From assembly GCF_016862635.1 (NCBI RefSeq), contig NZ_BONI01000047.1, forward strand, positions 1 through 64,000: DNA of 64,000 nucleotides, given 5' to 3'. Source of the DNA: Catellatospora coxensis. Lineage in GTDB: Bacteria; Actinomycetota; Actinomycetes; Mycobacteriales; Micromonosporaceae. Position 1 is the stretch's first letter. Every line of letters starts with the position of its first letter. Below are positions 1-64,000 of this stretch, piece after piece. The position numbers were made by a program, and so were the translations under genes. Below the pieces are notes generated by a model. That model searched no databases, was not told where the DNA came from, and saw nothing but the letters and a program-made list of their open reading frames with translations.

Positions 1-288
1 CGGGCCCGCGCTATGAAGGAGGACGTTCTGGGTCGTCTGAGGCGGCTGCTCGGTGACGACCACCCGGCCACCCTGGATGCCAGATTCGACATTGCGGTAA
101 TGGATACGTTCCGGGGCTCCCTGATAACGGCCCGGTCGGAAGCTGACGACATCTGTCGACATCAAACCCGAATCCTGGGTGCCAGGCATCCCGACACCCA
201 GCGGACCCGCGAATTGTCTGACTATCTGGCGTTGCGAATGGGAGGTCGAGTCAAGACCTCAGCCAAGAAGCCAAAAAGGAAGAAGTGA
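1..288 (+). CDS. C-terminal end of a TPR-repeat protein (5' partial)
   Basis: The frame is open from base 1, so this is the tail of a gene that begins upstream of the window; an internal ATG at 13 is probably not the start. The peptide carries two motifs of the form LGxxHPxTLxxR and LGxRHPDTQRTRE, about 42 residues apart. This spacing and wording are typical of the TPR_10/TPR_12 (kinesin light chain-like) repeats at the ends of actinobacterial NB-ARC/TPR regulators. It ends in a very basic tail (KTSAKKPKRKK). Nothing of the catalytic or NTPase part is visible, so the role of the full protein cannot be stated. Confidence 0.6.
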   Translation, partial: RARAMKEDVLGRLRRLLGDDHPATLDARFDIAVMDTFRGSLITARSEADDICRHQTRILGARHPDTQRTRELSDYLALRMGGRVKTSAKKPKRKK

Positions 289-568
289 TACGTCGGTAAG
301 TAGGCGTAAGGCGATACCACTCCCACTTGGCGAGCAATGTCAGCTTGCCTGGGTTGGTTGTGTCATAACCGTCAAAAGCGCTGGCAGTTGGGTGCCGACT
401 GCGTCGAACTCGACCGCATCGAGCTCGAGATGGTCGGTGCGTGACCATCCCGTCGCGGTGCCTAGTCGATCTGCGCACGATCCAGGCGGAGGCGTGGATC
501 GGCGGGTCCGGCGCAACCCGCGACGAAGGCTGCGAAGTCGGTGGGCACTGCGCCAGATCCCGTCAACG
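289..568. other. Intergenic region without a recognisable gene
   Basis: About 280 bases lie between the end of the TPR protein and the 3' end of the YdeI-like gene on the other strand. Its base composition is less G/C-biased than its surroundings. Short open frames exist on both strands, but they overlap one another, lack ribosome binding sites and resemble no family I know. No hairpin terminator or obvious promoter was seen. Confidence 0.5.
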
Positions 569-1150
569 TCAGCTTGATGGGCGGGGACGTCTGTCAACGG
601 CGAGGTCTGCGATCGCCTTTCCGAGGCGGGCCGCGCGGGTCTCCGGGTTCACGGCCTTCAGCAGCGGAAGCATCACCAGGTACTGGTCGGTCTTGCCGAG
701 CTGCCCGAAAAAGTCGGCGGCGGCCGGGTTCGCGGCCAGCGCGGCGGCGAGGTCTGGAGGCACGGTCGCGTCGCTCTGCTTGACATAGGCGGCGTCCCAG
801 CGCCCGTCGGCCTTGGCCGCCTCGACCTCGGCCAGGCCCGGCGCGCGCATCCGCCCCTGCGCCATGAGTGCCTCCACGCGCTCCACGTTGACCCGCGACC
901 ACGAGCCCTTGGGCCTGCGGCGGGAGTATCGCTGCAGGAAGTGGTCGGCGTCGAGGGACTTGCGCACGCTGTCGATCCAGCCGTAGCAGTGGGCCACGTC
1001 GGCCGCCTCGGTCACGCTGATCGCGGGCTGCCGCGAGTTCTTCTTGCGGACCTTCAGCCACGCGCCGTCGGGGCTGCCGTGATGCTCGGCCAGCCAGGCC
1101 TCCCACTGGTCCGCATGCTCGAAGCTGAGGTTCTCCACACCGGCGACCAT
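569..1150 (-). CDS. YdeI/OmdA-family protein
   Basis: About 193 residues. The N-terminal half has the family hallmarks: LSFEHADQWEAWLAEHHGSP, then GAWLKVRKKNS, DVAHCYGWIDSVRKSLD and FLQRYSRRRPKGSWSRVN. The C-terminal part (LAALAANPAAADFFGQL, then ETRAARLGKAI) matches the helical tail of YdeI/OmpD-associated proteins (OmdA, PF13376). In other bacteria members are annotated as bacteriocin-protection or stress proteins; no enzyme activity is established to my knowledge. I chose the ATG at 1150 because the alternative start at 1189 lies inside an 18-bp-arm hairpin (1186-1229), and homologues begin close to the LSFEHAD segment. The gene lies downstream of the glycosidase on the same strand but behind that hairpin, so it is probably transcribed separately. 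Confidence 0.8.
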   Translation of the reverse strand: MVAGVENLSFEHADQWEAWLAEHHGSPDGAWLKVRKKNSRQPAISVTEAADVAHCYGWIDSVRKSLDADHFLQRYSRRRPKGSWSRVNVERVEALMAQGRMRAPGLAEVEAAKADGRWDAAYVKQSDATVPPDLAAALAANPAAADFFGQLGKTDQYLVMLPLLKAVNPETRAARLGKAIADLAVDRRPRPSS

Positions 1151-1185
1151 ATGCGCCACCGCTGACAGGAATCGAGATCGCCGCA

Positions 1186-1229
1186 GCACCCGTCCGGCCC
1201 GCCCCGCGCGAGGCGGGCCGGACGGGTGC
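1186..1229 (-). terminator. Strong hairpin after the glycosidase gene
   Basis: Perfect 18-bp arms (GCACCCGTCCGGCCCGCC at 1186-1203 and its complement at 1212-1229) flank an 8-base loop. On the minus strand it follows the glycosidase gene and precedes the YdeI-like gene, so it is a likely transcription terminator. There is no U-tract, as usual in actinomycetes. Confidence 0.7.
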
Positions 1230-1236
1230 GTGTTAA

Positions 1237-1287
1237 CAAGGTGCCCTTCCTCTACGTAAACCGTTAAGAAGGTGCCCTTCCTTGCGA
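1237..1287. repeat. Tandem copy of the GAAGGTGCCCTTCC repeat
   Basis: The core AAGGTGCCCTTCCT occurs twice in direct orientation (from 1239 and from 1270), each preceded by GTTAA. The same core forms inverted hairpins at 39149, 46091 and 52188. Here it lies just past the stop codon of the glycosidase. Because the copies are direct, it does not fold like the other three; it may be a rearranged member of the family. Confidence 0.75.
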
Positions 1288-1292
1288 TGGGG

Positions 1293-3308
1293 TCAGCGGG
1301 TGGTGCAGAGGGTGCCGTTGAGTTTGAACAGGGGTGGGAGGACGTTGGGGCCCTGGTAGTTGCCGACGTAGCCGACGTTCACCGTGGCGCCGGGGGCGAT
1401 GAGCTTGTTGAAGTCGGCGTTGGCGACGGTGACCGTCGAGCCGGTCTGCGTCCAGGTGCCGTTCCAGCCGCTGCCGAGCTGCTGCCAGGCGGTGGGCCAG
1501 CTGAACGCCAGGGTCCACGTGTCCACCGGGTTGGTGCCGGTGTTCGTGATGTCGACGCTGCCGACGTACCCGTTGCCCCAGTTGCTGGCGTCGGTCAGGG
1601 TGACCGCGCACGGTGCGGCGGTGGGCGTGCCGGTCTGGAAGGTCACCGGCGGCGAGGCCCAGGAGACCCGGCCGGAACCGTCCCGCGCGATGACGTTGGC
1701 CGTGTAGCGGGTGCCCGGGGTGAGGTTGTGCACGGTGAACGTGGTCCCCGTGGTCTCGCCCCACTGCTCGCTGATCGTGCCGAGCTGCCGGTGGATCTCG
1801 TACTTGAGCCCGGCGGCCCCGGCCGGCCAGGTGAGCGTGGTGCTCGTGGCCGAGACCGCGGACGCGACCGGGCGACCCGGCGTCGCCGGGCGGGCGGTCG
1901 CCGCCGCCGGGCGCAGGACCAGCGTCGTCAGCGAGTTCGGCGCGAGCGTCACCGAGGTGGCGCTGCCGGTGCCGGTCGTGATCGCGGTGTCGCCGTTGCC
2001 GAAGGTGTGCACCTGGGCGGTCGCGGCGGGGGAGTATCCGGCGTAGTTCAGGCTGACCTGCTTGCTCGCCGCCTCGTCGGTGTTGACGAGCAGCACCGCG
2101 AGGTCGCCGTTGGCGCGGCGGGCGGCGTGCGCCCGGATCGCCGGGTCGGAGGCGCCCGCCCGGACCAGCTGGTCGCCGGCCTTGACGAAACGAGAGGTCA
2201 TGGCCAGCCCGAAGTAAGGGGCGAACGGGGTGTTCAGCGGCGGTTGGCAGACCGTGCCGTCGCTGTTGCAGTTGGCGCTGGAGAGCAGGCCCCAGTCGCC
2301 GTAGTCGGTGTGCCCGCCGACCTCGGACACGGTGCCCATGCCGTTGTGCACGTTCCACCAGTCGATGTTGAACACGCCCGCGGCGATCAGGCTCGCGTAG
2401 GCGTCCGCGGCGAACAGCGCGCCGGGCTGCGTGTTCTGGCCGTACCCGGTGTTGATCTCAGTGAGCGCGATGCCGAGGTTCTTGCCCGCGTACCGGTCGA
2501 TCTGCCGGCGGGCCAGCCAGACCGCGTCGGTCACCTGCGCGGTCTTGGACAGCGCCTCGGCCGAGGAGGAGCCGCCCGGATACCAGTGCAGGATCGCGAA
2601 GTCGACGGACGGGCCCGCGATGGAGAGCACGACCTGGTTCCAGGTCCCGGCGTCACCGGAGCCGACGATGCCGTCGGGCCAGTTGCCCGGCGTGGTCAGC
2701 ACAATGCCGATCTTGATGGTGGGGTCGACGGCCTTCATCGCCTCGGCGTACTGCTTGGCGACCGTGGCGTAGCCCGCCGGGCTCTTGTCGGCGTGGTCGT
2801 CGGCCTCCCAGTTCGCGCCGTAGTGGCCGTTGCCGTACAGCTCGTTGCCGATCTCCCAGTACTTCACGCCGTAGTTCTTCTCGACGTTGGCGTAGCGCAC
2901 CCAGCCGGCGGCCTCCTCCGGCGTGCCGGTGCCGTAGTTGGCGATCACCATGGCCTGCGCGCCGGCCCGTTTCACGCCTCCCATGAAGGTGTCGAAGTCG
3001 GTGTCGGGGGCGACGTAACCGCCGGGCGCGGTGTGGGTCTCCCAGTGGTAGATGTCGGAGTAGGACCCGCCGGGGTAGCGCATGGTCTGCACGCCGGCGT
3101 TCTTCATCAGGTCGGCGACCGCGTTCGTGCCCAGCTGCGAGTCCCAGACGGCGTGGTTGACGCCGATCGCGGCGTCCCCGGCGGACTCCAGCCCGGCGCG
3201 GGCGTTGACGGTCACGGTCACGGCGGGCTCGGCGCTCGCCTGGCCCGGGACGGTGAGGGTGGCCGCTGCCAGCGTGCACGCCAGCAGGGCGATGCGGCTC
3301 TTTCTCAT
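1293..3308 (-). CDS. Secreted clan GH-A glycoside hydrolase with Fn3 and CBM2 (arabinofuranosidase-like)
   Basis: 671 residues. Residues 1-26 are a Sec signal peptide (MRKSRIALLACTLAAATLTV, cleavage after ASA). The catalytic domain (about 30-460) has the clan GH-A pattern WEIGNELYGNG, with E156 as probable acid/base, and ALTEINTGYG, with E284 as probable nucleophile. It is most like GH51-type alpha-L-arabinofuranosidases, but the exact family is uncertain. An Fn3 domain follows (about 465-550), then a C-terminal CBM2 cellulose-binding module (about 560-671) that starts and ends with the usual cysteines. The role is hydrolysis of plant cell-wall polysaccharide outside the cell. The ATG at 3308 has a GGAGG box at about 3313-3320. 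A CebR-like operator lies about 30 bp upstream, which suggests induction by cello-oligosaccharides. Confidence 0.85.
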   Translation of the reverse strand: MRKSRIALLACTLAAATLTVPGQASAEPAVTVTVNARAGLESAGDAAIGVNHAVWDSQLGTNAVADLMKNAGVQTMRYPGGSYSDIYHWETHTAPGGYVAPDTDFDTFMGGVKRAGAQAMVIANYGTGTPEEAAGWVRYANVEKNYGVKYWEIGNELYGNGHYGANWEADDHADKSPAGYATVAKQYAEAMKAVDPTIKIGIVLTTPGNWPDGIVGSGDAGTWNQVVLSIAGPSVDFAILHWYPGGSSSAEALSKTAQVTDAVWLARRQIDRYAGKNLGIALTEINTGYGQNTQPGALFAADAYASLIAAGVFNIDWWNVHNGMGTVSEVGGHTDYGDWGLLSSANCNSDGTVCQPPLNTPFAPYFGLAMTSRFVKAGDQLVRAGASDPAIRAHAARRANGDLAVLLVNTDEAASKQVSLNYAGYSPAATAQVHTFGNGDTAITTGTGSATSVTLAPNSLTTLVLRPAAATARPATPGRPVASAVSATSTTLTWPAGAAGLKYEIHRQLGTISEQWGETTGTTFTVHNLTPGTRYTANVIARDGSGRVSWASPPVTFQTGTPTAAPCAVTLTDASNWGNGYVGSVDITNTGTNPVDTWTLAFSWPTAWQQLGSGWNGTWTQTGSTVTVANADFNKLIAPGATVNVGYVGNYQGPNVLPPLFKLNGTLCTTR

Positions 3309-3336
3309 CGTCGGACCTCCTTTCGGGAGTGGTGAG

Positions 3337-3350
3337 TGGAAGCGCTCCCA
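3337..3350. promoter_or_regulatory. CebR-like operator upstream of the GH-A glycosidase
   Basis: TGGAAGCGCTCCCA differs at one position from the palindrome TGGGAGCGCTCCCA bound by the LacI-family repressor CebR in Streptomyces and Thermobifida. A TTGACA-like -35 lies at 3374-3379 on the minus strand, but no convincing -10 is at ideal spacing. A near-identical site lies upstream of the GH12 gene (11782-11795). Confidence 0.65.
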
Positions 3351-3487
3351 AGAGTCGTACGACCGTCGATCGATGTCAACCGTCCGACCCGGACGGTTGT
3401 GCTGGCAGATCAACGTCGCTGCATCGAAAGCGGGCGATGAAGGACTTAGATTGACGGCACCCTATCCCACCTCGTCGGAGGTATCCC

Positions 3488-4576
3488 GTGAAACTCCGTC
3501 GCACCCTCGTGGCGCTGCTCACCGCCGTCGCGGCGATCGGCGTCGCCGCCGTCGCGCAGGCCCCGGCCGCGCACGCCGCCACGCCCGACCGCTGGGCGTT
3601 CGCGTTCATGGACAACCCGGTCCCGCCGGCCGCCTACCTGATGGACCCGACCCGGCAGTGGAAGAGCGACAACATCCCCAACAGCACGGTCAGCCCGCTG
3701 GTCGTCGGCCGCTACCGGGTGAAGTTCCCGAGCATCGCCTCGGCCAACGGCGTCGCCCACGTCACCGCCGTCGCCGGTGACCCGCGCTGGTGCCAGGTCT
3801 GGAACTACTACGCCTCCGGGGCGGACCAGATCGTCGAGGTCCAGTGCTACAAGTACACCGGGGCGGTGATCAGCCCCGACTGGTCGGCGTTCACGGTCAT
3901 GTACTCGACCAGCTCCGGCCCGCTCGTCGGCCCCGGCACGTACGCCTACGTGCAGGGCAAGTCCACCGGCGGCACCAACACGTCGTACAACCCGTTCGGT
4001 CTGGTCAACACGGTCACCCACGGCGGCATCGGCACCGGCGTCTACAAGGTCTGGCTGCCCGGCGTCAGCACCGGGCTGCAGGACGGCAACCTGCAGGTGA
4101 CCGCGCAGCACCCGAACAGCCCGCGCCGCTGCAAGGTCGACAACTGGATCCCCGGCGGCGGTGGCCTGGACGTCGTCGTACGCTGCTACGACCACGTCGG
4201 CGCGCCCGCCGACAGCTGGTTCGACCTGACGTACCACCGCGAGCGCTCGGTCTACGGGGCGTTCAACGCGCCGAAGTACTTCGCCTACCTGTGGAGCAAC
4301 GGTTTCCCCGGCCCGTCCGCCTACAGCTCGGTCGGCTCGGTCATCGTCTCGACCCCGGCGGGCCCGAATCTGCAGTACGTCGAGTTCCACAAGGTCGGGT
4401 TCCGCGAGGGCCACGTGCAGGTCACCGGTTACCGCAGCGGCGCGAGCTACTGCAACCTGCAGAACGTCTGGCTGCTCTCGGGCGCGGTGGTGATCGTCCG
4501 CAACGTCATCTGCTGGAGCGCCGCGGGCACTCCGGTGATGCCGGAGTTCTTCATCAGCTACAGCTCCCGGGTCTGA
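3488..4576 (+). CDS. Secreted protein of three tandem repeats, unknown function
   Basis: 362 residues. A Sec signal peptide (residues 1-31, ending AAHAA) precedes three repeats of about 105-110 residues. Each contains an aromatic start of the form W/F-A-Y/F, a YxVxFP- or YKVWLP-like strand, a segment of the form VxVTAxxxxxxxCxV, a V-V-V-x-C-Y/W strand and a closing F-x-x-x-Y strand. Paired cysteines in each repeat (such as RWCQVWNYY and VEVQCYKY) suggest one disulphide per domain and a beta-sandwich fold. I do not recognise the family. GTG start with GGAGG at 3477-3481. It is divergent from the glycosidase, but nothing shows they work together. Confidence 0.85.
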   Translation: MKLRRTLVALLTAVAAIGVAAVAQAPAAHAATPDRWAFAFMDNPVPPAAYLMDPTRQWKSDNIPNSTVSPLVVGRYRVKFPSIASANGVAHVTAVAGDPRWCQVWNYYASGADQIVEVQCYKYTGAVISPDWSAFTVMYSTSSGPLVGPGTYAYVQGKSTGGTNTSYNPFGLVNTVTHGGIGTGVYKVWLPGVSTGLQDGNLQVTAQHPNSPRRCKVDNWIPGGGGLDVVVRCYDHVGAPADSWFDLTYHRERSVYGAFNAPKYFAYLWSNGFPGPSAYSSVGSVIVSTPAGPNLQYVEFHKVGFREGHVQVTGYRSGASYCNLQNVWLLSGAVVIVRNVICWSAAGTPVMPEFFISYSSRV

Positions 4577-4634
4577 ACCGGAGCGGTCGTCCGGTGGCGT
4601 ACCTCCTCGCCGGCCACCGGACGGCCGTCACGGG

Positions 4635-4820
4635 CTACGCGCTCGTCTTCGAGCCCAGCACCGCCCGCAGTGCCCAGAGCACGCCGATGGTGATGCCGCC
4701 GATGGCGGCGAACTTTCCCACGAAGTCCGCGCCGGAGATCGCGAGGATCGCGATGGTGGCGCCGTACACGATCGACAGCGCGATGAGCGCCCGGGAGGTG
4801 ATGTTCTGCATGCCCGGCAC
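4635..4820 (-). CDS. Small two-helix membrane protein, hypothetical
   Basis: 61 residues with two hydrophobic helices (about 10-29 and 37-55) separated by the short polar segment GADFVGKFAAIGG. It has no family I recognise. An internal ATG (MQNITS) is an alternative start three codons downstream. It lies tail-to-tail with the secreted repeat protein and just downstream of another membrane protein on the same strand, but the function cannot be inferred. Confidence 0.55.
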   Translation of the reverse strand: MPGMQNITSRALIALSIVYGATIAILAISGADFVGKFAAIGGITIGVLWALRAVLGSKTSA

Positions 4821-4874
4821 TGTCTCATATCGATGCCAGGTAGCGCACTACCCGATCTACGCGCTCGCCCCGGT

Positions 4875-5243
4875 TCAGGTCCTGGATGGTGTCGGGGTCG
4901 GCGCGGCGGGCGGCGGAGCCGGGACCGAGGGCGGCGCGGCGGGCGGCCTCGTCGGCACGACCGGTGGGACCGGCGCCGGCGGCGGCGGGAACTGACGGTC
5001 GCGGTCCCACCACTCGGGGCGCTCGTGCCACCGGTCGCGGTCGCGGTGGTACCAGCTGTCCTCCATACGCTCGTGGCGTACGGCGTGGGCGGCCGCGACC
5101 AGGGCCGCGCCGACGCACCCGGTCAGGCAGGACCCGGCCAGGAACGCCCCGACCAGCGCGAGGGCGAACCTGCCGGAGGACTCGCGCCGCGCCGGGCGGG
5201 GAGCGACGGGTTCCTCGGCGGTCGTGTCGGGCTCATCGGTCAT
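4875..5243 (-). CDS. Single-pass membrane protein with proline-rich tail, hypothetical
   Basis: 122 residues. An acidic N-terminus (MTDEPDTTAEEP) is followed by a hydrophobic helix (about 27-55, containing GSCLTGCVGAALVAAAHAV). Next comes a charged tryptophan-rich stretch (SWYHRDRDRWHERPEWWDRD), then a low-complexity Pro/Ala tail. The start at 5243 was preferred over an in-frame codon at 5285 because the extra residues look non-coding. The tail composition suggests an extracellular or cell-wall-spanning segment. Family unknown. Confidence 0.6.
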   Translation of the reverse strand: MTDEPDTTAEEPVAPRPARRESSGRFALALVGAFLAGSCLTGCVGAALVAAAHAVRHERMEDSWYHRDRDRWHERPEWWDRDRQFPPPPAPVPPVVPTRPPAAPPSVPAPPPAAPTPTPSRT

Positions 5244-5337
5244 GCCTCCATGGTGGGCCAGAACCCCCACCCGGTCAGCCGGCACCGCATTTCAGAGCCC
5301 CCTGAGGCGCAATACCACCACCGTGACAACCCGCTAG

Positions 5338-5366
5338 GGGCCGCAACTCTTTAAGAGTTGCGGCCC
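5338..5366. terminator. 14-bp-arm hairpin at the end of the exporter gene
   Basis: GGGCCGCAACTCTT (5338-5351) and its complement (5353-5366) leave a one-base centre. It lies just past the stop codon of the MFS gene on the minus strand and before the next gene, so it is probably that gene's terminator. Confidence 0.7.
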
Positions 5367-5379
5367 TGGTGGCGGGGGG

Positions 5380-6852
5380 TCAGGGGGTGGGGGGTTCGTC
5401 GCGGGCGTGGCGGGGGAGGAGGAAGGCGGCGAGGGAGGTCACGGCGAGCAGGGCGGCGACGACCCAGAGGACCAGGCGCATCGCGTCGGCGAAGGAGGCC
5501 GGGTCGGGGCCGAGCGGGCCGAAGCCGGCGTGGTTGAAGAACAGCGTGCCGAGCAGGGCGATGCCGACCGCGCTGCCGAGCTGCTGCACCGCGGTGAGGG
5601 TGCCCGACGCCGAGCCCGTCTCGTGCGGTTGCACCCCGGCCAGGATGATGTCGAAGAACGGGGCCATGACCAGGCCCATGCCGAGACCGAAGACGCCGAG
5701 CGCGGGCGAGAGCTGCCACGGGGCGACGCCGACCCCGGCCAGGTCGAGGGTGATCACGAAGCCGACCGTGGCGGCGGCCATCACGGCCAGGCCCAGGTGC
5801 AGCAGGCGGCGGCCGAGCCTGCGGGTGAGGCCCGCGCCACCGGCGACACCGAAGCCGATGACGATGCCCAGCGACTGCGGCACCCCGGCCAGACCGGCCT
5901 TCAGCGGGCTGTAGCCGAGGCCGAGCTGGACGTACAGGCTGAAGGCCAGGCCGAAGCCGATCATGCCGGAGAAGAAGGCGAGCCCGGCGACCAGTCCGCC
6001 GGTGAACGCGCGGCGGCGGAACAGCGACGGCTCGACCAGCGGGTCGCCGCCGGCGCGGCGGCGGGCGATCTGCTGGCGGCCGAACAGGGCGAACACCGGC
6101 AGGCCGGCGGCCATCATGGCGAAGGTCCAGGCGGGCCAGCCGAGCTCGCGGCCCTGCACGAGGGGGTACAGCAGCAGCAGCGCGGCCGCGCTGACCAGGG
6201 CGACACCGGTCAGGTCGAGCCGGGACGCGTGCTCGGAGCGGGACTCCGGCAGGAACTTGGCCGCGCCGAGCAGGGCGAGCAGGCCGAGCGGGAGGTTGAT
6301 GAGGAAGATCATGCGCCACCCGGTGCCGAGCAGGTCGGCGTCGACCAGCCAGCCCGCCAGGATCGGGCCGCCGACCGCGGACAGGCCCATGACCGGCCCG
6401 AACGCGCCGAAGGCGGTGCCTACCTCCTTGGGCGGGAACATCTCCTTGATCAGGCCGAGGCCCTGCGGGAGCAGCACCGCGCCGAGCAGGCCCTGCAGCA
6501 CGCGCGCGCCGATCAGCAGCTCGGGGGTGGTGGCCACCGCGCACAGCGCCGACGCGGCGACGAAGCCGGCCGCGCCGATCATGAACATGCGCTTGCGGCC
6601 GTAGAGATCGCCGAGGCGGCCGCCGGTGATCAGGCCCACCGCCATGGCCAGGGTGTAGCCGGCGCCGAGCCACTGGATCAGGCTCTCGGAGCCGCCCAGC
6701 TCGGCTTGGATCGAGGGGCCCGCGATGGTGGTCACCAGCGCGTCGAGCAGGTCCATCACCTCGGCGGCGAGGATGACGAACAGGGCGGCCCAACGCCAGC
6801 GGTACGCCGCGGGCTGGGTATCGGGTGGAGCGGTGTCGTCGAGGACGGTCAC
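5380..6852 (-). CDS. DHA2-family (14-TM) multidrug MFS exporter
   Basis: 490 residues with about 14 hydrophobic helices. The EmrB/QacA-type signatures are present: GRLGDLYGRKRMF (motif A loop after TM2), ARVLQGLLGAVLLPQGLGLI (motif C region) and WRMIFLINLPLGLLALL. It should export drugs or other small amphiphiles with the proton gradient. The GTG at 6852 was chosen because GGAGG lies 5-10 bp upstream and because an earlier in-frame ATG would place the start inside the operator cluster. It is divergently transcribed from a TetR gene across 90 bp containing three operator copies, so it is very likely that regulator's target. Confidence 0.9.
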   Translation of the reverse strand: MTVLDDTAPPDTQPAAYRWRWAALFVILAAEVMDLLDALVTTIAGPSIQAELGGSESLIQWLGAGYTLAMAVGLITGGRLGDLYGRKRMFMIGAAGFVAASALCAVATTPELLIGARVLQGLLGAVLLPQGLGLIKEMFPPKEVGTAFGAFGPVMGLSAVGGPILAGWLVDADLLGTGWRMIFLINLPLGLLALLGAAKFLPESRSEHASRLDLTGVALVSAAALLLLYPLVQGRELGWPAWTFAMMAAGLPVFALFGRQQIARRRAGGDPLVEPSLFRRRAFTGGLVAGLAFFSGMIGFGLAFSLYVQLGLGYSPLKAGLAGVPQSLGIVIGFGVAGGAGLTRRLGRRLLHLGLAVMAAATVGFVITLDLAGVGVAPWQLSPALGVFGLGMGLVMAPFFDIILAGVQPHETGSASGTLTAVQQLGSAVGIALLGTLFFNHAGFGPLGPDPASFADAMRLVLWVVAALLAVTSLAAFLLPRHARDEPPTP

Positions 6853-6872
6853 GGGTCGCCTCCGGGCAGGAT

Positions 6873-6922
6873 CGAACGGTGTTCGCTTGACGAACACTGT
6901 TCTACACAGCGAACAGCGTTCG
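6873..6922. promoter_or_regulatory. Three phased copies of a TetR operator
   Basis: Palindromes of the form CGAACNNNGTTCG occur at 6873-6885, 6891-6903 (last base mismatched) and 6910-6922. They start 18 and 19 bp apart, about two helical turns. The block fills the divergent promoter region between the exporter and tetR and would let one repressor control both genes. Confidence 0.75.
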
Positions 6923-6942
6923 CGTCAAGTACGATGTGCGCC

Positions 6943-7665
6943 ATGTCCGAGATCCCGCCTCCGCCCTGGCGTGCCTCGCGCCGCAGCGCAGCGCCCCGCA
7001 AGCCGCTCAGCCGGGACGCGATCGTGGACGCGGCGCTCAGCCTGCTCGACCGCGAGGGCCTGGACGCGGTGAGCATGCGGCGGGTGGCCGAGGAGCTGAA
7101 CACCGGCGCCGCCTCGCTGTACGCGCACGTGGCGAACAAGGACGAGCTGCTGGAGCTGGCGTACGACCGGGTGCTCGGCGAGATCCGGCTGCCCGAACCG
7201 GACCCGGCACGCTGGCGCGCGCAGATCCGCGAGATCGCCCAGGAGTCCTACCGGGTGCTCGCCGCGCACAGCGACATCGCCCGGGTCAGCCTCGCCAACG
7301 TGCCGACCGGCCCGAACTCGGTGCGCGTGGCCGAGGCCATGCTCGGCGTGCTGATCAGCGGCGGCGTGCCGCCCCAGCAGGCGGCCTGGGCGGTGGACCG
7401 GATCGCGCTGTACATCAGCGCCGACGCGTACGAGGGCTCGCTCTACCAGAGCCGGCAGCGGGCCAGCGGCAAGCCGGTCGACGAGTTCGTCGCCGACTTC
7501 TTCGGCCAGGTCCACGACTACTACCGCACCCTGCCCCCGGCCCGCTTCCCGTACCTGTACGAGCACGCCGACGTGCTCGTACAGGGCGACGGGGAGGTGC
7601 GGTTCGAGTTCGGGCTGGAGCTGCTGATCAGCGGCCTGGACCGGTTCCTGCCCGGGGCGGGCTGA
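6943..7665 (+). CDS. TetR-family repressor of the adjacent exporter
   Basis: 240 residues. The N-terminal HTH is clear: LSRDAIVDAALSLLDREGLD, VSMRRVAEELNTGAASLYAHV, then NKDELLELAYDRVL. The C-terminal ligand domain (about 90-235) resembles the TetR_C class found in regulators of drug pumps. The ATG at 6943 (MSEIPPPPW) was chosen; an ATG three codons upstream is possible. Divergent from the DHA2 exporter with three operator copies between them, so autoregulation and repression of the pump are expected. The ligand is unknown. Confidence 0.9.
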   Translation: MSEIPPPPWRASRRSAAPRKPLSRDAIVDAALSLLDREGLDAVSMRRVAEELNTGAASLYAHVANKDELLELAYDRVLGEIRLPEPDPARWRAQIREIAQESYRVLAAHSDIARVSLANVPTGPNSVRVAEAMLGVLISGGVPPQQAAWAVDRIALYISADAYEGSLYQSRQRASGKPVDEFVADFFGQVHDYYRTLPPARFPYLYEHADVLVQGDGEVRFEFGLELLISGLDRFLPGAG

Positions 7666-7671
7666 ACCGGG

Positions 7672-8175
7672 TCACGCGGCGGCGGCGCGCCTGCGCTTCT
7701 TGGGCTTGCTGCGCGGTCCCTCGTCGGCCAGGCCCAGGGCCGCCCACTCCTCCGGCGTCATGATGCGCTTGCCTGCCACGGCGACCGGCGGTGCCGGTGG
7801 CGCGACCGGTTCGGGCGCCGGGGTGCTCTTCGGCTGCTTGGACTTGGCCGGTTTGGCCGCGGTCGCGGCGGCCCGGACCCGCTCGGTCTCCCCGGCCAGG
7901 CTGATCAGCTTGCGGACCCGGGGCACGGCCGCCAGGTTGGTCTTCTTGGCCACCTCGTCGAGCGGCACGCCGGAGACGGCGAGGTCGGCCAGGGCGCGGC
8001 CGCGTTCGCGCTGGATCGCCGCGACGATGCCCTCGAACAGGACCTGCTGGTGGGTGAGGTCGGCGTAGCGTTGCAGCGGGTCGGGCTCGCTCAGCGCGTA
8101 CGCGCAGAGGTTGCGCACCATGCCGTTGATCTCGGCGGTGGTGACGGTGTATCCCTCGGTCGTCGGGTCGGTCAT
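7672..8175 (-). CDS. Hypothetical protein with HTH-like segment and basic tail
   Basis: 167 residues. The N-terminal half is helical (VTTAEINGMVRNLCAYALS, then HQQVLFEGIVAAIQRERGRA). It contains a segment, LADLAVSGVPLDEVAKKTNL, followed by PRVRKLISLAG, that reads like a helix-turn-helix. A long Pro/Ala/Lys linker follows, then ITPEEW-like (MTPEEWAALGLAD) and KPKKRRRAAAA at the end, a possible nucleic-acid-binding tail. ATG with GGAG at the right distance. It converges with tetR. I do not recognise the family; DNA binding is a guess from composition. Confidence 0.65.
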   Translation of the reverse strand: MTDPTTEGYTVTTAEINGMVRNLCAYALSEPDPLQRYADLTHQQVLFEGIVAAIQRERGRALADLAVSGVPLDEVAKKTNLAAVPRVRKLISLAGETERVRAAATAAKPAKSKQPKSTPAPEPVAPPAPPVAVAGKRIMTPEEWAALGLADEGPRSKPKKRRRAAAA

Positions 8176-8269
8176 CGACGGCTCCTTTCACCGCGCGACG
8201 ACGAGCGCTCGTCCGGCGGCGATGGGACTGTATCGGCACCCGGCGACCTCCGGCGAGCGACGGCGGGGC

Positions 8270-9046
8270 TCACCGCGCGATCATGCCTGCCGACAGGTCG
8301 ATGTCCGCGCCGGTCAGGCCCGGCATGCGCAGCATGGCGACGGCGGCCGCGCCGACCTCCTCCTCGGTGACCATGCGCTGCAGCGCGGCCCGGGACACGA
8401 ACGCCTGCTCGGCCTCTGCCTCGGTGACGCCGGTGCGCTGCGCCTCCAGCCGGAAGTTGCGGGTCATGCGCGCGCCCGCGACCGGCCCGGGGGAGAGGCT
8501 GTTGACGGCGACGCCGAGCGTGCCGACCTCGTGCGCCAGGGTCACGGTCAGCCCGAGCACCGCCATCTTCGACGCCGTGTACGGCGTGCGCCGCGCCAGC
8601 GGCCGCTTGCCGCTCACCGACGCGACGTTGATGACGTCGCCCCGCCCGGCGGCGGTCATCGCGGGCAGGAAAGCCCGGCACATCAGGTAGACCCCGCGCA
8701 CGTTGACGGCGAAGACCTCGTCCCAGTCGGCGGGCTCGATGTCGACGAGCGCGTCCACCGGCCCGGCGATGCCCGCATTGTTGACCAGGATGGACACGTC
8801 CTCCTCGGACAATTCGGCGCGCAGTGCCGCGACGGAGTCCGCCGCCGACGTGTCGCAGAGCGCGACCCGCACCCCGGCGGGGGCCGAGGCCAGCTCCGCC
8901 GCGACGGCGTCGAGCGTGGACCGGGTGCGCCCGGTCAGCACGACCCGTGCCCCGGCGGCCGACAGCGCGTGCGCGATCGCCCGGCCGAGGCCGTTGCCCG
9001 CCCCGGTCACCAGCGCGGTGCGCCCGGCGACCCGATCGGCGCTCAC
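8270..9046 (-). CDS. Short-chain dehydrogenase/reductase
   Basis: 258 residues, classical SDR. Visible are the cofactor motif TGAGNGLG (14-21), NNAG (89-92), catalytic S143, Y156 and K160 (in NVASVSG and PYTASK), and the SPGPVAGARMT loop. An NAD(H)-type acceptor is likely, because an acidic residue follows the second beta-strand region. The GTG at 9046 overlaps the stop of the HisD-like gene by four bases (GTGA), so the two are translationally coupled. The pairing of a HisD-like zinc dehydrogenase with an SDR suggests successive oxidation of the hydroxyls of a diol or polyol substrate, as in the HpsN/HpsO-HpsP dihydroxypropanesulfonate pathway; the substrate here is not known. Confidence 0.85.
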   Translation of the reverse strand: MSADRVAGRTALVTGAGNGLGRAIAHALSAAGARVVLTGRTRSTLDAVAAELASAPAGVRVALCDTSAADSVAALRAELSEEDVSILVNNAGIAGPVDALVDIEPADWDEVFAVNVRGVYLMCRAFLPAMTAAGRGDVINVASVSGKRPLARRTPYTASKMAVLGLTVTLAHEVGTLGVAVNSLSPGPVAGARMTRNFRLEAQRTGVTEAEAEQAFVSRAALQRMVTEEEVGAAAVAMLRMPGLTGADIDLSAGMIAR

Positions 9047-10353
9047 GCGGCGGCCTGCGCGGGCGACCACGGCAGCGGGTCGCCGGCGTACTTCGCGGCG
9101 CGCACGTCACCGGAGCGGGCGTGGCCCTCGAACAGCTCCACGCGGCTGGCCCGGCCGCACAACCGGCCGAGTTCGACGCTCGCGGCCGGGTCGACGACCT
9201 CCTGATAGGTCACGGTCTTGAGGTAACGACCGACCCACAGGCCACCGGTGTACCGGGCGCCGCCCCGGGTGGGCAGCGTGTGGTTGGTGCCGATGACCTT
9301 GTCGCCGTACGAGACGCAGGTGCCCTCGCCGAGGAACAGCGCGCCGTAGTCGCGCATCCGGTCCAGCGCCTCGCGCGGCCGCCGGGTGAGGACCTGGACG
9401 TGTTCACTGGCGAAGTCGTCGGCCAGCGCGTACGCCTCGGTCAGGTCGTCGACGACGATCACCTGCCCGTGGTCGCGCCAGGCCGGGGCCGCGAAGTCGC
9501 GCGTCGGCATGTCCGTCAGGATGCGTTCCACGTGCCCGATCACCTCCTGGGCGAGCGCCTCGGACGTCGTGATGAGCACGGCGGGCGAGTCGGGGCCGTG
9601 TTCGGCCTGGCTGAGCAGGTCCACCGCGACGACGAACGGGTCGGCCGCGTCGTCGGCGACGATCAGGATCTCGGTCGGCCCGGCCAGCAGGTCGATGCCG
9701 ACCTCGCCGAACAGCTGCCGCTTGGCCTCGGCGACGTACGCGTTGCCGGGGCCGGTCAGGATGTCGACGGCGTCGATCGTGCCGGTGCCCAGGGCCATCG
9801 CGGCCACCGCCTGCACCCCGCCGAGCAGGTAGATCTCGTCCGCGCCGGCCAGGTGCATCGCGGCGACGGTGGCGGCGGGCACCTGCCCGCGGATCGGCGG
9901 CGTGCACGCGGCGACCCGCTCCACCCCGGCGACCTTCGCCGTCACGATGGTCATGTGCGCGGACGCGACCAGCGGATACCGGCCGCCGGGGATGTACGCC
10001 CCGGCCGCGGACACCGGGATGCTGCGCTGGCCGAGCAGCACGCCGGGCGAGGTCTCCACCTCGAAGTCGCGCAGCGACGCGCGCTGGTGCTCGGCGAACG
10101 CGCGCACGTTGCCCTGCACGGTGCGGATGTCGGCGATGACCTGGTCCGGCACCGTGCCGACGATCGCGGCGACCTGGTCGGCGTCGAGCCGGAAACGCTC
10201 GGGCTCCCAGCCGTCGAAGCGGCGGGAGTAGTCGCGCACCGCGTCGTCGCCCCGGCCGCGCACGTCGGCGATGACGGCGGCGACGGTCGCGCCGACCTCG
10301 GGGTCGGCGGTGCGGGCCGGCGCCTTCGCGGCGCGTTTGAGGTGAACCGGCAT
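9043..10353 (-). CDS. HisD-like NAD-dependent, Zn-dependent dehydrogenase (HpsN-like)
   Basis: 436 residues, full length for histidinol dehydrogenase-like enzymes. Conserved pieces include GAYIPGGRYPL, LTGPGNAYVAEAKRQLFG, IDLLAGPTEILI, SQAEHGPDSPAVLIT (zinc Gln/His), FASEHVQ (catalytic Glu-His), SYGDKVIGTNHTLPTRGGAR (zinc Asp) and ELFEGHARSGDVR (zinc His). The wording AEHGPDSPAVLI, the neighbouring SDR gene and the absence of other his genes point away from histidine biosynthesis and towards the HpsN-type sulfopropanediol dehydrogenase branch. That assignment is inference. ATG at 10353 with GGAG about 8 bp upstream; a LacI-like palindrome lies 110 bp upstream. Confidence 0.8.
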   Translation of the reverse strand: MPVHLKRAAKAPARTADPEVGATVAAVIADVRGRGDDAVRDYSRRFDGWEPERFRLDADQVAAIVGTVPDQVIADIRTVQGNVRAFAEHQRASLRDFEVETSPGVLLGQRSIPVSAAGAYIPGGRYPLVASAHMTIVTAKVAGVERVAACTPPIRGQVPAATVAAMHLAGADEIYLLGGVQAVAAMALGTGTIDAVDILTGPGNAYVAEAKRQLFGEVGIDLLAGPTEILIVADDAADPFVVAVDLLSQAEHGPDSPAVLITTSEALAQEVIGHVERILTDMPTRDFAAPAWRDHGQVIVVDDLTEAYALADDFASEHVQVLTRRPREALDRMRDYGALFLGEGTCVSYGDKVIGTNHTLPTRGGARYTGGLWVGRYLKTVTYQEVVDPAASVELGRLCGRASRVELFEGHARSGDVRAAKYAGDPLPWSPAQAAA

Positions 10354-10464
10354 GGTGGCGCTCCTGCACGGACGGTCGGCATGGCAAGGCGAGTCTGTGA
10401 CGGCTCCGCGCCATGGTCAATCAGCCGATGTCCCGCTTGTCCCGCCACGCCGCATGCTGCATTA

Positions 10465-10481
10465 TGGAAACGGCGTTTCCA
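10465..10481. promoter_or_regulatory. LacI-family-like palindrome upstream of the HisD-like operon
   Basis: TGGAAACGGCGTTTCCA has perfect 8-bp arms around one central base. The AAACG-CGTTT core resembles operators of LacI/GalR regulators. It lies between the 3' end of the GH12 gene and the HisD-like start, so it most likely controls the HisD/SDR operon. No LacI gene lies within the window. Confidence 0.6.
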
Positions 10482-10538
10482 AAAGAGCTCGTCCTCCCGA
10501 GTTCGGCTCCCGGGAGGGCGGGGGTCACTGCCGGCCGG

Positions 10539-11732
10539 TCAGCCCAGCCGCCACTGCTGGTTGCCGCCGAGCGGGTTGCCGCAGTCCCAGATCTGCAGGC
10601 GGGTTCCGTTGGCGGTGCCGAACTCGATCGCGTCCAGGCACTTGCCGGAGTTCGGGTTGACGATCGAGCCGTTGCTGTTGACGACCCACTGCTGCGCGCC
10701 GTTGTTGAGGCACGTCCACAGCCGCACGGCCGTGCCGTTGGCGGTGCGCCCACCGGACACGTCCAGGCACTTGCCCGAGTCCAGGCTGACGAAGGTGTTG
10801 CCGACCCGCCGCCAGCGCTGGTTGTTGTTGTTCGGGAAGCAGTCCCACAGGTGCACCGGGGTGCCGTCGTTCTTGCCCCAGCCCGCCACGTCCACGCACC
10901 GGTTCGAGGCCGCGCCGCGGATCACCGACACGTCGCCGCCGCCACCGCCGCCGCCCGCGGCATCGCCGTTGACGTTGAAGTCGAACAGGTTCACGGCCAG
11001 GCCCGCGCCGCCGATCCACGGCTCGAAACCGGCCTGCACGCTGGTCATGTACCAGTTCGGGTCGATCCTGCCGCGGCTGACCGAGTCGTTGATGAAAGCC
11101 TTCAGGCTGAAGTTCGCGAACGCGTTGGCGGGCGTCGTGCGCACGTACGAGATGACGTTCCAGCCGATGTTGCCGAACCAGACGTCCCAGGTGCCGCCCT
11201 CGAGGTTGACGGTGGCGATACGCCCGCCGATGGGCTGTGGGCGGCCGCGGTGGTTGGTCCAGATCATGACCTCGGCGCCGTAGTTCTGCCCCGGCGGGTT
11301 CGGGCTCGCGTCGAACCACAGGTCGAACGCGGTGTCCCACTCACCGGAGTTGGGCGTGCTGATGTTGAACGTGGCACGGGGGTTGTTCAGCGTGTTCACC
11401 CGGGCGGGCAGGCCGCTGCCGGGAGTGCAGGCGCCGTAGTGGCAGCCCGCGTAGATGGACGGGTACGACGCGGGCGGGCCGTTGGTGGCGTTGTTGTGGT
11501 CAGCGCGGGTCACGGTGAACCCGGCGTTGGACACGTCGATGCACTGGGCCGTGCTCGCGCCCCAGCGGTTGTTCTGCACGATGTACTTGCCGCCCTGGAC
11601 TGGGGCGGTGCCGTACTGCTCGCAGATGACCGGGGCGGCGGTGGCCGGCGAGGCTCCGACGGACAGCAGGGCGGCTGCCACGGCGGTGCCGAGCGCGGCG
11701 GTGACGGCGATCGGGCGGAGTCGCCACTTCAT
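10539..11732 (-). CDS. Secreted GH12 endoglucanase with C-terminal CBM13 (ricin-B lectin)
   Basis: 397 residues. The signal peptide spans about 1-33. The GH12 domain (35-255) begins with the family-typical VQNNRWG. It shows GAEVMIWTNHRG (E154, probable nucleophile) and VQAGFEPWIGGAGL (E237, probable acid/base). A Gly-rich linker (260-266) leads to a beta-trefoil CBM13 of three repeats, each with CLD or CVDV and a QxW motif (NNNQRW, GAQQW, GNQQW). The expected role is endo-cleavage of beta-1,4-glucans outside the cell. ATG at 11732. A CebR-like palindrome (11782-11795) and a second palindrome (GTTTCGAAAC, 11842-11851) lie upstream, in line with carbohydrate control. Confidence 0.9.
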   Translation of the reverse strand: MKWRLRPIAVTAALGTAVAAALLSVGASPATAAPVICEQYGTAPVQGGKYIVQNNRWGASTAQCIDVSNAGFTVTRADHNNATNGPPASYPSIYAGCHYGACTPGSGLPARVNTLNNPRATFNISTPNSGEWDTAFDLWFDASPNPPGQNYGAEVMIWTNHRGRPQPIGGRIATVNLEGGTWDVWFGNIGWNVISYVRTTPANAFANFSLKAFINDSVSRGRIDPNWYMTSVQAGFEPWIGGAGLAVNLFDFNVNGDAAGGGGGGGDVSVIRGAASNRCVDVAGWGKNDGTPVHLWDCFPNNNNQRWRRVGNTFVSLDSGKCLDVSGGRTANGTAVRLWTCLNNGAQQWVVNSNGSIVNPNSGKCLDAIEFGTANGTRLQIWDCGNPLGGNQQWRLG

Positions 11733-11781
11733 ACGCGTTCTCCTTGGAGCGGGCGAGGATTCGCCGCGGAGCGGTTCGCCA

Positions 11782-11795
11782 TGGGAGGGCTCCCA
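11782..11795. promoter_or_regulatory. CebR-like operator upstream of the GH12 endoglucanase
   Basis: TGGGAGGGCTCCCA differs at one central base from the CebR consensus TGGGAGCGCTCCCA. It lies 50 bp before the endoglucanase start codon. A second, different palindrome (GTTTCGAAAC at 11842-11851) lies close to the 3' end of the adjacent acetyltransferase gene. Confidence 0.6.
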
Positions 11796-11860
11796 CGGGC
11801 TGAAGGGCAGCGTCCATCCCGGACCGGCCAGATATCAATCAGTTTCGAAACGTCTGCGGT

Positions 11861-12385
11861 TCAGGGCCGGTCGTGGGCCAGCCGCTGGAACAGGATGTGG
11901 TCCTGCCACACGCCGGCGATCTGGATGTACTTCTCGGCCAGGCCGAAGCGCACGAAACCGTTGCGCTCCAGCACCTTCTGCGAGGCGAGGTTGTGCCGCA
12001 GCGTGCCCGCCTGGATGCGGTGCAGGCCCTGCTCCTCGAACGCCACCTCGATCATGCGCGCCGTCGCGGCCGAGGCGACACCCCGGCCGTTGACGTCCTG
12101 GCTCACCCAGTAACCGAGGTGGCTGTTGAGGAACGGGCCGCGCACGATGTCGTTGAGGGTGATCCGCCCGACGACACGGCCGTCGAGCAGGATCACGTGC
12201 GGCACGCACTCGCCGCGCGCGTGCCGGTCGAGCGCGCTCGCGAGCACCTCGCGCTGGCCTTCGGGGCCGAACCAGCCCTCGGGCCGCACCGGCTCGAACG
12301 GCAGGAGGAATTCCAGGTTCGCCTGGTAGAGGGCGCTGACGGTGGGGGCGTCGTCGATGGTCACGAGCCTGGTGGTGACGGTCAT
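11861..12385 (-). CDS. GNAT N-acetyltransferase, RimJ/RimL type
   Basis: 174 residues, full length for the RimJ/RimL/SpeG-like group. Visible are the acetyl-CoA-binding strand and loop (LNSHLGYWVSQDVNGRGVAS), then ARMIEVAFEEQGLHRIQAG, LRHNLASQKVLERNGFVRFG and a C-terminal WQDHILFQRL. It should acetylate an alpha-amino group of a protein or a small molecule. ATG at 12385 with the AAGGA of AUGGAAGGAUG-like context. It is divergent from the HEAT-like gene. The substrate cannot be deduced. Confidence 0.9.
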   Translation of the reverse strand: MTVTTRLVTIDDAPTVSALYQANLEFLLPFEPVRPEGWFGPEGQREVLASALDRHARGECVPHVILLDGRVVGRITLNDIVRGPFLNSHLGYWVSQDVNGRGVASAATARMIEVAFEEQGLHRIQAGTLRHNLASQKVLERNGFVRFGLAEKYIQIAGVWQDHILFQRLAHDRP

Positions 12386-12508
12386 CCTTCCATGATCGCA
12401 AACTGGCGGCCGCCGCCCGGTCCCGGTGGGATGATCGCTGCCGACGTCGAGGCCTTCGGTCGCACAAATTGGCCGATTGATGTCGGGGATAGTGGGCATC
12501 ATCGAAGG

Positions 12509-13666
12509 ATGCTGGAAAAGCTCGACACCGTCGGCTGGGGCGGGCTGACGCACGCCTTCGGCACGGCCGAGGAGATCCCCGCCTTCATCACCGCGCTGCG
12601 CGCCGAGGACCCCGAGGCCCGCGGCGACGCCCGCGACGAACTCTGGAGCAGCCTGCTGCACGAGGGCAGGCGCTACCAGGCCGACGTTCACACGGTGCCG
12701 TTCCTCGCCGACCTGGCCGCCGACCCGTTCACCTTCGACCGGGCCGCGATCGTCGACCTGCTCACCGCGATGGCGATCGGCTCCGACCACCCGTACCTGC
12801 TGACGGGTTTCCCGATCGAGCGACTGCGGCCCTCGCCGGACGCCGTCGACGAGTCCTGGCACCTGCTCTACAGCGAGTGGAGCGGCCACACGGCCGGTGA
12901 CCCGCCGGGAGACCTTGACGAGCTTCGGGTGTACGACGCGGTCCGGGCCGAACTGCCCCGCCTCGTGCGGCTGCTGGGCGACAGCGACGGCGCCGTCATC
13001 GAGGCCGCGGCCTACCTGCTGGCCTGGTTCCCGGAGGCGGCCGGCGACACCGTCGTGCCGCTGCTGGCCGTGGCCGGGCAGCGCGGCTGGCGGCGTGACC
13101 TGCGGGTGAGCGCGCTGCTCGCGGCCGGGCTGGCCGCGCGCGGTCCGGTGCCCGAGTCGGCGGTGATCGCCAGCCTGGCGCACGACGAGGACCCGGAGGT
13201 CCGCTGGGCCGCCGGGGTCGCGTGGACGCTCACCGCAGGCGCGACCGTGCCCGAGGAGGCGCGGGCCGTGCTGCGGGAGCGGGCGGGCAGCGGGATCGGG
13301 CCCGACGAGCCGGTGCTCGCTCCGTGGGGGCTGACCCGGGCCGAGTGGTCGGTGCGGCTGCTGGAACACCTCGGTGACCCGGGAGCGGCCGAGGCGCGGG
13401 CGGCTCTGGTGCGCTCGGAGGCGACCCGGCAGGCGCACGGCCCGTGGGCGCAGCGCCTCGGCGAGGCCTTCTACCTGGCGTTCGGCGACGACGGGCGGAG
13501 CAGCCCGCTGCGGTACGCCGACCTAACGCCCGCCCAGCGCTGGCTCGTCGACCACCTGGTCCGCCACCCGGACGCGCTGGTCGCCGAGCCCGACGAGGTC
13601 ACCGAGCTGCTGCGCTGGTACGGGCTGCCCGACAGCCACCCGGCGCTGAGCGCGTACGCGGCATGA
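12509..13666 (+). CDS. HEAT-repeat-like protein
   Basis: 385 residues, all helical, with repeating pairs of amphipathic helices: VPFLADLAADP, LPRLVRLLGDSDGAVIEAAA, LASLAHDEDPEVRWAAGVA. This is the wording of bacterial HEAT/ARM-like proteins. The preferred ATG at 12509 follows GAAGG. No catalytic motif is seen; such proteins usually act as protein-binding scaffolds. It follows the divergent acetyltransferase promoter and stands alone. Confidence 0.8.
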   Translation: MLEKLDTVGWGGLTHAFGTAEEIPAFITALRAEDPEARGDARDELWSSLLHEGRRYQADVHTVPFLADLAADPFTFDRAAIVDLLTAMAIGSDHPYLLTGFPIERLRPSPDAVDESWHLLYSEWSGHTAGDPPGDLDELRVYDAVRAELPRLVRLLGDSDGAVIEAAAYLLAWFPEAAGDTVVPLLAVAGQRGWRRDLRVSALLAAGLAARGPVPESAVIASLAHDEDPEVRWAAGVAWTLTAGATVPEEARAVLRERAGSGIGPDEPVLAPWGLTRAEWSVRLLEHLGDPGAAEARAALVRSEATRQAHGPWAQRLGEAFYLAFGDDGRSSPLRYADLTPAQRWLVDHLVRHPDALVAEPDEVTELLRWYGLPDSHPALSAYAA

Positions 13667-13751
13667 GGGGGTTCGCCACCGACGCGGCCGGCAGGCCGGT
13701 CCACGACATGCGCACTCTTTCGCTGTCCGGTGCCGAGTTCCGAGGAGCGTG

Positions 13752-14690
13752 ATGCGCCCGTTCTTCCCGCCGTCTCGCCAGTTCGTGGAGAGACTCAGCG
13801 AGCTCTTCGACTTCGTTCACCCCGCCTCCGTCGCGCTCTGGAATCTGCGCTGGCAGGTCGAGGGCTTCGTGGCCGCCGTGCCGGATGCCACCGATGCGCT
13901 GCTGTCGCAGAGATTTTCGGCCGGCAGTGGAATACGAGCCAACAACCTGCGTGAGGTCTGTGTCGCCCGACCGTGGTCGAGCCAGCTCGGAGAGTTCGCG
14001 AAGGTCGTGCTGTTCAATGTCATCGCGCTGTACGAGGGGTGGGCCGAAGACGTCGCCGGCCTTGCGGGCAGCCCTTCTTCGGGCAAGGCGCTGCAGTTCC
14101 CAAGCCGGGGCCGGTACGGAAACACCAGGGACGGCGTTCGAGAGGCGCTGGCCGCGCTCGTGGCGGGAGGGTCGGCCACGATGGCCTCATGCTTCCAGCC
14201 GGTCTACCGATCGTCCGCGAAGTACAGCATCGGGTGCCTGGACGCCCTGGCGGCCTACTACAGGTATCACAAGGAAGTTCGCAATTCGCTCATTCATCGC
14301 GGCGGTGTGGCGAATGCGACCACCGTCGCCGCCTACAGCCAGGCGATCAGCCTGACCGGCGGTGACATCGGGTCGAAGGACGCGGTCAGGCTGGAGCCGG
14401 TGTCGTCGGGACAACGTGTCGAGTTGTCGCTGTTCTCGGTGATCCAACTGGCGGACGTCGTGAATCGGATGGTGCTCACGCTGGACGCCGAGCTCGTGGC
14501 CAGCCCCGTCGCGGAAGACAGGTTCGTGGCGGAGTGGAAGTCCTCCAGCCATACCAACCGGACGCTTCCGTCAGCGGTGGATCGGCGGTTGAAGAAGATC
14601 GAAGCGATGTGCGAGAAGCTCGACCTGGTCAGGCCGGTCAATGCCGGCCTGATCGACGACCTGTTGCGTGCGCGCGGGCTGGGAGTCTGA
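13752..14690 (+). CDS. Protein with an HEPN-type Rx4H motif, unknown function
   Basis: 312 residues. The ATG at 13752 fits the GAGGAG at 13742-13747 better than the GTG at 13749. The protein is mostly helical and carries YYRYHKEVRNSLIHRGG, in which R177 and H182 form the Rx4H motif (R-phi-x3-H) of HEPN ribonuclease domains. HEPN proteins often act in toxin-antitoxin or phage-defence systems. No antitoxin (MNT-type nucleotidyltransferase) lies beside it, and the rest of the protein is unfamiliar. Codon use is slightly less G/C-biased than neighbours, hinting at horizontal origin. The HEPN assignment rests on one motif and secondary-structure impression only. Confidence 0.6.
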   Translation: MRPFFPPSRQFVERLSELFDFVHPASVALWNLRWQVEGFVAAVPDATDALLSQRFSAGSGIRANNLREVCVARPWSSQLGEFAKVVLFNVIALYEGWAEDVAGLAGSPSSGKALQFPSRGRYGNTRDGVREALAALVAGGSATMASCFQPVYRSSAKYSIGCLDALAAYYRYHKEVRNSLIHRGGVANATTVAAYSQAISLTGGDIGSKDAVRLEPVSSGQRVELSLFSVIQLADVVNRMVLTLDAELVASPVAEDRFVAEWKSSSHTNRTLPSAVDRRLKKIEAMCEKLDLVRPVNAGLIDDLLRARGLGV

Positions 14691-14716
14691 CGCGTCACCC
14701 GCGGGCGGGTCTCCCG

Positions 14717-15049
14717 CTAGCGACGGGTGTCCCGTTTGGTGGAGGACGTGGAGCGGGGGCCGGGCAGGGTTCGGCCGGCGTGGTGCTTGCGGACCAGTTT
14801 GGTCAGGTACATCAGGGCCAGGGCGAGCACGCCCATGTCGTCGAGGTAGATCGGGTCGGGGAGCAGGTCCACGGGGAGGATGGTGTAGATCAGGGCGCCC
14901 CAGAAGGCGACCTTGCCGCCCGTGCCCAGCTCGCCGAGCATCCGCTTGGTGGCGAACAGGCGTCGGCCCAGTTTGATCGCGCCGATCAGCGTGATGACGC
15001 CGACGATCGCGACGGCGATACCGATGATGATCCAAGTATTCCGAGACAC
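14717..15049 (-). CDS. DUF1232 (YkvA-like) membrane protein
   Basis: 110 residues. One N-terminal helix (TWIIIGIAVAIVGVITLIGA) is followed by the DUF1232 core GGKVAFWGALIYTILPVDLLPDPIYLDD (core wording LPVDLLPDPIYLDD) and a second helix (MGVLALALMYLTKLV). The PxDLLPD motif is diagnostic for this small membrane family, whose function is not known to me. The GTG at 15049 is in frame; an ATG at 15053 belongs to another frame. Confidence 0.85.
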   Translation of the reverse strand: MSRNTWIIIGIAVAIVGVITLIGAIKLGRRLFATKRMLGELGTGGKVAFWGALIYTILPVDLLPDPIYLDDMGVLALALMYLTKLVRKHHAGRTLPGPRSTSSTKRDTRR

Positions 15050-15140
15050 GCATGTTTTCTACCCCGCCGAGGGGTGGCTAATCCAGACTGTCCGCGGCGA
15101 CCGGGCATGGTGGGTCACCGTGCCCGGTCGCCGGGATCGG

Positions 15141-16181
15141 TCAGTAGACGAACGGCCAGCCCGCGCTGTCCCAGCCCAGCAGGTTGATGCCGAGCCGAGC
15201 CGCACCGCTGTCCGTGTAGTAGTGGTAGAACAGCACGTCCTGGCCGTTGTCGGCGAGCACGGCCGGGTGGCCCGGCCCGTGGACCGAGCCGTGCCCGGCC
15301 AGGATCTGGGTGCCGCCGCCGGAGGTCAGCGCGGTGCCGTTGCGGTCGGTGAACGGCCCGGTCGGCGACGTGGACCGGCCGACCATGGTGCGGTAGGTGC
15401 TGGACGCGCCGCGGCAGCACAGGTCGAACGACGTGAACAGGTAGTAGTAGCCGCCGCGGCGGTACACGAACGGGGCCTCGACCGCGCCGGACGCGGTCTG
15501 CCGCTGGGCGAGCGCGCGCACCGCCGTGTCGGTGGTGGACCGCTTGCCCGTGGCCGGGTCGAGGCGTACGGACTTGATGCCCGTCCAGAACGAGCCGAAG
15601 GCGAGCCACCACTGCCCGGCGGCGTCGACGAACAGGTTCGGGTCGATGGCGTTGTAGTTCACCGCACTGCTGCTCTCGATGACCAGGCCCTGGTGGGTCC
15701 AGCTGCCGGCCGCGCCGGTGGGGCTGGTGGCCAGGAAGATCGCCGAGCGCTGCGAGCCGAACGTGGAGGCCGAGTAGTACAGCAGGAAGCGGCCGTCGCG
15801 GTAGGAGATGTCGGGGGCCCACAGGTTCGCGCCGCCGCCGGTGTACGCGGTCGTCCAGGGTGCGCCGCCGGGCCACACGACACCGGCGTCACGCCAGGCG
15901 ACGCGGTCGGTCGAGGTCTTGAGCGGCAGGTTGTTGCCGGTGGTCGCGAGCAGGTACGTGCCGTTCGGGGCGCGTACCACGGCCGGGTCGTGCGCGCCGG
16001 TGGAGCCGGTGACCCGGCCCGGGGCGGGGTAGGACGGCGGCGGGACGGTCGGCGCGGCGAGGGGCAGCGCCGTGGCGCGGGTGGCGGCCTGGACGGCGGT
16101 GACGGTGGTGGCCGCGGCGGTGGTGGCGAGCACGGCGACGGCTAGGCCGAGGGCGGCGAGCCGGGACGGTCGGTGGGGCAT
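15141..16181 (-). CDS. Secreted GH43 endo-alpha-1,5-L-arabinanase
   Basis: 346 residues. The signal peptide is residues 1-32. The five-bladed propeller domain shows the GH43 triad: AHDPAVV (D65, base), NAIDPNLF (D180, pKa modulator) and GAVEAPFVY (E235, acid). The wording NLWAPDISYRDGRFLLYYS and SSAVNYNAIDPN is that of the arabinanase subfamily. It cuts the backbone of arabinan in pectin outside the cell. ATG at 16181 with GGAG upstream. It has its own promoter (TCGACA-17-TAGCAT, see 16305-16346). Together with the GH-A enzyme it gives an arabinan-degrading capacity. Confidence 0.9.
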   Translation of the reverse strand: MPHRPSRLAALGLAVAVLATTAAATTVTAVQAATRATALPLAAPTVPPPSYPAPGRVTGSTGAHDPAVVRAPNGTYLLATTGNNLPLKTSTDRVAWRDAGVVWPGGAPWTTAYTGGGANLWAPDISYRDGRFLLYYSASTFGSQRSAIFLATSPTGAAGSWTHQGLVIESSSAVNYNAIDPNLFVDAAGQWWLAFGSFWTGIKSVRLDPATGKRSTTDTAVRALAQRQTASGAVEAPFVYRRGGYYYLFTSFDLCCRGASSTYRTMVGRSTSPTGPFTDRNGTALTSGGGTQILAGHGSVHGPGHPAVLADNGQDVLFYHYYTDSGAARLGINLLGWDSAGWPFVY

Positions 16182-16304
16182 GGCTGACTCCGATCGCGAA
16201 ACGGGACGTGACGGTCCGCGTACGCGACGATCGGGGTTTCGGCACGCGGCACTGCCGCCGGCGGGGCCTGCCCTGGCCTGCCGGCGGTGACGGGGACGTG
16301 CGGT

Positions 16305-16346
16305 CGCTCCCGCAAGGATGCTAACCGCCATATCCGTTGATGTCGA
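16305..16346 (-). promoter_or_regulatory. Putative promoter of the arabinanase with a half operator
   Basis: On the minus strand TCGACA (16346-16341) and TAGCAT (16323-16318) are separated by 17 bp, fitting a sigma-70-type promoter. Just downstream is GGGAGCG (16311-16305), one half of the CebR-like palindrome. The remaining leader (16182-16304) holds no other clear signal. Confidence 0.45.
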
Positions 16347-16467
16347 TCGATCCCGGATCACCCGATCGGGCCACGCGTGACCGGTTCGCCGTTTCCCCGC
16401 GCCGCCGACGGGGAATGGGCTGGCTGACCCCCGAAACCCCTCGTTTCCGCTGGAAAGGAAGAAGCCC

Positions 16468-17409
16468 ATGGACTTCGGAGAGGTGCTGACCGATGCGCTG
16501 CGCTCGGTGGCGCTGTTCCTGCCCAAGGCGCTGGCCTTCGTGGCGATCCTGCTCGTCGGCTGGCTCGTCGCGCGAGGCATCCGCATGCTCGCCGACAAGG
16601 GCCTGGAACGGGTCCGGTTCGACCAGCTCGCCGCGCGCGGCGGGGTGACCGCGGCGCTGGCCCGCGGCGGCGTCGACCCGTCCGACCTGGTGGCGCGGCT
16701 GGCGTACTACGCGGTGCTGCTGTTCACGCTGCAGCTCGCGTTCGGGATCTGGGGGCCGAACCCGGTCTCCGACCTGATCAACGCCGTGGTGTCGTGGCTG
16801 CCCAAGGCGTTCGTCGCGATCGTCATCGTGGTGGTGGCCGCGGCCATCGCCTCCTGGGTCCGGGACCTGGTGACGGGCGCGCTGGGCGGGCTGTCGTACG
16901 GCCGCTTCCTGGCCACCACCGCGTCGGTGTTCATCATCGGCCTCGGCGTGATCGCGGCGCTCAACCAGATCGGCGTCGCCACCACGGTGACCATGCCGAT
17001 CCTGATCGCGGTGCTGGCGACCGTAGCCGGCATCCTGATCGTGGGCGTGGGCGGCGGCCTGGTCCGCCCGATGCAGGCGCGCTGGGACACCTGGCTCGAC
17101 CGGGCCGGGCAGGAGTCGACCCGGGTCGCCGAGCACGCCCGCGCCTACGCCGCCGGGCAGTCCGACGCGACCCAGGTGCTCGCGGACCGGTCCACCACCG
17201 GCACGGTGTACCCGTCGCAGCGGGCCGGCTCGGCTGCCCCGAGCCCGGCCGCTCCGAGCGCGGCCGTCCAGAGCCCGGCCGACCCGAACCTGTACCAGGC
17301 TCCGGCCGAGCCGGACGAGTACCCGGAGCCGCTGGTGCCGGGCTTCGACAGCGACCAGACGCAGCCGCTGCCGAACAACGCCGAGCGGCCGGCGCCCCGC
17401 CGTCGCTGA
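16468..17409 (+). CDS. MscS-like conserved-TM-helix membrane protein
   Basis: 313 residues. Four to five hydrophobic helices lie in residues 15-215, with the repeated wording LPKALAFVAILLVGWLVARG and LPKAFVAIVIVVVAAAIASW. This is typical of the TM_helix repeat family (PF05552) related to small mechanosensitive channels. A charged Pro/Ala-rich cytoplasmic tail follows (220-313). The MscS pore and beta domain are missing, so gating by tension is only a family-based guess. ATG with GGAAAGGAAG 8 bp upstream. Confidence 0.8.
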   Translation: MDFGEVLTDALRSVALFLPKALAFVAILLVGWLVARGIRMLADKGLERVRFDQLAARGGVTAALARGGVDPSDLVARLAYYAVLLFTLQLAFGIWGPNPVSDLINAVVSWLPKAFVAIVIVVVAAAIASWVRDLVTGALGGLSYGRFLATTASVFIIGLGVIAALNQIGVATTVTMPILIAVLATVAGILIVGVGGGLVRPMQARWDTWLDRAGQESTRVAEHARAYAAGQSDATQVLADRSTTGTVYPSQRAGSAAPSPAAPSAAVQSPADPNLYQAPAEPDEYPEPLVPGFDSDQTQPLPNNAERPAPRRR

Positions 17410-17575
17410 GCGCCGACCGGCCGATGGGCGCGGCCTTTCCGGCCGCGCCCATCGGCGGGTGTCGACCCGGCTGTCCCTCCGGCGGGTGGAGCCGGTCGGG
17501 CAGCGTTGTCCTCTGTTCGGTCATAACGGACGTCAGGCCGCATTCGTGGCCCGGATGCTGCCCTAATCTCGCGGC

Positions 17576-17926
17576 ATGGACAACGGCCCCACCAGTCCCG
17601 AGCAAGCCCGCCAGGTGCTGGCGCGCTACGCCCGCGTCGTCGGCGATGCCGGCCGTGCCGCCGCGGCGGCCGACCCGGGCGTGCTCGCCATCCTCGACCA
17701 GGCGACGGCGAGCGTCGGCGACGCGCTCGACCCCGAGCGGCGGCCGCCCCTGGTGGAGCTCGCCTGCTACGCCGACGGGCTCACCGACAAGGCGACCGCC
17801 CTGGGCTGGAACCTGCCCGACGTCACCACCCTGGACTGGCGGCGCGCCGACCAGATCACCTGGCGGCTGGTGGCGGTGTGCGAGATCGCCGCGGCGGTGC
17901 TCGGCAGGGATGTGACCGCGGGCTGA
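17576..17926 (+). CDS. Small helical protein, hypothetical
   Basis: 116 residues, helical and acidic-to-neutral, with ARYARVVGDAGRAAAAADPG, VLAILDQATASVGDALD and a C-terminal ITWRLVAVCEIAAAVLG. There is some resemblance in the phrase PGVLAILDQ to small uncharacterised Micromonosporaceae proteins, but I cannot assign a family. ATG start; stand-alone transcription unit between the MscS-like gene and the PhoX-like gene. Confidence 0.6.
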   Translation: MDNGPTSPEQARQVLARYARVVGDAGRAAAAADPGVLAILDQATASVGDALDPERRPPLVELACYADGLTDKATALGWNLPDVTTLDWRRADQITWRLVAVCEIAAAVLGRDVTAG

Positions 17927-18061
17927 GCAGGCAAAAGGCGGCTACGTAGGCATTGTTTGCCTGCTGTTCTCCTGATCTTGGCGCGGTGCGCGCGGGGTGT
18001 TCCCGGTCGCGGGCTTGCATGTCACGGGTAGACATGAAGGCCCATCGAAAGGCAGCTATCC

Positions 18062-19459
18062 GTGCACACCCCTCTCTCCCGCCGTAACCTGCTGCGCGCC
18101 GGCACCCTCGGCGGCCTCGGCATCGCGTTTGCCGGCAGCGTGCAGGCGATCGCCGGTCCCGCGTACGCCCACCCGGCCGTCCCCGGCTACGGCCCGCTGA
18201 TCCCCGACCCGGCCGGCATCCTCGCCCTGCCGGAGGGCTTCTCCTACCGGATCGTCGCCGAGGCCGGCAAGACCCTGCTGTCGACCGGCGAGCCCACCCC
18301 GAGCGACCCCGACGGCACCGCCTGCTTCGGCACCCGCCGCGGCTTCACCCTGGTCAACAACCACGAGGTCGGCGGCGACGAGCCGTTCCGGGTCCCGACC
18401 CGGCCCGGCTTCACCTTCGACCCGGGCGCGGGCGGCGGCACCACCAACATCGAGGTCGACCACCACGGCAACCGGGTCCGGCAGTACGTCAGCCTGGCCG
18501 GCACGCACAACAACTGCGCCGGCGGCATCACCCCGTGGGGCACCTGGCTGACCTGCGAGGAGACCGAGCAGCGCAAGGGCGGGCAGTTCCAGCAGGACCA
18601 CGGCTGGGTGTTCGAGGTCGACCCGTTCGACTCCGAGGCCAACCTCGACCCGGTGCCGCTGAAGTTCCTCGGCCGGTACTCGCACGAGGCCGTCGCCGTC
18701 GACCCGAAGACCGACGAGATCTACCTGACCGAGGACGCCAGCGGCCCGAACGGGCTCTACTTCCGCTGGGTCCCGCCGAAGGGCTTCAAGGGCCGCGACG
18801 GCGCGCTGCGCAAGCTCGCCCTCAGCGAGGGCGGCGACACCGCCGGCCGCCTGCAGGCGCTGAAGGCGACCCTCGACGGCCTGCACATCACCGACCTGTC
18901 CGCGGCCACCGAGCCCGGCACGAAGTACAAGGTGACCTGGGTGGACGTGCCGGACCGGCTGGCCGCCACGGTCTCGGTGCGCAAGCAGTTCACCAACGAC
19001 CAGGTCACCCGCGCCCGCAAGCTCGAAGGCCAGTGGTACGGCGACGGCGGCGTGTACTTCGTCTCCAGCTACGCCCGGATCACCGACGGCAGCGTGCACG
19101 AGCACGACGGCCAGGTGTGGTTCTACGACCCGAAGCGCGAGACGATCGAGCTCAAGACCATCTTCGGGGTGAACCCGGACCCGAAGGCCGAGGGCCATTA
19201 CGACGGCCCGGACAACATCACCGTCTCGCCGTACGGCGGCATCATCCTCGCCGAGGACGGCGAGGGCCTGTCGCACCTGGTCGGCGTGAGCGACAAGGGC
19301 GTCACCTACCCGCTGGCCCGCAACGAGATCAGCGACAGCGAGTTCACCGGGCCGACGTTCAGCCAGGACGGCCGGATCCTGTTCGCCGGCATCCAGGCCG
19401 ACGGCCTGGTCGTCGCGATCACCGGCCCGTGGGGCAAGGGCCACGGGCACGGTCACTGA
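18062..19459 (+). CDS. PhoX-family (DUF839) secreted phosphatase-like protein
   Basis: 465 residues. A Tat signal is evident (SRRNLLRAGTLGGLGIAFAG, cleavage near AYAHP). The mature part carries PhoX landmarks: FTLVNNHEVGG, the segment HNNCAGGITPWGTWLTCEE, YSHEAVAVDP, TEDASGPNGLYFRW, GPDNITVSPYGGIILAEDG and GPTFSQDGRILFAGIQ. PhoX enzymes are iron/calcium alkaline phosphatases folded as six-bladed propellers; the shorter actinobacterial members like this one are of unproven activity. GTG at 18062 with GAAAGG upstream. A small inverted repeat (CATGTC/GACATG, 18018-18036) lies in the leader. No convincing PHO box was found. Confidence 0.85.
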   Translation: MHTPLSRRNLLRAGTLGGLGIAFAGSVQAIAGPAYAHPAVPGYGPLIPDPAGILALPEGFSYRIVAEAGKTLLSTGEPTPSDPDGTACFGTRRGFTLVNNHEVGGDEPFRVPTRPGFTFDPGAGGGTTNIEVDHHGNRVRQYVSLAGTHNNCAGGITPWGTWLTCEETEQRKGGQFQQDHGWVFEVDPFDSEANLDPVPLKFLGRYSHEAVAVDPKTDEIYLTEDASGPNGLYFRWVPPKGFKGRDGALRKLALSEGGDTAGRLQALKATLDGLHITDLSAATEPGTKYKVTWVDVPDRLAATVSVRKQFTNDQVTRARKLEGQWYGDGGVYFVSSYARITDGSVHEHDGQVWFYDPKRETIELKTIFGVNPDPKAEGHYDGPDNITVSPYGGIILAEDGEGLSHLVGVSDKGVTYPLARNEISDSEFTGPTFSQDGRILFAGIQADGLVVAITGPWGKGHGHGH

Positions 19460-19561
19460 TCCATCCCGTGCTGCGCCTGCCCCGGATGTGCCGCCGGGGC
19501 AGGCGCTCGGCCGGTGGCGGCGTCGGGACGGACGCCGCCACCGGCACCCCGGGTCCTGCCG

Positions 19562-20119
19562 TCAGAGATCGGTGACCTCGCCGGTCGCGACGAAACGGGC
19601 CGTCGCGTCGCGCATCCTGGCCAGGAATTCGGCCAGGTCCGCGGCGGCGGGTCCGTACGCGCCGGGGCGGCCGATGTGCCGGCCGGTGTAGACCCGGTCC
19701 GGCGTGATGGCACCGGGTGGCAGGCGCAGCACCGGCGTGCCGGTCGGGGCCGGCAGCGCGTATCGCGTCCCACCGCCGTCGGAGGCGAAGACCACGACGT
19801 CGAGGCGCTCACCCGCCCAGTCGACCGTCGCGAGTTCGTCCCGGGCGGCGCACACGTCGCGCGGACCGGAGATGAAGTAGGCGTTGCCGACGTCGGGAAG
19901 CGACACCCCGCCCGTGGCGCGGTAGAACTCCAGCAGGTCGCCGGGCAGGCGGAGCCCGTACAGCAGGTCCGCCAGGCGTGCCAGGTCCTCGGGTGCGGCC
20001 GGCGGCGCCACCCGGTGCTCGTCGGGTGGGTAACCGAAACGCGCTTCGAACCCCAGCTGCAGCTCGGCCGCCAGTGCTGCGATGTCGGCCGCCCAGCGGC
20101 GCGGGAACTCGTCGTCCAC
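19562..20119 (-). CDS. SMI1/KNR4-like protein
   Basis: 185 residues. The core (about 40-90) reads LADLLYGLRLPGDLLEFYRATGG, then VSLPDVGNAYFISGP, the usual SMI1/KNR4 (SUKH) fold pattern with the L-P-x-D/E-L-x-x-F/L-Y segment. A C-terminal helical tail follows. SUKH proteins are often immunity proteins to contact-dependent toxins, but no toxin gene is adjacent. The start is uncertain: the GTG at 20119 is the best in-frame choice, and a good AAGGAG lies about 22 bp further upstream than ideal. Confidence 0.65.
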   Translation of the reverse strand: MDDEFPRRWAADIAALAAELQLGFEARFGYPPDEHRVAPPAAPEDLARLADLLYGLRLPGDLLEFYRATGGVSLPDVGNAYFISGPRDVCAARDELATVDWAGERLDVVVFASDGGGTRYALPAPTGTPVLRLPPGAITPDRVYTGRHIGRPGAYGPAAADLAEFLARMRDATARFVATGEVTDL

Positions 20120-20188
20120 GTCGGCATTGTCGACGGCGGCGCTCCTTTCCTGCTTGCCGGGGCGGGCCCGCTCTGGTTGCCTGCTCCG

Positions 20189-21166
20189 GTGATCTTCGAG
20201 ACGGTATGGCGGCACAGCGTGCACCAGCGCGCCTACCTGACCCGCTCCGCGGTCGGGAGCGGGCGGGTGGTGGTGCACGAGCGCGCCACCCGGCTGGTCG
20301 GCCTCGACGTGCGCGACGGCGGGGTCCGCTGGGACATGCCCCTGGGCCGGTGGCCGTACGCGTTGACGGTCGCCGGCGGCCGGTGCCTGGCCGTTCCGCA
20401 GTGGCAGCCGTGGCTGGCCTGCCACGAGGCGATCGCCGGCGAGCGGCTCTGGCGCGTCTGGCTGCCCCGGTTCACCGGGCACCTCGCGGTCGCCGGGGGA
20501 GTCGTGGTGGTCGGCGGGTGGCGCGGGTACACCCCGCTGGCGGGATACGACCTGGTCAACGGGGCGCTGTTGTGGCGGGTCGGCGGCGACGTGGAGGTCC
20601 AGCAGCCGATCGCCCTCGGCGGCCGCGTGCTGCTGGCCGTACGCGGCACCGGCCTGATCCGGGCGCTCGACCCGCGCACCGGCGCCGACCTGGACACCTG
20701 GGAGCTGCCGGAACCTGTGCTGGAGGTGGACTCGGGTCCGGTGCTCCTCCGGCTGGACGCGGAGCGGGTGCTGGTGCGCGGCGCTTCCGGCGGACTGTGG
20801 GAGCTCGGTCCCACCGGCGGCGAGCTGCGGCGGCTGCCCGGCGTCCCCGACGACGTCCGGTCGGTGACCGTGGCGGGCGGCCTGGTCTGGTGCGACATCG
20901 GCGAGCAGGTGGTAGCGCTGGAGCCCGGCAGGACACAGCCGCGGGCCCGCGTGCCGACCTTCGGGCGGTCCGCCGGTGTCGCAGCCGTCGACTCGGGGTT
21001 CGTGCTCGCCGGCCACCTGGGCCGGCTGACCCTGGTCGGTCACGACGGGGGTGTCGTCGGCCGGGCCACGGTGGACAAGCGGATCGGCAGCCTGCACGGG
21101 GTCGACCGGGACCGGGTGCTGGTGCTCGGCAAGAGCGAACTTCTGGCGGTGGACCTGCGTCGGTGA
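20189..21166 (+). CDS. PQQ-like beta-propeller protein, cytoplasmic
   Basis: 325 residues with six to seven repeats of about 45 residues of the kind RLVGLDVRDGGVRWDMPLG, LAGYDLVNGALLWRVGG and RALDPRTGADLDTWELP. This matches the PQQ_2/YncE-like propellers. There is no signal peptide or cofactor motif, so it is probably a structural or binding propeller. GTG at 20189 (VIFETVWR); the ribosome binding site is weak and the start is not certain. It is divergent from the SMI1-like gene. Confidence 0.7.
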   Translation: MIFETVWRHSVHQRAYLTRSAVGSGRVVVHERATRLVGLDVRDGGVRWDMPLGRWPYALTVAGGRCLAVPQWQPWLACHEAIAGERLWRVWLPRFTGHLAVAGGVVVVGGWRGYTPLAGYDLVNGALLWRVGGDVEVQQPIALGGRVLLAVRGTGLIRALDPRTGADLDTWELPEPVLEVDSGPVLLRLDAERVLVRGASGGLWELGPTGGELRRLPGVPDDVRSVTVAGGLVWCDIGEQVVALEPGRTQPRARVPTFGRSAGVAAVDSGFVLAGHLGRLTLVGHDGGVVGRATVDKRIGSLHGVDRDRVLVLGKSELLAVDLRR

Positions 21167-21330
21167 CACCGTCCTGCTCCGCCGATCGGCACGATCGGCC
21201 GCCGGACAGGGGCCAGGTGAGGTGGCGAGCAGGTGCGGCGGTGCAGCGGTCTGCCTCGGCCTAACCGGGATGATGGACCGGGGGCGCGTTCGGGCGGGTT
21301 GGGATGCGTTGTCAGCGGATTTTCGGGCGA

Positions 21331-21347
21331 TTCAACTAGTGGTTGAA
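21331..21347. promoter_or_regulatory. Palindromic operator left of the IS607 element
   Basis: TTCAAC and GTTGAA flank five bases. It lies just left of the inferred left end of the insertion. If the element were removed, this palindrome would lie about 40 bp upstream of the epimerase start, so it was probably that gene's operator. Confidence 0.5.
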
Positions 21348-21369
21348 TTTCTATCAGGTTTGCATATAG

Positions 21370-21386
21370 TTGCTCGATATGAGCAA
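21370..21386. repeat. Left-end TnpA-site palindrome
   Basis: TTGCTC-GATAT-GAGCAA, perfect 6-bp arms, preceded by TGCATAT. It contains the tnpA start codon (21379), so recombinase binding here would also block its own translation start region and transcription. It is matched by the palindrome at the right end. Confidence 0.6.
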
Positions 21387-21990
21387 GTATTACCGGATCG
21401 GGGAGTTCGCTGTCCGGATCGGCCGGTCGCCTCAGACCGTCCGTCGCTGGGAACGCGAGGGGCGTATAGCCGCCAAGCGAACCCCTGCCGGACAGCGTTA
21501 CTTCGACGAGGCCGACGTGCTTGCTGTCCTGCGCCCGGGATTCGGCGTCTCGGACCGGGCCACGGTGGTTTACTGCCGTGTTTCCTCGCCCGGCCAGAGG
21601 GACGACCTCGCTTCCCAGGTGGCCGCGATGGAGACGTTCTGCCTGGGTGCGGGGATCGCAGTGGACGAGTGGGTCAGCGAAGTCGGCGGGGGGATGGATC
21701 TGCGCCGCAAGAAGTTCCTCGCCGTGATGGACCGGATCGAGGCCGGCGAGCTCGTTCGGCTGGTCGTTGCTCACAAGGACCGGCTGGCCCGGTTCGGGTT
21801 TGACTACATCGAGCATGTGGCGTCCCGACACGGTTGCGAGATCGTGGTCGCCAACGCTGAGTCGCTGTCGCCGCAGCAGGAGCTAGTCGAGGACCTGCTG
21901 GCCATCGTGCACACCTTCTCGTACCGCGTGTACGGCCTGCGTCGCTACGAGAAAACGCTGAAGGACGAGCTGAGCGGTGGTGGCCGGTGA
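21379..21990 (+). CDS. tnpA: IS607-family serine recombinase (TnpA)
   Basis: 203 residues. The MerR-like HTH is at the N-terminus (YYRIGEFAVRIGRSPQTVRRWE) with a wing RTPAGQRYFDEADV. The serine resolvase domain follows: VVYCRVSSPGQRDDLASQV (nucleophile probably S69), then LVVAHKDRLARFGFDYIEHV and the catalytic-domain end QELVEDLLAIVHTFSYRVYGLRRYEK. The HTH lies before the catalytic domain, as is special to IS607 recombinases. The ATG at 21379 is inside the left-end palindrome; an in-frame TTG at 21370 is less likely. All key motifs appear intact. Confidence 0.9.
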   Translation: MSKYYRIGEFAVRIGRSPQTVRRWEREGRIAAKRTPAGQRYFDEADVLAVLRPGFGVSDRATVVYCRVSSPGQRDDLASQVAAMETFCLGAGIAVDEWVSEVGGGMDLRRKKFLAVMDRIEAGELVRLVVAHKDRLARFGFDYIEHVASRHGCEIVVANAESLSPQQELVEDLLAIVHTFSYRVYGLRRYEKTLKDELSGGGR

Positions 21991-23474
21991 AGGTCACGAG
22001 GGTGGCGTACTCGCACGGGCTGAACCCGGGCAAGTACGCGGCCCTGTCGGAGCAGGCCTGCCGGCTGGGCCGGGTCCGGTCGCGGGTGTGGCAGCAGTAC
22101 GGCTCCGTCGTCGGTGCCGGTCTCAAGGACCGGCAGGTCCGTGACGCGTGGCTGGCTGATGGCACTCACCATCGATTCGGAGTGTTGGCGAACGCTTGGA
22201 AGGAAACCGTCCGGGACGCGATGGCCGACATCGCCGCCAACCGGGAAGCAGCCAAGGTTCACGTGCGTCAGGCGATCCGCCGCCACGCGAGCGACCCGGT
22301 CAAGATGAAACACCTGTTCACCGAACTGAAAGCGGACCGGTGGGCAGCCGACCCGTTCCTGTCTCGGCAGATGCGTCGGCACTGCAAGCGTGGCAAGAAC
22401 CGCACCCACAATCAGATCGTGGTCCGCTCCGACCAGCACAACACCAAGGTCGACGCCCGGGGCCGGCTCTGGCTGGCCGTGCCCGGGCTACGACGTCGGC
22501 AGTTGGTGAGGATCCCGCTGAACACCACGATCGCCCCGACCGGGACGTTGCGGCTGATCCTGCGCGGCGGCCTAGTCGAGATCCACTACCAGATCGACGC
22601 CGCCGACATGCGCACCTCGCAGCGTCCCTGCGGCACCCGCAGGGTCGGCGTGGACAAGGGCTACACCGAGGCCTTGACGGACTCCGACGGCGACCACCAC
22701 GGCACCCGGCTCGGCCGGCTGCTCACCACCGAGTCGGACCATCGCAAGGCCAAGGGCCGGGCCAGGGCGAAGCTGCGCTCTATCGCCAACGGCGCCGCCC
22801 GGCGCGGCGACCATGCCAAGGCCGCCCGGATCCACCGCCACAACCTCGGCACCGTCAAACGGCAACGCCGCCGCGCACGCTGGGAAGCGACGGTACGCAC
22901 CGAGACGTTCACTGCTGTGCACCGCGTCGTGGACAAGGCGAACACGGTGGTGGCTGAAGACCTCACCAAGAAGTTCACCGGGCGCAGCCTGCTCGGGAAG
23001 AACACCAACCGGCGTCTGGCGGCGTGGACCAAGGGGGTCACCGCCGAGGCGCTGAAGAACGTGTCGGAGCGCAGAGGTTCTGCGCTCGTTCCCGTCAACG
23101 CTGCCTATACCTCACAAGCCTGTCACCGCTGTGCAGCCCTCGGGCGTCGCGGCGGGGACCGGCTTCACTGCACCCGGTGCGGGGTCGTGTGGCAGGCCGA
23201 CGTGAACGCTGCGATCAACATCCTGCAACGGGCAAGCGACCCCGACATCGCCCTGCACACCCCGCACACGCGCGTGAAGCAGATCTTGCAGGAACGGGCC
23301 GATCGCCACCGGACCAGACTGCCGGTCCAGGACTCCAGCCACCATCCGGCGGCGGAGAGCGAAACATCCGAACTGCTCAGTAATGAGCAATATGCAGGAA
23401 GCAGAGGTGTGGACGATGGCATTGGTGGCAGTGACCGGCGGCAGCGGCAAGCTGGGCCGGGCGGTGGTACGTGA
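21987..23474 (+). CDS. tnpB: TnpB RNA-guided nuclease of the IS607 element
   Basis: 495 residues in the open frame. The GTG at 21987 overlaps the tnpA stop by four bases. RuvC-like catalytic residues are present: D223 (RRVGVDKGYTEALTDSDG), E324 (NTVVAEDLTKKF) and D405 (WQADVNAAINILQ). The zinc finger is CHRC (379-382) and CTRC (395-398). All three acidic residues and four cysteines are intact, so the nuclease may be active. The frame has no stop inside the element and continues about 25 codons past the inferred right end into the epimerase region (stop at 23472-23474). TnpB proteins are guided by an RNA from the 3' end of the element and cut the empty site. Confidence 0.9.
   Translation: MKVTRVAYSHGLNPGKYAALSEQACRLGRVRSRVWQQYGSVVGAGLKDRQVRDAWLADGTHHRFGVLANAWKETVRDAMADIAANREAAKVHVRQAIRRHASDPVKMKHLFTELKADRWAADPFLSRQMRRHCKRGKNRTHNQIVVRSDQHNTKVDARGRLWLAVPGLRRRQLVRIPLNTTIAPTGTLRLILRGGLVEIHYQIDAADMRTSQRPCGTRRVGVDKGYTEALTDSDGDHHGTRLGRLLTTESDHRKAKGRARAKLRSIANGAARRGDHAKAARIHRHNLGTVKRQRRRARWEATVRTETFTAVHRVVDKANTVVAEDLTKKFTGRSLLGKNTNRRLAAWTKGVTAEALKNVSERRGSALVPVNAAYTSQACHRCAALGRRGGDRLHCTRCGVVWQADVNAAINILQRASDPDIALHTPHTRVKQILQERADRHRTRLPVQDSSHHPAAESETSELLSNEQYAGSRGVDDGIGGSDRRQRQAGPGGGT
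23265..23398 (+). ncRNA. Possible omega (reRNA) guide-RNA scaffold at the tnpB 3' end
   Basis: In TnpB systems the guide RNA overlaps the 3' end of tnpB and runs through the right end of the element, with the guide taken from the flank. Here the region after the last RuvC motif contains a short hairpin (GGACC/GGTCC about 23318-23336) and the right-end palindrome. The guide would begin at about 23399. Position is by analogy; the 5' end is arbitrary. Confidence 0.35.
23374..23389. repeat. Right-end TnpA-site palindrome
   Basis: TGCTCA-GTAA-TGAGCA followed by ATATGCAGG. Read on the opposite strand it matches the left end (TGCATAT, TGCTC, TGAGCA) with different spacing, so it is probably the second recombinase-binding site. 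Confidence 0.6.
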
Positions 23475-24261
23475 TCTGCTCGACAACGGGTACGAGGTGG
23501 TGAACCTCGACGTCGCGCCGCCGCGCGAGCAGCTGTGCCCGTACACCCGGATCGATTTCACCGACTACGGCCAGGCGGTGGAGGCGTTCAGCGCGATCGA
23601 CAGCCGGTACGCGAAGGTGGACGCGGTGGTGCACCTCGCGGCGATCCCGGGGCCGGGGGTGACCGGGAACGCGGCGACGTTCGCCAACAACATCACGGTC
23701 AGCTACAACGTGTTCGCGGCGGCGCGGGCGGCGGGCGTGCGCAACGTGGTGTGGGCGTCCAGCGAGACGGTACTCGGGCTGCCGTTCGACACCCCGCCGC
23801 CGTACCTGCCGGTGGACGAGGAGTACGCGGGGCGGCCGGAGACGGCGTACTCCCTGGCCAAGCACCTCGATGAGCAGATGGCGGCGCAGTTCTGCCGCTG
23901 GGACCCGGAACTGAAGATGATCGGGCTGCGCTTCTCGAACGTGATGGAGCCCGGCGACTACGCGAACTTCGCGTCGTGGCAGGACGATCCGCGGGCGCGG
24001 AGGTGGAATCTGTGGTCGTACATCGACTGCCGCGACGGCGCGCAGGCGGTGCGCCGCGCGCTGGAGTACCCGCAGCCCGGCCTGGAGGTGTTCATCATCG
24101 CCAACGCCGACACGGTGATGCACCGCGAGACCGCGGACCTGGCCGCCGAGGTCTTCCCGGACCTGCCCTGGCAGCGCCCGGTCTCCGGCAACGAGACCCT
24201 GCTCTCGATCGACAAGGCCCGCCGCGTCCTCGGCTACGACCCGGTCCACGGCTGGCGCTGA
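23416..24261 (+). CDS. NAD-dependent epimerase/dehydratase (extended SDR)
   Basis: 281 residues. N-terminal VAVTGGSGKLGRAVVRDLL is the Rossmann GxxGxxG, then VVHLAAIPGPG, the VVWASSETVLG strand and YSLAKHLDEQMAAQF (Tyr/Lys pair YxxxK). The fold is of extended SDRs such as sugar epimerases or uronate/aldose dehydrogenases; the compact size and the absence of a GDP/UDP-binding C-terminal half favour a free-sugar or small-substrate enzyme, but this is a guess. The ATG at 23416 (MALVAVTGG) fits the family; the in-frame ATG at 23383 lies inside the insertion sequence. The IS607 element ends about 18 bp upstream, so expression may now depend on the element. Confidence 0.85.
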   Translation: MALVAVTGGSGKLGRAVVRDLLDNGYEVVNLDVAPPREQLCPYTRIDFTDYGQAVEAFSAIDSRYAKVDAVVHLAAIPGPGVTGNAATFANNITVSYNVFAAARAAGVRNVVWASSETVLGLPFDTPPPYLPVDEEYAGRPETAYSLAKHLDEQMAAQFCRWDPELKMIGLRFSNVMEPGDYANFASWQDDPRARRWNLWSYIDCRDGAQAVRRALEYPQPGLEVFIIANADTVMHRETADLAAEVFPDLPWQRPVSGNETLLSIDKARRVLGYDPVHGWR

Positions 24262-24277
24262 TCCCCGACCACACGAG

Positions 24278-24304
24278 GGGCCCGCACCGGTCTGGTGCGG
24301 GCCC
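24278..24304 (+). terminator. Hairpin terminator after the epimerase
   Basis: GGGCCCGCACC (24278-24288) and its complement (24294-24304) form an 11-bp stem with a five-base loop, 16 bp past the stop codon. Confidence 0.75.
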
Positions 24305-24322
24305 GCCGCGCTTTCAGTGGTC

Positions 24323-24377
24323 GATCATGAAGTTGTGGCCGGAACACGCCGACGAACCGTGCCATAAGTTCATGATC
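24323..24377. repeat. 55-bp pseudo-palindromic repeat, copy 1
   Basis: Begins GATCATGA and ends TCATGATC; inner parts are imperfectly paired. A copy of the same length with about 10 substitutions lies at 35623-35677. Both lie between convergent genes. Short open frames here (MNLWHGSxAC on the minus strand) come from the repeat and are not genes. Confidence 0.75.
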
Positions 24378-24383
24378 AACGCG

Positions 24384-25787
24384 TTACGGGAGGGTCCAGA
24401 TCTGGTTGCCGGAGGTGGCGCAGGTCCAGATCTGGAGGCGGGTGCCGTCGGCGGTGCCGAGGTCCTTGGCGTCGAGGCACTTGGCGGACTGGGGATTGCG
24501 GAGGTTGCCGTTGGACTGGGGCTGCCAGACCTGGGCACCGCTGCCGTTGCAGTCCCAGAGCTGGATCAGCGCGCCGTTGGCGGTGGAGCCGCTGGTGATG
24601 TCCATGCACTTGCCGAGGGCGCGGATGGTGCCGTCGGTGCCGACGGTCCAGGTCTGCGCGTTGGTGCCGTTGCAGGTGTAGAGCTGGATCGCGGCGCCGT
24701 TGGCGGTGCTGGCGGCTGCCACGTCGACGCACTTGCCGGAGGCCTGGCCGACGATCCGGCCGGTGCGGCCGCCCGGGGGCGGCGACGACGGCGGGGTGGT
24801 GCCGCCGATGGCGACCTCGTAGATCGCGCTGACCAGCGACCGGGAGTCGTTCTTGTCCTGGGACAGTTCCCAGTTCATGATGCCGCCGGCGTTGGCCTTG
24901 GCCCACGCGGTCTTGCTGCGGATGGTCGGCAGGCCGTTGTAGCACTGCTGCACGCCGCTGACCGTGGTGCAGTCGCGGTTGGCGTTGGCCGGGTCCATGT
25001 CGACCAGCTGGCTGTACGTGTAGTACGTCGGGCGGCTGTAGAACGGCACGCCCAGCACGGCCTTGCTCGCGGGCAGGCCGCGGGACTTCCACGAGTTGAC
25101 CGCGTTGATCGACCAGTTGTAGTTGGCGTGCGGGCTGCCGCCGTCGTACGCCATGATGTTCAGCCAGTCTACGGCGCTGAAGACCGCGGGCTGCACGAAG
25201 TTGGCGGTGCTGCCCTCGGACACCACGGCGGCGGTGAGCAGCTTGCCGCGGGTGTGCATGGCGGTGCTGAGCTGGTTCATCAGCGCCGTGAAGTTGTTGC
25301 TCTCGGCGGTGGTGTCCGGGTACTCCCAGTCGATGTCGACACCGTCGAGGTTGTACTGGTTGACGAGGTTCACGATGTTGTTGACGAACGCGGTGCGCGC
25401 GGTCGAATTGGCGGCCAGGTCCTCGAAGGCCTGGTCGTTGCCGTCGTTCCAGCCGCCGACGGCGATGGAGACCTTCGTGTTGGCGGCGTGTGCCAGCGAG
25501 ACCAGCGAGGACAGCTTGGACGGGTTGTCCAGGCCCTGCAGGCTGCCGTTGGAGTTCGGCAGGATGAACGCGTAGTTGATGTGCGTCAGCTTGCCGTACT
25601 GCACGGAGTTGACGTTGCCGGCCCACGAGGGCATGTAGCCCACGCTCTTGAAGCCGTTGGGCAGCACGACCGCCTGGGCCGTCGTGGCCGGGGCCAGCGC
25701 GACGGCGACGCCGGCGGCCGCGGTGGCCAGGGCGGCCGCGGCGGCGGCCCAGCGGCGGCCCCGCCGGGGCTTGGGGGTGTCGGACAT
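24384..25787 (-). CDS. Secreted GH18 chitinase with C-terminal CBM13
   Basis: 467 residues. The signal peptide is about 1-39 with an unusually charged start (MSDTPKPRRGRRW). The GH18 domain (44-325) shows the SxGG-like VSIAVGGWND and the catalytic DGVDIDWEYP, with D148, D151, D153 and acid E155 all present, plus LNIMAYDG and the C-terminal GGIMNWELSQDK. A short Pro/Gly linker leads to a beta-trefoil CBM13 (about 340-467) with CVDVAAAS, CMDITSGS and CLDAKDLG repeats and QxW motifs. It hydrolyses chitin outside the cell. ATG at 25787. The promoter region is shared with the STM4015-like operon and contains an 11-bp palindrome. Confidence 0.9.
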   Translation of the reverse strand: MSDTPKPRRGRRWAAAAAALATAAAGVAVALAPATTAQAVVLPNGFKSVGYMPSWAGNVNSVQYGKLTHINYAFILPNSNGSLQGLDNPSKLSSLVSLAHAANTKVSIAVGGWNDGNDQAFEDLAANSTARTAFVNNIVNLVNQYNLDGVDIDWEYPDTTAESNNFTALMNQLSTAMHTRGKLLTAAVVSEGSTANFVQPAVFSAVDWLNIMAYDGGSPHANYNWSINAVNSWKSRGLPASKAVLGVPFYSRPTYYTYSQLVDMDPANANRDCTTVSGVQQCYNGLPTIRSKTAWAKANAGGIMNWELSQDKNDSRSLVSAIYEVAIGGTTPPSSPPPGGRTGRIVGQASGKCVDVAAASTANGAAIQLYTCNGTNAQTWTVGTDGTIRALGKCMDITSGSTANGALIQLWDCNGSGAQVWQPQSNGNLRNPQSAKCLDAKDLGTADGTRLQIWTCATSGNQIWTLP

Positions 25788-25967
25788 GGGGATCCCTTCG
25801 GTGTCCGGTGCCGTGGCGGGGTGCCCACGGCACATCGACTGACCGGACAGGCAGGTGCGCCCCTCCCCGGTGCGGCCTGATGGCAGGCGGCGGCCGGGGG
25901 CACGCGTCGGCCCGATCTGGTGCAGGTTCGGACGAGGAAGCGGCTCGCTCCGAGTGGAACGCCTGGA

Positions 25968-25978
25968 GTTTAGTAAAC
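25968..25978. promoter_or_regulatory. Palindrome in the chitinase / STM4015-operon divergent promoter
   Basis: GTTTAGTAAAC: 5-bp arms around one base, in a markedly A/T-rich patch (about 25966-25995) of a 297-bp divergent promoter region (25788-26084). Such a patch in very GC-rich DNA is probably an operator and promoter. Which of the two divergent units it serves is unclear. The rest of the region shows no gene. Confidence 0.5.
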
Positions 25979-26084
25979 TTAACTATCTAATGCAATGAAT
26001 GGTGTGCCACGCTCGGCGGAAGCGTCGGCGGCGGGTGTTAATGTCCGTCGTCCCAGACCTGATGCGGCCCGGCGGAGGCAGCGC

Positions 26085-27008
26085 ATGACGATCGGCTCCC
26101 ACATCACGACGTTCGCCGGCTTGCCGGTCGCGGAATACCCCGCCGACCTGGGCAAGGCTTCCCGGGCCGGCAGCGCGTGGCGGCTGGAGGACCCGGACTA
26201 CGACAACACCGGGCAGTTCCTGGAGCGGCTCGAAGCCCTCGCCGCGGAGGACTGGGCCAACCAGGTCACCGCGCTCGTCATCGGCAACTGGGGCGGCGCT
26301 TACGACACCGCCCCGCCGATCGGCCGGCTCGCCGCCCTGCTGCCGCGGTTCACCCGGCTGCGGGCGCTGTTCCTCGGTGAGATCACGTTCGACGAGTGCG
26401 AGATCTCCTGGATCCAGCAGGCCGACATCACGCCCCTGCTGGAGGCGCTGCCGAAACTGGAGGTGCTGACCGTGCGCGGCGCGACCGGTCTGGGCCTCAA
26501 GCCGGTGCGGCACAGCGGGCTGCGGGAGTTCACCATCGAGTCCGGCGGGCTGCCCGCCGACGTCGTGCGCGCCGTCGCCGAGTGCGACCTGCCCGCGCTG
26601 ACCCACCTGGAGCTGTGGCTCGGCACCGACAACTACGGCGGCGACGCCGACGTCGACGACCTGGCCCCGATCCTGGCCGGCTCCCGGCTGCCGGCGCTGA
26701 CCTCGCTCGCGCTGCGTGACGCCGAGATCGCCGACCTCGTCGCCGTGGCGCTGGCCGGGGCGCCGGTCGTCGCCCGCCTGCGCGCGCTGGACCTGTCGCT
26801 CGGCATGCTCAGCGACACCGGCGCGGCCGCGCTGCTGGCCGGGCAGCCGCTCACCCACCTGGACAAGCTGGACCTCCATCACCACTTCATCGGCGCGGCC
26901 GTGCTCGAACGGCTCACCGCCGAACTCGCCGAGGCCGGGGTCACGCTGGACGTGTCCGAAGGCAGCGACGCCGACCGCGACGACCGCTACATCGCGGTGT
27001 CCGAGTAG
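26085..27008 (+). CDS. STM4015-family leucine-rich-repeat-like protein
   Basis: 307 residues. It begins MTIGSHITTFAGLPVAEYP and contains the family phrase LFLGEITFDECEISWIQQAD. Leucine-rich repeats follow: LPKLEVLTVRGATGL, LPALTHLELWLGTDNYGGDA, LPALTSLALRDAEIADLVAVA and LTHLDKLDLHHHFIG. A short acidic tail ends the protein. The wording matches the STM4015 family, first gene of the conserved STM4011-STM4015 cluster. LRR proteins bind proteins, so a substrate- or partner-recognition role in the pathway is plausible but unproven. ATG at 26085 was chosen for the GGAGG at 26074-26078; an upstream ATG at 25995 gives a non-family extension. The stop overlaps the next GTG by one base. Confidence 0.85.
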   Translation: MTIGSHITTFAGLPVAEYPADLGKASRAGSAWRLEDPDYDNTGQFLERLEALAAEDWANQVTALVIGNWGGAYDTAPPIGRLAALLPRFTRLRALFLGEITFDECEISWIQQADITPLLEALPKLEVLTVRGATGLGLKPVRHSGLREFTIESGGLPADVVRAVAECDLPALTHLELWLGTDNYGGDADVDDLAPILAGSRLPALTSLALRDAEIADLVAVALAGAPVVARLRALDLSLGMLSDTGAAALLAGQPLTHLDKLDLHHHFIGAAVLERLTAELAEAGVTLDVSEGSDADRDDRYIAVSE

Positions 27009-28084
27009 TGCGCCTCACCATCGTCGGCAACCCCGGGCACCGCCGCGTCGGCCTGTTCGCCGCCGCCGCCGTCCGGGCCGGGCTGCCCGAACCAGAACTG
27101 CTCGCCTGGCACGACGTGCTCAGCGGGGCTCCGCTGCGGCTGGCCCAGGGCACCGCCGTCCGCATCGAGTCGCCGGGCGAGGACGCCGAGGTCGACCGGC
27201 TGCTGCGGGGCGCGGCGACCCCGGCCGCGCACGGCGAGATCGTCGGTGGCCGCGCCTGGTACGCCGGGCTCGCCCGTGGCCTGGCCAGGGTCGCCGGCGC
27301 CGCCCGCGATCAGGACGCGCGCCTGCTGGCCGATACCGCCGAGATCCTGACCATGTTCGACAAGGCGGCCTGCCACACCCGGCTGCTCGCGGCCGGCATC
27401 CCCGTGCCCGCGGCGCTGCCCGGGTCGCCGGCCGGCTGGGCGCAACTGCGGTCCTGGCTGGACGAGGCCGGCTGGCGGCGGGTGTTCGTCAAGCCGTGCC
27501 ACGGCTCGTCGGCCTCCGGCGTCATCGCGCTGCAGCTCGGCAGCGGCGGCCGCATCCTGGCCACCACGTCGGTGGAGCTGTCCGGCGGGCGGCTGTTCAA
27601 CTCGCTGCGGGTGCGGCACTATCGCGACGAGCGCGACGTCGCCGCGATCGTCGACCGGCTCGCCCCCGACGGCCTGCACGTGCAGCGCTGGCTGCCCAAG
27701 GCCGGGCTCGACGGCCGCGTCGTCGACCTGCGTGTGGTCACCGTCGGCGGCGAGCCGTCGCACGTCGTGGTCCGCGGCAGCCGCTCACCGATGACGAACC
27801 TGCACCTCGGCGGCGTACGCGGCGACCTGTGCGCGCTGCGCGCCGCCGCCGGCCAGCACTACGCCGAAGGGCTGGCCACCTGCCGCGCCGTCGCCGCCTG
27901 CTTCCCCGGCAGCCTGCACACCGGCGTCGACCTGATGTTCGCGGCCGGCTGGCGCTCGCACGCCGTCGCCGAGGTCAACGCCTTCGGCGACCTGCTCCCC
28001 GGCCTCCTGGTCGACGGCCGCGACACCTACGACGCCGAGGTCGCCGCCCTGCTGGCAGGCGAGCGGGCCGGTGTGGCGGTGTGA
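27008..28084 (+). CDS. STM4014-family ATP-grasp-like protein
   Basis: 358 residues. ATP-grasp features are visible: VFVKPCHGSSASGV (159-172, the nucleotide-binding lysine and small-residue loop), the VDLRVVTVGG strand (239-248), then GVDLMFA (306-312) and AEVNAFGDLLPGLL (321-334), where Asp and Glu/Asn would bind Mg-ATP. ATP-grasp enzymes ligate a carboxylate to an amine or thiol through an acyl phosphate. The N-terminal about 110 residues are a distinct domain (MRLTIVGNPGHRRVGLF). The GTG start overlaps the STM4015 stop (TAGTG), and its own stop overlaps the next start by four bases. The pathway substrate is unknown. Confidence 0.85.
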   Translation: MRLTIVGNPGHRRVGLFAAAAVRAGLPEPELLAWHDVLSGAPLRLAQGTAVRIESPGEDAEVDRLLRGAATPAAHGEIVGGRAWYAGLARGLARVAGAARDQDARLLADTAEILTMFDKAACHTRLLAAGIPVPAALPGSPAGWAQLRSWLDEAGWRRVFVKPCHGSSASGVIALQLGSGGRILATTSVELSGGRLFNSLRVRHYRDERDVAAIVDRLAPDGLHVQRWLPKAGLDGRVVDLRVVTVGGEPSHVVVRGSRSPMTNLHLGGVRGDLCALRAAAGQHYAEGLATCRAVAACFPGSLHTGVDLMFAAGWRSHAVAEVNAFGDLLPGLLVDGRDTYDAEVAALLAGERAGVAV

Positions 28085-28896
28085 GGGTGGGGATGGCGTC
28101 GGTGGTGGGGGCGTATGACATCGCGCTGGTCACGGTCGACACCCTGCGGTACGACGTGGCGGCGGAGGAGGCGGCGGCGGGGCGCACGCCGAATGTGGTC
28201 CGGGCGCTGCCCGGCGGGCGGTGGGAGGCCCGGCACACCCCGGCGAGTTTCACCTACGCGGCGCACCACGCGTTCTTCGCGGGGTTCCTGCCGACGCCGG
28301 TGACGCCGGGGCGGCACGAGCGGCTGTTCGCGGCGAGATTCCCCGGCAGCGAGACCACCGCCGACGGCACCTGGGTGTTCGACGCCCCGGATCTGGTCAC
28401 CGGGCTGGGGCAGGCCGGATATCACACGCTGTGCCTGGGCGGCGTGGGCTTCTTCAACCGGCGCTCGCCGCTGGGCAGCGTGCTGCCGGAGCTGTTCGCC
28501 GAGGACCACTGGCGGCCCGAGTTCGGGGTGACCGAACCGGACTCGCTGCGCCACCAGCTCGACCAGCTCGCCGCCAGCGCCGCCGCCGTGCCCGCGGACC
28601 GGCCGCTGTTCACCTTCCTCAACGTGTCGGCGCTGCACCAGCCCAACCGGCACTACCTGCCCGGCGCGGCCGAGGACGGCCGGGACAGCCACGCGGCCGC
28701 GCTGCGCTACGTGGACACCGCGCTGCCGCGCCTGTTCGCGCTGCTCACCTCGCGGAGGCGGCCGTGTTTCGTGGTGCTGTGCGCCGACCACGGGACCGCG
28801 TACGGCGAGGACGGCCACCAGGGGCACCGGGTCGGCCACGACGTGGTGTGGACGGTGCCGTATGCCGAGTTCACGCTGACCCCGGGGGAGTGGTGA
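28081..28896 (+). CDS. STM4013/SEN3800-family hydrolase (alkaline phosphatase superfamily)
   Basis: 271 residues. VTVDTLRYDVA (D20, T21) provides the metal Asp and the Thr nucleophile position of sulfatase/phosphodiesterase-like enzymes. The C-terminal CADHGTAYGEDGHQGHRVGH supplies the Asp-His and His metal ligands. The rest (THFLN-like FTFLNVSALHQPN) matches the superfamily. It should be a metal-dependent phospho- or sulfo-hydrolase, probably cytoplasmic since no signal peptide is seen. The GTG at 28081 overlaps the previous stop by four bases (GTGA); an ATG at 28093 is the alternative. The stop overlaps the next GTG by four bases. Confidence 0.85.
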   Translation: MRVGMASVVGAYDIALVTVDTLRYDVAAEEAAAGRTPNVVRALPGGRWEARHTPASFTYAAHHAFFAGFLPTPVTPGRHERLFAARFPGSETTADGTWVFDAPDLVTGLGQAGYHTLCLGGVGFFNRRSPLGSVLPELFAEDHWRPEFGVTEPDSLRHQLDQLAASAAAVPADRPLFTFLNVSALHQPNRHYLPGAAEDGRDSHAAALRYVDTALPRLFALLTSRRRPCFVVLCADHGTAYGEDGHQGHRVGHDVVWTVPYAEFTLTPGEW

Positions 28897-30248
28897 AGGT
28901 GCTCGACGGCTCGCCCTACCAGGGTTACCTGTACGCGTACCCGCACAAGACGGCATACCGGCCGCTGCGGCCGCGCCCGGCACTGCGCGACGTGTGGGCC
29001 GGGCAGGACCGGGACAACCTGTTCCTGTACCTGCACATCCCGTTCTGCGAGATGCGATGCGGCTTCTGCAACCTGTTCACCCGCGCGCAGCCGCCCGCCG
29101 AGCAGGTCGGCGCGTACCTGCGGCAGCTGCGGGTGCAGGCCGAGCAGGTCACGGCGGCGCTCGGCCCGGCCCGCTACGCCCGCGCCGCGATCGGCGGCGG
29201 CACCCCGACCCACCTGACCGCCGACGAGCTGACCGAGCTGTTCGCGATCACCGACGGGGTGCTCGGCCTGGACCCGGCCGCGGCACAGCTGTCCGTGGAG
29301 ACCTCGCCCGCGACGGCGACCCCCGACCGGCTGGCGGTGCTCGCCGCGCACGGCACGCACCGGGTCAGCATGGGCGTGCAGAGTTTCCTCGACACCGAGG
29401 CCCACGCCGCCGGGCGGCCGCAGCACCGCGCCGACGTCGACCGCGCCCTGACCGCGCTGCGCGACGCGGCGTTCCCGCTGCTCAACGTCGACCTGATCTA
29501 CGGCATCCCCGGTCAGACCCGCGACACGTGGACCTACTCGCTCCGCGAGGCACTGGCCTGGCGACCCGAGGAGATCTACCTCTACCCGCTGTACGTACGC
29601 CCACTGACCGGGCTCGGCCGCCGGGGTGGCGGGCTGCTGCCGTCCGGCCCGACCGCCACCGCGCCGGATCGTGACGCGCAGTGGGACAGCGAGCGCCTGG
29701 ACCTCTATCGGCACGGCCGCGATCTGCTTCGCGAGGCCGGTTACCGGCAGCTTTCCATGCGCCAGTTCCGGCGTGCCGACGTTCCCGATCCGGACGGCGC
29801 GGACTACTGCTGCCAGGACGACGGCATGGTCGGGATCGGCTGCGGCGCGCGCTCCTACACCGCCGACCTGCACTACTCGTTCGACTACGCGGTCAGCGTG
29901 CGCGAGGTGCGGGCCATCATCGACGACTACCTCGCCCGGCCCGCAGCGGACTTCGGGTACGCCGAGTTCGGGTTCGCGCTCGACGGCGGCGAGCAGCGGC
30001 TGCGCTGGCTGGTGAAGTCGCTGCTGCGCGCCGAGGGCGTCGACCTGCCCGGGTACGCGTCCCGCTTCGGGTCCAAGGTGGACGAGGACTCCCCGCACCT
30101 GGCGGAACTGGCCGAACGCGGCTGGGCCGTCGCCGACGGAGATCGGCTGGTCCTGACCGACGAGGGCCTGGCGCGCGGCGACGCGATCGGGCCGTGGCTG
30201 GTGTCGGGGCCGGTGCGGGCGGCGATGGCGCGGGCGGTGCTGCGGTGA
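28893..30248 (+). CDS. STM4012-family radical SAM protein (HemN-like)
   Basis: 451 residues. The 4Fe-4S/SAM motif is LHIPFCEMRCGFCN (C52, C56, C59). The HemN/CPO-like features follow: IGGGTPTHLTADEL, VETSPATATPDRLAVL, THRVSMGVQSFLDTEAHAAG, NVDLIYGIPGQTRDTW, YPLYVRPLTGLG and a C-terminal winged-helix-like segment with ERGWAVADGDRLVLTDEG. The fold is that of anaerobic coproporphyrinogen oxidases, but the family is distinct and no heme genes are nearby. GGGGGAG lies 3-9 bp before the GTG at 28893, which overlaps the previous stop by four bases. Its stop overlaps the next GTG by four bases. Confidence 0.9.
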   Translation: MKVLDGSPYQGYLYAYPHKTAYRPLRPRPALRDVWAGQDRDNLFLYLHIPFCEMRCGFCNLFTRAQPPAEQVGAYLRQLRVQAEQVTAALGPARYARAAIGGGTPTHLTADELTELFAITDGVLGLDPAAAQLSVETSPATATPDRLAVLAAHGTHRVSMGVQSFLDTEAHAAGRPQHRADVDRALTALRDAAFPLLNVDLIYGIPGQTRDTWTYSLREALAWRPEEIYLYPLYVRPLTGLGRRGGGLLPSGPTATAPDRDAQWDSERLDLYRHGRDLLREAGYRQLSMRQFRRADVPDPDGADYCCQDDGMVGIGCGARSYTADLHYSFDYAVSVREVRAIIDDYLARPAADFGYAEFGFALDGGEQRLRWLVKSLLRAEGVDLPGYASRFGSKVDEDSPHLAELAERGWAVADGDRLVLTDEGLARGDAIGPWLVSGPVRAAMARAVLR

Positions 30249-31159
30249 ACCTGCTGCTGCTGTATCGCGGGCCGCTCGCGAGCTGCAACTTCGACTGCCC
30301 GTACTGCCCGTTCGCGAAGCGGCGCGACAGCCGCGCGCAGCTGGCCGAGGACCAGGCCGCGCTGCGCCGCTTCGCCGACTGGGTCGCCGCCAATCCCGCC
30401 GGGGACACGCTGTCGGTGCTGTTCACGCCATGGGGCGAGGGGCTGACCCGGTCGTGGTACCGGGACGCGCTGGTGCGGCTGTCGCACCTGCCGCACGTGG
30501 AGCGGGTCGCCATCCAGACGAACCTGGCCGGGCGGCTGGGCTGGGTCGCCGAGGCCGACCCGGCGCGGCTCGCCCTGTGGGCGACCTACCACCCGGGGCA
30601 GGTGCGCCGGGAGCGTTTCCTGGCCGCGTGCGCGACGCTGCGCGGGCACGGCATCCGGCACTCCGTCGGCATGGTCGGGCTGCCCGAACACCACGCCGAG
30701 GCGGTCGCGATGCGGGCCGAGCTGCCGGAGGCGACGTACCTGTGGGTCAACGCGGCGGACGGGCACAGCTACGACGCCGACGCCGAGGCGGCGTGGACGG
30801 CGATCGACCCGCTGTTCGGGTACAGCGTGCGCCCGCACGCCTCGGCCGGGCACGAATGCGGAGCGGGCGAGACGTCGCTGTCGGTGCTCGGCGACGGCAC
30901 GGTCCGGCGCTGCCACTTCCTGCCCGAGCCGCTGGGCAACCTGTACGACGGCAGCTACCGCGCCGCGCTGCGGCCCCGCGCCTGCGGCAAGGCCACCTGC
31001 GACTGCCACATCGGATACGTGCACCTCAAACGGCTCGGCCTGCACCGGGTCTTCGCCGGCGGCGTGCCCGAGCGGATCCCCGCCGGGCCGCCGCCGACCT
31101 GGGGCGTGCCGAGCGCGCTGCTCACGTCTGCTGCTGCGGCAGGTATTCCTCCGGCGTGA
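30245..31159 (+). CDS. STM4011-family radical SAM protein
   Basis: 304 residues. The SAM cluster motif is ASCNFDCPYCPF (C14, C18, C21), unusually near the N-terminus. It continues with FTPWGEGLTRSWYRDALV, VAIQTNLAG and WATYHPGQV. The C-terminal half has more cysteines (HECGAGE, RRCHFLPE, CGKATCDCHIGY), the arrangement expected for auxiliary Fe-S clusters as in SPASM/Twitch radical SAM enzymes. This suggests an oxidative or bond-forming modification. The GTG at 30245 overlaps the previous stop by four bases. Its last 38 bases overlap the 3' end of the convergent DUF6745-like gene. Confidence 0.9.
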   Translation: MNLLLLYRGPLASCNFDCPYCPFAKRRDSRAQLAEDQAALRRFADWVAANPAGDTLSVLFTPWGEGLTRSWYRDALVRLSHLPHVERVAIQTNLAGRLGWVAEADPARLALWATYHPGQVRRERFLAACATLRGHGIRHSVGMVGLPEHHAEAVAMRAELPEATYLWVNAADGHSYDADAEAAWTAIDPLFGYSVRPHASAGHECGAGETSLSVLGDGTVRRCHFLPEPLGNLYDGSYRAALRPRACGKATCDCHIGYVHLKRLGLHRVFAGGVPERIPAGPPPTWGVPSALLTSAAAAGIPPA

Positions 31160-32285
31160 GGCCGAACGTCCACGCCACGCCCTCCCGCGCGGTGCGCGTC
31201 GACGGCGGCACCCGCAGGAAGTACGTCCGGAAGCTGCCGTCGGGCTCGGGGCTGGAGTTCAGCACCTCGACCATCACCAGCGGCTCGTCACCGGGCAGCT
31301 CGACCCGCCACAGCGTGCCGCACACGTCGGACTGCGTCTTGGCCGCGCCGGACTCGCGCAGGTAGCGGTCGAAGCCGAAGTGCTCCAGCATGACGCGACG
31401 CATCTCGGCGTTGCCCTCGCCGCGGATGCGCGCGACGGTCAGCGTCGGCAGCTCGGCGGCGATCTCGGCCGGGATCGGCATGCCGCTCCACGCGTGCAGG
31501 CCGAAGCCGTCCGGGTAGGACAGCGCCGGGCCGTCGCCGTGGTGCAGCCGGCCCAGGTTGTCCCGGTGCACCTCGCGCGGGCGCTCGGTGAGGATCGCGA
31601 CGTGCTCGAACGCCCACCACCAGCCCGCGCTGCAGGCCACCCGGGCCAGGCCGTCGACGTCGGGGTGGCTGTCGAACGCGCCCAGCCAGGCCGCGTCGTG
31701 CTGGCCGTGGATCACGTCGAGCAGCGCGTCCTGCCGGGCCTGCGCGAACTCGCCGCTCTGCTCGGCGAACTGCTCCGCCAGCCGGGTGCGCAGCGGCGTG
31801 GCGAGCTGGTCGACGAGCTGCTGCCAGGGCCGGCGGGCGGTGGCGGCCCAGTGCCGGGCGAAGCCCACCGCGCCGAGCCGGTCGGTGAGCGAGGTCCGGG
31901 CCTGCGCCCAGGGGCGGGTGCGCACCCGGGGCCGTACGCTGCGGCCGAGCGGGAGTTCGCCCGGCCGGACACCCTGCGCCGCCAGCGCCTCGCTTACCCG
32001 CGGGTCGCCCGCGAGCACGGTGCGCAGCATCGCGACCGCCGTCGCGCCCGCCGCGGGCGAGCCCAGCCACAGCATCCGCCGCGGGGCGGGCAGGCCCGCC
32101 AGGGCGTACGCGATGCGCACGCCCGCCTCCGCGCCCGCCCGGTCGGCCGGTTCGGTGCTCAGGCCGGTCGCCATCCACCGCTCCGCCCGCGCGGCCAGCG
32201 CCATGTCCTCGTTCCGGCGCGCCTCACGCCGGTTCGGCGGCTGCCCACCGGTGCTCGCGCTCGTGATCTGGCTGCTCGTCGTCAT
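31122..32285 (-). CDS. DUF6745-like protein
   Basis: 387 residues. The C-terminal part contains RVMLEHFGFDRYLRESGAAK, SDVCGTLWRVEL, VMVEVLNSSPEPDGSFRTYF and LRVPPSTRTAREGVAWTFGL, the pattern I associate with DUF6745 proteins. The preceding segment (GRLHHGDGPALSYPDGFGLH) resembles the same family. The fold and activity are unknown. ATG at 32285; a GTG at 32303 is possible. It lies 25 bp after a small gene on the same strand (32311-32631) that commonly accompanies this family, and overlaps the STM4011-like gene tail-to-tail by 38 bp. Confidence 0.8.
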   Translation of the reverse strand: MTTSSQITSASTGGQPPNRREARRNEDMALAARAERWMATGLSTEPADRAGAEAGVRIAYALAGLPAPRRMLWLGSPAAGATAVAMLRTVLAGDPRVSEALAAQGVRPGELPLGRSVRPRVRTRPWAQARTSLTDRLGAVGFARHWAATARRPWQQLVDQLATPLRTRLAEQFAEQSGEFAQARQDALLDVIHGQHDAAWLGAFDSHPDVDGLARVACSAGWWWAFEHVAILTERPREVHRDNLGRLHHGDGPALSYPDGFGLHAWSGMPIPAEIAAELPTLTVARIRGEGNAEMRRVMLEHFGFDRYLRESGAAKTQSDVCGTLWRVELPGDEPLVMVEVLNSSPEPDGSFRTYFLRVPPSTRTAREGVAWTFGLTPEEYLPQQQT

Positions 32286-32310
32286 CGCGATGTTCCCGTC
32301 CACGCCGTGT

Positions 32311-32631
32311 TCAGTCCGCGACCGGGCGGATCGCGCCGGGGAAGTACTCGCGCTGGCGGACCACCCGGTAGGCGCCCGCGGCCAGCGCGATCGGCCCGTG
32401 CTCCTCGTGCACCAGGCGGCCGTAGCCCTCGATCAGCAGGAACAGCCGGCCCGGGTCGTCGGGCGGGCACAGCATCGCCACCCGCTCGCCGGTGACCACG
32501 TGCGCGTGCCCGGTCGCCTCGCCCAGCGCCAGCACCATGCGGTTGCGCCGGTCGCGCGGCGCGGGCATCAGGTCCGGCGGCAGCTCCTCCCGCGCGATCG
32601 GGACCACCAGCACATCGCCCTGCCTGAACAT
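32311..32631 (-). CDS. Small beta-rich protein paired with the DUF6745-like gene
   Basis: 106 residues: MFRQGDVLVVPI, then RNRMVLALGEATGHAHVVTG, LCPPDDPGRLFLLIEGYGRLV and AGAYRVVRQREYFPG. The pattern is a small beta-barrel-like protein without catalytic signature. The phrase ALGEATGHAHVV recurs in small proteins next to DUF6745 genes in my memory, so they may form a functional pair. The ATG at 32631 (MFRQGDV) was chosen over an upstream start at 32733 that would add low-quality sequence. Confidence 0.7.
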   Translation of the reverse strand: MFRQGDVLVVPIAREELPPDLMPAPRDRRNRMVLALGEATGHAHVVTGERVAMLCPPDDPGRLFLLIEGYGRLVHEEHGPIALAAGAYRVVRQREYFPGAIRPVAD

Positions 32632-32671
32632 GTCCCACACTCCACAGCCGACCGTCGTGTCGCGGGCGACG

Positions 32672-33490
32672 CTAGCGGGCGGGTACGACACCGCCGCCGG
32701 CGGGGAACAGCCCCTCCAGGACCACCGCCACACCGTCCTCGTCGTTGCTCGCGGTGACCCGGTCCGCGCCGGCCAGCGCCTGCGGATGGGCGTTGGCGAC
32801 GGCGACCCCGATCCCGGCCCAGCGCAGCACCGGCACGTCGTTGGGCATGTCCCCGAACGCGATCACCTGCGCGGCGTCGACGCCCCAGGCCGCGCACAGG
32901 CGGGCCAGGGTGTCCGCCTTGGACACGGTGGCGGCGCTGATCTCCAGCATGCCCTTGCCGCCGGAGTAGGTGACCGCGACCTCCGGCACGAGCGCCTGCA
33001 GCCGGTTCAGCAGCTCGTCGGTGACCGGGGCGGGTGACCAGGCCAGCAGCTTGACGCAGCTCTCGGCCTCGGTCCACAGCTCGGCCCGGGTGCGCACCGG
33101 CACCCGGACGATGCTGCGGCGGCTCACGTGGTCGAAGCCGGGGCCGGTCAGCGCCCGGTGCCCGGTCTCCACCGCGAACGCGATGCCGTCCAGGGCCGGG
33201 GTGAGCACGTCGGCGACCCGTTCCGCCAGCGGCAGAGGCAGCGGGCCGACGATGGTGATCTCGCCGGTGGCCAGGTCGTACACGGCCGCGCCGTTCGAGC
33301 ACACGGCGACGCCGGTGATGCCCGCCGCCGCGGCGACCTCGTGCACCTCCCGGGGCGGCCGGGCCGTGCCGATCACGATGCGCGCGCCGGCCTGCGCGAC
33401 GCGGGCCAGGGCCGCGACGGTCCGGGCCGAGACGGTGTGGTCGGAGCGCAGCAGGGTGCCGTCGAGGTCGACGGCGACGACGTTGATCAC
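32672..33490 (-). CDS. Cof-type HAD-IIB hydrolase
   Basis: 272 residues. HAD motif I is VVAVDLDGTLL (D8 nucleophile, D10), motif II is VIGTARPP, motif III includes the lysine in SKADTLARL, and motif IV is VIAFGDMPNDVPVL. The cap is of C2B type, as in Cof/YbiV sugar-phosphate phosphatases. It probably dephosphorylates a sugar phosphate or a nucleotide-derived compound in the cytoplasm. GTG start at 33490. It is the last of the minus-strand run that ends at the DUF6745-like gene, with short gaps of about 25-40 bp, so they may be co-transcribed. Confidence 0.9.
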   Translation of the reverse strand: MINVVAVDLDGTLLRSDHTVSARTVAALARVAQAGARIVIGTARPPREVHEVAAAAGITGVAVCSNGAAVYDLATGEITIVGPLPLPLAERVADVLTPALDGIAFAVETGHRALTGPGFDHVSRRSIVRVPVRTRAELWTEAESCVKLLAWSPAPVTDELLNRLQALVPEVAVTYSGGKGMLEISAATVSKADTLARLCAAWGVDAAQVIAFGDMPNDVPVLRWAGIGVAVANAHPQALAGADRVTASNDEDGVAVVLEGLFPAGGGVVPAR

Positions 33491-33607
33491 CGCCGGACCC
33501 TACCGCCCGCCACCAGTACCTCCACCAGGACCTCCACCGACGGCCACTCGGCCACTCGGCCACCCGGCCGTTTCGCGCCGCCGCGCCGCCGCGCTGGCCA
33601 AGGTCAC

Positions 33608-33670
33608 TCGACTTGCCAGGCAACCGGGCGTACGGGCGGTCAAGATACGCACACCTGCCCGGCAAGTCGA
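33608..33670. promoter_or_regulatory. Inverted repeats in the intergenic region before the HAD gene
   Basis: TCGACTTGCC (33608-33617) is complemented by GGCAAGTCGA (33661-33670), 43 bp apart. The left part overlaps the small palindrome TTGCCAGGCAA (33613-33623). They lie in the 184-bp space between the LRV-like gene's end and the HAD start, on a minus-strand run. They could be paired operator half-sites or a weak terminator. Confidence 0.35.
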
Positions 33671-33674
33671 ACAA

Positions 33675-35036
33675 TCACGGAAGGCCGGCCCGGTCCAGCA
33701 GGTCGTGCATCAAGCTCACCGGCAGGCGCGGGTTGGCGGCGGCCCGCTCGACGACCCACGGGTCGGGGTCCGCCAGCAGCGCGGCGAGGATCTCGGCGGG
33801 CGACCCGGGGCCGGCCGCGACGGCACGCCGCACGACCGCGCTCGGGTCCGCGGCGAGCCGGGACAGGGTCTTCGGGGGCAGGGCGGGGTCGCGTGGCGCG
33901 TAGCTCCGTACCCGCTCGTCGGGGTGGTCGGCGTAGGTGTGCAGGACCTCGGTGGGGAAGTTCGGGTGGTCGGTCCACCGCCACCGCGTCTTGCGGCTGT
34001 CTCCGCGCTCGCGCAGCATCCGCTCCAGCACCGCGGGCGGGGCGTCGGGCCGTTTCGCCGCGGCCCACCGGACCCGGTGCGCGGGGTCGGCGTCGAGCCG
34101 GGCGTACGCCTCCGGTGGCAGGTCGCGCGTCCATGCCACGGCCTCCCGGAACGCGATGAAGGGTGAGTCCAGGTAGGCCAGCCTGCGCTCCAGCGGGGCG
34201 GCGCGCAGCCAGTCCGGAGCGACGAGATCGAAGAACACGACCACCACCTCGGCCGTCTCGTCGCCCGATGCGGCGGCCGCCTGGCATGCGTCGTACCGCC
34301 GGATGCGTTCCTCCTCGGTCAGCGACGGATGCTGCAGGATCGTCAGGTGGACCTCGTCTTCGGGGTCCTGGAAGAGCAGCTCGCGTACCGGCGGCGGCAG
34401 CGCCGGATGGTGCGCCAGGCCGACCCGGACCGCGACGTCCGGGTCCATGGCCAGGGCCGTCGCCTGGTCGTCGGTGAGCTGTGCATACCGGGCCAGCACC
34501 GCTCGGGTCCGCGGGTCGCGCAGGAACTCCGGCTGGAGGTCGGCGGGCGTCTGAGGGTGCCGGGGCGAGACCGCGGCGGCGCGTACCGCCGGATCGGCAT
34601 CGGTGAGCAGCGCGCGGTGCACGTCGGCGGGCGGGTCGAACCAGCAGCGCGCGGCGGCGGCACGGACCACCGGGTCGTGGTGGGAGGCCAGTTCGGATCG
34701 GGGCATGCCGAGCAGCTGCTCCAGCTCGCCGATCGTGAGGTAGCGGTCGTCGACGAGCCGTTGCCGTGGCGCGTCGCGCCAGGCCTGCCGCACGACGGCG
34801 ACCGGATGCTCGGCGAGCTGCCAGGCCTTGACCGCCGACACGTTGCCCCGCCTGCTCAGTGACGTGATCAGCGCCGGATCGCGGTGGCCGGCGATCGTGT
34901 CGGCGACGGCGTCGGGAAGTTCGCCCCTGCGGGCGGCCACCAGGCCGGCCAGGTGCCGATCGCGGGCGAGCCGGACCAGCACGTCCTCCGGCGCCGCGGG
35001 ATTGCCGGCGAGGTTTTGCAGCACCTGCTGGTCCAC
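33675..35036 (-). CDS. Leucine-rich-repeat-variant (LRV/HEAT-like) protein
   Basis: 453 residues built of about 25-residue helical repeats with the phrase DPxxxVRxAVAxxPxxPxxxLxxLLxDPDPxVxxxAAxNP, for example SAVVRRAVAAGPGSPAEIL, DPWVVERAAANPRLP and DPVVRAAAARCWFDPPADV. This is the LRV pattern found in bacterial repeat proteins. There is no catalytic motif, and the cysteine cluster of the founding LRV protein is absent. A scaffold or protein-binding role is likely. GTG at 35036 with GGAGG upstream. Confidence 0.85.
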   Translation of the reverse strand: MDQQVLQNLAGNPAAPEDVLVRLARDRHLAGLVAARRGELPDAVADTIAGHRDPALITSLSRRGNVSAVKAWQLAEHPVAVVRQAWRDAPRQRLVDDRYLTIGELEQLLGMPRSELASHHDPVVRAAAARCWFDPPADVHRALLTDADPAVRAAAVSPRHPQTPADLQPEFLRDPRTRAVLARYAQLTDDQATALAMDPDVAVRVGLAHHPALPPPVRELLFQDPEDEVHLTILQHPSLTEEERIRRYDACQAAAASGDETAEVVVVFFDLVAPDWLRAAPLERRLAYLDSPFIAFREAVAWTRDLPPEAYARLDADPAHRVRWAAAKRPDAPPAVLERMLRERGDSRKTRWRWTDHPNFPTEVLHTYADHPDERVRSYAPRDPALPPKTLSRLAADPSAVVRRAVAAGPGSPAEILAALLADPDPWVVERAAANPRLPVSLMHDLLDRAGLP

Positions 35037-35127
35037 GGGCCCTCCGCACGGGTCACGTCGTCACGCGGGCAAGACTAGCGCCGTCGGGGGCACGGGCGGG
35101 TGCCGCAGTCCGTGGCACACTCTGGGC

Positions 35128-35667
35128 ATGCAGATATCCGGGCTGCGGATGGCCGTGTTCCTGTGCGCCGGGGTGGCCAGCGCGGCGGTCGGCCTGCTCG
35201 CCCTGGTGACACACGTGGGTATCGGTTACTACACGGTCTTCGGGATGGTGCTCGGGTGCGCCGGCGCGGTGCTGGCCTGGCTCGGGCTGGCCGATCTGCG
35301 TCCCGGCCCGATCATCTGGGCCGCGGTGGCGGTGCTGGCGGGGGCCGGTCTGCTCGCGGGCCTGCTGGTGGTACGCGAGGACATCTGCTGCATGTTCGGC
35401 TACCGCCGCGGCCTCGGCTACCCGTGGTCGTGGTTGGACAGCGGAGCCGACGCGTCGACCCTGGACGAGATCGAGGAGATCGCCGCCGCGCCCGAGCGCC
35501 TGCGCCTGCACCTCGACCCGATCAAGCTGCTCCTCGACGCCCTGTTCTGGACCCAGGCCGCGATCCTCGCCGTGATCCCCGCGGTGCTGGTGCTGCGCCG
35601 CGCGGAGACCGACACCCGAGGTGATCATGAGGTTATGCCGCCGACACGCCGCCGAGCCGTGCCATAG
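35128..35667 (+). CDS. Membrane protein of four helices, hypothetical
   Basis: 179 residues with hydrophobic helices at about 8-29, 32-55, 61-84 and 140-160. The loop between helices 3 and 4 is long and acidic (VREDICCMFGYRRGLGYPW, then EIEEIAAAPERL). A similar loop phrase occurs in unassigned actinobacterial membrane proteins; no function is known. ATG at 35128. The last 15 codons lie inside the 55-bp repeat (35623-35677), so the C-terminus may be set by the repeat insertion. Confidence 0.7.
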   Translation: MQISGLRMAVFLCAGVASAAVGLLALVTHVGIGYYTVFGMVLGCAGAVLAWLGLADLRPGPIIWAAVAVLAGAGLLAGLLVVREDICCMFGYRRGLGYPWSWLDSGADASTLDEIEEIAAAPERLRLHLDPIKLLLDALFWTQAAILAVIPAVLVLRRAETDTRGDHEVMPPTRRRAVP

Positions 35668-35677
35668 GTTCATGATC
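35623..35677. repeat. 55-bp pseudo-palindromic repeat, copy 2
   Basis: Same length and orientation as 24323-24377, with ends GATCATGA/TCATGATC conserved and substitutions inside. It contains the stop codon of the upstream membrane protein gene and lies between convergent genes. A bidirectional terminator or a small mobile palindromic unit is possible. Confidence 0.75.
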
Positions 35678-35703
35678 ACCCCGGGAGGGGTGGGGTGGGG
35701 TGG

Positions 35704-37026
35704 TTACCAGTCGGAGTTGGGGGCGCCCAGGCCCAGGCGGATCTGGTCGAACTGGTTGCCGTCGTTGTCGTCGGTGAAGGTGAGGGCTATCTCGCCCCAG
35801 GGGGAGACGGCGACGGCGGGCTGGTCCTGGCGGCCGGTGGTCAGGTCGCTGTAGAACTGGGCGGGCAGGCGGCCGGCGGTGGTGCCGTCGGGGTTGACGC
35901 CGCGAGCCCAGACGTCGCCGGTGTTCGCCGGGATCGACCAGGCGACCACCACGTTGGCCTGGTCGTCGATGCCGGTCGAGGGCGCGGTCGCGCCCGGCTG
36001 CGGGGACACCTCGACGTCGGCGTGGCGGGCCGTGCCGGCCGAGGTGAAGGAGCGGGTCCACACGGTCGGGGCTCCGGTGTGGTCGGACTCCCAGGCCACC
36101 GTGAACTCGCCGGTCATGTTCGCCGCCACGGACGCGTTGCGCTGCTGGCCGTCGCCGGTGGCGTTGGCGGTGCGCCGGGACAGGGTCACCGCACCGTTGG
36201 CCTTGGCGAGCCGGACCAGGCCGATGTTGTCGAAGCCGTTGCCGTCGCCGTCCTCGTTCCACACCACGACCGCGTCGCCCGCGGCGGACACCGCGACGTC
36301 GGGGCGGTGGTGCGCGCCGGTGGTCTGGCTCGCGGTCACCTCGTACGCCTTGGTGGTGACGTTGGTGAAGCCCGCCGCCTTGACCGTGGCCGGGTTCGGG
36401 TCCTGGACGTCCTCCCAGACCACGGTGAACGCGACCGCGCTGGAGCTGCTCGGCGTGCCGTCGGGGTCGACCGCGACCGCGGGGTTGATCTGCTGGCCGG
36501 CGGCCGACGCGTTGGCGTTGCCGGAGCCCAGGATCGTGCCGGTCGGCGAGACGACCCGGTAGGGGATGTTGTAGAAGCCGTTGCCGTCCGGGTCGTCGGC
36601 CCAGACCACCACGGCGTTGCCCTTGTCGTCGAGGCCGACGTCGGGGGACAGGTGCCGCCAGGTGGTGCCGGCGGTGCCGCCCGCCGAGAGTTTCAGCTCG
36701 TACACGGCGACGCCGTCGCGGAACAGGCGCAGGAAGATCTCGGAGTGGGCGGCGTCCTCCGGGCCGGTGCTGTCGCGGTCGTCCTCCCAGACGACGGCGA
36801 CGTGGCCCGACCGGTTCGTGGCCACCGCGGAGACGTCCTGGTCGCCGGTGGCGGTGCTGTTGGCCGTGGTCCAGGTGACCGAGGTCGGGGTGAGCGCGGC
36901 CATGGCGCGGGCGGCGGAGACCGGGGTGACCGACGGCAGGCCCGAGGCGCCGAGGGCCGGGGTGGCCACGGCCGCGACGGCCAGTGCCGCCGTCGCGGAC
37001 AGAGCCAAGGTGGTGAGGGACTTCAT
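35704..37026 (-). CDS. Secreted beta-propeller-like repeat protein
   Basis: 440 residues. The signal peptide is 1-27. Repeats of about 50-60 residues follow, each with phrases of the type VAVVWEDDRDSTG, PDVGLDDKGNAVVVWADDPDGNG and PDVAVSAAGDAVVVWNEDGDGNG. The Asp/Asn-rich loops look like calcium sites (DPDGNGF). The fold is probably a seven-bladed propeller; no enzyme motif is seen. ATG at 37026 with GGAG at 37033-37036, which overlaps the stop of phoD. Such close linkage suggests joint expression with the PhoD-like phosphatase. Confidence 0.75.
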   Translation of the reverse strand: MKSLTTLALSATAALAVAAVATPALGASGLPSVTPVSAARAMAALTPTSVTWTTANSTATGDQDVSAVATNRSGHVAVVWEDDRDSTGPEDAAHSEIFLRLFRDGVAVYELKLSAGGTAGTTWRHLSPDVGLDDKGNAVVVWADDPDGNGFYNIPYRVVSPTGTILGSGNANASAAGQQINPAVAVDPDGTPSSSSAVAFTVVWEDVQDPNPATVKAAGFTNVTTKAYEVTASQTTGAHHRPDVAVSAAGDAVVVWNEDGDGNGFDNIGLVRLAKANGAVTLSRRTANATGDGQQRNASVAANMTGEFTVAWESDHTGAPTVWTRSFTSAGTARHADVEVSPQPGATAPSTGIDDQANVVVAWSIPANTGDVWARGVNPDGTTAGRLPAQFYSDLTTGRQDQPAVAVSPWGEIALTFTDDNDGNQFDQIRLGLGAPNSDW

Positions 37027-37035
37027 GGGCATCTC

Positions 37036-38559
37036 CTAGACCTGCTGGAGGCCGGGCAGGCCGTCCTGGATGACGTACGAGCGCAGCGTGGACACCGCGG
37101 CCCCGTGCTCGGTGACCGCGCCGACCGCGCGGAAGTCGGCGCGGACCTGCGCCTGGCTGATGGTGGTGCGCACGTAGCCGCGCCGGTCGGAGTAGAACTT
37201 CAGGTGCGGGTTGGTGGCCACGTTCGGGACGGTCGTGGTGGCGCTGCCGTCGCCGCCGGAGCTGATCGAGGTGCAGACCAGCTCGGTGCCGATGGTCGCC
37301 GAGTTCGGGTTGGCGTAGTCGGCCTTCAGCTCGTTGGCCCACGACTTGTGCACGTCTCCGGTCAGCACCAGCGGATTGCGCACCGCGCGGTCACGCCAGC
37401 CCTGCTGGATGCGGGCGCGCGAACCCCGGTAGCCGTCCCACGAGTCCATGCTGGCGGCCCCGGCGGCGTCGAACTGGCGGGCGAAGAACACCTGCTGGCC
37501 GAGGATGTCCCAGGTGCCGTAATGCTGGGCCAGGCCGTCGAGCAGCCACGCCTCCTGCGCCGCGCCGGTGAGGCTGCGGGTGGGCAGGTCGGCGTCGGCG
37601 CACACCTTCCAGCCGTCGCCGCAGGCCTGGTCGTCGCGGAACTGCCGGGTGTCGAGCATGTGGAAGGTGGCGAGCTTTCCCCAGCGGATGCGGCGGTACA
37701 GCGGGATGCTGTTGCCGCTGGGCGTCGAGGCCGGGCGCAGCGGCATGTTCTCGTAGTAGGCCTGGTACGCCGCTGTGCGCCGGGCGGTCCACTGGGCCGC
37801 GGTCAGCGCCGGGGAGCTGTCGGCGCGCACGTTGGTGGCGTAGTTGTTCTCGACCTCGTGGTCGTCGGGCACCACCAGCCAGGGTGCGGCGGCGTGCGCG
37901 GCCTGCAGGTCCGGGTCGGACTTGTAGAGCGCGTACCGGCGGCGGTAGTCGGCCAGCGACACGATCTCGGCGCCGACGTGCTCGCGTACCGAACCGGCGG
38001 TCGCGCCGCCCTCGTAGATGTAGTCGCCCAGGTGCAGCACCAGCCCGGGGTTGTCCTCGGCCAGCCGGCGGTACGCGGTGAAGTAGCCGGCCTGCCAGTT
38101 CGAGCAGGACGCGAACGCCATCACCAGGTCGCGCCCGAACGTGGTCGGCGCGGGCGCGGTGCGGGTGCGCCCGACCGGCGAGAGGTGGCCCTGCGCCCGG
38201 AAGCGGTAGTAGTAGTCGGCGTCGGCGGTCAGCCCGCCCGCGATCACGTGCACCGAGTGCGCGTCGGCGTACCGGGCGGTGACCGAACCGGACGCGGCCA
38301 GCGTGCTGAACGAGCTGCTGGTGGAGACCTGCCAGTCGACGACGACGTCGGCGTTGGCCATGCCGCCCTGGCCGTCGGCGTTGAGCGGCGTCGGCGCGAG
38401 GCGGGTCCACAGCACGACGCTGTCGGACTCGGGGTCGCCCGAGGCCACCCCGAGCTTGAACGGGTACGGGGCGGCGGCGAACGCACTCGCGCCGGTCAGC
38501 GCGGTCCCCGCGATCGCGAGTCCGCCGAGGACGAACGTACGGCGATGGAGTGATCTCAT
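37036..38559 (-). CDS. phoD: PhoD-like alkaline phosphatase/phosphodiesterase
   Basis: 507 residues. A Tat signal (HRRTFVLGGLAIAGTAL) is at the N-terminus. An Ig-like N-terminal domain (VASGDPESDSVVLWTRLAP) precedes the metallophosphatase domain: MAFASCSNWQAGYFTAY, LVLHLGDYIYEGG, VVPDDHEVENNY, FHMLDTRQFRDDQ, ILGQQVFFARQF and VLTGDVHKSWANEL. These match PhoD motifs, which place iron and calcium at the active site. It would release phosphate outside the cell. ATG at 38559. A clear PHO box was not identified upstream. The downstream propeller gene is 9 bp away. Confidence 0.9.
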   Translation of the reverse strand: MRSLHRRTFVLGGLAIAGTALTGASAFAAAPYPFKLGVASGDPESDSVVLWTRLAPTPLNADGQGGMANADVVVDWQVSTSSSFSTLAASGSVTARYADAHSVHVIAGGLTADADYYYRFRAQGHLSPVGRTRTAPAPTTFGRDLVMAFASCSNWQAGYFTAYRRLAEDNPGLVLHLGDYIYEGGATAGSVREHVGAEIVSLADYRRRYALYKSDPDLQAAHAAAPWLVVPDDHEVENNYATNVRADSSPALTAAQWTARRTAAYQAYYENMPLRPASTPSGNSIPLYRRIRWGKLATFHMLDTRQFRDDQACGDGWKVCADADLPTRSLTGAAQEAWLLDGLAQHYGTWDILGQQVFFARQFDAAGAASMDSWDGYRGSRARIQQGWRDRAVRNPLVLTGDVHKSWANELKADYANPNSATIGTELVCTSISSGGDGSATTTVPNVATNPHLKFYSDRRGYVRTTISQAQVRADFRAVGAVTEHGAAVSTLRSYVIQDGLPGLQQV

Positions 38560-38729
38560 GCGCCGGACATTCACGGACGATGATGAACGTGATCCGTTGC
38601 GCCGTTGAACCACGGATTACGGGCGGCCGTCACTCCGTCGTGTCATGTCGTACGGTCCGACCCTTCTGCGAGGATGCTGCCTGGACCGCGCGCAAACCGG
38701 GCTAACCATGACGATCATGGAGGATTCAA

Positions 38730-39134
38730 ATGGCGTCCCGCCTCAACCCGTACATCAGCTTCAACGGCAACGCTCGCGAGGCCATGGAGTTCTACCAGGG
38801 CATCCTCGGCGGCAACCTGACGATGAGCACCTTCGGCGAGTTCGGCGACAAGGACGCGCCGTACGCCGACCAGATCATGCACGCGATGCTGGAGTCCGAC
38901 GCCGGCTACACGCTGATGGCCTCGGACACCCCGCCCGGCATGTCGTACCACCCCGGCGACAACATCACGATCAGCCTCAGCGGCGACGACGGTGACCGGC
39001 TGCGCGGCTACTGGGAGAAGCTGACCGAGGGCGGCACCGTCGGCGTGCCGCTGGAGAAGCAGATGTGGGGCGACGAGTTCGGCGCCCTCAAGGACCGCTT
39101 CGGCATCAACTGGATGGTCAACATCGCCGGCTGA
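38730..39134 (+). CDS. PhnB-like VOC-superfamily protein
   Basis: 134 residues, full length. LNPYISFNGNAREAMEFYQGILGGNL and MHAMLESDAGYTLMASDTPPGM are typical of the PhnB-like (3-demethylubiquinone-type) VOC family. The C-terminal WGDEFGALKDRFGINWMVNIA closes the fold. These proteins are often annotated as glyoxalase-like, and metal binding is variable; enzyme activity is not established. ATG with GGAGG-like ATGGAGG upstream. It converges with the ABC-2 operon. Confidence 0.9.
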   Translation: MASRLNPYISFNGNAREAMEFYQGILGGNLTMSTFGEFGDKDAPYADQIMHAMLESDAGYTLMASDTPPGMSYHPGDNITISLSGDDGDRLRGYWEKLTEGGTVGVPLEKQMWGDEFGALKDRFGINWMVNIAG

Positions 39135-39148
39135 ACGAGCTCGAGCGA

Positions 39149-39198
39149 AAGGAAGGGCACCTTCACAACGCTATGCGTTGTGGAAGGTGCCCTTCCTT
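39149..39198. repeat. GAAGGTGCCCTTCC hairpin, copy 2 (convergent terminator)
   Basis: The left arm runs 39149-39171 and the right arm 39175-39198. It gives about 23 paired bases with one bulged G and a three-base loop TAT. It lies between convergent genes (VOC and ABC-2 permease), so it probably serves as a bidirectional terminator. Confidence 0.8.
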
Positions 39199-39213
39199 CG
39201 CTTGCGCTGGAGG

Positions 39214-39927
39214 TCAGCTGGTTTCGCCGGCGACCGAGAAGACGCGCAGGCGCTGGGTGGCCAGCCAGGCGCCCAGCACGGTGAAGACGACGGTCATCAC
39301 CCCGGCCACGGCCGTGGAGACGGTGCTCGGGAACAGCGCCGAGCCGGACAGCGCGCTGGCGAACTCGATGACGTAGTGCTGCACCGACACGGTGCGGGTG
39401 CCCGTCACCACGTTGCTGAGCAGGCCCTCCCAGATCACCACGTAGAGCAGGCCGACCAGCACCGGCCGCCGGGTCACCACGCTCAGCGCCAGGAACAGCG
39501 CGCTGTACACGATCGCCCCGGCCACACAGGCCAGCCCGAACCCGAGCCCGAGCCGCACCCCGCCGACCATGGTCGCGGCGACGAACATCGGCACCGCGGT
39601 GGTGACCGCGCTGACGGTCGCAGCGACCACCAGCTTGGCCAGGATGATCCGGCTGCGCGGGATGGGCTTGGTGAGGATGTGCACCACGGTGCCGTCGTCG
39701 ATCTCCGAGCCGAGCACGCCGGTGCCGACGATCAGCGACACCAGCGGCAGGATCACGGCCACCCCGAGCCCGATCAGCACGCCATCGGCGAGATCGGCGG
39801 CCTCGGCTTCGAACGCCAGCCCGATCGCGGTGATGCCGATCAGGATGACCGGCATCGGCAGCAGCAGCCAGGACCGGCGGCGGCCGAGCAGCCCCCGGGC
39901 GGTGATCCAGGCAATGGTCATGTTCAT
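39214..39927 (-). CDS. ABC-2 type permease, second of operon
   Basis: 237 residues, about six hydrophobic helices. The phrase DDGTVVHILTKPIPRSRIILAKLVV matches the ABC-2 loop that binds the ATPase. Start ATG 39927 with GGGAG upstream. It is the last gene of a four-gene set (ATPase, permease, ATPase, permease) and would pair with the ATPase at 39939. Substrate unknown. Confidence 0.85.
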   Translation of the reverse strand: MNMTIAWITARGLLGRRRSWLLLPMPVILIGITAIGLAFEAEAADLADGVLIGLGVAVILPLVSLIVGTGVLGSEIDDGTVVHILTKPIPRSRIILAKLVVAATVSAVTTAVPMFVAATMVGGVRLGLGFGLACVAGAIVYSALFLALSVVTRRPVLVGLLYVVIWEGLLSNVVTGTRTVSVQHYVIEFASALSGSALFPSTVSTAVAGVMTVVFTVLGAWLATQRLRVFSVAGETS

Positions 39928-39938
39928 CGCGGTGCTCC

Positions 39939-40850
<912 letters not shown>

Positions 40851-40905
40851 AGGGCTGCCTTTCGTTCGCGGCTTGCGGTGCTCCACTTCGTTTCGCTCCT
40901 CGCGC

Positions 40906-41757
40906 TCACAGGGAAACCTTCCGGTAGCGCAGGAGCAGCAGCAGGGTGCAGACGGTGATGCTCAGCAGCGTCACCAGGCCGTACACCGGCCCGTACGGTC
41001 CGACGTCGAACGACGTGCCGTACAGCCAGCTGCGTACCCCCTCGGGTAGCGAGAACGGGCTGAACATCGGCGCGATCTGCGACAGCGCGCCGCCTTCGCC
41101 GAGCGCGGCGAGCAGGCCCACCACCGGCGAGGTGATCATGAAGACGACCACGATCGCGCCCGCGGCGAACGCCCGGCGGCTGGCGATCGAGGCGATCAGC
41201 ACGGCCAGGCTGCTGAAGACCAGGGCGTACAGCGTGGCCACCACCCAGCCGCCGAGCATGCCGCGCGCCTCCGCGGCCACCCCCGACGCGTTCTCGGCGG
41301 TGAACGCCGAGCCCAGGAACATCAGCAGCTGCGGCCCGGCCATCAGCAGCCAGACCGCCGTCGCCAGCGCGGCGAGCTTGGCCAGCGCGTAGTCCGAACG
41401 GGCCAGCGGCCGGGAGAAGTACAGCGGCAGCGTCTGGTTGCGCAGGTCCCGGGAGACCAGCTCGGGCGCGACCACGGCGAGGAACACCATCACCAGCACG
41501 CTGGCCGTGCTCGGCAGCTGCTGGTACGTCAGGATCATCTCGCCGGTCTGCGCCTTCACCGCGACCACGATCAGGGCCAGCGACGTGACCAGGCCGATCA
41601 CGATCCACGGGAAGATCTTCGCCTTGGCGCTGCGGCCCAGCCCGAAGGCGACCCGCACGCCGTGCTCGAACAGCGAGCGGGCGGCGTAACCGCGGCCCAG
41701 CCGGATGCCGGTGTAACGCTGGTAGCCGATGTCGTGGATGACACTCCGCTCAGACAT
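40906..41757 (-). CDS. ABC-2 type permease, first of operon
   Basis: 283 residues with about six helices. The loop APELVSRDLRNQTLPLYFSRPLARSDY is the ABC-2 permease coupling element (NQTLPLYFSRP). The first 60 residues include a basic amphipathic stretch before TM1 (GYAARSLFEHGVRVAFGLGR). Its start overlaps the end of the upstream ATPase by eight bases. It partners with that ATPase. Confidence 0.85.
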   Translation of the reverse strand: MSERSVIHDIGYQRYTGIRLGRGYAARSLFEHGVRVAFGLGRSAKAKIFPWIVIGLVTSLALIVVAVKAQTGEMILTYQQLPSTASVLVMVFLAVVAPELVSRDLRNQTLPLYFSRPLARSDYALAKLAALATAVWLLMAGPQLLMFLGSAFTAENASGVAAEARGMLGGWVVATLYALVFSSLAVLIASIASRRAFAAGAIVVVFMITSPVVGLLAALGEGGALSQIAPMFSPFSLPEGVRSWLYGTSFDVGPYGPVYGLVTLLSITVCTLLLLLRYRKVSL

Positions 41758-42682
41758 GGGTCACCTCCAGGGACGGTTGCGGGGCGGCGGTGGAGAACAG
41801 CTCGGCCACCCGGTGGCGGCGCTGGTCGAGGCGGTGCAGCGGCAGGTCCAGGTCGGCGACCGTACGCAGGATCAGGTCGTAGGTGTCCTCGTCGGCCAGC
41901 GGCACCAGCAGCATCCGGCCCTCCGCGGTCGCGGTCAGCCCCCGCTGCGCCAGCGCCGCCGACAGCTCGTCGGTGCCCTCGGCGACCTCGATGGCCAGCA
42001 CGTCGGTGCCGGTGGTCATCGCGTCGACCCGGTCGGCGCGCAGCAGCCGCCCGCCCTCGATGGCGATCAGCGAGTCGCAGATCCGTTCGATCTCGCCGAG
42101 CAGGTGCGAGCAGACCACCACCGAGATGCCGAACTCGGTGCCGATGCGGTGGATCAGCGTCAGCATCGCGTCACGCCCGGCCGGGTCCAGGCCGTTGGTG
42201 GGCTCGTCGAGCAGCAGCAGGTCCGGGTCGTGCACCAGGGCCTGGGCCAGCTTCACGCGCTGCTTCATGCCGGTGGAGTAGCCGCCGATCTGGCGGTAGC
42301 GCTCCTCGTACAGCCCGACGTGGCGCAGCGCCTCGGAGGCGCGCTCGCGGGCGACGGTGCGCGGCAGGCCGGTCATCCGGCCCATGTGCGTCACGAACTC
42401 CGCGGCGATCATGTCCGGCGGCAGGCAGTCGTGCTCGGGCATGTACCCGACGCGGGCGCGCACCTGCTCACCGGCGGTGGTCGGGTCCAGGCCGAGCACC
42501 TGCGCCTGGCCGCTGGTCGGCGTCAGCAGCCCGAGCAGGGTTTTTATCATCGTGGACTTGCCGGCGCCGTTGGCGCCGACCAGGCCGATGATGCCCGGCT
42601 CGACGGACAGGGTCAGGTCGGACAGGGCGGTCACCCCGCCCGGATATGTCTTGGTCAGCGACTGGGTCGCGATGAGGGCCAC
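41750..42682 (-). CDS. ABC transporter ATP-binding protein (first of operon)
   Basis: 310 residues. Walker A VGANGAGKST, signature YSTGMKQRV, Walker B LLLLDEPTNGLD and H-loop CSHLLGEIERI are intact. The C-terminal accessory domain (about 220-310) is typical of NatA-type ATPases. GTG at 42682. It heads a minus-strand operon of two ATPase/permease pairs reaching 39214. A palindrome (42730-42753) lies 48 bp upstream. Confidence 0.9.
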   Translation of the reverse strand: MALIATQSLTKTYPGGVTALSDLTLSVEPGIIGLVGANGAGKSTMIKTLLGLLTPTSGQAQVLGLDPTTAGEQVRARVGYMPEHDCLPPDMIAAEFVTHMGRMTGLPRTVARERASEALRHVGLYEERYRQIGGYSTGMKQRVKLAQALVHDPDLLLLDEPTNGLDPAGRDAMLTLIHRIGTEFGISVVVCSHLLGEIERICDSLIAIEGGRLLRADRVDAMTTGTDVLAIEVAEGTDELSAALAQRGLTATAEGRMLLVPLADEDTYDLILRTVADLDLPLHRLDQRRHRVAELFSTAAPQPSLEVTHV

Positions 42683-42729
42683 GCCGACAACCTAGACCCC
42701 GGGCCGTGCCCGGCAGATCCGGTGTCAAC

Positions 42730-42753
42730 CCTGGTCTCGACCCTGAGACCAGG
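42730..42753. promoter_or_regulatory. Palindrome upstream of the ABC-2 operon
   Basis: CCTGGTCTC and GAGACCAGG, 9-bp arms with a six-base spacer. It lies in the 177-bp divergent region between the ABC operon and the membrane protein at 42860. A TTGACA-like box on the minus strand is at 42728-42723. The bound regulator is unknown. Confidence 0.55.
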
Positions 42754-42859
42754 TCGGGTGGCCTGCGGCGGCACCCGCCGGGCGGCGTGGCGCGCCGCGG
42801 ACCCGGCCCCGGCCCCGCTCGTGGTCGGGTCTGGCCGCCGGTCCGATCTGGATGAAAGA

Positions 42860-43717
42860 ATGCGCACCGTGAGCGAGCAGCCCAGCGACACCCTGACCGT
42901 GGCTCCGTCGCCGCCGGCCGCGGCGGTCGCCGCGGGGGAGCGGCACGGTTTCTATCTCGGCCTGGTGTCGGCGGCGTTCCCCGCGATCCTGGCCGGGGTG
43001 CGGCTGTTCGTGCTGTCCAACGGCGACGACGCGACGCTCAAGGCGCTCGCCCAGCACACCAGCATGCAGGCGCTGCTCATCGGCAGTTATGTCCCGTTCC
43101 TGCCGCTGATCCTCATCCTCGCGGCCTACCTGGCGCTGTCCGAGCGGCGGGCCGCCGTCCGGGGCGCGGTGTTCCAGCCCACGGTGCTGGCCAGCCTGCC
43201 GCCGCCGGTGGCGCTGATGCTGCTGGTCGTCGGGCTGCTCACCGCGCCGGTGTACCTGCTGCTCGCGCTCGCGGCGGCCGCCGCACTGCTGTCGCTGATG
43301 CTGCTGCGCCGCCGGGAGCGGACCGCCGCGCCGCGCGCCGGCGAGCGCCCGCCGAGCCCGCTGCTCGGCGGGCGGGTGCCCAACCGCTGGGTCGACGGGC
43401 TGACGCTGGCCCTGGGTGTGCTGCTGGCGGGCATGGTCGCGCTGCAGGGCATGTGGCTGCCCGCGACCGCGCTCACCGTGGACGGCACGACGAAGATCGC
43501 CTACATCCTCGGCCAGGACGAGGACCTGGAGACCGTGCTGTACCGCGACGGAGGCGGCCCGCGGCAGCTGGCGTCCGACGAGATCACCTCGCGCCTGATG
43601 TGCAGCGAGCGGGAGGCCGGTGTGCTGCGCCGCCCGCTCGCCGCGCTGATCTTCCCGCCCGACGTCAAGACCTCGGACGTGCCGCTGTGCCGTGACCTGC
43701 TGCGGTCGGGCGGCTAG
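42860..43717 (+). CDS. Membrane protein, hypothetical
   Basis: 285 residues. Four helices are seen at about 30-50, 72-93, 110-145 and 187-210. A soluble C-terminal part (YILGQDEDLETVLYRDGGGP, then MCSEREAGVLRRP) follows the last helix and is probably extracytoplasmic. There is no recognised family. ATG at 42860 is a provisional choice; a GTG at 42869 is possible. The gene overlaps the next gene on the other strand by four bases at its 3' end. Confidence 0.7.
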   Translation: MRTVSEQPSDTLTVAPSPPAAAVAAGERHGFYLGLVSAAFPAILAGVRLFVLSNGDDATLKALAQHTSMQALLIGSYVPFLPLILILAAYLALSERRAAVRGAVFQPTVLASLPPPVALMLLVVGLLTAPVYLLLALAAAAALLSLMLLRRRERTAAPRAGERPPSPLLGGRVPNRWVDGLTLALGVLLAGMVALQGMWLPATALTVDGTTKIAYILGQDEDLETVLYRDGGGPRQLASDEITSRLMCSEREAGVLRRPLAALIFPPDVKTSDVPLCRDLLRSGG

Positions 43718-44265
43718 GCCCGCACCGGCACCGGGTGCGCGAGCACCTCGCTGATCCTTACGCTGCCGATCTCGGCCCACCGGCCTGCCTGCTCGGTCAG
43801 CGCGGTGGTCAGTTCCCGGTCGAGAGTCGACCGGCTCGTCATCGCGGCCTCCTGCGGCAGGGCCGCGATGAGGCGGCGCAGGATGGCCGCGGCCAGGTCG
43901 TCGATGGCCAGACCCGGACCGTTCGGCTGGTACGCGGCCTGCACGGGGTCGGTGATCCGCCACAGGATGCGCATCCGGATCTCGACCTTGCCGCCGTCCC
44001 GGGCGGTGAACACGTCTCCCGCCGGCTCGTCGACGCTGCCCTCCCGTGGCGCCGAGGGCCACAGCAGCATCTGCTGGGTGAGATCGACCTTGGCCTTGAC
44101 CCGGTCGAGCAGGGGCACCGCCAGCCGCCGGCCGGCGGCCAGCGCGCGGTGGAAGCGCCGGTGGCGTTCCACGATCCACACCTCGTCCTCGGGCACCTGC
44201 CACAGTGCCGTCCGCGCCGCCAACGGCAGGAACGCGGAGAGGGCCATCAAGGGGGCGTAATCCAT
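43714..44265 (-). CDS. SPFH/band-7 domain protein
   Basis: 183 residues. One N-terminal hydrophobic stretch is followed by QVPEDEVWIVERHRRFHRAL, LLDRVKAKVDLTQQMLLW and FTARDGGKVEIRMRILWRIT. This is the band-7/SPFH core. The family shapes membrane microdomains and proteases; this short member lacks the coiled-coil tail of flotillins. ATG at 44265. Confidence 0.85.
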   Translation of the reverse strand: MDYAPLMALSAFLPLAARTALWQVPEDEVWIVERHRRFHRALAAGRRLAVPLLDRVKAKVDLTQQMLLWPSAPREGSVDEPAGDVFTARDGGKVEIRMRILWRITDPVQAAYQPNGPGLAIDDLAAAILRRLIAALPQEAAMTSRSTLDRELTTALTEQAGRWAEIGSVRISEVLAHPVPVRA

Positions 44266-44315
44266 ACGGCACAGCGTGGGTCATCCGCGCGAATTCCGCT
44301 CGCCTCGACAGTGGC

Positions 44316-44338
44316 GTACGTTGTACGGTACGGTGTAC
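44316..44338. promoter_or_regulatory. Four-GTAC palindromic operator upstream of the DrrAB-like pair
   Basis: Four GTAC tetramers are spaced 3, 1 and 3 bases apart (GTAC at 44316, 44323, 44328, 44335). The arrangement is symmetric about one central base. It lies 27 bp before the ATPase start and right after the convergent-side gene start, so it controls the DrrAB-like pair, the SPFH gene, or both. A TetR or PadR repressor would be typical; none is adjacent. Confidence 0.6.
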
Positions 44339-44364
44339 TCGAACTGAGCGGGAGGAGTCTGCGC

Positions 44365-45327
44365 ATGGCAGAGCCGGCGATAGCGGCGCACGGGGTCCGC
44401 AAGACCTACCGGGGAGCACCGGCCCCGGCACTCGACGGATTCGATCTCGAGGTGCCCCGGGGCACCGTGTACGGGCTGCTCGGCCCGAACGGCGCGGGCA
44501 AGACGACGGCCGTACGCATTCTGGCGACGCTGATGCGCCTGGACGCGGGCCGCGCGGTGGTGGCCGGGCACGACGTGACCACCCAGCCGGCCCAGGTCCG
44601 GCAGCGCATCGGCCTGGTCGGGCAGTACGCCGCCGTCGACGAGATCCTCAGCGGCCGGCAGAACCTGGTGCTGTTCGGCCGCCTCAACCACCTCGGCCGG
44701 GCCCGCGCGGCGACCCGCGCCGACGAACTGCTGGAGCGGTTCGGCCTGACCGACGCGGGCGGCAAACCGGTCGCGAAGTACTCCGGCGGCATGCGCCGCC
44801 GCCTCGACCTGGCAGCCGGCCTGATCGTCTCGCCCGAGGTGCTGTTCGTGGACGAGCCCACCACCGGCCTGGACCCGCAGGCCCGCCAGGAGGTCTGGTC
44901 CGCGCTGCGGGAACTGGTCGCGGGCGGCACCACCGTCCTGCTGACCACGCAGTACCTGGAGGAGGCCGACCAGCTGGCGAGCCGGATCGCGATGCTGTGG
45001 CACGGCCGCGTGGTCAGCGAGGGCACCCCCGACGAGCTCAAGGCCACCATCGGCGAGGACTGGATCGACCTGGCGTTCGCCGACCCCGAGCAGGCGGGGC
45101 GGGCGCTGCCCGCGGTCGCGGCGCACGCCGACGGCGAGCCGCGCACCGAGCAGCACCGGATCAGCGTGCCGGTGCGGCAGCGCACCAAGGCGCTGATCGC
45201 CATCAGCACGGCGCTGGCCGCCGAGGGCGTCGAGCCGGTCGAGGTGAACCTGCGCCGGCCCACGCTCGACGAGGTGTTCCTCGACCTTCACCGCAAGCAG
45301 GGCGACAAGCAGGAGGTGGCGGCGTGA
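44365..45327 (+). CDS. DrrA-like ABC transporter ATP-binding protein
   Basis: 320 residues. GLLGPNGAGKTTAVRIL (Walker A), AKYSGGMRRRLDLAAGLI (signature), VLFVDEPTTGLDPQAR (Walker B) and LTTQYLEEADQLA (H-loop region, with Gln at the usual His position as in DrrA) are present. A C-terminal domain ends LRRPTLDEVFLDLH, the DrrA signature. It powers export of a hydrophobic drug or lipid. ATG with GGGAGGAG upstream. The stop overlaps the permease GTG by four bases. Confidence 0.9.
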   Translation: MAEPAIAAHGVRKTYRGAPAPALDGFDLEVPRGTVYGLLGPNGAGKTTAVRILATLMRLDAGRAVVAGHDVTTQPAQVRQRIGLVGQYAAVDEILSGRQNLVLFGRLNHLGRARAATRADELLERFGLTDAGGKPVAKYSGGMRRRLDLAAGLIVSPEVLFVDEPTTGLDPQARQEVWSALRELVAGGTTVLLTTQYLEEADQLASRIAMLWHGRVVSEGTPDELKATIGEDWIDLAFADPEQAGRALPAVAAHADGEPRTEQHRISVPVRQRTKALIAISTALAAEGVEPVEVNLRRPTLDEVFLDLHRKQGDKQEVAA

Positions 45328-46079
45328 CAGCCGTACTGGAGGAGACGTGGGTGCTCGCCCGCCGGGAGCTGACCCACTGGCGGCAGCAGCCCGTCGGAGT
45401 GATCGTCAACTGGCTGTTCACCGTGATGGTGGCGCTGATGTTCGGCGGCCTGTTCGGCGGGGCGATCGGTGCGGACTACTTCGACTACCTGATGCCGGGC
45501 ATGTTCGCCCTCGCCATGTTCTTCGGCGTGGAGGCGACGATGACCGCGGTGTCCACCGACGCCGCCAAGGGCGTCACCGACCGGTTCCGGTCCCTGCCGA
45601 TCAACTCGGCGTCGGTCGTGCTCGGCCGCTGCCTGGCCGACCTGATGAACTCGGCGGTCGGCCTGGCCGTGCTCGTCGGCGCGGCCGCGGCGCTCGGCTG
45701 GCGCTGGCACGAGGGCCTCGGCTCCGCGCTCGCCGCGTTCGGCCTGCTCCTGCTGCTGCGCTTCGCGCTGCTGTGGGTCGGCATCTTCCTCGGCCTGGTC
45801 GTGAAAGGACCGGAATCGGTGACCATGGTCCAGATCCTGGTCTGGCCCGTCGGCTTCCTCTCCGGCGTCTTCGTCGACCCCGACACCATGCCCGCCTGGC
45901 TCGGCACGATCGCCCAGTGGAACCCGCTCTCGGCCACCGCCGCCGCCTCCCGCGACCTGTTCGGCAACCCAGGCCTGGTCCCCGACCACGCCCTCCTGCT
46001 GGCCGTCCTCTGGCCACTCCTGCTCACCGCGATCTTCCTCCCCCTCTCCGTCCACCGCCACCGCCGCCTCAACTCCTGA
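45324..46079 (+). CDS. DrrB-like ABC-2 permease
   Basis: 251 residues, six helices. FRSLPINSASVVLGRCLADLMN is the DrrB/ABC-2 coupling motif (RFRSLPI/M). The end, GNPGLVPDHALLLAVLWPLL, matches the family. GTG overlaps the stop of the ATPase (GTGA). The pair forms one exporter; the substrate is unknown. Confidence 0.9.
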   Translation: MTAVLEETWVLARRELTHWRQQPVGVIVNWLFTVMVALMFGGLFGGAIGADYFDYLMPGMFALAMFFGVEATMTAVSTDAAKGVTDRFRSLPINSASVVLGRCLADLMNSAVGLAVLVGAAAALGWRWHEGLGSALAAFGLLLLLRFALLWVGIFLGLVVKGPESVTMVQILVWPVGFLSGVFVDPDTMPAWLGTIAQWNPLSATAAASRDLFGNPGLVPDHALLLAVLWPLLLTAIFLPLSVHRHRRLNS

Positions 46080-46090
46080 CGACCAGGACG

Positions 46091-46142
46091 AAGGAAGGGC
46101 ACCTTCACATCGCTATGCGATGTAGAAGGTGCCCTTGTTAAC
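46091..46142. repeat. GAAGGTGCCCTTCC hairpin, copy 3
   Basis: Left arm from 46091, inner stem ACATCGC/GCGATGT around TAT, right arm to 46136, then GTTAAC. Compared with copy 2, one inner base pair is A-T here changed to T-A on both sides. It follows the DrrB-like gene and is likely a terminator. Confidence 0.8.
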
Positions 46143-46211
46143 GCAACAGTGCCGATGAGCAGGAGTTTTCCCGGGGCAGCGCGTACGGCGGCGCGGTGGG
46201 AGCATGGCGAC

Positions 46212-47177
46212 ATGACGATCGCGCAGCTCTATGCCGAATTCGCGGTGTCGGAGGCGCACGGGGTCTCCTCCGTCTACGAACGCCTCGGGCGGGCCGTCAG
46301 CCGCGACGACGACGTCCTGGCGCTGCTCGCGACGCTGCCGGCGGCGAAACGGCAGCCGCAGCTGCTGTTCGGGGTCGTCCGCTTCCTCGGCGGCCCGGTC
46401 GCCGATCCGGCCGCGTGCCTGGAGTTCACGGTACGGAACTGGCCCGCGATCGCGGCCGAGATGACGGCCAGGGCCACCCAGACCAACGAGGCCGGCCGCT
46501 GCGCCGTGCTGCTGCCGGTGCTCGCCGCGCTGCCCCAGCCGCTGGCCCTGCTGGAGGTCGGCGCGTCCGCCGGGCTGTGCCTCTACCCCGACCGGTACGC
46601 CTACCGCTACGGCGAGCACCTGCTCGGCGAGCACGGCCCGGTCCTGGACTGCGCCGTCACCGGCACCACCCCGCCGGACCGGCTGCCCGAGGTCGTCTGG
46701 CGCGCCGGCATCGACCTGAACCCGCTCGACGTCACCGAACCGGCCGACGTGGCCTGGCTCGACGCGCTCATCTGGCCCGAGCACCAGCACCGCCGCGACC
46801 GGCTGCGCGCCGCGGCCGCCGTCGCCGCGGCCGAACCGCCGCTGCTGGTACGCGGCGACCTGAACGTCGCCCTGCCCGCGCTGGCAGCCCAGGCTCCACC
46901 CGGCGCGACCCTGGTCGTGTTCCACACGTCCGTGCTGTACCAGGTGCCCGCGCCGCAGCAGGCGACGTTCGTCGAGCTGGTCCGGGACCTGCCCGGCCAC
47001 TGGATCTCCAACGACACGAGCGATCTTCTGCCGGCCGGGGCGGTCCCGCCGCCACCCGACGGGGCGTCGTACAACCTGCTCGCGCTGGACGGCCGGCCGC
47101 TGGCCTGGACCCGCTCGCACGGCCAGGCGATGATCTGGTTCGGCGACCGGCCCGTCGACGCCGGTCGCCTCGGCTGA
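46212..47177 (+). CDS. DUF2332 protein
   Basis: 321 residues. The family phrases are AEFAVSEAHGVSSVYERL, QTNEAGRCAVLLPVLA, LLEVGASAGLCLYPDRYAYRYG and WRAGIDLNPLDVTEPADVAWLDALIWPEH, with FHTSVLYQVP later. DUF2332 proteins have a methyltransferase-like Rossmann look (LLEVGASAG) but no known activity. ATG at 46212 (MTIAQL) was preferred over an earlier ATG that adds non-family residues. The remnant hydrolase gene follows 10 bp downstream. Confidence 0.85.
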   Translation: MTIAQLYAEFAVSEAHGVSSVYERLGRAVSRDDDVLALLATLPAAKRQPQLLFGVVRFLGGPVADPAACLEFTVRNWPAIAAEMTARATQTNEAGRCAVLLPVLAALPQPLALLEVGASAGLCLYPDRYAYRYGEHLLGEHGPVLDCAVTGTTPPDRLPEVVWRAGIDLNPLDVTEPADVAWLDALIWPEHQHRRDRLRAAAAVAAAEPPLLVRGDLNVALPALAAQAPPGATLVVFHTSVLYQVPAPQQATFVELVRDLPGHWISNDTSDLLPAGAVPPPPDGASYNLLALDGRPLAWTRSHGQAMIWFGDRPVDAGRLG

Positions 47178-47187
47178 GGGGCGGCAC

Positions 47188-47488
47188 GTGGACGACGTCA
47201 TGTTGCGGGCCGTGGCCGCGCTGCTTCCGGGCGGTGCGACCCGCGGCGAGCTCGCTTTCGGACAGCGCAGGCTGCGCTGGGTCGAGGCGGGCACGGGCGG
47301 CCCGACCGTCGTGCTCGACGCGGCCAGCGGCCCCCCCCGCGCTGACCTGGCTGCCGATCCTGCCGGCGCTCGCGCGGCACACCAGGGTCATCGCGTACGA
47401 CCGGGCCGGCTTCGGCGCCAGCGACCAGGCGGTCACGGACGCCGTGCTGGCGGTCGTCGAGAAGGCACGGCTCGGGCACGGCGCTTGA
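47188..47488 (+). pseudogene. Alpha/beta hydrolase remnant (frameshifted, internally deleted)
   Basis: The first frame gives an alpha/beta hydrolase start (GELAFGQRRLRWVEAGTGGPTVVLDAASG). After a run of eight C (47331-47338) the homologous continuation is in another frame: PALTWLPILPALARHTRVIAYDRAGFGASD. That then jumps straight to a terminal-helix-like QAVTDAVLAVVEKARLGHGA. The active-site serine region, acid and His are missing, so about 200 residues have been lost. GTG start at 47188, 10 bp after the DUF2332 stop. The remnant is not expected to be functional. Confidence 0.75.
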
Positions 47489-47510
47489 GCCATGCCCTGT
47501 TCCCCACCCG

Positions 47511-47558
47511 CTGCTCACGGGACGGTCACGTGGATCCACGCGACCGTCCCGTGAGCAG
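47511..47558. terminator. 48-bp near-perfect palindrome between convergent units
   Basis: The left half (47511-47534) and right half (47535-47558) are complementary except one base pair (47528 with 47541). It lies just past the pseudogene and 10 bp before the 3' end of the phosphotransferase-like gene, as expected for a bidirectional terminator. Confidence 0.75.
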
Positions 47559-47568
47559 GCCGACCGGA

Positions 47569-48774
47569 TCAGCCGCGAGCAGCGCCCGCCGGAGCGGTCT
47601 CATCCGCCGTCAGCGCGGCGTCGAGGACCCGCTGGTACGTCGTCCGGGACGGCAGGTGGGTCAGCAGGTGCCGCATGGTGCGGTCGGCGTGCCGCTCGTC
47701 CTGCTCACCGTGCGCGGCCAGCGCCGCGCCGGCCTGCCCGGCGACGTAGTTCAGCAGCCCCGTCGCCGCGCCCCGGAACGAGTCGACGCTCAACGGCGGT
47801 AGCGCACCGGCCCGCGCGCGATAGCCGTCGACCAGGGCACGGGCCCCGGCGGCGTTGACTCCGCCCCGGGGGTCGACCGCCCACGAGGCCAGCGCGGTGC
47901 ACAGCTCCCACGCCGGTGGCAGCCCGGCGGCGTGTTCCCACCCGGTGACGATGAGGCAGTCTCCCGCACCGAGGCGTACGTTGCCGGGGCTGAGGTTGTT
48001 GTGGCAGAGCACCGGCTCCGGTACGGCCGCGCCCTGCCCGACGGTCTCCAACTCGGACAGCACGGGCACCGCCGCCGCCAGGGCCGCTGCCCAGCCGGCG
48101 CCCTTCGCGGCGGCGGTGTCGGCGAGTCGCGCCCAGCTCACGGTCCAGAGTGGGACCGAACTCCACGGGCAGACCCCGTTCGCGGGCAGGCGGAGGCCGT
48201 GCAGGAGCGCGAGCGTGCCGCCGACCGCGTACGTGATCGTCGCGCTGACCGGCGCGGCCAGCGGCGGACCGGAGTGCCGCCACTCGTGGACCCGCCAGCG
48301 GTTGCCCTCGATCGACTCGACCGAAGCGCCGGACCGGCTGCGGACCGGGGCCGGCAGCACCACGCCCGCCCGCGCGGCGGCCTCCTGGAACCGGGTGTTC
48401 TCCGCACCGTCGGTCGCCGGGAACACGTCGTCGACGGTGCGCGGCGACCACCTGCCGCGATCGGTCTCCAGCGACCAGCGCCGGCCCATCTCGTCGGGCC
48501 GGGCCAGCGACCGCATCGGACCGGTCACCTCGCCCAGGCCGAACCGGTCGGCGATCTGCCGTGCCAGCGCGGGATCGGCGACGTCGGCCTGTCCCTGCCG
48601 GCGGTCGACCTCGGCCTTGAGATCGGCCCAGGTACGGAAGCCGTACTGCGCGGCCAGGGAGGTCTGCGCGTCGGCCAGGGTGACCTGTGGGTCGGCGTCG
48701 CGCAGTCCGGCCAGCAGGTCCTTGGCCTGCCGGCGCAGGTGACCGAGGTCGGGGTTGTCGGGCAGCGTCTTCAT
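47569..48774 (-). CDS. APH-like phosphotransferase fold protein, probable pseudokinase
   Basis: 401 residues. Residues 3-55 form the helical leader seen in front of repeat or kinase domains (LRRQAKDLLAGL, LAAQYGFRTWADLKAEV). Residues about 105-395 fold like aminoglycoside phosphotransferases. The catalytic loop reads VLCHNNLSPGNV: H258 and N265 are conserved, but the general base Asp (HxD) is N260. The metal Asp of the following IDW motif is replaced, VTGWEHA (G278). Both catalytic aspartates are lost, so it is unlikely to phosphorylate substrates. ATG at 48774 with GAGG upstream. It may be a binding or regulatory protein. Confidence 0.75.
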   Translation of the reverse strand: MKTLPDNPDLGHLRRQAKDLLAGLRDADPQVTLADAQTSLAAQYGFRTWADLKAEVDRRQGQADVADPALARQIADRFGLGEVTGPMRSLARPDEMGRRWSLETDRGRWSPRTVDDVFPATDGAENTRFQEAAARAGVVLPAPVRSRSGASVESIEGNRWRVHEWRHSGPPLAAPVSATITYAVGGTLALLHGLRLPANGVCPWSSVPLWTVSWARLADTAAAKGAGWAAALAAAVPVLSELETVGQGAAVPEPVLCHNNLSPGNVRLGAGDCLIVTGWEHAAGLPPAWELCTALASWAVDPRGGVNAAGARALVDGYRARAGALPPLSVDSFRGAATGLLNYVAGQAGAALAAHGEQDERHADRTMRHLLTHLPSRTTYQRVLDAALTADETAPAGAARG

Positions 48775-48934
48775 GTGAGCACCTCGCTCCACGCCCGGAC
48801 TCGCACAGGCGGATGAGAGCGTCGGTGACCGTCGCCCAGCCTGACAACAGGCGGGGTGGCTTCGAGCCTTCCGGCGAGTCTCGGCGCGTACCCGAACGCG
48901 CTGGAACGAGCTAACCGGACGGAACGGGGCACTG

Positions 48935-49099
48935 TCAAGCGCGGAGCTTTCGTGGAAGGGCGTCGACAACGTCCTGCGGGAGCCGGGGCGAGAGGTCGTC
49001 CAGGACGGTCCGGTAGTACCCGCCCGCCGGGTCGGCCGTCGTGGCTGCCGCCAGGGGCAGCGCGAGCAGTCCGAGGGTGATCGCCTTCGCTGCCGACAT
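48935..49099 (-). CDS. Short secreted or membrane-anchored peptide gene
   Basis: 54 residues beginning MSAAKAITLGLLALPLAAAT, a compact signal peptide or anchor, followed by DPAGGYYRTVLDDLSPRLPQ and a basic end. GGAG lies 6 bp before the ATG. The reading frame is well formed and in a gap otherwise without a gene. No homology is known to me. It precedes the pseudokinase gene on the same strand by 160 bp. Confidence 0.5.
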   Translation of the reverse strand: MSAAKAITLGLLALPLAAATTADPAGGYYRTVLDDLSPRLPQDVVDALPRKLRA

Positions 49100-49175
49100 G
49101 ACCGGTCTCCTACTGGTCCGCTTCGATGCTTGCCGGGCGGTCTCCGGTATGCGAGTTCCGGTCAGCGAGCGCGGG

Positions 49176-49589
49176 TCACGGTCTGCCGGTCGAGATGGTG
49201 ACGTGCTCGCTGCCGGTCGCGCCGGCCAGCCGCCGCCCGATCGAGCCGGCGATCCGGGTGGCCTGCGTCTTCGCCAGCTCGGCGAGCGGGCCCGCGTGGC
49301 GGTCGTCGACGGTGGCCCGCCACAGCGCCAGCCAGCGCTCGAAGTGGTGCTGCTCCAGCCGTACCAGCCGGTTGAGGTCGAAGTGCGACTGCAGCGCGTT
49401 GCGGCGGTAGCTGCCCGTGCGCAGCAGGACCGTCTCCCAGAAGTCGCTCATGATCGGCAGGTGGGCGGGGAGGTCCATCTTCGCGATGTCGATGAAGATC
49501 GGGCCGAGCAGGTCGTCGGCGTACACCCGGCCGTAGAAGTCGGTCACGAGGCCGGTGATGTCGGCGCGGTCGGTGATGTCGGTGCGCAC
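49176..49589 (-). CDS. Group III truncated haemoglobin
   Basis: 137 residues. The group III pattern is seen in ITGLVTDFYGRVYADDLLGPIF, MDLPAHLPIMSDFWETVLL, YRRNALQSHFDL and EQHHFERWLALWRATVDD. Heme-binding His is in the QHHFERWL region. These globins are linked with nitric oxide or oxygen chemistry. The GTG at 49589 has GGAGGA at 49594-49599. It is divergent from an HTH regulator, and the promoters share 45 bp, so it is probably controlled by it. Confidence 0.85.
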   Translation of the reverse strand: MRTDITDRADITGLVTDFYGRVYADDLLGPIFIDIAKMDLPAHLPIMSDFWETVLLRTGSYRRNALQSHFDLNRLVRLEQHHFERWLALWRATVDDRHAGPLAELAKTQATRIAGSIGRRLAGATGSEHVTISTGRP

Positions 49590-49616
49590 GGGCTCCTCCT
49601 TTTTTACTACCGCCAT

Positions 49617-49628
49617 CGTATATATTCG
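49617..49628. promoter_or_regulatory. AT-rich operator-like site between globin and HTH gene
   Basis: A CG-ATATAT-CG-type pseudo-palindrome (CGTATATATTCG) lies between the two divergent start codons. Its A/T core is unusual in this DNA and would serve as operator or -10 for both genes. Confidence 0.5.
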
Positions 49629-49632
49629 GACC

Positions 49633-50301
49633 GTGGCTGACGATATGACCTACGGCGCACTCGCGGTCGCCAGCCGGCGGCGGGTGCTGGAGGTGTTGCG
49701 CGAGGCCGGCACGCCGCAGGACGCGACCGCGCTGGCCCAGGCCACCGGGCTGCACCCGAATACGGTGCGTTTCCACCTGAAAGTCCTGATCGACGCCGGG
49801 TACGTGGCGCAGACCAGCGCGCACCGATCCGGCCGCGGCCGCCCGCAGGCGGTGTACACCAGCGTCACGCCCGCCACGGGCGAGGGCGGCTACGCGCTGC
49901 TCGCGGAGATGCTCGCCGGCCAGCTCGACGAGGCGGACGGCGCGGCGCTGGCCCAGCGCGCCGGCCGGCGCTGGCTGCGGCACGCGGCGCCCACCGCCCC
50001 GGCCGGGCCGGTCGCGCAGGCGGGCGTGACGCTCGACGAAGCCGCCGCCCGCGCCGTGGCGCTGTTCACCGAGCTCGGCTTCGATCCCGTGCGTACGCCG
50101 CACGACGGAGCCGCCCGGATCGAGCTGCACGCCTGCCCGTTCCTCGACGTGGCCCGGCGGCACCCCGACGTGGTCTGCGGCGTGCACCTCGGGCTGCTGC
50201 GCGGCACCGTGGACGGGCTGTCGCCGCAGGCGTTCGACGCGGAGCTGCACCCGTTCGTGCGGCCCGGCGTGTGCGCCGCCGAGATCCGGGCGGCCCGGTG
50301 A
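49633..50301 (+). CDS. Winged-helix (ArsR/MarR-like) regulator with possible Fe-S C-terminal domain
   Basis: 222 residues. The N-terminal winged helix reads LAVASRRRVLEVLREAG, TALAQATGLHPNTVRFHLKVLIDAGYV. The C-terminal domain has LHACPFLDVARRHPDVVCGVHLGLLRG, in which two cysteines (CPF and VCG) with the HPDVVCGVH context recall SufR/iron-sulfur or nitric-oxide-sensing HTH regulators. A third cysteine is near the end (VCAAEIR). Divergent from a truncated haemoglobin. The sensing of NO or redox state is inference. GTG at 49633. Confidence 0.8.
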   Translation: MADDMTYGALAVASRRRVLEVLREAGTPQDATALAQATGLHPNTVRFHLKVLIDAGYVAQTSAHRSGRGRPQAVYTSVTPATGEGGYALLAEMLAGQLDEADGAALAQRAGRRWLRHAAPTAPAGPVAQAGVTLDEAAARAVALFTELGFDPVRTPHDGAARIELHACPFLDVARRHPDVVCGVHLGLLRGTVDGLSPQAFDAELHPFVRPGVCAAEIRAAR

Positions 50302-50380
50302 GCAGGGTCCGTGCCGTCGTACCGGGACCGAGGGCGGAGCGCGGCCCCACCGGATGATCAGCGAGCGCTAAGGTGCGGCG

Positions 50381-51352
50381 GTGGGCAGCAGAGTCAACTA
50401 CGTCGTCGTGCGCGACGGTGAACACACGGTGTACGCGCAGGGCGGCGGGGCGGGCTACGGGATCGACTACCTGTTCGCGCCGGGCCCGGAGGTGGTGCTG
50501 CGCTGGCTGGCCCAGGCCGGCGAGTACGCCGGCGACCACTGGTTCGACGACCTGATGTGCGAGGGCGGCGTGCTGATCGACGTCGACCGGCAGGTGTTGC
50601 TGCTGTTCAACACCACGTTCAACCGGCTGGCCCATCGGGCGGCGATGCTGCAGGCGTACGCGGCGACGTGGTCCGGCTGGGAGATTCGGTGGGCCTACGA
50701 CGGCATCGGCGACCTGATGGCGTACGTCGGACTCGACCCGGGGGCCGCGCGTGTCGACGATCAATCGGAGCAGTGTGAGCGCAACGAGTTCCTGCCGGGC
50801 GACTCCGTCCGGTCCGTCGTCACCGTCCGCGGCGCCGACGGGCTGGTGCGCCTCTACGGGTTGAGCCCCGACCTGGCCTGGCTGCGCTGGCGGATGGGGC
50901 CGGACCTGGTCGAGTGGCTCGCCGCCGGGCCCGAGCTGCCGTACGACGTCGCCGATGACGTGCCGAGATCCGGCCTGGACCTCGATCCCGCGACCCGGCG
51001 GGCCGGGCTGTGGACCCTGGAGCCGCTGTGCGGCCTGCGGGAGCAGTGGGCCGAGCTGTGGCCGGGCTGGACCCTCGAGTTCTGGGAGGACGACCTGGCC
51101 CGTCAGGCGGCTCACGACCCGGACCGGCTCTACGACTCGGTCACGCCCCGCGTCATCGCCCACCATCGCCATGGGCTCGCCGAACGGGTGCGGAGGTACT
51201 GGCCGGTGCGGTCCACGATGCAGGCCGGCGGGGCCGACGTGGACTGGCTGTACGAGCACGACTCGGCCGGGGTCCGCAGCCACTTCGACGCGAACATCAC
51301 CGCCGACGAGATCGAACACGCCGCGCAGCTGCTCCGCGGCCCGCTCGCATGA
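50381..51352 (+). CDS. Hypothetical cytoplasmic protein
   Basis: 323 residues, acidic and rich in Trp (AQGGGAGYGIDYLFAPGPE, DHWFDDLMCEGGVLIDVDRQ, WEIRWAYDGIGDLMAYVGL). It looks like an all-beta N-terminal part with helical C-terminal end. No family I recognise and no catalytic signature. GTG at 50381. It lies upstream of a methyltransferase gene at 32 bp distance and may be co-transcribed with it. Confidence 0.7.
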   Translation: MGSRVNYVVVRDGEHTVYAQGGGAGYGIDYLFAPGPEVVLRWLAQAGEYAGDHWFDDLMCEGGVLIDVDRQVLLLFNTTFNRLAHRAAMLQAYAATWSGWEIRWAYDGIGDLMAYVGLDPGAARVDDQSEQCERNEFLPGDSVRSVVTVRGADGLVRLYGLSPDLAWLRWRMGPDLVEWLAAGPELPYDVADDVPRSGLDLDPATRRAGLWTLEPLCGLREQWAELWPGWTLEFWEDDLARQAAHDPDRLYDSVTPRVIAHHRHGLAERVRRYWPVRSTMQAGGADVDWLYEHDSAGVRSHFDANITADEIEHAAQLLRGPLA

Positions 51353-51384
51353 GAGCCCTTCGGCAGCGCGGCTAGGGTGATCGC

Positions 51385-52158
51385 GTGGATCAAGACGAAC
51401 GGTCGCTCTCCTCGTCGTTCGGCGCGGCGGCCGCCGCCTACGCCGAGCACCGTCCGGACTACGCGCAGGCCGCGGTCCGCTGGGCGGTCGAACCTGCGCC
51501 CGGCTCGCGGGTGCTCGACCTCGGCGCGGGCACCGGCAAGCTGACCGCCACGCTGGTCGCGCTGGGTCTGGACGTCGTCGCGGTCGAGCCGGACCCGGCG
51601 ATGCTGGCCGAGCTGCGGCGTACGCTGCCGTCCGTCCGTGCCCTGCCGGGCAGCGCCGAGACGATCCCGCTGCCGGACGGCTCCGTCGACGCGGTGCTGG
51701 CCGGCAACGCGATGCACTGGTTCGACATGGCCGTCGCGGGACCGGAGATCGCCCGGGTGCTCGCGCCCGGTGGCGTCCTGGCCGGACTGTGGAACGTGCT
51801 GGACGACCGCGTCGACTGGATCGCCGGGCTGGAGCGGGTCGGCGGCAGCGCCGTCATCGGCCCGCGCGACACGCTGCGCAACTGGCGCGCCGCCACGGCC
51901 GGCCTGCACCTGCCGCACACCGGGCCGCCTCGGTTCGGCTCACCGGAGCAGGCCGAGTTCCCGCACGGGCAGCACCGCACCGCGGACTCCCTCGTCGCCA
52001 CCCTCGCGACCCGCGCGGGCGTGCTGATCATGCCGGAACCCGAACAGCGGGCCACCGCGGACCGGATCCGCGACTTCCTCGCGACGCAGCCGGCGACCTC
52101 CGGCGGCGACTTCACCCTCCCGATGCTCACCGGCGTCCTGCGCACCCACCGCCGCTGA
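51385..52158 (+). CDS. Class I SAM-dependent methyltransferase
   Basis: 257 residues. Motif I VLDLGAGTGKLTATLVAL and the acidic residue after strand 2 (VVAVEPDPAML), motif II AETIPLPDGSVDAVLAGNAMHWF and motif III RVLAPGGVLAGLWN are intact. The N-terminal phrase SSSFGAAAAAYAEHRPDY is usual for small-molecule methyltransferases of this group (ubiE-like fold). The substrate is not predictable. GTG at 51385. Confidence 0.9.
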   Translation: MDQDERSLSSSFGAAAAAYAEHRPDYAQAAVRWAVEPAPGSRVLDLGAGTGKLTATLVALGLDVVAVEPDPAMLAELRRTLPSVRALPGSAETIPLPDGSVDAVLAGNAMHWFDMAVAGPEIARVLAPGGVLAGLWNVLDDRVDWIAGLERVGGSAVIGPRDTLRNWRAATAGLHLPHTGPPRFGSPEQAEFPHGQHRTADSLVATLATRAGVLIMPEPEQRATADRIRDFLATQPATSGGDFTLPMLTGVLRTHRR

Positions 52159-52187
52159 CCGCCCTCACCCACCGCAACCACGAAACG

Positions 52188-52238
52188 AAGGAAGGGCACC
52201 TTCTTAACGGACGTCCGTGTAGAAGGTGCCCTTCCTTT
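52188..52238. repeat. GAAGGTGCCCTTCC hairpin, copy 4 (convergent terminator)
   Basis: Outer arms AAGGAAGGGCACCTTC and its complement (52188-52203 and 52223-52238). The inner stem is a different perfect palindrome (ACGGACGTCCGT, 52207-52218). It lies between the convergent methyltransferase and ABC exporter genes. Confidence 0.8.
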
Positions 52239-52241
52239 GTT

Positions 52242-54191
52242 TCATTCGGTGGTGGCGCCGGCGAACTGGGCCTCGTAGAGGCGGGCGTAGGCGCCGCCGG
52301 AGGCGATCAGCTTGTCGTGGGAGCCGTGTTCGACGATCGAGCCGTGCTCCATGACGAGGATGACGTCGGCGTTGCGGATGGTGGACAGGCGGTGCGCGAT
52401 GACGAAGCTGGTCCGGCCGCTGCGTAGCGAGTTCAGCGCCCGCTGGATGAGCACCTCGGTACGGGTGTCGACGGAGCTGGTCGCCTCGTCGAGGATGAGG
52501 ATGCTCGGCTCGGCGAGGAACGCCCGCGCGATGGTGATCAGCTGCCGCTCGCCGGTGCTGAGGTTGGTGCCGTCCTCGTCCAGCACCGTCTCGTAGCCGT
52601 CGGGCAGCGTACGGACGAACCGGTCCACGTGCGCGGCCTTGGCGGCCTCGACGATCTGCTCCCGGGTGGGGGAGTCCGCGCCGTACGCGATGTTGTCGGC
52701 GATGGTGCCGCCGAACAGCCAGGTGTCCTGCAGCACCATGCCGGTCTTGGACCGCAGGTCCTCGCGGTCCATCGCGGCGATGTCGACGCCGTCGAGCGTG
52801 ATCCGCCCGCCGGTCACCTCGTAGAAGCGCATCAGCAGGTTGACCAGCGTGGTCTTGCCCGCGCCGGTCGGGCCGACGATGGCCACGGTCTGGCCGGGCT
52901 CCACCGCCAGCGACAGGTCCTCGATCAGCGGCTTGTCCTCGCTGTACCGGAACGACACGTGCTCGAAGCCGACCCGCCCGCGCAGGTCCGTGACCCGGGC
53001 CGCGGGGACCGGCTCGGGGCTCTGCTCGGTCGCGTCGAGCAGCTCGAACACCCGCTCGGCGGAGGCGACACCGGACTGCACCAGGTTGGACATCGCGGCG
53101 ACCTGGCTCAGTGGCTGGCTGAACTGGCGGCTGTACTGGATGAACGCCTGCACGTCGCCCAGCGACAGCGAGCCCGACGCCACGCGCAGCGCACCGACGA
53201 CGGCGACCAGCACGTAGTTCAGGTTGCCGATGAAGAACATGGCGGGCTGGATCATGCCGGAGATGAACTGCGCCTTGAAACCGGCCGTGTACAGCGCCTC
53301 GTTGTGCTCCTTGAACGTCGCGGCCGCCTCCTGCTGCCGCCCGAACACCTTGACCAGCGAGTGGCCGGTGTACATCTCCTCGATGTGGGCGTTGAGCTTG
53401 CCGGTGACGGCCCACTGCGCGATGAACTGCGGCTGCGCCTTCTTGCCGATCTTCATGGTCACCCACACCGACACCGGCACGGTGACGAGCGCGATCAGCG
53501 CCAGCAGGGGCGAGATCCAGAACATCATCGCCAGTACGCCGACGATGGTGAGCACCGAGTTCATCAGCTGGCTCAGCGACTGCTGCATCGTCTGCGCGAC
53601 GTTGTCGATGTCATTGGTGGCCCGGCTGAGCACCTCGCCGCGCTGCTGGCCGTCGAAGTAGCTCAGCGGCAGCCGGGACAGCTTCGTCTCCACCTGCTCG
53701 CGCAGGGTGTAGATAGCACGTTGCACGACCGTCGTGATGATCCGGAACTGCATCAGCGAGAACAGCGACGCGGCGACGTACACGCCCAGCGCGACCAGCA
53801 GCACCCGGCCCAGCGCGTCGAAGTCGACGCCCTGCCCGGGGACCAGGTCCATCGAGGCGAGCATGTCGGCGAGCGTGCCGTTTCCCTGGGCGCGGACCGA
53901 CTCGACGGCCTGCGCCTTGGTGACGCCCTCCGGGATGCCGCCGCTGACGACGCCGGTGAACAGCACGTCGGTGGCGTGGCCGAGGATGCGCGGGCCGATC
54001 ACCGACAGGCCCACGCCGATGACGCCGAGCGCCACGGCCGACCAGACGGCGACGCGGTGCGGCATCAGCAGTTTCAGCAGGCGGCGGCTGGACTGCTTGA
54101 AGTTGAGCGACTTGCCCTGCGGCGGGCCGGCCATCATCGCGCCGGGTCCGAAGCGAGGCCCTGAATCACGGCGTACGGGGGTCTGAGTCAC
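52242..54191 (-). CDS. Heterodimeric ABC exporter subunit 2 (fused TM-NBD)
   Basis: 649 residues. An N-terminal extension (about 1-35) is followed by six TM helices with the long extracellular loop between TM1 and TM2 (about 75-130), and an NBD from about 400. Walker [12 protein letters not shown]-loop [10 protein letters not shown], signature [16 protein letters not shown] (a degenerate LSTGE form), Walker [13 protein letters not shown] and H-loop VIAHRLSTI are present. The catalytic Glu is kept. It is the second of a pair and would form a type IV exporter with the next gene. ATG at 54191. Substrate unknown; the TetR gene upstream is the likely controller. Confidence 0.9.
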
Positions 54192-54258
54192 GCCGTCACC
54201 TCGCTGCGCTCGGCTCCGTCGTGACGCACGGGGCTCATGATTCGCTCGCTACGCTCGC
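54192..54258 (-). repeat. Gene-junction SER/ERS-rich repeat
   Basis: On the minus strand this 67-bp gap between the two exporter genes reads, in frame, [14 protein letters not shown] and DGAERSEV-like peptides: it is made of near-direct repeats of GAGCGNAGCGAG. A related, degenerate stretch (SARSETKW... SRERK) is at about 40851-40905 between ABC-2 genes. Such Ser-Glu-Arg repeats are recurrent at actinobacterial gene junctions. Confidence 0.5.
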
Positions 54259-55992
54259 TCATGCCGCCTCCTCCTCGGTGAGCTGGGACAGCACGATCTC
54301 GCGATAGGTCACGTTGCTGTTCATGAGTTCGCTGTGGGTGCCGGTGCCGACGACCTGCCCGTCGTCGAGGACGAGGATGCGGTCGGCGTCGCGGATGGTG
54401 TTGACGCGCTGGGCGACGATCACGACCGTCGCGTCGGCGGTCTCCCGGGACAGCTCCCGGCGCAGCGCGGCGTCGGTGGCGTAGTCCAGGGCCGAGAACG
54501 AGTCGTCGAACAGGTAGATCTCGGGCCGGCTGACCAGCGCGCGGGCGATGGCCAGGCGCTGGCGCTGGCCGCCGGAGACGTTGGTGCCGCCCTGGGCGAT
54601 CGGCGCGTCCAGCCCTTCGGGCATGGCCTGCACGAACTCCTTGGCCTGCGCCACTTCCAGGGCCCGCCACAGCTCCTCGTCGGTGGCGTCGGCCTTGCCG
54701 TAGCGCAGGTTCGACGCGACGGTGCCGGAGAACAGGTACGGCTTCTGCGGGACGAAGCCGATGGCCCGGGACAGGGCTTGCGGCTCGATGTCGCGCACGT
54801 CGACGTCGTCGACCAGCACCCGGCCGCCGGTGGCGTCGAACAGCCGCGGCACCAGGTGCAGCAGCGTCGACTTGCCGCTGCCGGTGCTGCCGATGATCGC
54901 GGTGGTCTCGCCGGGCCGGGCGCTGAATCCGATGCTGCGCAGCACCGGCTCCTCCGCGCCCGGGTAGCTGAACTCGACGTCGCGCAGCTCCAGGTGCCCG
55001 CGCAGCCCTTCCGGGCTGACCGGCGCGGTCGGCGGGACCACGCTGGAGTCGGTGCCGAGCACCTCCTCGATCCGCTCCGCGCAGACCTCGGCGCGCGGCA
55101 ACATGACAAACATGAAAGTCGCCATCATCACCGCCATCAGGATCTGCATCAGGTAGCTGAGGTACGCGGTCAGCGCGCCGATCTCCATGCCGCCGCTGTC
55201 GATGCGGTGCGCGCCGAACCACAGCACGGCCACCGTCGAGATGTTGATGACGAGCATGACGAACGGGAACATCGAGGCCATCAGCTTGCCGACGGCCAGC
55301 GCGACGTTGGTCAGCTCGGTGTTGGCCCCGGCGAAGCGCTCCTGCTCGTGCCGGTCGCGGACGAACGCGCGGATCACCCGGATGCCGGTGATCTGCTCCC
55401 GCATCACCCGGTTGACCTCGTCGATGTTGGTCTGCATGGCCCGGAACAGCGGGCGCATCCGCCACACGATGAAGCCGATGCCGAGGACCAGCGCCGGGAT
55501 CACGGCCAGCAGCAGCCCGGACAGCTGCACGTCGAGCTGCAGCGCCAGCACGATGCCGCCGACCATCATGATCGGCGCGCTGACCATCATGGTGAAGGTC
55601 ATCAGCGCGAGCATCTGGACCTGCTGCACGTCATTGGTGGTACGGGTGATGAGCGACGGCGCGCCGAAGTGGCCCACCTCGCGGGCGGAGAACGACTGCA
55701 CCCGGTCGAAGATCGCGGCCCGGACGTCGCGGCCCAGCGCGCTGGCGACCTGGGCTCCGACGTAGACCGCGCCGATCGAGCAGATGATCTGCACCAGCGA
55801 GACGCCGATCATGGCGGCGCCGACGCGCATGATGTAGCCGGTGTCGCCCTTGACCACGCCGTGGTCGATGATGTCGGCGTTGAGGGTGGGCAGGTAGAGG
55901 TTCGCCACCGTCTGCACGAACTGCAGCAGCACGACGAGCGAGATGTGCCGCCGGTAGGGCCGCAGCTGGCGGCGTACGAGTGTGATCAGCAT
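54259..55992 (-). CDS. Heterodimeric ABC exporter subunit 1 (fused TM-NBD)
   Basis: 577 residues. Six TM helices precede the NBD (about 335-577). Walker A IGSTGSGKST, Q-loop VPQKPYLFSG, a canonical signature NVSGGQRQRLAIARAL and Walker B IYLFDDSFSALD. The catalytic Glu after Walker B is Asp (DDS), typical of the degenerate-site subunit of heterodimeric exporters such as TM287/288 or YheI. H-loop region VVIVAQRVNTIRD (Gln for His). Both features fit a degenerate partner to the next gene. ATG at 55992 overlaps the end of tetR by seven bases. Confidence 0.9.
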   Translation of the reverse strand: MLITLVRRQLRPYRRHISLVVLLQFVQTVANLYLPTLNADIIDHGVVKGDTGYIMRVGAAMIGVSLVQIICSIGAVYVGAQVASALGRDVRAAIFDRVQSFSAREVGHFGAPSLITRTTNDVQQVQMLALMTFTMMVSAPIMMVGGIVLALQLDVQLSGLLLAVIPALVLGIGFIVWRMRPLFRAMQTNIDEVNRVMREQITGIRVIRAFVRDRHEQERFAGANTELTNVALAVGKLMASMFPFVMLVINISTVAVLWFGAHRIDSGGMEIGALTAYLSYLMQILMAVMMATFMFVMLPRAEVCAERIEEVLGTDSSVVPPTAPVSPEGLRGHLELRDVEFSYPGAEEPVLRSIGFSARPGETTAIIGSTGSGKSTLLHLVPRLFDATGGRVLVDDVDVRDIEPQALSRAIGFVPQKPYLFSGTVASNLRYGKADATDEELWRALEVAQAKEFVQAMPEGLDAPIAQGGTNVSGGQRQRLAIARALVSRPEIYLFDDSFSALDYATDAALRRELSRETADATVVIVAQRVNTIRDADRILVLDDGQVVGTGTHSELMNSNVTYREIVLSQLTEEEAA

Positions 55993-56591
55993 GCGGGCTC
56001 TTTCTTGGCCTCGGGGGAGAGCACGCCGTCCAGGACGACGTCGACGATCTGGTCTTCGGGGAGGATCTCGCTGCGGTTGTTGAAGAACACCATCGAGATG
56101 AGCAGGGACGCGACGGTCTCCGGTGGGAGCCGGAACGAGTCGGCATCATCCTTGATCAGCTCAGCGACCGCATCCGAGATACCGGTCAGCGCCTCGCGGG
56201 GATCGAACACGGGCGTGGTGGTGACCACGGCGAGGCCGCTGCCGCGCAGCGACATCATCAGCGGGGCGTTGTCGCGGAAACGGCGCGTGAGGATCCGCAC
56301 CGCCGTCTTGAGCCGGAACCTGACATCGGGGTCGCCTGCCACTGCCTTGATCGACTCGATGGTGGGGGCCGGGTCGAAGGCGTGGGCGAGGGTCGCCGAG
56401 ATCAGGGCGTTCTTGTCGGGGAAGGCGCGGAAGATGGTCCCCTCCGCGACACCCGCGCACTCGGCGATCCGCTTGCTGCTCACGTGCACACCTTCGGCAC
56501 GCAGCAAGGGGAGGGTCGCCGCGATGATCGCGGCACGCCGGTCCTCGGGGGTCAACGGGGAAACCCGGCGCCGGGGGGAGGCGTCAGTCAC
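55986..56591 (-). CDS. TetR-family regulator of the ABC exporter
   Basis: 201 residues. TPEDRRAAIIAATLPLLRAEG and VSSKRIAECAGVAEGTIFRAFPDKNALI are the HTH. The C-terminal ligand domain follows. The GTG at 56591 was chosen, since a further upstream GTG at 56621 lies within the operator palindrome (56608-56623). It overlaps the exporter gene by seven bases, so the three genes form one operon that the regulator most likely represses. Confidence 0.9.
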   Translation of the reverse strand: MTDASPRRRVSPLTPEDRRAAIIAATLPLLRAEGVHVSSKRIAECAGVAEGTIFRAFPDKNALISATLAHAFDPAPTIESIKAVAGDPDVRFRLKTAVRILTRRFRDNAPLMMSLRGSGLAVVTTTPVFDPREALTGISDAVAELIKDDADSFRLPPETVASLLISMVFFNNRSEILPEDQIVDVVLDGVLSPEAKKEPAC

Positions 56592-56607
56592 GGCCGCGAC
56601 TCTAAAT

Positions 56608-56623
56608 GAGTGAGCACTCACTC
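56608..56623. promoter_or_regulatory. TetR operator upstream of the exporter operon
   Basis: GAGTGAG-CA-CTCACTC: perfect 7-bp arms with a two-base spacer, 17 bp before the tetR start codon. Such TGAGTGAGYNCTCACTC operators are typical of AcrR-like regulators. Autoregulation is expected. Confidence 0.75.
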
Positions 56624-56740
56624 CGCAATGCGTTTTCTGATTGTTCGCCGACAGCGTTGAGCGTGTGCCCGTCGCAAGGTGGCTGGAACCGGTGCGGTGG
56701 GTGACTCTGGGTAGCGCCGGCGCGAGGGATCGCTCATCGA

Positions 56741-56788
56741 GCGGTTACATCGTTTTTGATGTGCTCACATCAAAAACGATGTAACCGC
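56741..56788. repeat. Perfect 48-bp inverted repeat
   Basis: The arms 56741-56763 and 56766-56788 are 23 bases each and perfectly complementary with a two-base centre (CT). It contains AT-rich runs (CGTTTTTGATG) unusual for this DNA. It lies in a 386-bp intergenic region (56624-57009) between the TetR operon and the end of the beta-gamma-crystallin-like gene, with no other gene. It could be a terminator or mobile element. Confidence 0.7.
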
Positions 56789-57009
56789 AGCCCGAGCGAC
56801 CACCGCGCGAGACCACACGATCCGCGTCCGTTGGATGACCCTGCGTATGCGGCGACGCGGACCAGATGGGGGCGGGTCCACGCCGTCGGGCAGCTGCGCC
56901 GCGGGCGCGGGCGGCACGCGCGGAGCAGCGGGCGACCTTCCGGCTTCGCGGAGACCACAGGTGCGCGACCCTGCGGTGACCGCGCAGCGGACGCCGGGCG
57001 TGGAACGGC

Positions 57010-58260
57010 TCAGGGGGCGACGAAGATCAAGGAAGTCTGGTCGTTGAGGGCCTTGCCGACCGTCGCGTGATCACCGGCCGTGAACAGGTGGCACGCGCCG
57101 ACCTCGCCCGGCGCGGTGGCGTCGTGCTCGCAGAGCACCGCCCGCCCGCCCTCGGCCAGGCGCAGCGAGCTGATCGCGTCGTTGCCGACCGCGCCCAGGT
57201 CCACGGCGGCGAACATGCCCGCGCCGAACGCCCCGGACGAGCCGGTCAGGCCGCCGTCGGCGTACGCGGTAAGGACCTGGCCGGTCGACGGGCCCGCCGA
57301 CACGGCCAGCAGGGAGATGCCGTCGTCGAGGCCCGTCCCGGCCAGCTCGTGCACCCCGGAGGCGAACAGCGCGCACTCGCCCAGCACGGCCGGCGCGACA
57401 TGATCATCGGCGCAGGCCAGCACCCGCTGACCGGCCGCCACCCGCAGCGAGCTGATCGCGTCGTTGCCCACCGGCGTCAGCTGACCGGCCGCGGCCTGGT
57501 GCACCCCGGGGCCGAACGTCTGCACCGTGCCGGCCAGCGCGGGCCCGTCGGCCGCGGTGACCGCCGGGCCGCCGACGGCGATCAGGGAGATCATCCCGTC
57601 GAGGCCGCCGACCGACGGGTGCTCGCCGGGTTCGAAGATCTGGCACAGGCCGGGGTTGCCGCTGGCGGTGGCCGTGGAGCGGTCGCTGTCGCAGAGCACG
57701 GCCCGGTGGCCGTCGGCCACGGCCAGGGACCGGACCGCGTCGAGCCGGTCCAGGTCGCCCGCGGCGGCCTCGTACCGGCCGGGGCCCAGGTGCAACTTGC
57801 CGCCCGACAGCGCGGGCTCGCCGTACACGGTGACGCCCTGGCCGGTCTCCTTCGCGGCGACCACGGTCAGCAGCGAGATCCTGTCGTCGAGGCCGCCGCC
57901 GACCTGGTCGTACCAGCCGGCGTCGAAGTAGCGGCAGGGGCCGAGGCCGTCGACGGCGTCCGCGCTCCGCGCGGCGGTGCGGTCGCAGGCCAGCACGCGG
58001 AAGCCCTCGGCCACGCGCAGCGACGAGACGGCGTCACCGCCGACCGCGCCCAGGCCGCCCGAGTCGGCGTCGAACACGCCCGCGCCGAACGCCTGCGAAG
58101 CCCCGCCAAGCTTCGGCTCCACGTACGCGACCAGCGGGTACACCGCATCCGGCACCGTCGGCTCCGGCGCACCGGGCACCGGCGCGCCCGCGGCGGCGGT
58201 CAGCGGCAGCAGCCCGTACGCCGTGCCCGCGGCGGCCAGCAGCGACCTGCGAATCCACAT
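57010..58260 (-). CDS. Secreted protein of four beta-gamma-crystallin-like domains
   Basis: 416 residues. The signal peptide is 1-25. Four domains follow at about 42-135, 142-229, 243-321 and 329-416. Each has two Greek-key motifs ending in the calcium motif N/D-D/G-x-x-S-S or its variants: GDAVSS (75), DDRISL (125), LDAVRS (173, degenerate), DGMISL (221), NDAISS (266), DDGISL (312), NDAISS (360) and NDQTSL (406). Every domain also has a cysteine pair (C92/C109, C190/C206, C283/C296, C377/C390). The fold and calcium binding are inferred from these motifs. A cell-surface or extracellular calcium-binding role is likely. ATG at 58260. Confidence 0.75.
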   Translation of the reverse strand: MWIRRSLLAAAGTAYGLLPLTAAAGAPVPGAPEPTVPDAVYPLVAYVEPKLGGASQAFGAGVFDADSGGLGAVGGDAVSSLRVAEGFRVLACDRTAARSADAVDGLGPCRYFDAGWYDQVGGGLDDRISLLTVVAAKETGQGVTVYGEPALSGGKLHLGPGRYEAAAGDLDRLDAVRSLAVADGHRAVLCDSDRSTATASGNPGLCQIFEPGEHPSVGGLDGMISLIAVGGPAVTAADGPALAGTVQTFGPGVHQAAAGQLTPVGNDAISSLRVAAGQRVLACADDHVAPAVLGECALFASGVHELAGTGLDDGISLLAVSAGPSTGQVLTAYADGGLTGSSGAFGAGMFAAVDLGAVGNDAISSLRLAEGGRAVLCEHDATAPGEVGACHLFTAGDHATVGKALNDQTSLIFVAP

Positions 58261-58350
58261 CTCAAGCTCCCCGTGTCACCACTACGTGCAGCACCACCGG
58301 TACCAACTGGCGGCGGGCCCGCTGGTGATGGACGTGACACGATCGAGCGG

Positions 58351-60024
58351 TCACCGCCGCCGGTTGCGCATGGTCAGCTCGGTGAGCCCGTCGCGGGTCG
58401 CGACGACGGTGAGCCGGTCGCGTTCGCGTACCCGCCGGGCCGGGCTTGGTTTCCACAGCGGCCGGGGCTCGCCGAACTCGGTCACCGCGACCACCCGGAT
58501 CGCCTCGGCCCGGTCGACGTTCGCGGTCGTCGTGCCGGCCAGCGGCGAGCCGACGGGCACGAACACCTCGGCGATGAGCAGCACCCGCCGGTCGACGGCG
58601 ATGGTGCCGATCACCTCCCGGCCCATCAGCGCCTCCGCGAACGCGGGCACCGCCATGTTCGACACGCTGCGCGACAGCGGCAGGTCGAAGGTGGCGCGCA
58701 CCCGGTCGGCGAGGTCGGGATCGAACAGGCGCAGCACGACCCGGACCCGCTGCTGCAGCTTGCGGGCGTACAGCGCGGTCTGCAGGTTGGCCATGTCGGA
58801 GCGGTCCACGGCGAGCAGCGCCTTGCACCGGTCCACGCCCGCCTGGCGCAGCGTGGTCTCCCGGCTCGGGTCGCCGATCAGCAGCGGGATGTCCAGTTCC
58901 CGGGCCAGCGCCACGCCGCGGGCGTTCTCGTCCTGGGCGACGGCGACCATGGTGATGCCGCGGTCGTGCAGCAGCCGCAGCACCCGGGTCCCGACGCCGC
59001 CGAGGCCGACCACCACGACGTGCCCGGAGCGCGGCTGGATGAGCCGCAGCTGCGCCACGGCCAGGCGCGCCCGCACCGTGCCCTCCACCACCAGCGCCGT
59101 CACCAGCGGGATGAACGCCAGCCCGGCCAGCCCGAGCAGCAGTTGCAGCGCCTGCTGCCGGGGCTGGTAGCCCGACTCGGGCTGCGGGCCGCCGAGCACC
59201 GTGGTCGCCGCCGCGTAGAACGCCGGCCAGGGCCGCAGGTGCAGGCTGAGCGCCAGGGCCGCGCCCGCCGCGACGATGATCGCCAGTACGGCGGTGACGG
59301 CGATGCGGGTCTTGCGGGAGAACAGCGCGCCCAGGAACGACAGCACCAGCCCGGCCCAGGAGGGGCGCTTCGGGGTGAGCCGGCTCAGGCCCAGCGAGGT
59401 CTCCCACAGCGACGCCGGTCCGCGGTCCTCGGCGAGCACCAGGTCGGCGGCGCGCTCGTCACCGGGCAGCACCAGCGGCCCGTCCCCGGCCGAGGTGCCG
59501 GCGAGCCCGCACACCACGTCCTGGGGCGCGACGTCCGCGCGCGGGGCGACGACCAGCGTGCGCCGGGCCACCTGCACCGGCGTCGCCGCGACCTCGCCGA
59601 GCGCCGTCGCCACCAGCTCCGGACCGGCGATCTCCGCATCGGACAGCACCCGCGCGTTGCCGAGCAGCGACTCGATGTCCTGACCCAGCGCGGTGTGGTA
59701 CATCCGCAGCACCAGCCGCAGCCGCGGGGCGACGTCACGGGCCAGCAGCGCCAGCGAGAGGTTGCCGACGTCGTCCTGCACCGCCAGCGCGAGCCCGGCC
59801 GCGGTGGCGACGTCGACGCCGCGCAGCGCGTGCTCGTCGATGCGCTCGGCCACCACCAGCGCCACCCGGTCCAGGTCGGTGAAGTCGCGCGCCGCGGCCT
59901 GTTCCGCCTCGGTCATCAGCACCACGACCTCGGCGCGGTAGCGTTCCGAGAGCTGTTGCGCCAGGCGGTAGGTCAGGTCGTCCGATCCGTTGAGGACGAA
60001 GTGGTTCGTGCGGGCTGCGGGCAT
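58351..60024 (-). CDS. Two-RCK-domain membrane protein (CASTOR/TrkA-like)
   Basis: 557 residues. The N-terminal RCK-like domain (about 5-140) has the dinucleotide-type strand HFVLNGSDDLTYRLAQQL. Two to four TM helices are in the middle (about 220-330: GLVLSFLGALF, IAVTAVLAIIVAAGAALAL, and LLLGLAGLAFIPLVTALVV). A second TrkA-N domain follows with HVVVVGLGGVGTRVLRLL, ARELDIPLLIGDPS and a TrkA-C-like end. This layout is that of CASTOR/TrkH-like potassium-channel-regulatory proteins of actinobacteria. Ion specificity is not certain. ATG at 60024; a start at 60048 is possible. Confidence 0.8.
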   Translation of the reverse strand: MPAARTNHFVLNGSDDLTYRLAQQLSERYRAEVVVLMTEAEQAAARDFTDLDRVALVVAERIDEHALRGVDVATAAGLALAVQDDVGNLSLALLARDVAPRLRLVLRMYHTALGQDIESLLGNARVLSDAEIAGPELVATALGEVAATPVQVARRTLVVAPRADVAPQDVVCGLAGTSAGDGPLVLPGDERAADLVLAEDRGPASLWETSLGLSRLTPKRPSWAGLVLSFLGALFSRKTRIAVTAVLAIIVAAGAALALSLHLRPWPAFYAAATTVLGGPQPESGYQPRQQALQLLLGLAGLAFIPLVTALVVEGTVRARLAVAQLRLIQPRSGHVVVVGLGGVGTRVLRLLHDRGITMVAVAQDENARGVALARELDIPLLIGDPSRETTLRQAGVDRCKALLAVDRSDMANLQTALYARKLQQRVRVVLRLFDPDLADRVRATFDLPLSRSVSNMAVPAFAEALMGREVIGTIAVDRRVLLIAEVFVPVGSPLAGTTTANVDRAEAIRVVAVTEFGEPRPLWKPSPARRVRERDRLTVVATRDGLTELTMRNRRR

Positions 60025-60099
60025 GCCGGAATGGTCGGCCCATCGCATCGACGGGGGATGGCCTCCGGGTGGCCGGGCGGTGAACTGAGCGTCGCGGTC

Positions 60100-60564
60100 T
60101 CAGCGGCGGCGCAACGTCATGAGCATCGCCGGGTACGGCCCGGCGGCGACCTCGGCTGTGGCCCGGTCGGCGGGGATCACGTTGTCCATGCGCAGCTGCA
60201 GCGTGGCGCCCGTGGCGTCGATGATGATCCGCCAGCGCCAGCCGCCGCCGTAGTCGGCCTCCAGCTCGACGACCCCGCCGTCGCGTACGGTGCCGGGCAG
60301 CGTCCTGGCCGCGGGCTGCTGGTGCCACGAGTCGCTCCACAGCCCGACCACCGCGCCGGGCTCCTCACCGGAGCCGAGGGCGAGCAGGCCCTGCTGCGGA
60401 CCGTCGGCCGGGTGCGCCCAGGTGTAGGCGACCGTCGTCATGTGGCCGCCTGCCGCCGTGGCCAGCGTCAGCGTGGCCAGCGACTCGGCGAACGGGTCCT
60501 GAGGCATCAGCCGGAAGCCGTTGGCCCCGGTCCAGTCACCGGCCACGTCCGCGAGAATCGTCAT
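60100..60564 (-). CDS. DUF1579-like protein
   Basis: 154 residues with DVAGDWTGANGFRLMP, TTVAYTWAHPADGPQQGLLAL, VVGLWSDSWHQQPAARTLPG and WRWRIIIDATGATLQLRMDN. This resembles a beta-barrel family of the DUF1579 kind. No catalytic motif is visible. ATG at 60564. It stands alone. Confidence 0.7.
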   Translation of the reverse strand: MTILADVAGDWTGANGFRLMPQDPFAESLATLTLATAAGGHMTTVAYTWAHPADGPQQGLLALGSGEEPGAVVGLWSDSWHQQPAARTLPGTVRDGGVVELEADYGGGWRWRIIIDATGATLQLRMDNVIPADRATAEVAAGPYPAMLMTLRRR

Positions 60565-60715
60565 TTCCGGATGCTAGCCCGCCGGTGCGTCATCGGCCGC
60601 GGACGCGCCTGCGCGCCGGTGTGTGAGCGGGGCGTGAGCGTTCGTGCTCACGCCCACGTCGCAGCCGGTCGGGTGGACTGGGCACCGTGACCGACCTGAC
60701 TAGCGAGGCGGCGGC

Positions 60716-61360
60716 ATGATCCTGCTGTCCGACCGCCGGATCTCCGCCATCGCCCTCGGCGACACCGGTGAACCCATGATCGACCTGCGCGAGGTGCCCG
60801 AGCTGCGCATCGACTCGCGGCTCGCCGACCCCGCCGGGGCGTACGCCCATCTGCGCGAGGGTGTCGCGCAGCGGCTGCTGGACGCGCAGCGTGCCCTGCC
60901 CGACGGGCTGCGGCTGCTGGTGATCGAGGCGTACCGGCCGCTGCGCCTGCAGACCGAGTACTTCGAGGACTACCAGGCCGAGCTGCGGGCCGCCCACCCG
61001 GGGTGGGACGCCGAGCGGCTGCACACCGAGGCGAGCAAGTACGTCTCGCCGCCCGACGTCGCCCCGCACAGCACCGGCGGCACCGTCGACCTGACCCTGT
61101 GCACCGAGGACGGCATGGAGCTGGACATGGGCACCGCCGTCAACGCGAGCCCGCTGGCCAGCGCGGACGCCTGCTTCACCGCCTCGCCGCACGTGTCGGC
61201 GACGGCCCGCGGGCACCGCGACGTGCTGTCGCTCGCGCTGTCGGGCGTCGGCCTGGTCAACTACCCCACCGAGTGGTGGCACTGGTCCTACGGCGACCGC
61301 TACTGGGCCCTGCAGACCCGCGCCGCGCAGACCCGGTACGGCCCCGTCGCGGCGGTGTGA
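60716..61360 (+). CDS. VanX-like D-Ala-D-Ala dipeptidase (M15D)
   Basis: 214 residues. The zinc motif is HSTGGTVDLTL (H118, D125), and the catalytic ExxH is TEWWHWSYGDRYWA (E186, H189). R74 (LLVIEAYRPLRLQ) sits at the conserved substrate arginine. These are the VanX/M15D signatures. Such enzymes split D-Ala-D-Ala; non-resistance homologues are common in actinomycetes and act in peptidoglycan turnover. No vanH/vanA partners are seen. ATG at 60716. Confidence 0.9.
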   Translation: MILLSDRRISAIALGDTGEPMIDLREVPELRIDSRLADPAGAYAHLREGVAQRLLDAQRALPDGLRLLVIEAYRPLRLQTEYFEDYQAELRAAHPGWDAERLHTEASKYVSPPDVAPHSTGGTVDLTLCTEDGMELDMGTAVNASPLASADACFTASPHVSATARGHRDVLSLALSGVGLVNYPTEWWHWSYGDRYWALQTRAAQTRYGPVAAV

Positions 61361-61434
61361 ACTCCCCGGAACAAGCGGGCGGGGTCCGGAGTTGATCCAG
61401 CCGAAGAGACCCGAGTCCACCGAGGAGTGCCCTT

Positions 61435-62226
61435 ATGACCAGCTCCGCCGACGCCGTCATCGCCGCGCTGCGGTCCGGCCACGACACGCTCGCCGCGCAC
61501 GTGCGCGACCTGCCGGCAGCCGACCTCACCGGCCCGTCGGGCGCGTCCGAGTGGGACGTGTCCCAGGTGCTCAGCCACCTGGGCAGCGGTGCCGAGATCC
61601 ACCTCGCCACGGTCGAGGCGGCGCTGGCGGGCGAGCCCACCCCCGGCTTCGAGTTCAACAAGGGCGTCTGGGCGCGCTGGGACGCGATGGCCCCCGCCGA
61701 CCGGGCCGAGGGCTTCCTCGCCGCCAACGACGCCCTGCTGGCGAAGTACGAGTCGCTCGACGCGGACACGCTCGCGGACCTGCGGATCGACCTGGGCTTC
61801 CTGCCAGCGCCGGTCGACGTGGCCACCGCGGCGAGCCTGCGGCTGAGCGAGTACACCTTCCACTCCTGGGACGTGCGGGTCGGCGCCGACCCGCAGGCCG
61901 TGCTCGCCGCCGAGGCGGTTCCGCTGCTCACGGGCACGCTCGGCGGCATGTTCGGCTGGCTGGCCAAGTCCGATGCGCTCGACGGCCGGACGCTGACCCT
62001 GCGCGTCGAGACCACCGGCCCCGACGCGGTGCACGGCCTGCGGCTGGCAGACAAGGTCGAGCTGGCCGACGCCCCGGCCGACGCCGACGGCGTGCTCCGG
62101 CTGCCCGCCGAGGCCTGGTTGCGCCTGGTCGTCGGCCGGCTCTCGCCGCAGCACACCCCGGCCGCCGTGGAGACCGCCGGCGAGGCCGACCTGGACCTGC
62201 TCCGCCAGGTGTTCCGCGGCTTCTGA
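61435..62226 (+). CDS. DinB-type (maleylpyruvate-isomerase-like) protein
   Basis: 263 residues. The helical DinB fold shows AHVRDLPAADLTGPSGASEWDVSQVLSHLGSG, with GWARWD-like VWARWDAMAP, and YTFHSWDVRVG. His residues at SHLGSG (about H48), H57-like EIH and the FHSWD site would bind a metal. The TIGR03083-type superfamily uses mycothiol or acts as metal-dependent enzymes. Substrate unknown. ATG at 61435 with GAGGAG upstream. Confidence 0.85.
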   Translation: MTSSADAVIAALRSGHDTLAAHVRDLPAADLTGPSGASEWDVSQVLSHLGSGAEIHLATVEAALAGEPTPGFEFNKGVWARWDAMAPADRAEGFLAANDALLAKYESLDADTLADLRIDLGFLPAPVDVATAASLRLSEYTFHSWDVRVGADPQAVLAAEAVPLLTGTLGGMFGWLAKSDALDGRTLTLRVETTGPDAVHGLRLADKVELADAPADADGVLRLPAEAWLRLVVGRLSPQHTPAAVETAGEADLDLLRQVFRGF

Positions 62227-62317
62227 GCGCCGCGCACCCGTCCCGCCCGCGTCACCTCGGGCGGGACGGTATGAGCAGGTTTCGCCCGACCGCTCCTGCC
62301 GGAGCTGTGACACTACG

Positions 62318-64000
62318 GTGGTGACCGGCGTAGACGACCGTACGGGGCTGCTCGAAGGAGTCGACCTGCGCGCCCTCGTACGGCGCTACGAGCCGGTGCT
62401 GTGCTTCACCGCAGGCGAGATGTTCTTCCCGATGCCCGTCGACACCTACCTGGCCGGAGCGGCCCTGTGGGCCTCGCACCATACGTCGCGCGGCGCGCCG
62501 ACGCTGCTGGTCGACCACGGCGAGCTGGACCCCGAGCGGCTCGCCGAAACCGCCCGGGAGCACCCCGAGGCCGCCCTGTTCCTGCGCTACGCCCCGCGCG
62601 GCCTCGGGCATCGTGAGCTGCGGGAATGGCGGCGCAGACCGGACCGGCCGAAGTTCACCGGGGTGTCCCGGCTGGCCGCGGTCGGGCTGATCGGCCGGTT
62701 CATCGACTCGCTGCTGCGCCTGTCGCTGACCCTGCGCGGCCGGGTCCCGGGCGGGCTCACCGCTGCGGTGCAGCGCCAGTACGCCGCCGCCGGCCCGCAG
62801 ACCGACACCTACCACGCCCACGTCAGCTCGGACGGCGGCTACGTCGTCATCCAGTACTGGTTCCTGTACGCGATGAACGACTGGCGGTCCAGCTTCAGCG
62901 GCGTCAACGACCACGAGTCCGACTGGGAGCAGCTCACCCTGTACCTGGTGCCCTCACCCGACGGGCCGGACGGGTTCGAGCTCGCCTGGGTGGCGCTGTC
63001 CTCCCACGACGAGGTCGGCGACGAGCTGCGCCGCCGCCCCGACGACCCCGACCTGAGCTGGGTCGAGGGCACCCACCTGGTGGCCAACGCGGGCGCGGGC
63101 TCGCACTCGGGGGCGTACCTGCCCGGCGACTACCTGGTGCGGGTGCAGCCGCCCGCGCTGGAGGGCGCCCTCAACACGCTGACCCGGGTCCGGGCGGTGC
63201 TGTTCCCGTGGACCCGCGGCAAGGTCGCCGAGGGCCTCGGCATCCCGTACGTCGACTACCGCCGCGGCGACGGCGAGCGCATCGGCCCCGGCACGTCCCG
63301 GCCGTGGAGCCCGATCCTGATCGACTCCGCCACCCCCTGGGTGCGCGACTACCGCGGCCTGTGGGGGCTGGACACCGCCGACCCGTTCGGCGGCGAGCGC
63401 GCGCCCGCCGGTCCCCGCTACGAGCGCAGCGGCGCGATCCGGGCCTCGTGGGGCGACCCGGTCGGCTGGGCCGGCCTGGACAAGGTGCCGCCGACCCCCG
63501 CCCGCGCGCTGCGCGCCGGCGCCGACCGGGCCCGCGAGCTGGCCGACACCATCACCGAACTCGACGCCCGGATCGCCGACGGCCAGGACGAGCTGCGGCG
63601 TATGTCGGCCGGGCTGGAGGTGCTGCCGCCGACGGTGACCGCGAGCCGCCGCGGCGGCGACGGCGCGGCCGCCTCCCTGCTCGCCCAGGAGCAGGCCGTG
63701 GCGTCGCTGCGCGCCCGCCGCCGCGCGGCCGTGAACGAACGAGACCAGCTCCGGGCGGTGGGCGGGGTGCCGCCGCTGCCGCCGCCGCACGCGCACCTGC
63801 GCAACCGGGTCGTGCCCGACGTCGCCGCCCCGGCCGGGGCGCTGCTGCGGTTCTGGGCCGGGGCGTCGCTGTCGGTGCTGCTGCTCCTGCTCGGCTTCGC
63901 GCTGCTGCTGGAGCAGGGTTCGCTGCTGCTGGCGTGCACGCTCGCGGTGCTGGCGGTGATGGCCGTCGAGGCGGTGCTGCGCCGACGCCTGCTGCTGTTC
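62318..64000 (+). CDS. Vps62-like protein with C-terminal TM region (3' partial)
   Basis: 561 residues are visible and the frame is still open at the end. GTG at 62318 or 62321 is the probable start. Residues 26-390 contain YEPVLCFTAGEMFFPMPVD, SSDGGYVVIQYWFLYAMNDW, GVNDHESDWEQLTLYL and LVANAGAGSHSGAYLPGD, resembling Vps62/DUF946-type proteins of plants and fungi. A coiled-coil stretch (about 400-475, ADRARELADTITELDARIAD, ASLRARRRAAVNERDQL) leads to two TM helices (about 510-550) at the visible end. The function is unknown; membrane anchoring is inferred. Confidence 0.75.
   Translation, partial: MVTGVDDRTGLLEGVDLRALVRRYEPVLCFTAGEMFFPMPVDTYLAGAALWASHHTSRGAPTLLVDHGELDPERLAETAREHPEAALFLRYAPRGLGHRELREWRRRPDRPKFTGVSRLAAVGLIGRFIDSLLRLSLTLRGRVPGGLTAAVQRQYAAAGPQTDTYHAHVSSDGGYVVIQYWFLYAMNDWRSSFSGVNDHESDWEQLTLYLVPSPDGPDGFELAWVALSSHDEVGDELRRRPDDPDLSWVEGTHLVANAGAGSHSGAYLPGDYLVRVQPPALEGALNTLTRVRAVLFPWTRGKVAEGLGIPYVDYRRGDGERIGPGTSRPWSPILIDSATPWVRDYRGLWGLDTADPFGGERAPAGPRYERSGAIRASWGDPVGWAGLDKVPPTPARALRAGADRARELADTITELDARIADGQDELRRMSAGLEVLPPTVTASRRGGDGAAASLLAQEQAVASLRARRRAAVNERDQLRAVGGVPPLPPPHAHLRNRVVPDVAAPAGALLRFWAGASLSVLLLLLGFALLLEQGSLLLACTLAVLAVMAVEAVLRRRLLLF

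Follow-up and report, generated by a model that had tools for sequence, protein, structure and literature searches.

The window, a stretch of 64,000 nucleotides from Catellatospora coxensis, contains on the forward strand, at 26085-31159, five adjacent open frames in the order STM4015-4014-4013-4012-4011 (Table 1). The source genome has 9.35 Mb and is distributed over 222 contigs. An earlier note, made from the letters alone, had named these families, their order and two different radical SAM enzymes among them, and had proposed a search with the NCBIfam STM401x profiles. That search was run and confirms the assignments, as all five proteins, both radical SAM enzymes included, score above the curated cut-offs of their own families: STM4015 354.8 bits (cut-off 275), STM4014 421.9 (175), STM4013 409.8 (250, NF038075), STM4012 606.6 (380, NF006067) and STM4011 385.9 (200, NF038073). 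The overlaps of 1, 4, 4 and 4 bases reported between the genes hold with the listed GTG starts, except that the second one (STM4014/STM4013) is doubtful: most STM4013 rows of alignment A3 (like A4, A5 and A6, a chosen subset of rows) start at or near the residue equivalent to the ATG at 28093 of the window, and a start at that ATG would replace the overlap by a short gap.

Table 1. Features of the STM4015-STM4011 locus and its neighbourhood in the window.
Feature	Positions	Strand	Remarks
STM4015 family LRR-like protein, 307 aa	26085..27008	+	proposed acceptor protein
Variable acid-rich linker of STM4015, residues 291-300	26955..26984	+	D/E fraction, entropies
Conserved C-terminal tail RYIAVSE of STM4015; terminal Glu307, proposed ligation site	26985..27005	+	77/77 end in Glu
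STM4014 family ATP-grasp protein, LysX/ArgX/RimK-like fold (predicted)	27008..28084	+	
STM4013 family alkaline-phosphatase-superfamily hydrolase	28081..28896	+	possible start at ATG 28093 instead
STM4012 family HemN-like radical SAM protein	28893..30248	+	NF006067, Radical_SAM, HemN_C
STM4011 family radical SAM protein, extra invariant cysteines	30245..31159	+	NF038073
DUF6745 protein; its 3' end overlaps that of the convergent STM4011 by 38 bp	31122..32303	-	PF20530, E 3e-96; start uncertain
Small His-rich protein, GExTGHAH...HEEH...QREY motifs	32311..32631	-	start inferred; frame open to 32733
Cof-type HAD-IIB phosphatase	32672..33490	-	TIGR00099, 145.8 bits (cut-off 137)

The locus is a real conserved operon with no function on record in the literature searched. 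The NCBIfam descriptions of STM4011-STM4015, named after Salmonella locus tags, state none, and what is new here is the proposed function. The earlier statement that no product is established also stands: none was found for the family names or for DUF6745 in the literature searched, most subscription papers being outside its scope. In the accessible parts of two articles the STM4011-4015 locus name is an entry in a table, of sigma-54 binding (PMC3844500) and of positive selection (PMC2784778), respectively. Searches for LRR proteins with radical SAM or related terms returned nothing relevant, and the accessible part of PMC10434189 is unrelated.

The five genes had been described as a complete set. 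The five families are indeed present, but the cluster is larger than five genes, as it also includes, on the reverse strand at 31122-33490, the genes of a DUF6745 protein, a small His-rich protein and a HAD phosphatase. These emerged from an all-against-all comparison of neighbourhood ORFs, the check for constant extra genes that had been suggested. DUF6745 and the small protein were found in 24 and 23, respectively, of the 53 stretches scanned with local profiles (the window, 31 loci, 6 plasmid loci and 15 further stretches). Both are present in actinobacterial stretches, on one Deinococcus plasmid and on one Methylobacterium plasmid, and DUF6745 is found without the small protein in one Obscuribacterales MAG. 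Nine of 296 actinobacterial genomes contain DUF6745; four of them are among the six with STM4015, and in all four it lies near STM4015 (P 6e-6 assuming independent genomes), whereas the other five are devoid of STM4015. The small His-rich protein had no match in a Pfam search of three homologues, nor in an NCBIfam search with most of the window copy.

The HAD phosphatase is less regular. Deinococcus taeanensis has the same layout as the window, including a HAD that is 37% identical to that of the window over 268 residues, and a related HAD follows STM4011 in Salmonella. The HAD profile is positive in 6 of the 53 stretches, five of them from Catellatospora (window included), and the HAD was discarded as a constant part of the operon. 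HADs of this kind are common, and single adjacencies are therefore weak evidence. The fusions are better evidence: at L046, L092, L093 and L101, STM4011 carries a fused Pfam Hydrolase_3 domain, the same Pfam family as the window HAD, in all four cases over the cut-off. The HAD profile did not flag these fused domains at E 1e-6, and the one fusion compared, from Bacteroides, has a weak similarity to the window HAD (29.8% over 47 residues). A phosphorylated intermediate would be the natural inference.

All five families are found in 38 of the 53 stretches, which are not independent (five genomes contribute two each, L017/L099, L018/L023, L028/L092, L029/L100 and L030/L101, and L026 and L027 are nearly identical DNA). 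The order is STM4015-4014-4013-4012-4011 in 36 of the 38, 13-12-11-15-14 in L088 and 14-15-13-12-11 in L092; these counts argue against a gene set brought together by chance. Some of the 15 stretches without all five genes end at the edge of the stretch or contig. The nearest loci to the window are those of Catellatospora species, and the full set is found in Actinomycetota, Bacillota, Bacteroidota, Deinococcota, Planctomycetota and Pseudomonadota, Salmonella included; the Nostoc stretches contain the set without STM4011. The DNA of the Salmonella operon had no megablast match among the E. coli genomes searched.

Across the sampled phyla the gene set is sparse. Counted at the STM4015 cut-off, and with the centre genome included in each sample, STM4015 occurs in 6 of 296 Actinomycetota genomes, in 5 of 199 from the phylum of a Peptococcaceae genome, in 1 of 198 from that of a Flammeovirga genome (the centre alone, with another just below the cut-off) and in 1 of 299 from that of a Chromatiales genome (again the centre alone). 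The same six actinobacterial genomes contain an STM4014 over its cut-off (hypergeometric P 1e-12 assuming independent genomes), and in 53 further genomes of the 296 the STM4014 model finds no more than weak matches to ATP-grasp proteins. A counterexample to this co-occurrence is the Obscuribacterales MAG (L018, L023), which has two STM4015 over the cut-off, no STM4014 match and no STM4012 over the cut-off.

The enzymes encoded downstream comprise a hydrolase and the two radical SAM proteins. The STM4013 of the window matches Pfam Sulfatase (35.8 bits, cut-off 25) and, at the cut-off, Phosphodiest (23.0 bits), and is weakly matched to solved sulfatases and nucleotide phosphodiesterases. The Pfam Sulfatase domain also covers phosphatases of the superfamily. 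A sulfatase role is not favoured despite this match, as the [CS]xPxR formylglycine signature is found in none of 19 aligned rows (residues 31-90 searched); all 19 contain a threonine (FT) site and a DHGT motif. Judged from these motifs and matches, STM4013 is probably a phosphatase or phosphodiesterase. STM4012 has the Pfam Radical_SAM and HemN_C domains, with CxxxCxxC in 18 of 18 rows, and the same motif is present in 19 of 19 rows of STM4011. The extra C-terminal cysteines previously pointed out in STM4011 are C205, C223, C247, C252 and C254, all invariant in the 19 aligned rows. The STM4011 profile matches SkfB (6efn, E 2.3e-4), and Pfam SPASM matches stay below the cut-off in the window protein (E 0.096) and in two relatives (E 0.0015 and 0.0028). 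In L101, from a Peptococcaceae genome, the C-terminal stretch of STM4011 has an HxHP...SxxD pattern, spotted by eye, which we liken to JAMM proteases; Pfam and PDB sequence searches gave no match to it, and a release domain at this end was not used in the argument.

In the first loci compared, the STM4015 copies share one kind of end, a variable acidic stretch followed by a short motif with glutamate as its last residue. The tail was counted in 80 distinct ORFs with a stop codon and E up to 1e-10, weaker or stop-less ORFs being left uncounted, and three remote LRR ORFs with non-Glu ends (L031 at 17431, L072 and L084; E 1e-11 to 1e-13) were excluded. The 77 distinct complete proteins that remain all end in glutamate, with no residue after it, although the profile itself contains the tail and slightly favours tail-bearing ORFs, and the members are not independent (they collapse to 42 clusters when the bodies are grouped at 70% identity, to 23 at 60% and to 12 at 50%). 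The pattern [YF]xxxxE describes 74 of the 77; the aromatic residue at -6 is missing in three and the residues in between vary, so that the glutamate alone is invariant. Upstream of the tail, residues -8 to -22 have a D/E fraction of 0.41, compared to 0.15 in the body (77 members), and the entropies at positions -8 to -15 reach 2.8 to 3.3 bits (80 ORFs). Glutamate is likewise the last residue of five further copies from annotated plasmids, and of two aligned Nostoc copies from which the DECEISW loop is absent (alignment A1, the window and 33 of 57 STM4015 ORFs from L002-L032, fragments included). As controls, the last residue is variable in STM4014 (46 ORFs), STM4013 (37) and STM4011 (29), and in STM4012 it is R in 18 and K in 6 of 30.

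A solved homologue of STM4015 is 2ra8, from Bacteroides fragilis. The AF2 model of the window protein has a pLDDT of 93.2, and of about 82 in the tail, and aligns with the crystal chain up to residue 307; eight residues follow the aligned glutamate in the 2ra8 chain and are probably a purification tag. Given this alignment to the last residue, the tail would not simply be a loose arm, and the idea of a flexible tail is not supported by the AF2 model. The tail may have a structural role, alone or besides a modification.

More than one STM4015 is encoded in 11 of the 53 stretches (seven in L024, five in L010, L014 and L021, three in L011 and L031, and two in five others), and up to seven copies lie upstream of one enzyme set. 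Inside these arrays the bodies are 30-83% identical and the terminal glutamate is kept. RiPP arrays usually show the opposite of a conserved end on a divergent body. Since the bodies diverge and the glutamate stays, the arrays are read as several different LRR proteins that receive the same modification.

The idea of a ligase acting on a C-terminal glutamate was set down from the STM4015 tail before the fold of STM4014 was searched. By structure alignment, the nearest folds to the predicted STM4014 structure are those of ArgX, LysX and RimK, although other ATP-grasp folds follow closely behind. The first nine matches comprise two ArgX entries (one with LysW), one LysX/ArgX with LysW, one LysX and five RimK (one with RpsF), and the predicted structure has an ATP-grasp fold of the LysX/ArgX subtype. 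The ATP-grasp motifs NLHL[GKN] and [ED][VIL]N[AG]FGD are present in all 21 rows of alignment A2 (the window and 20 STM4014 of L002-L032, omitting the truncated L032 as well as L003, L004, L005 and L026, which closely resemble other rows). Membership in the corresponding families was rejected: STM4014 reaches 19.4 bits with the RimK profile (TIGR00768), below the curated cut-off of 143.4, and the GSWG motif of LysX/ArgX is missing in the 21 rows.

In the known carrier system, as described in PMC10433800, LysX couples an amine with the glutamate at the C-terminus of LysW, whose EDWGE tail is recognized by the GSWGR motif of LysX/ArgX; the E54A mutation of argW causes arginine auxotrophy. The present locus departs from it in several respects. 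The acceptor there is a zinc protein of 54 residues and here an LRR protein of 307, so that STM4015 falls outside the definition of a LysW carrier (a small zinc protein ending in EDWGE); the tail is mostly [YF]xxxxE; and the other enzymes of the LysW pathway are replaced by radical SAM enzymes and phosphatases. It also differs from RimK and its substrate RpsF (ribosomal protein S6), as STM4014 belongs to its own operon with radical SAM enzymes. In radical SAM RiPP pathways, such as those of PQQ and mycofactocin, a radical SAM enzyme with extra cysteines acts near the C-terminus of a protein. The extra cysteines of STM4011 and its SkfB match resemble these systems, unlike the ATP-grasp ligase and the large LRR body; a gene for a short precursor was not noticed at the locus either.

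The earlier note had suggested a substrate recognised by the LRR-like protein. With glutamate last in 77 of 77 members and nearest STM4014 folds that ligate to a protein C-terminal glutamate, STM4015 looks less like a receptor and more like a substrate or acceptor. The reading that we favour, with slightly better than even confidence, is that STM4015 is the acceptor, with an amine ligated by STM4014 to its terminal glutamate, and that the radical SAM enzymes and phosphatases elaborate the attached group. The scheme that we infer, which covers the ligation, the order of the steps, the part of each radical SAM enzyme and the fate of the product, would run as follows. The LRR body would present the C-terminal tail, with Glu307 as the attachment site. 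Then, STM4014 would activate a Glu307 carboxylate with ATP and join to it an amine-bearing small molecule. Subsequently, the HemN-like STM4012 and STM4011, whose extra cysteines may hold an auxiliary Fe-S cluster, would remodel the attached group, and the phosphatases STM4013 and HAD would dephosphorylate it; alternatively, either pair may act beforehand, in the preparation of the group.

The same features may also be accounted for by docking. The tail could act as a recognition peptide and guide STM4015 to the enzymes, with the LRR face binding the real target, a protein or a metabolite, so that STM4015 would be an adaptor. LRR folds usually bind proteins, the structure matches ranked after 2ra8 are ribonuclease inhibitor and RanGAP, and divergent array bodies with a kept glutamate would fit adaptors for different targets. 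However, a docking peptide does not require an exact end at glutamate in every member, without extension, and the nearest STM4014 folds act on a C-terminal glutamate, which makes this explanation unlikely in our judgement. If the tail were instead the core of a precursor, converted by the radical SAM enzymes to a peptide product or a small redox cofactor, the LRR body would be an oversized leader. PQQ, which is formed from a Glu and a Tyr of PqqA, offers a parallel to the constant distance between the aromatic residue and the glutamate, seen in 74 of the 77 members; SkfB, matched by STM4011, is a peptide-maturation radical SAM protein, and on two plasmids, one of Paenibacillus and one of Bacteroides, the operon has efflux genes nearby. 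This conversion is nevertheless improbable: the intervening residues vary and three members lack the aromatic one, the annotated neighbour clusters contain no recurrent peptidase or exporter, and conservation in RiPP families usually lies in the leader, whereas in STM4015 the body varies and the terminal glutamate is constant.

The model of STM4015, ordered in the tail and aligned with the crystal chain to its end, would also agree with a tail that is an element of the LRR fold, its glutamate kept for packing, in an operon that makes an unrelated soluble metabolite. Such a cap would tolerate residues after the glutamate, which no member has, and the loss of the DECEISW loop in the two Nostoc copies did not affect the glutamate. 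The fold match of STM4014 would be left unexplained, and we regard this as the least probable of the readings weighed.

Within the acceptor reading, we lean to several specialised LRR proteins that keep the group permanently, over a released metabolite, since the terminal glutamate is kept in arrays while the bodies diverge and no recurrent release enzyme, peptidase or exporter was identified among the annotated neighbourhood gene clusters. A more tentative proposal, possible and less probable than the ligation itself, is a new protein-bound prosthetic group: a moiety built by radical SAM enzymes on the C-terminal glutamate of an LRR family, with one enzyme set serving several such proteins per genome. 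We know of no description of such a class of protein modification or carrier chemistry. If correct, carrier-protein and C-terminal-glutamate chemistry would be extended to radical SAM enzymes and LRR proteins, and a new small molecule or prosthetic group would be expected in several bacterial phyla. The constant glutamate and the LysX/RimK-like ligase would provide the operon with a first testable function, at one predicted residue.

The arrays also give an indication of age. In a tree of 27 STM4015 copies, Planomonospora copies pair with Planobispora copies, two of the pairs with support of 100/100 and 99/96, and this cross-genus pairing indicates that some of the paralogues are older than the split of the two genera.

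DUF6745 proteins, one of which is encoded in the window (31122-32303, minus strand), carry a conserved C-terminus of their own kind, approximately YxPxx[EQ]T in most copies. By eye, the N-terminal half of the protein is LRR-like in two of the homologous loci (L042 and L043). Because of these two features of the sequence, DUF6745 may be a second tail-bearing family linked to the STM4011-4015 system. The glutamate tail of STM4015 is also retained away from the operon, in a second STM4015 copy of locus L041 placed about 100 kb away on the same contig (G161:C22).

The Obscuribacterales MAG (L018 and L023) encodes two STM4015 proteins and one DUF6745, and profile searches of this MAG gave no match to STM4014 and no STM4012 above the cut-off. 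In the Bacteroides locus (L046) a HAD domain is fused to the STM4011 gene, and the profile scan of the stretch detected STM4013 as a fragment only and no STM4012. The STM4015 of this locus (7642-8715) appears by eye to carry a WGR-like N-terminal extension. The STM4011-HAD fusion of the Peptococcaceae locus (L101) has a C-terminal stretch (3955-4356, minus strand) with an HTHP...SSPD pattern that by eye resembles that of JAMM metalloproteases; this stretch had no match in Pfam or PDB sequence searches.

In the neighbourhood ORF comparison, the ORFs resembling the PhoD-like gene of the window form a cluster across seven loci, three of which are from Planomonospora, a spread that is perhaps due to chance.

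Window genes flanking the cluster and the basis of their assignment
Product	Position	Strand	Basis and placement
Putative secreted glycosyl hydrolase, chitinase type	24376-25835	-	By eye; upstream of the operon, on the opposite strand
Leucine-rich-repeat-variant/HEAT-like protein	33675-35036	-	PF01816, E 1.9e-7; adjoins the HAD phosphatase gene
PhoD-like secreted phosphatase	37036-38613	-	By eye
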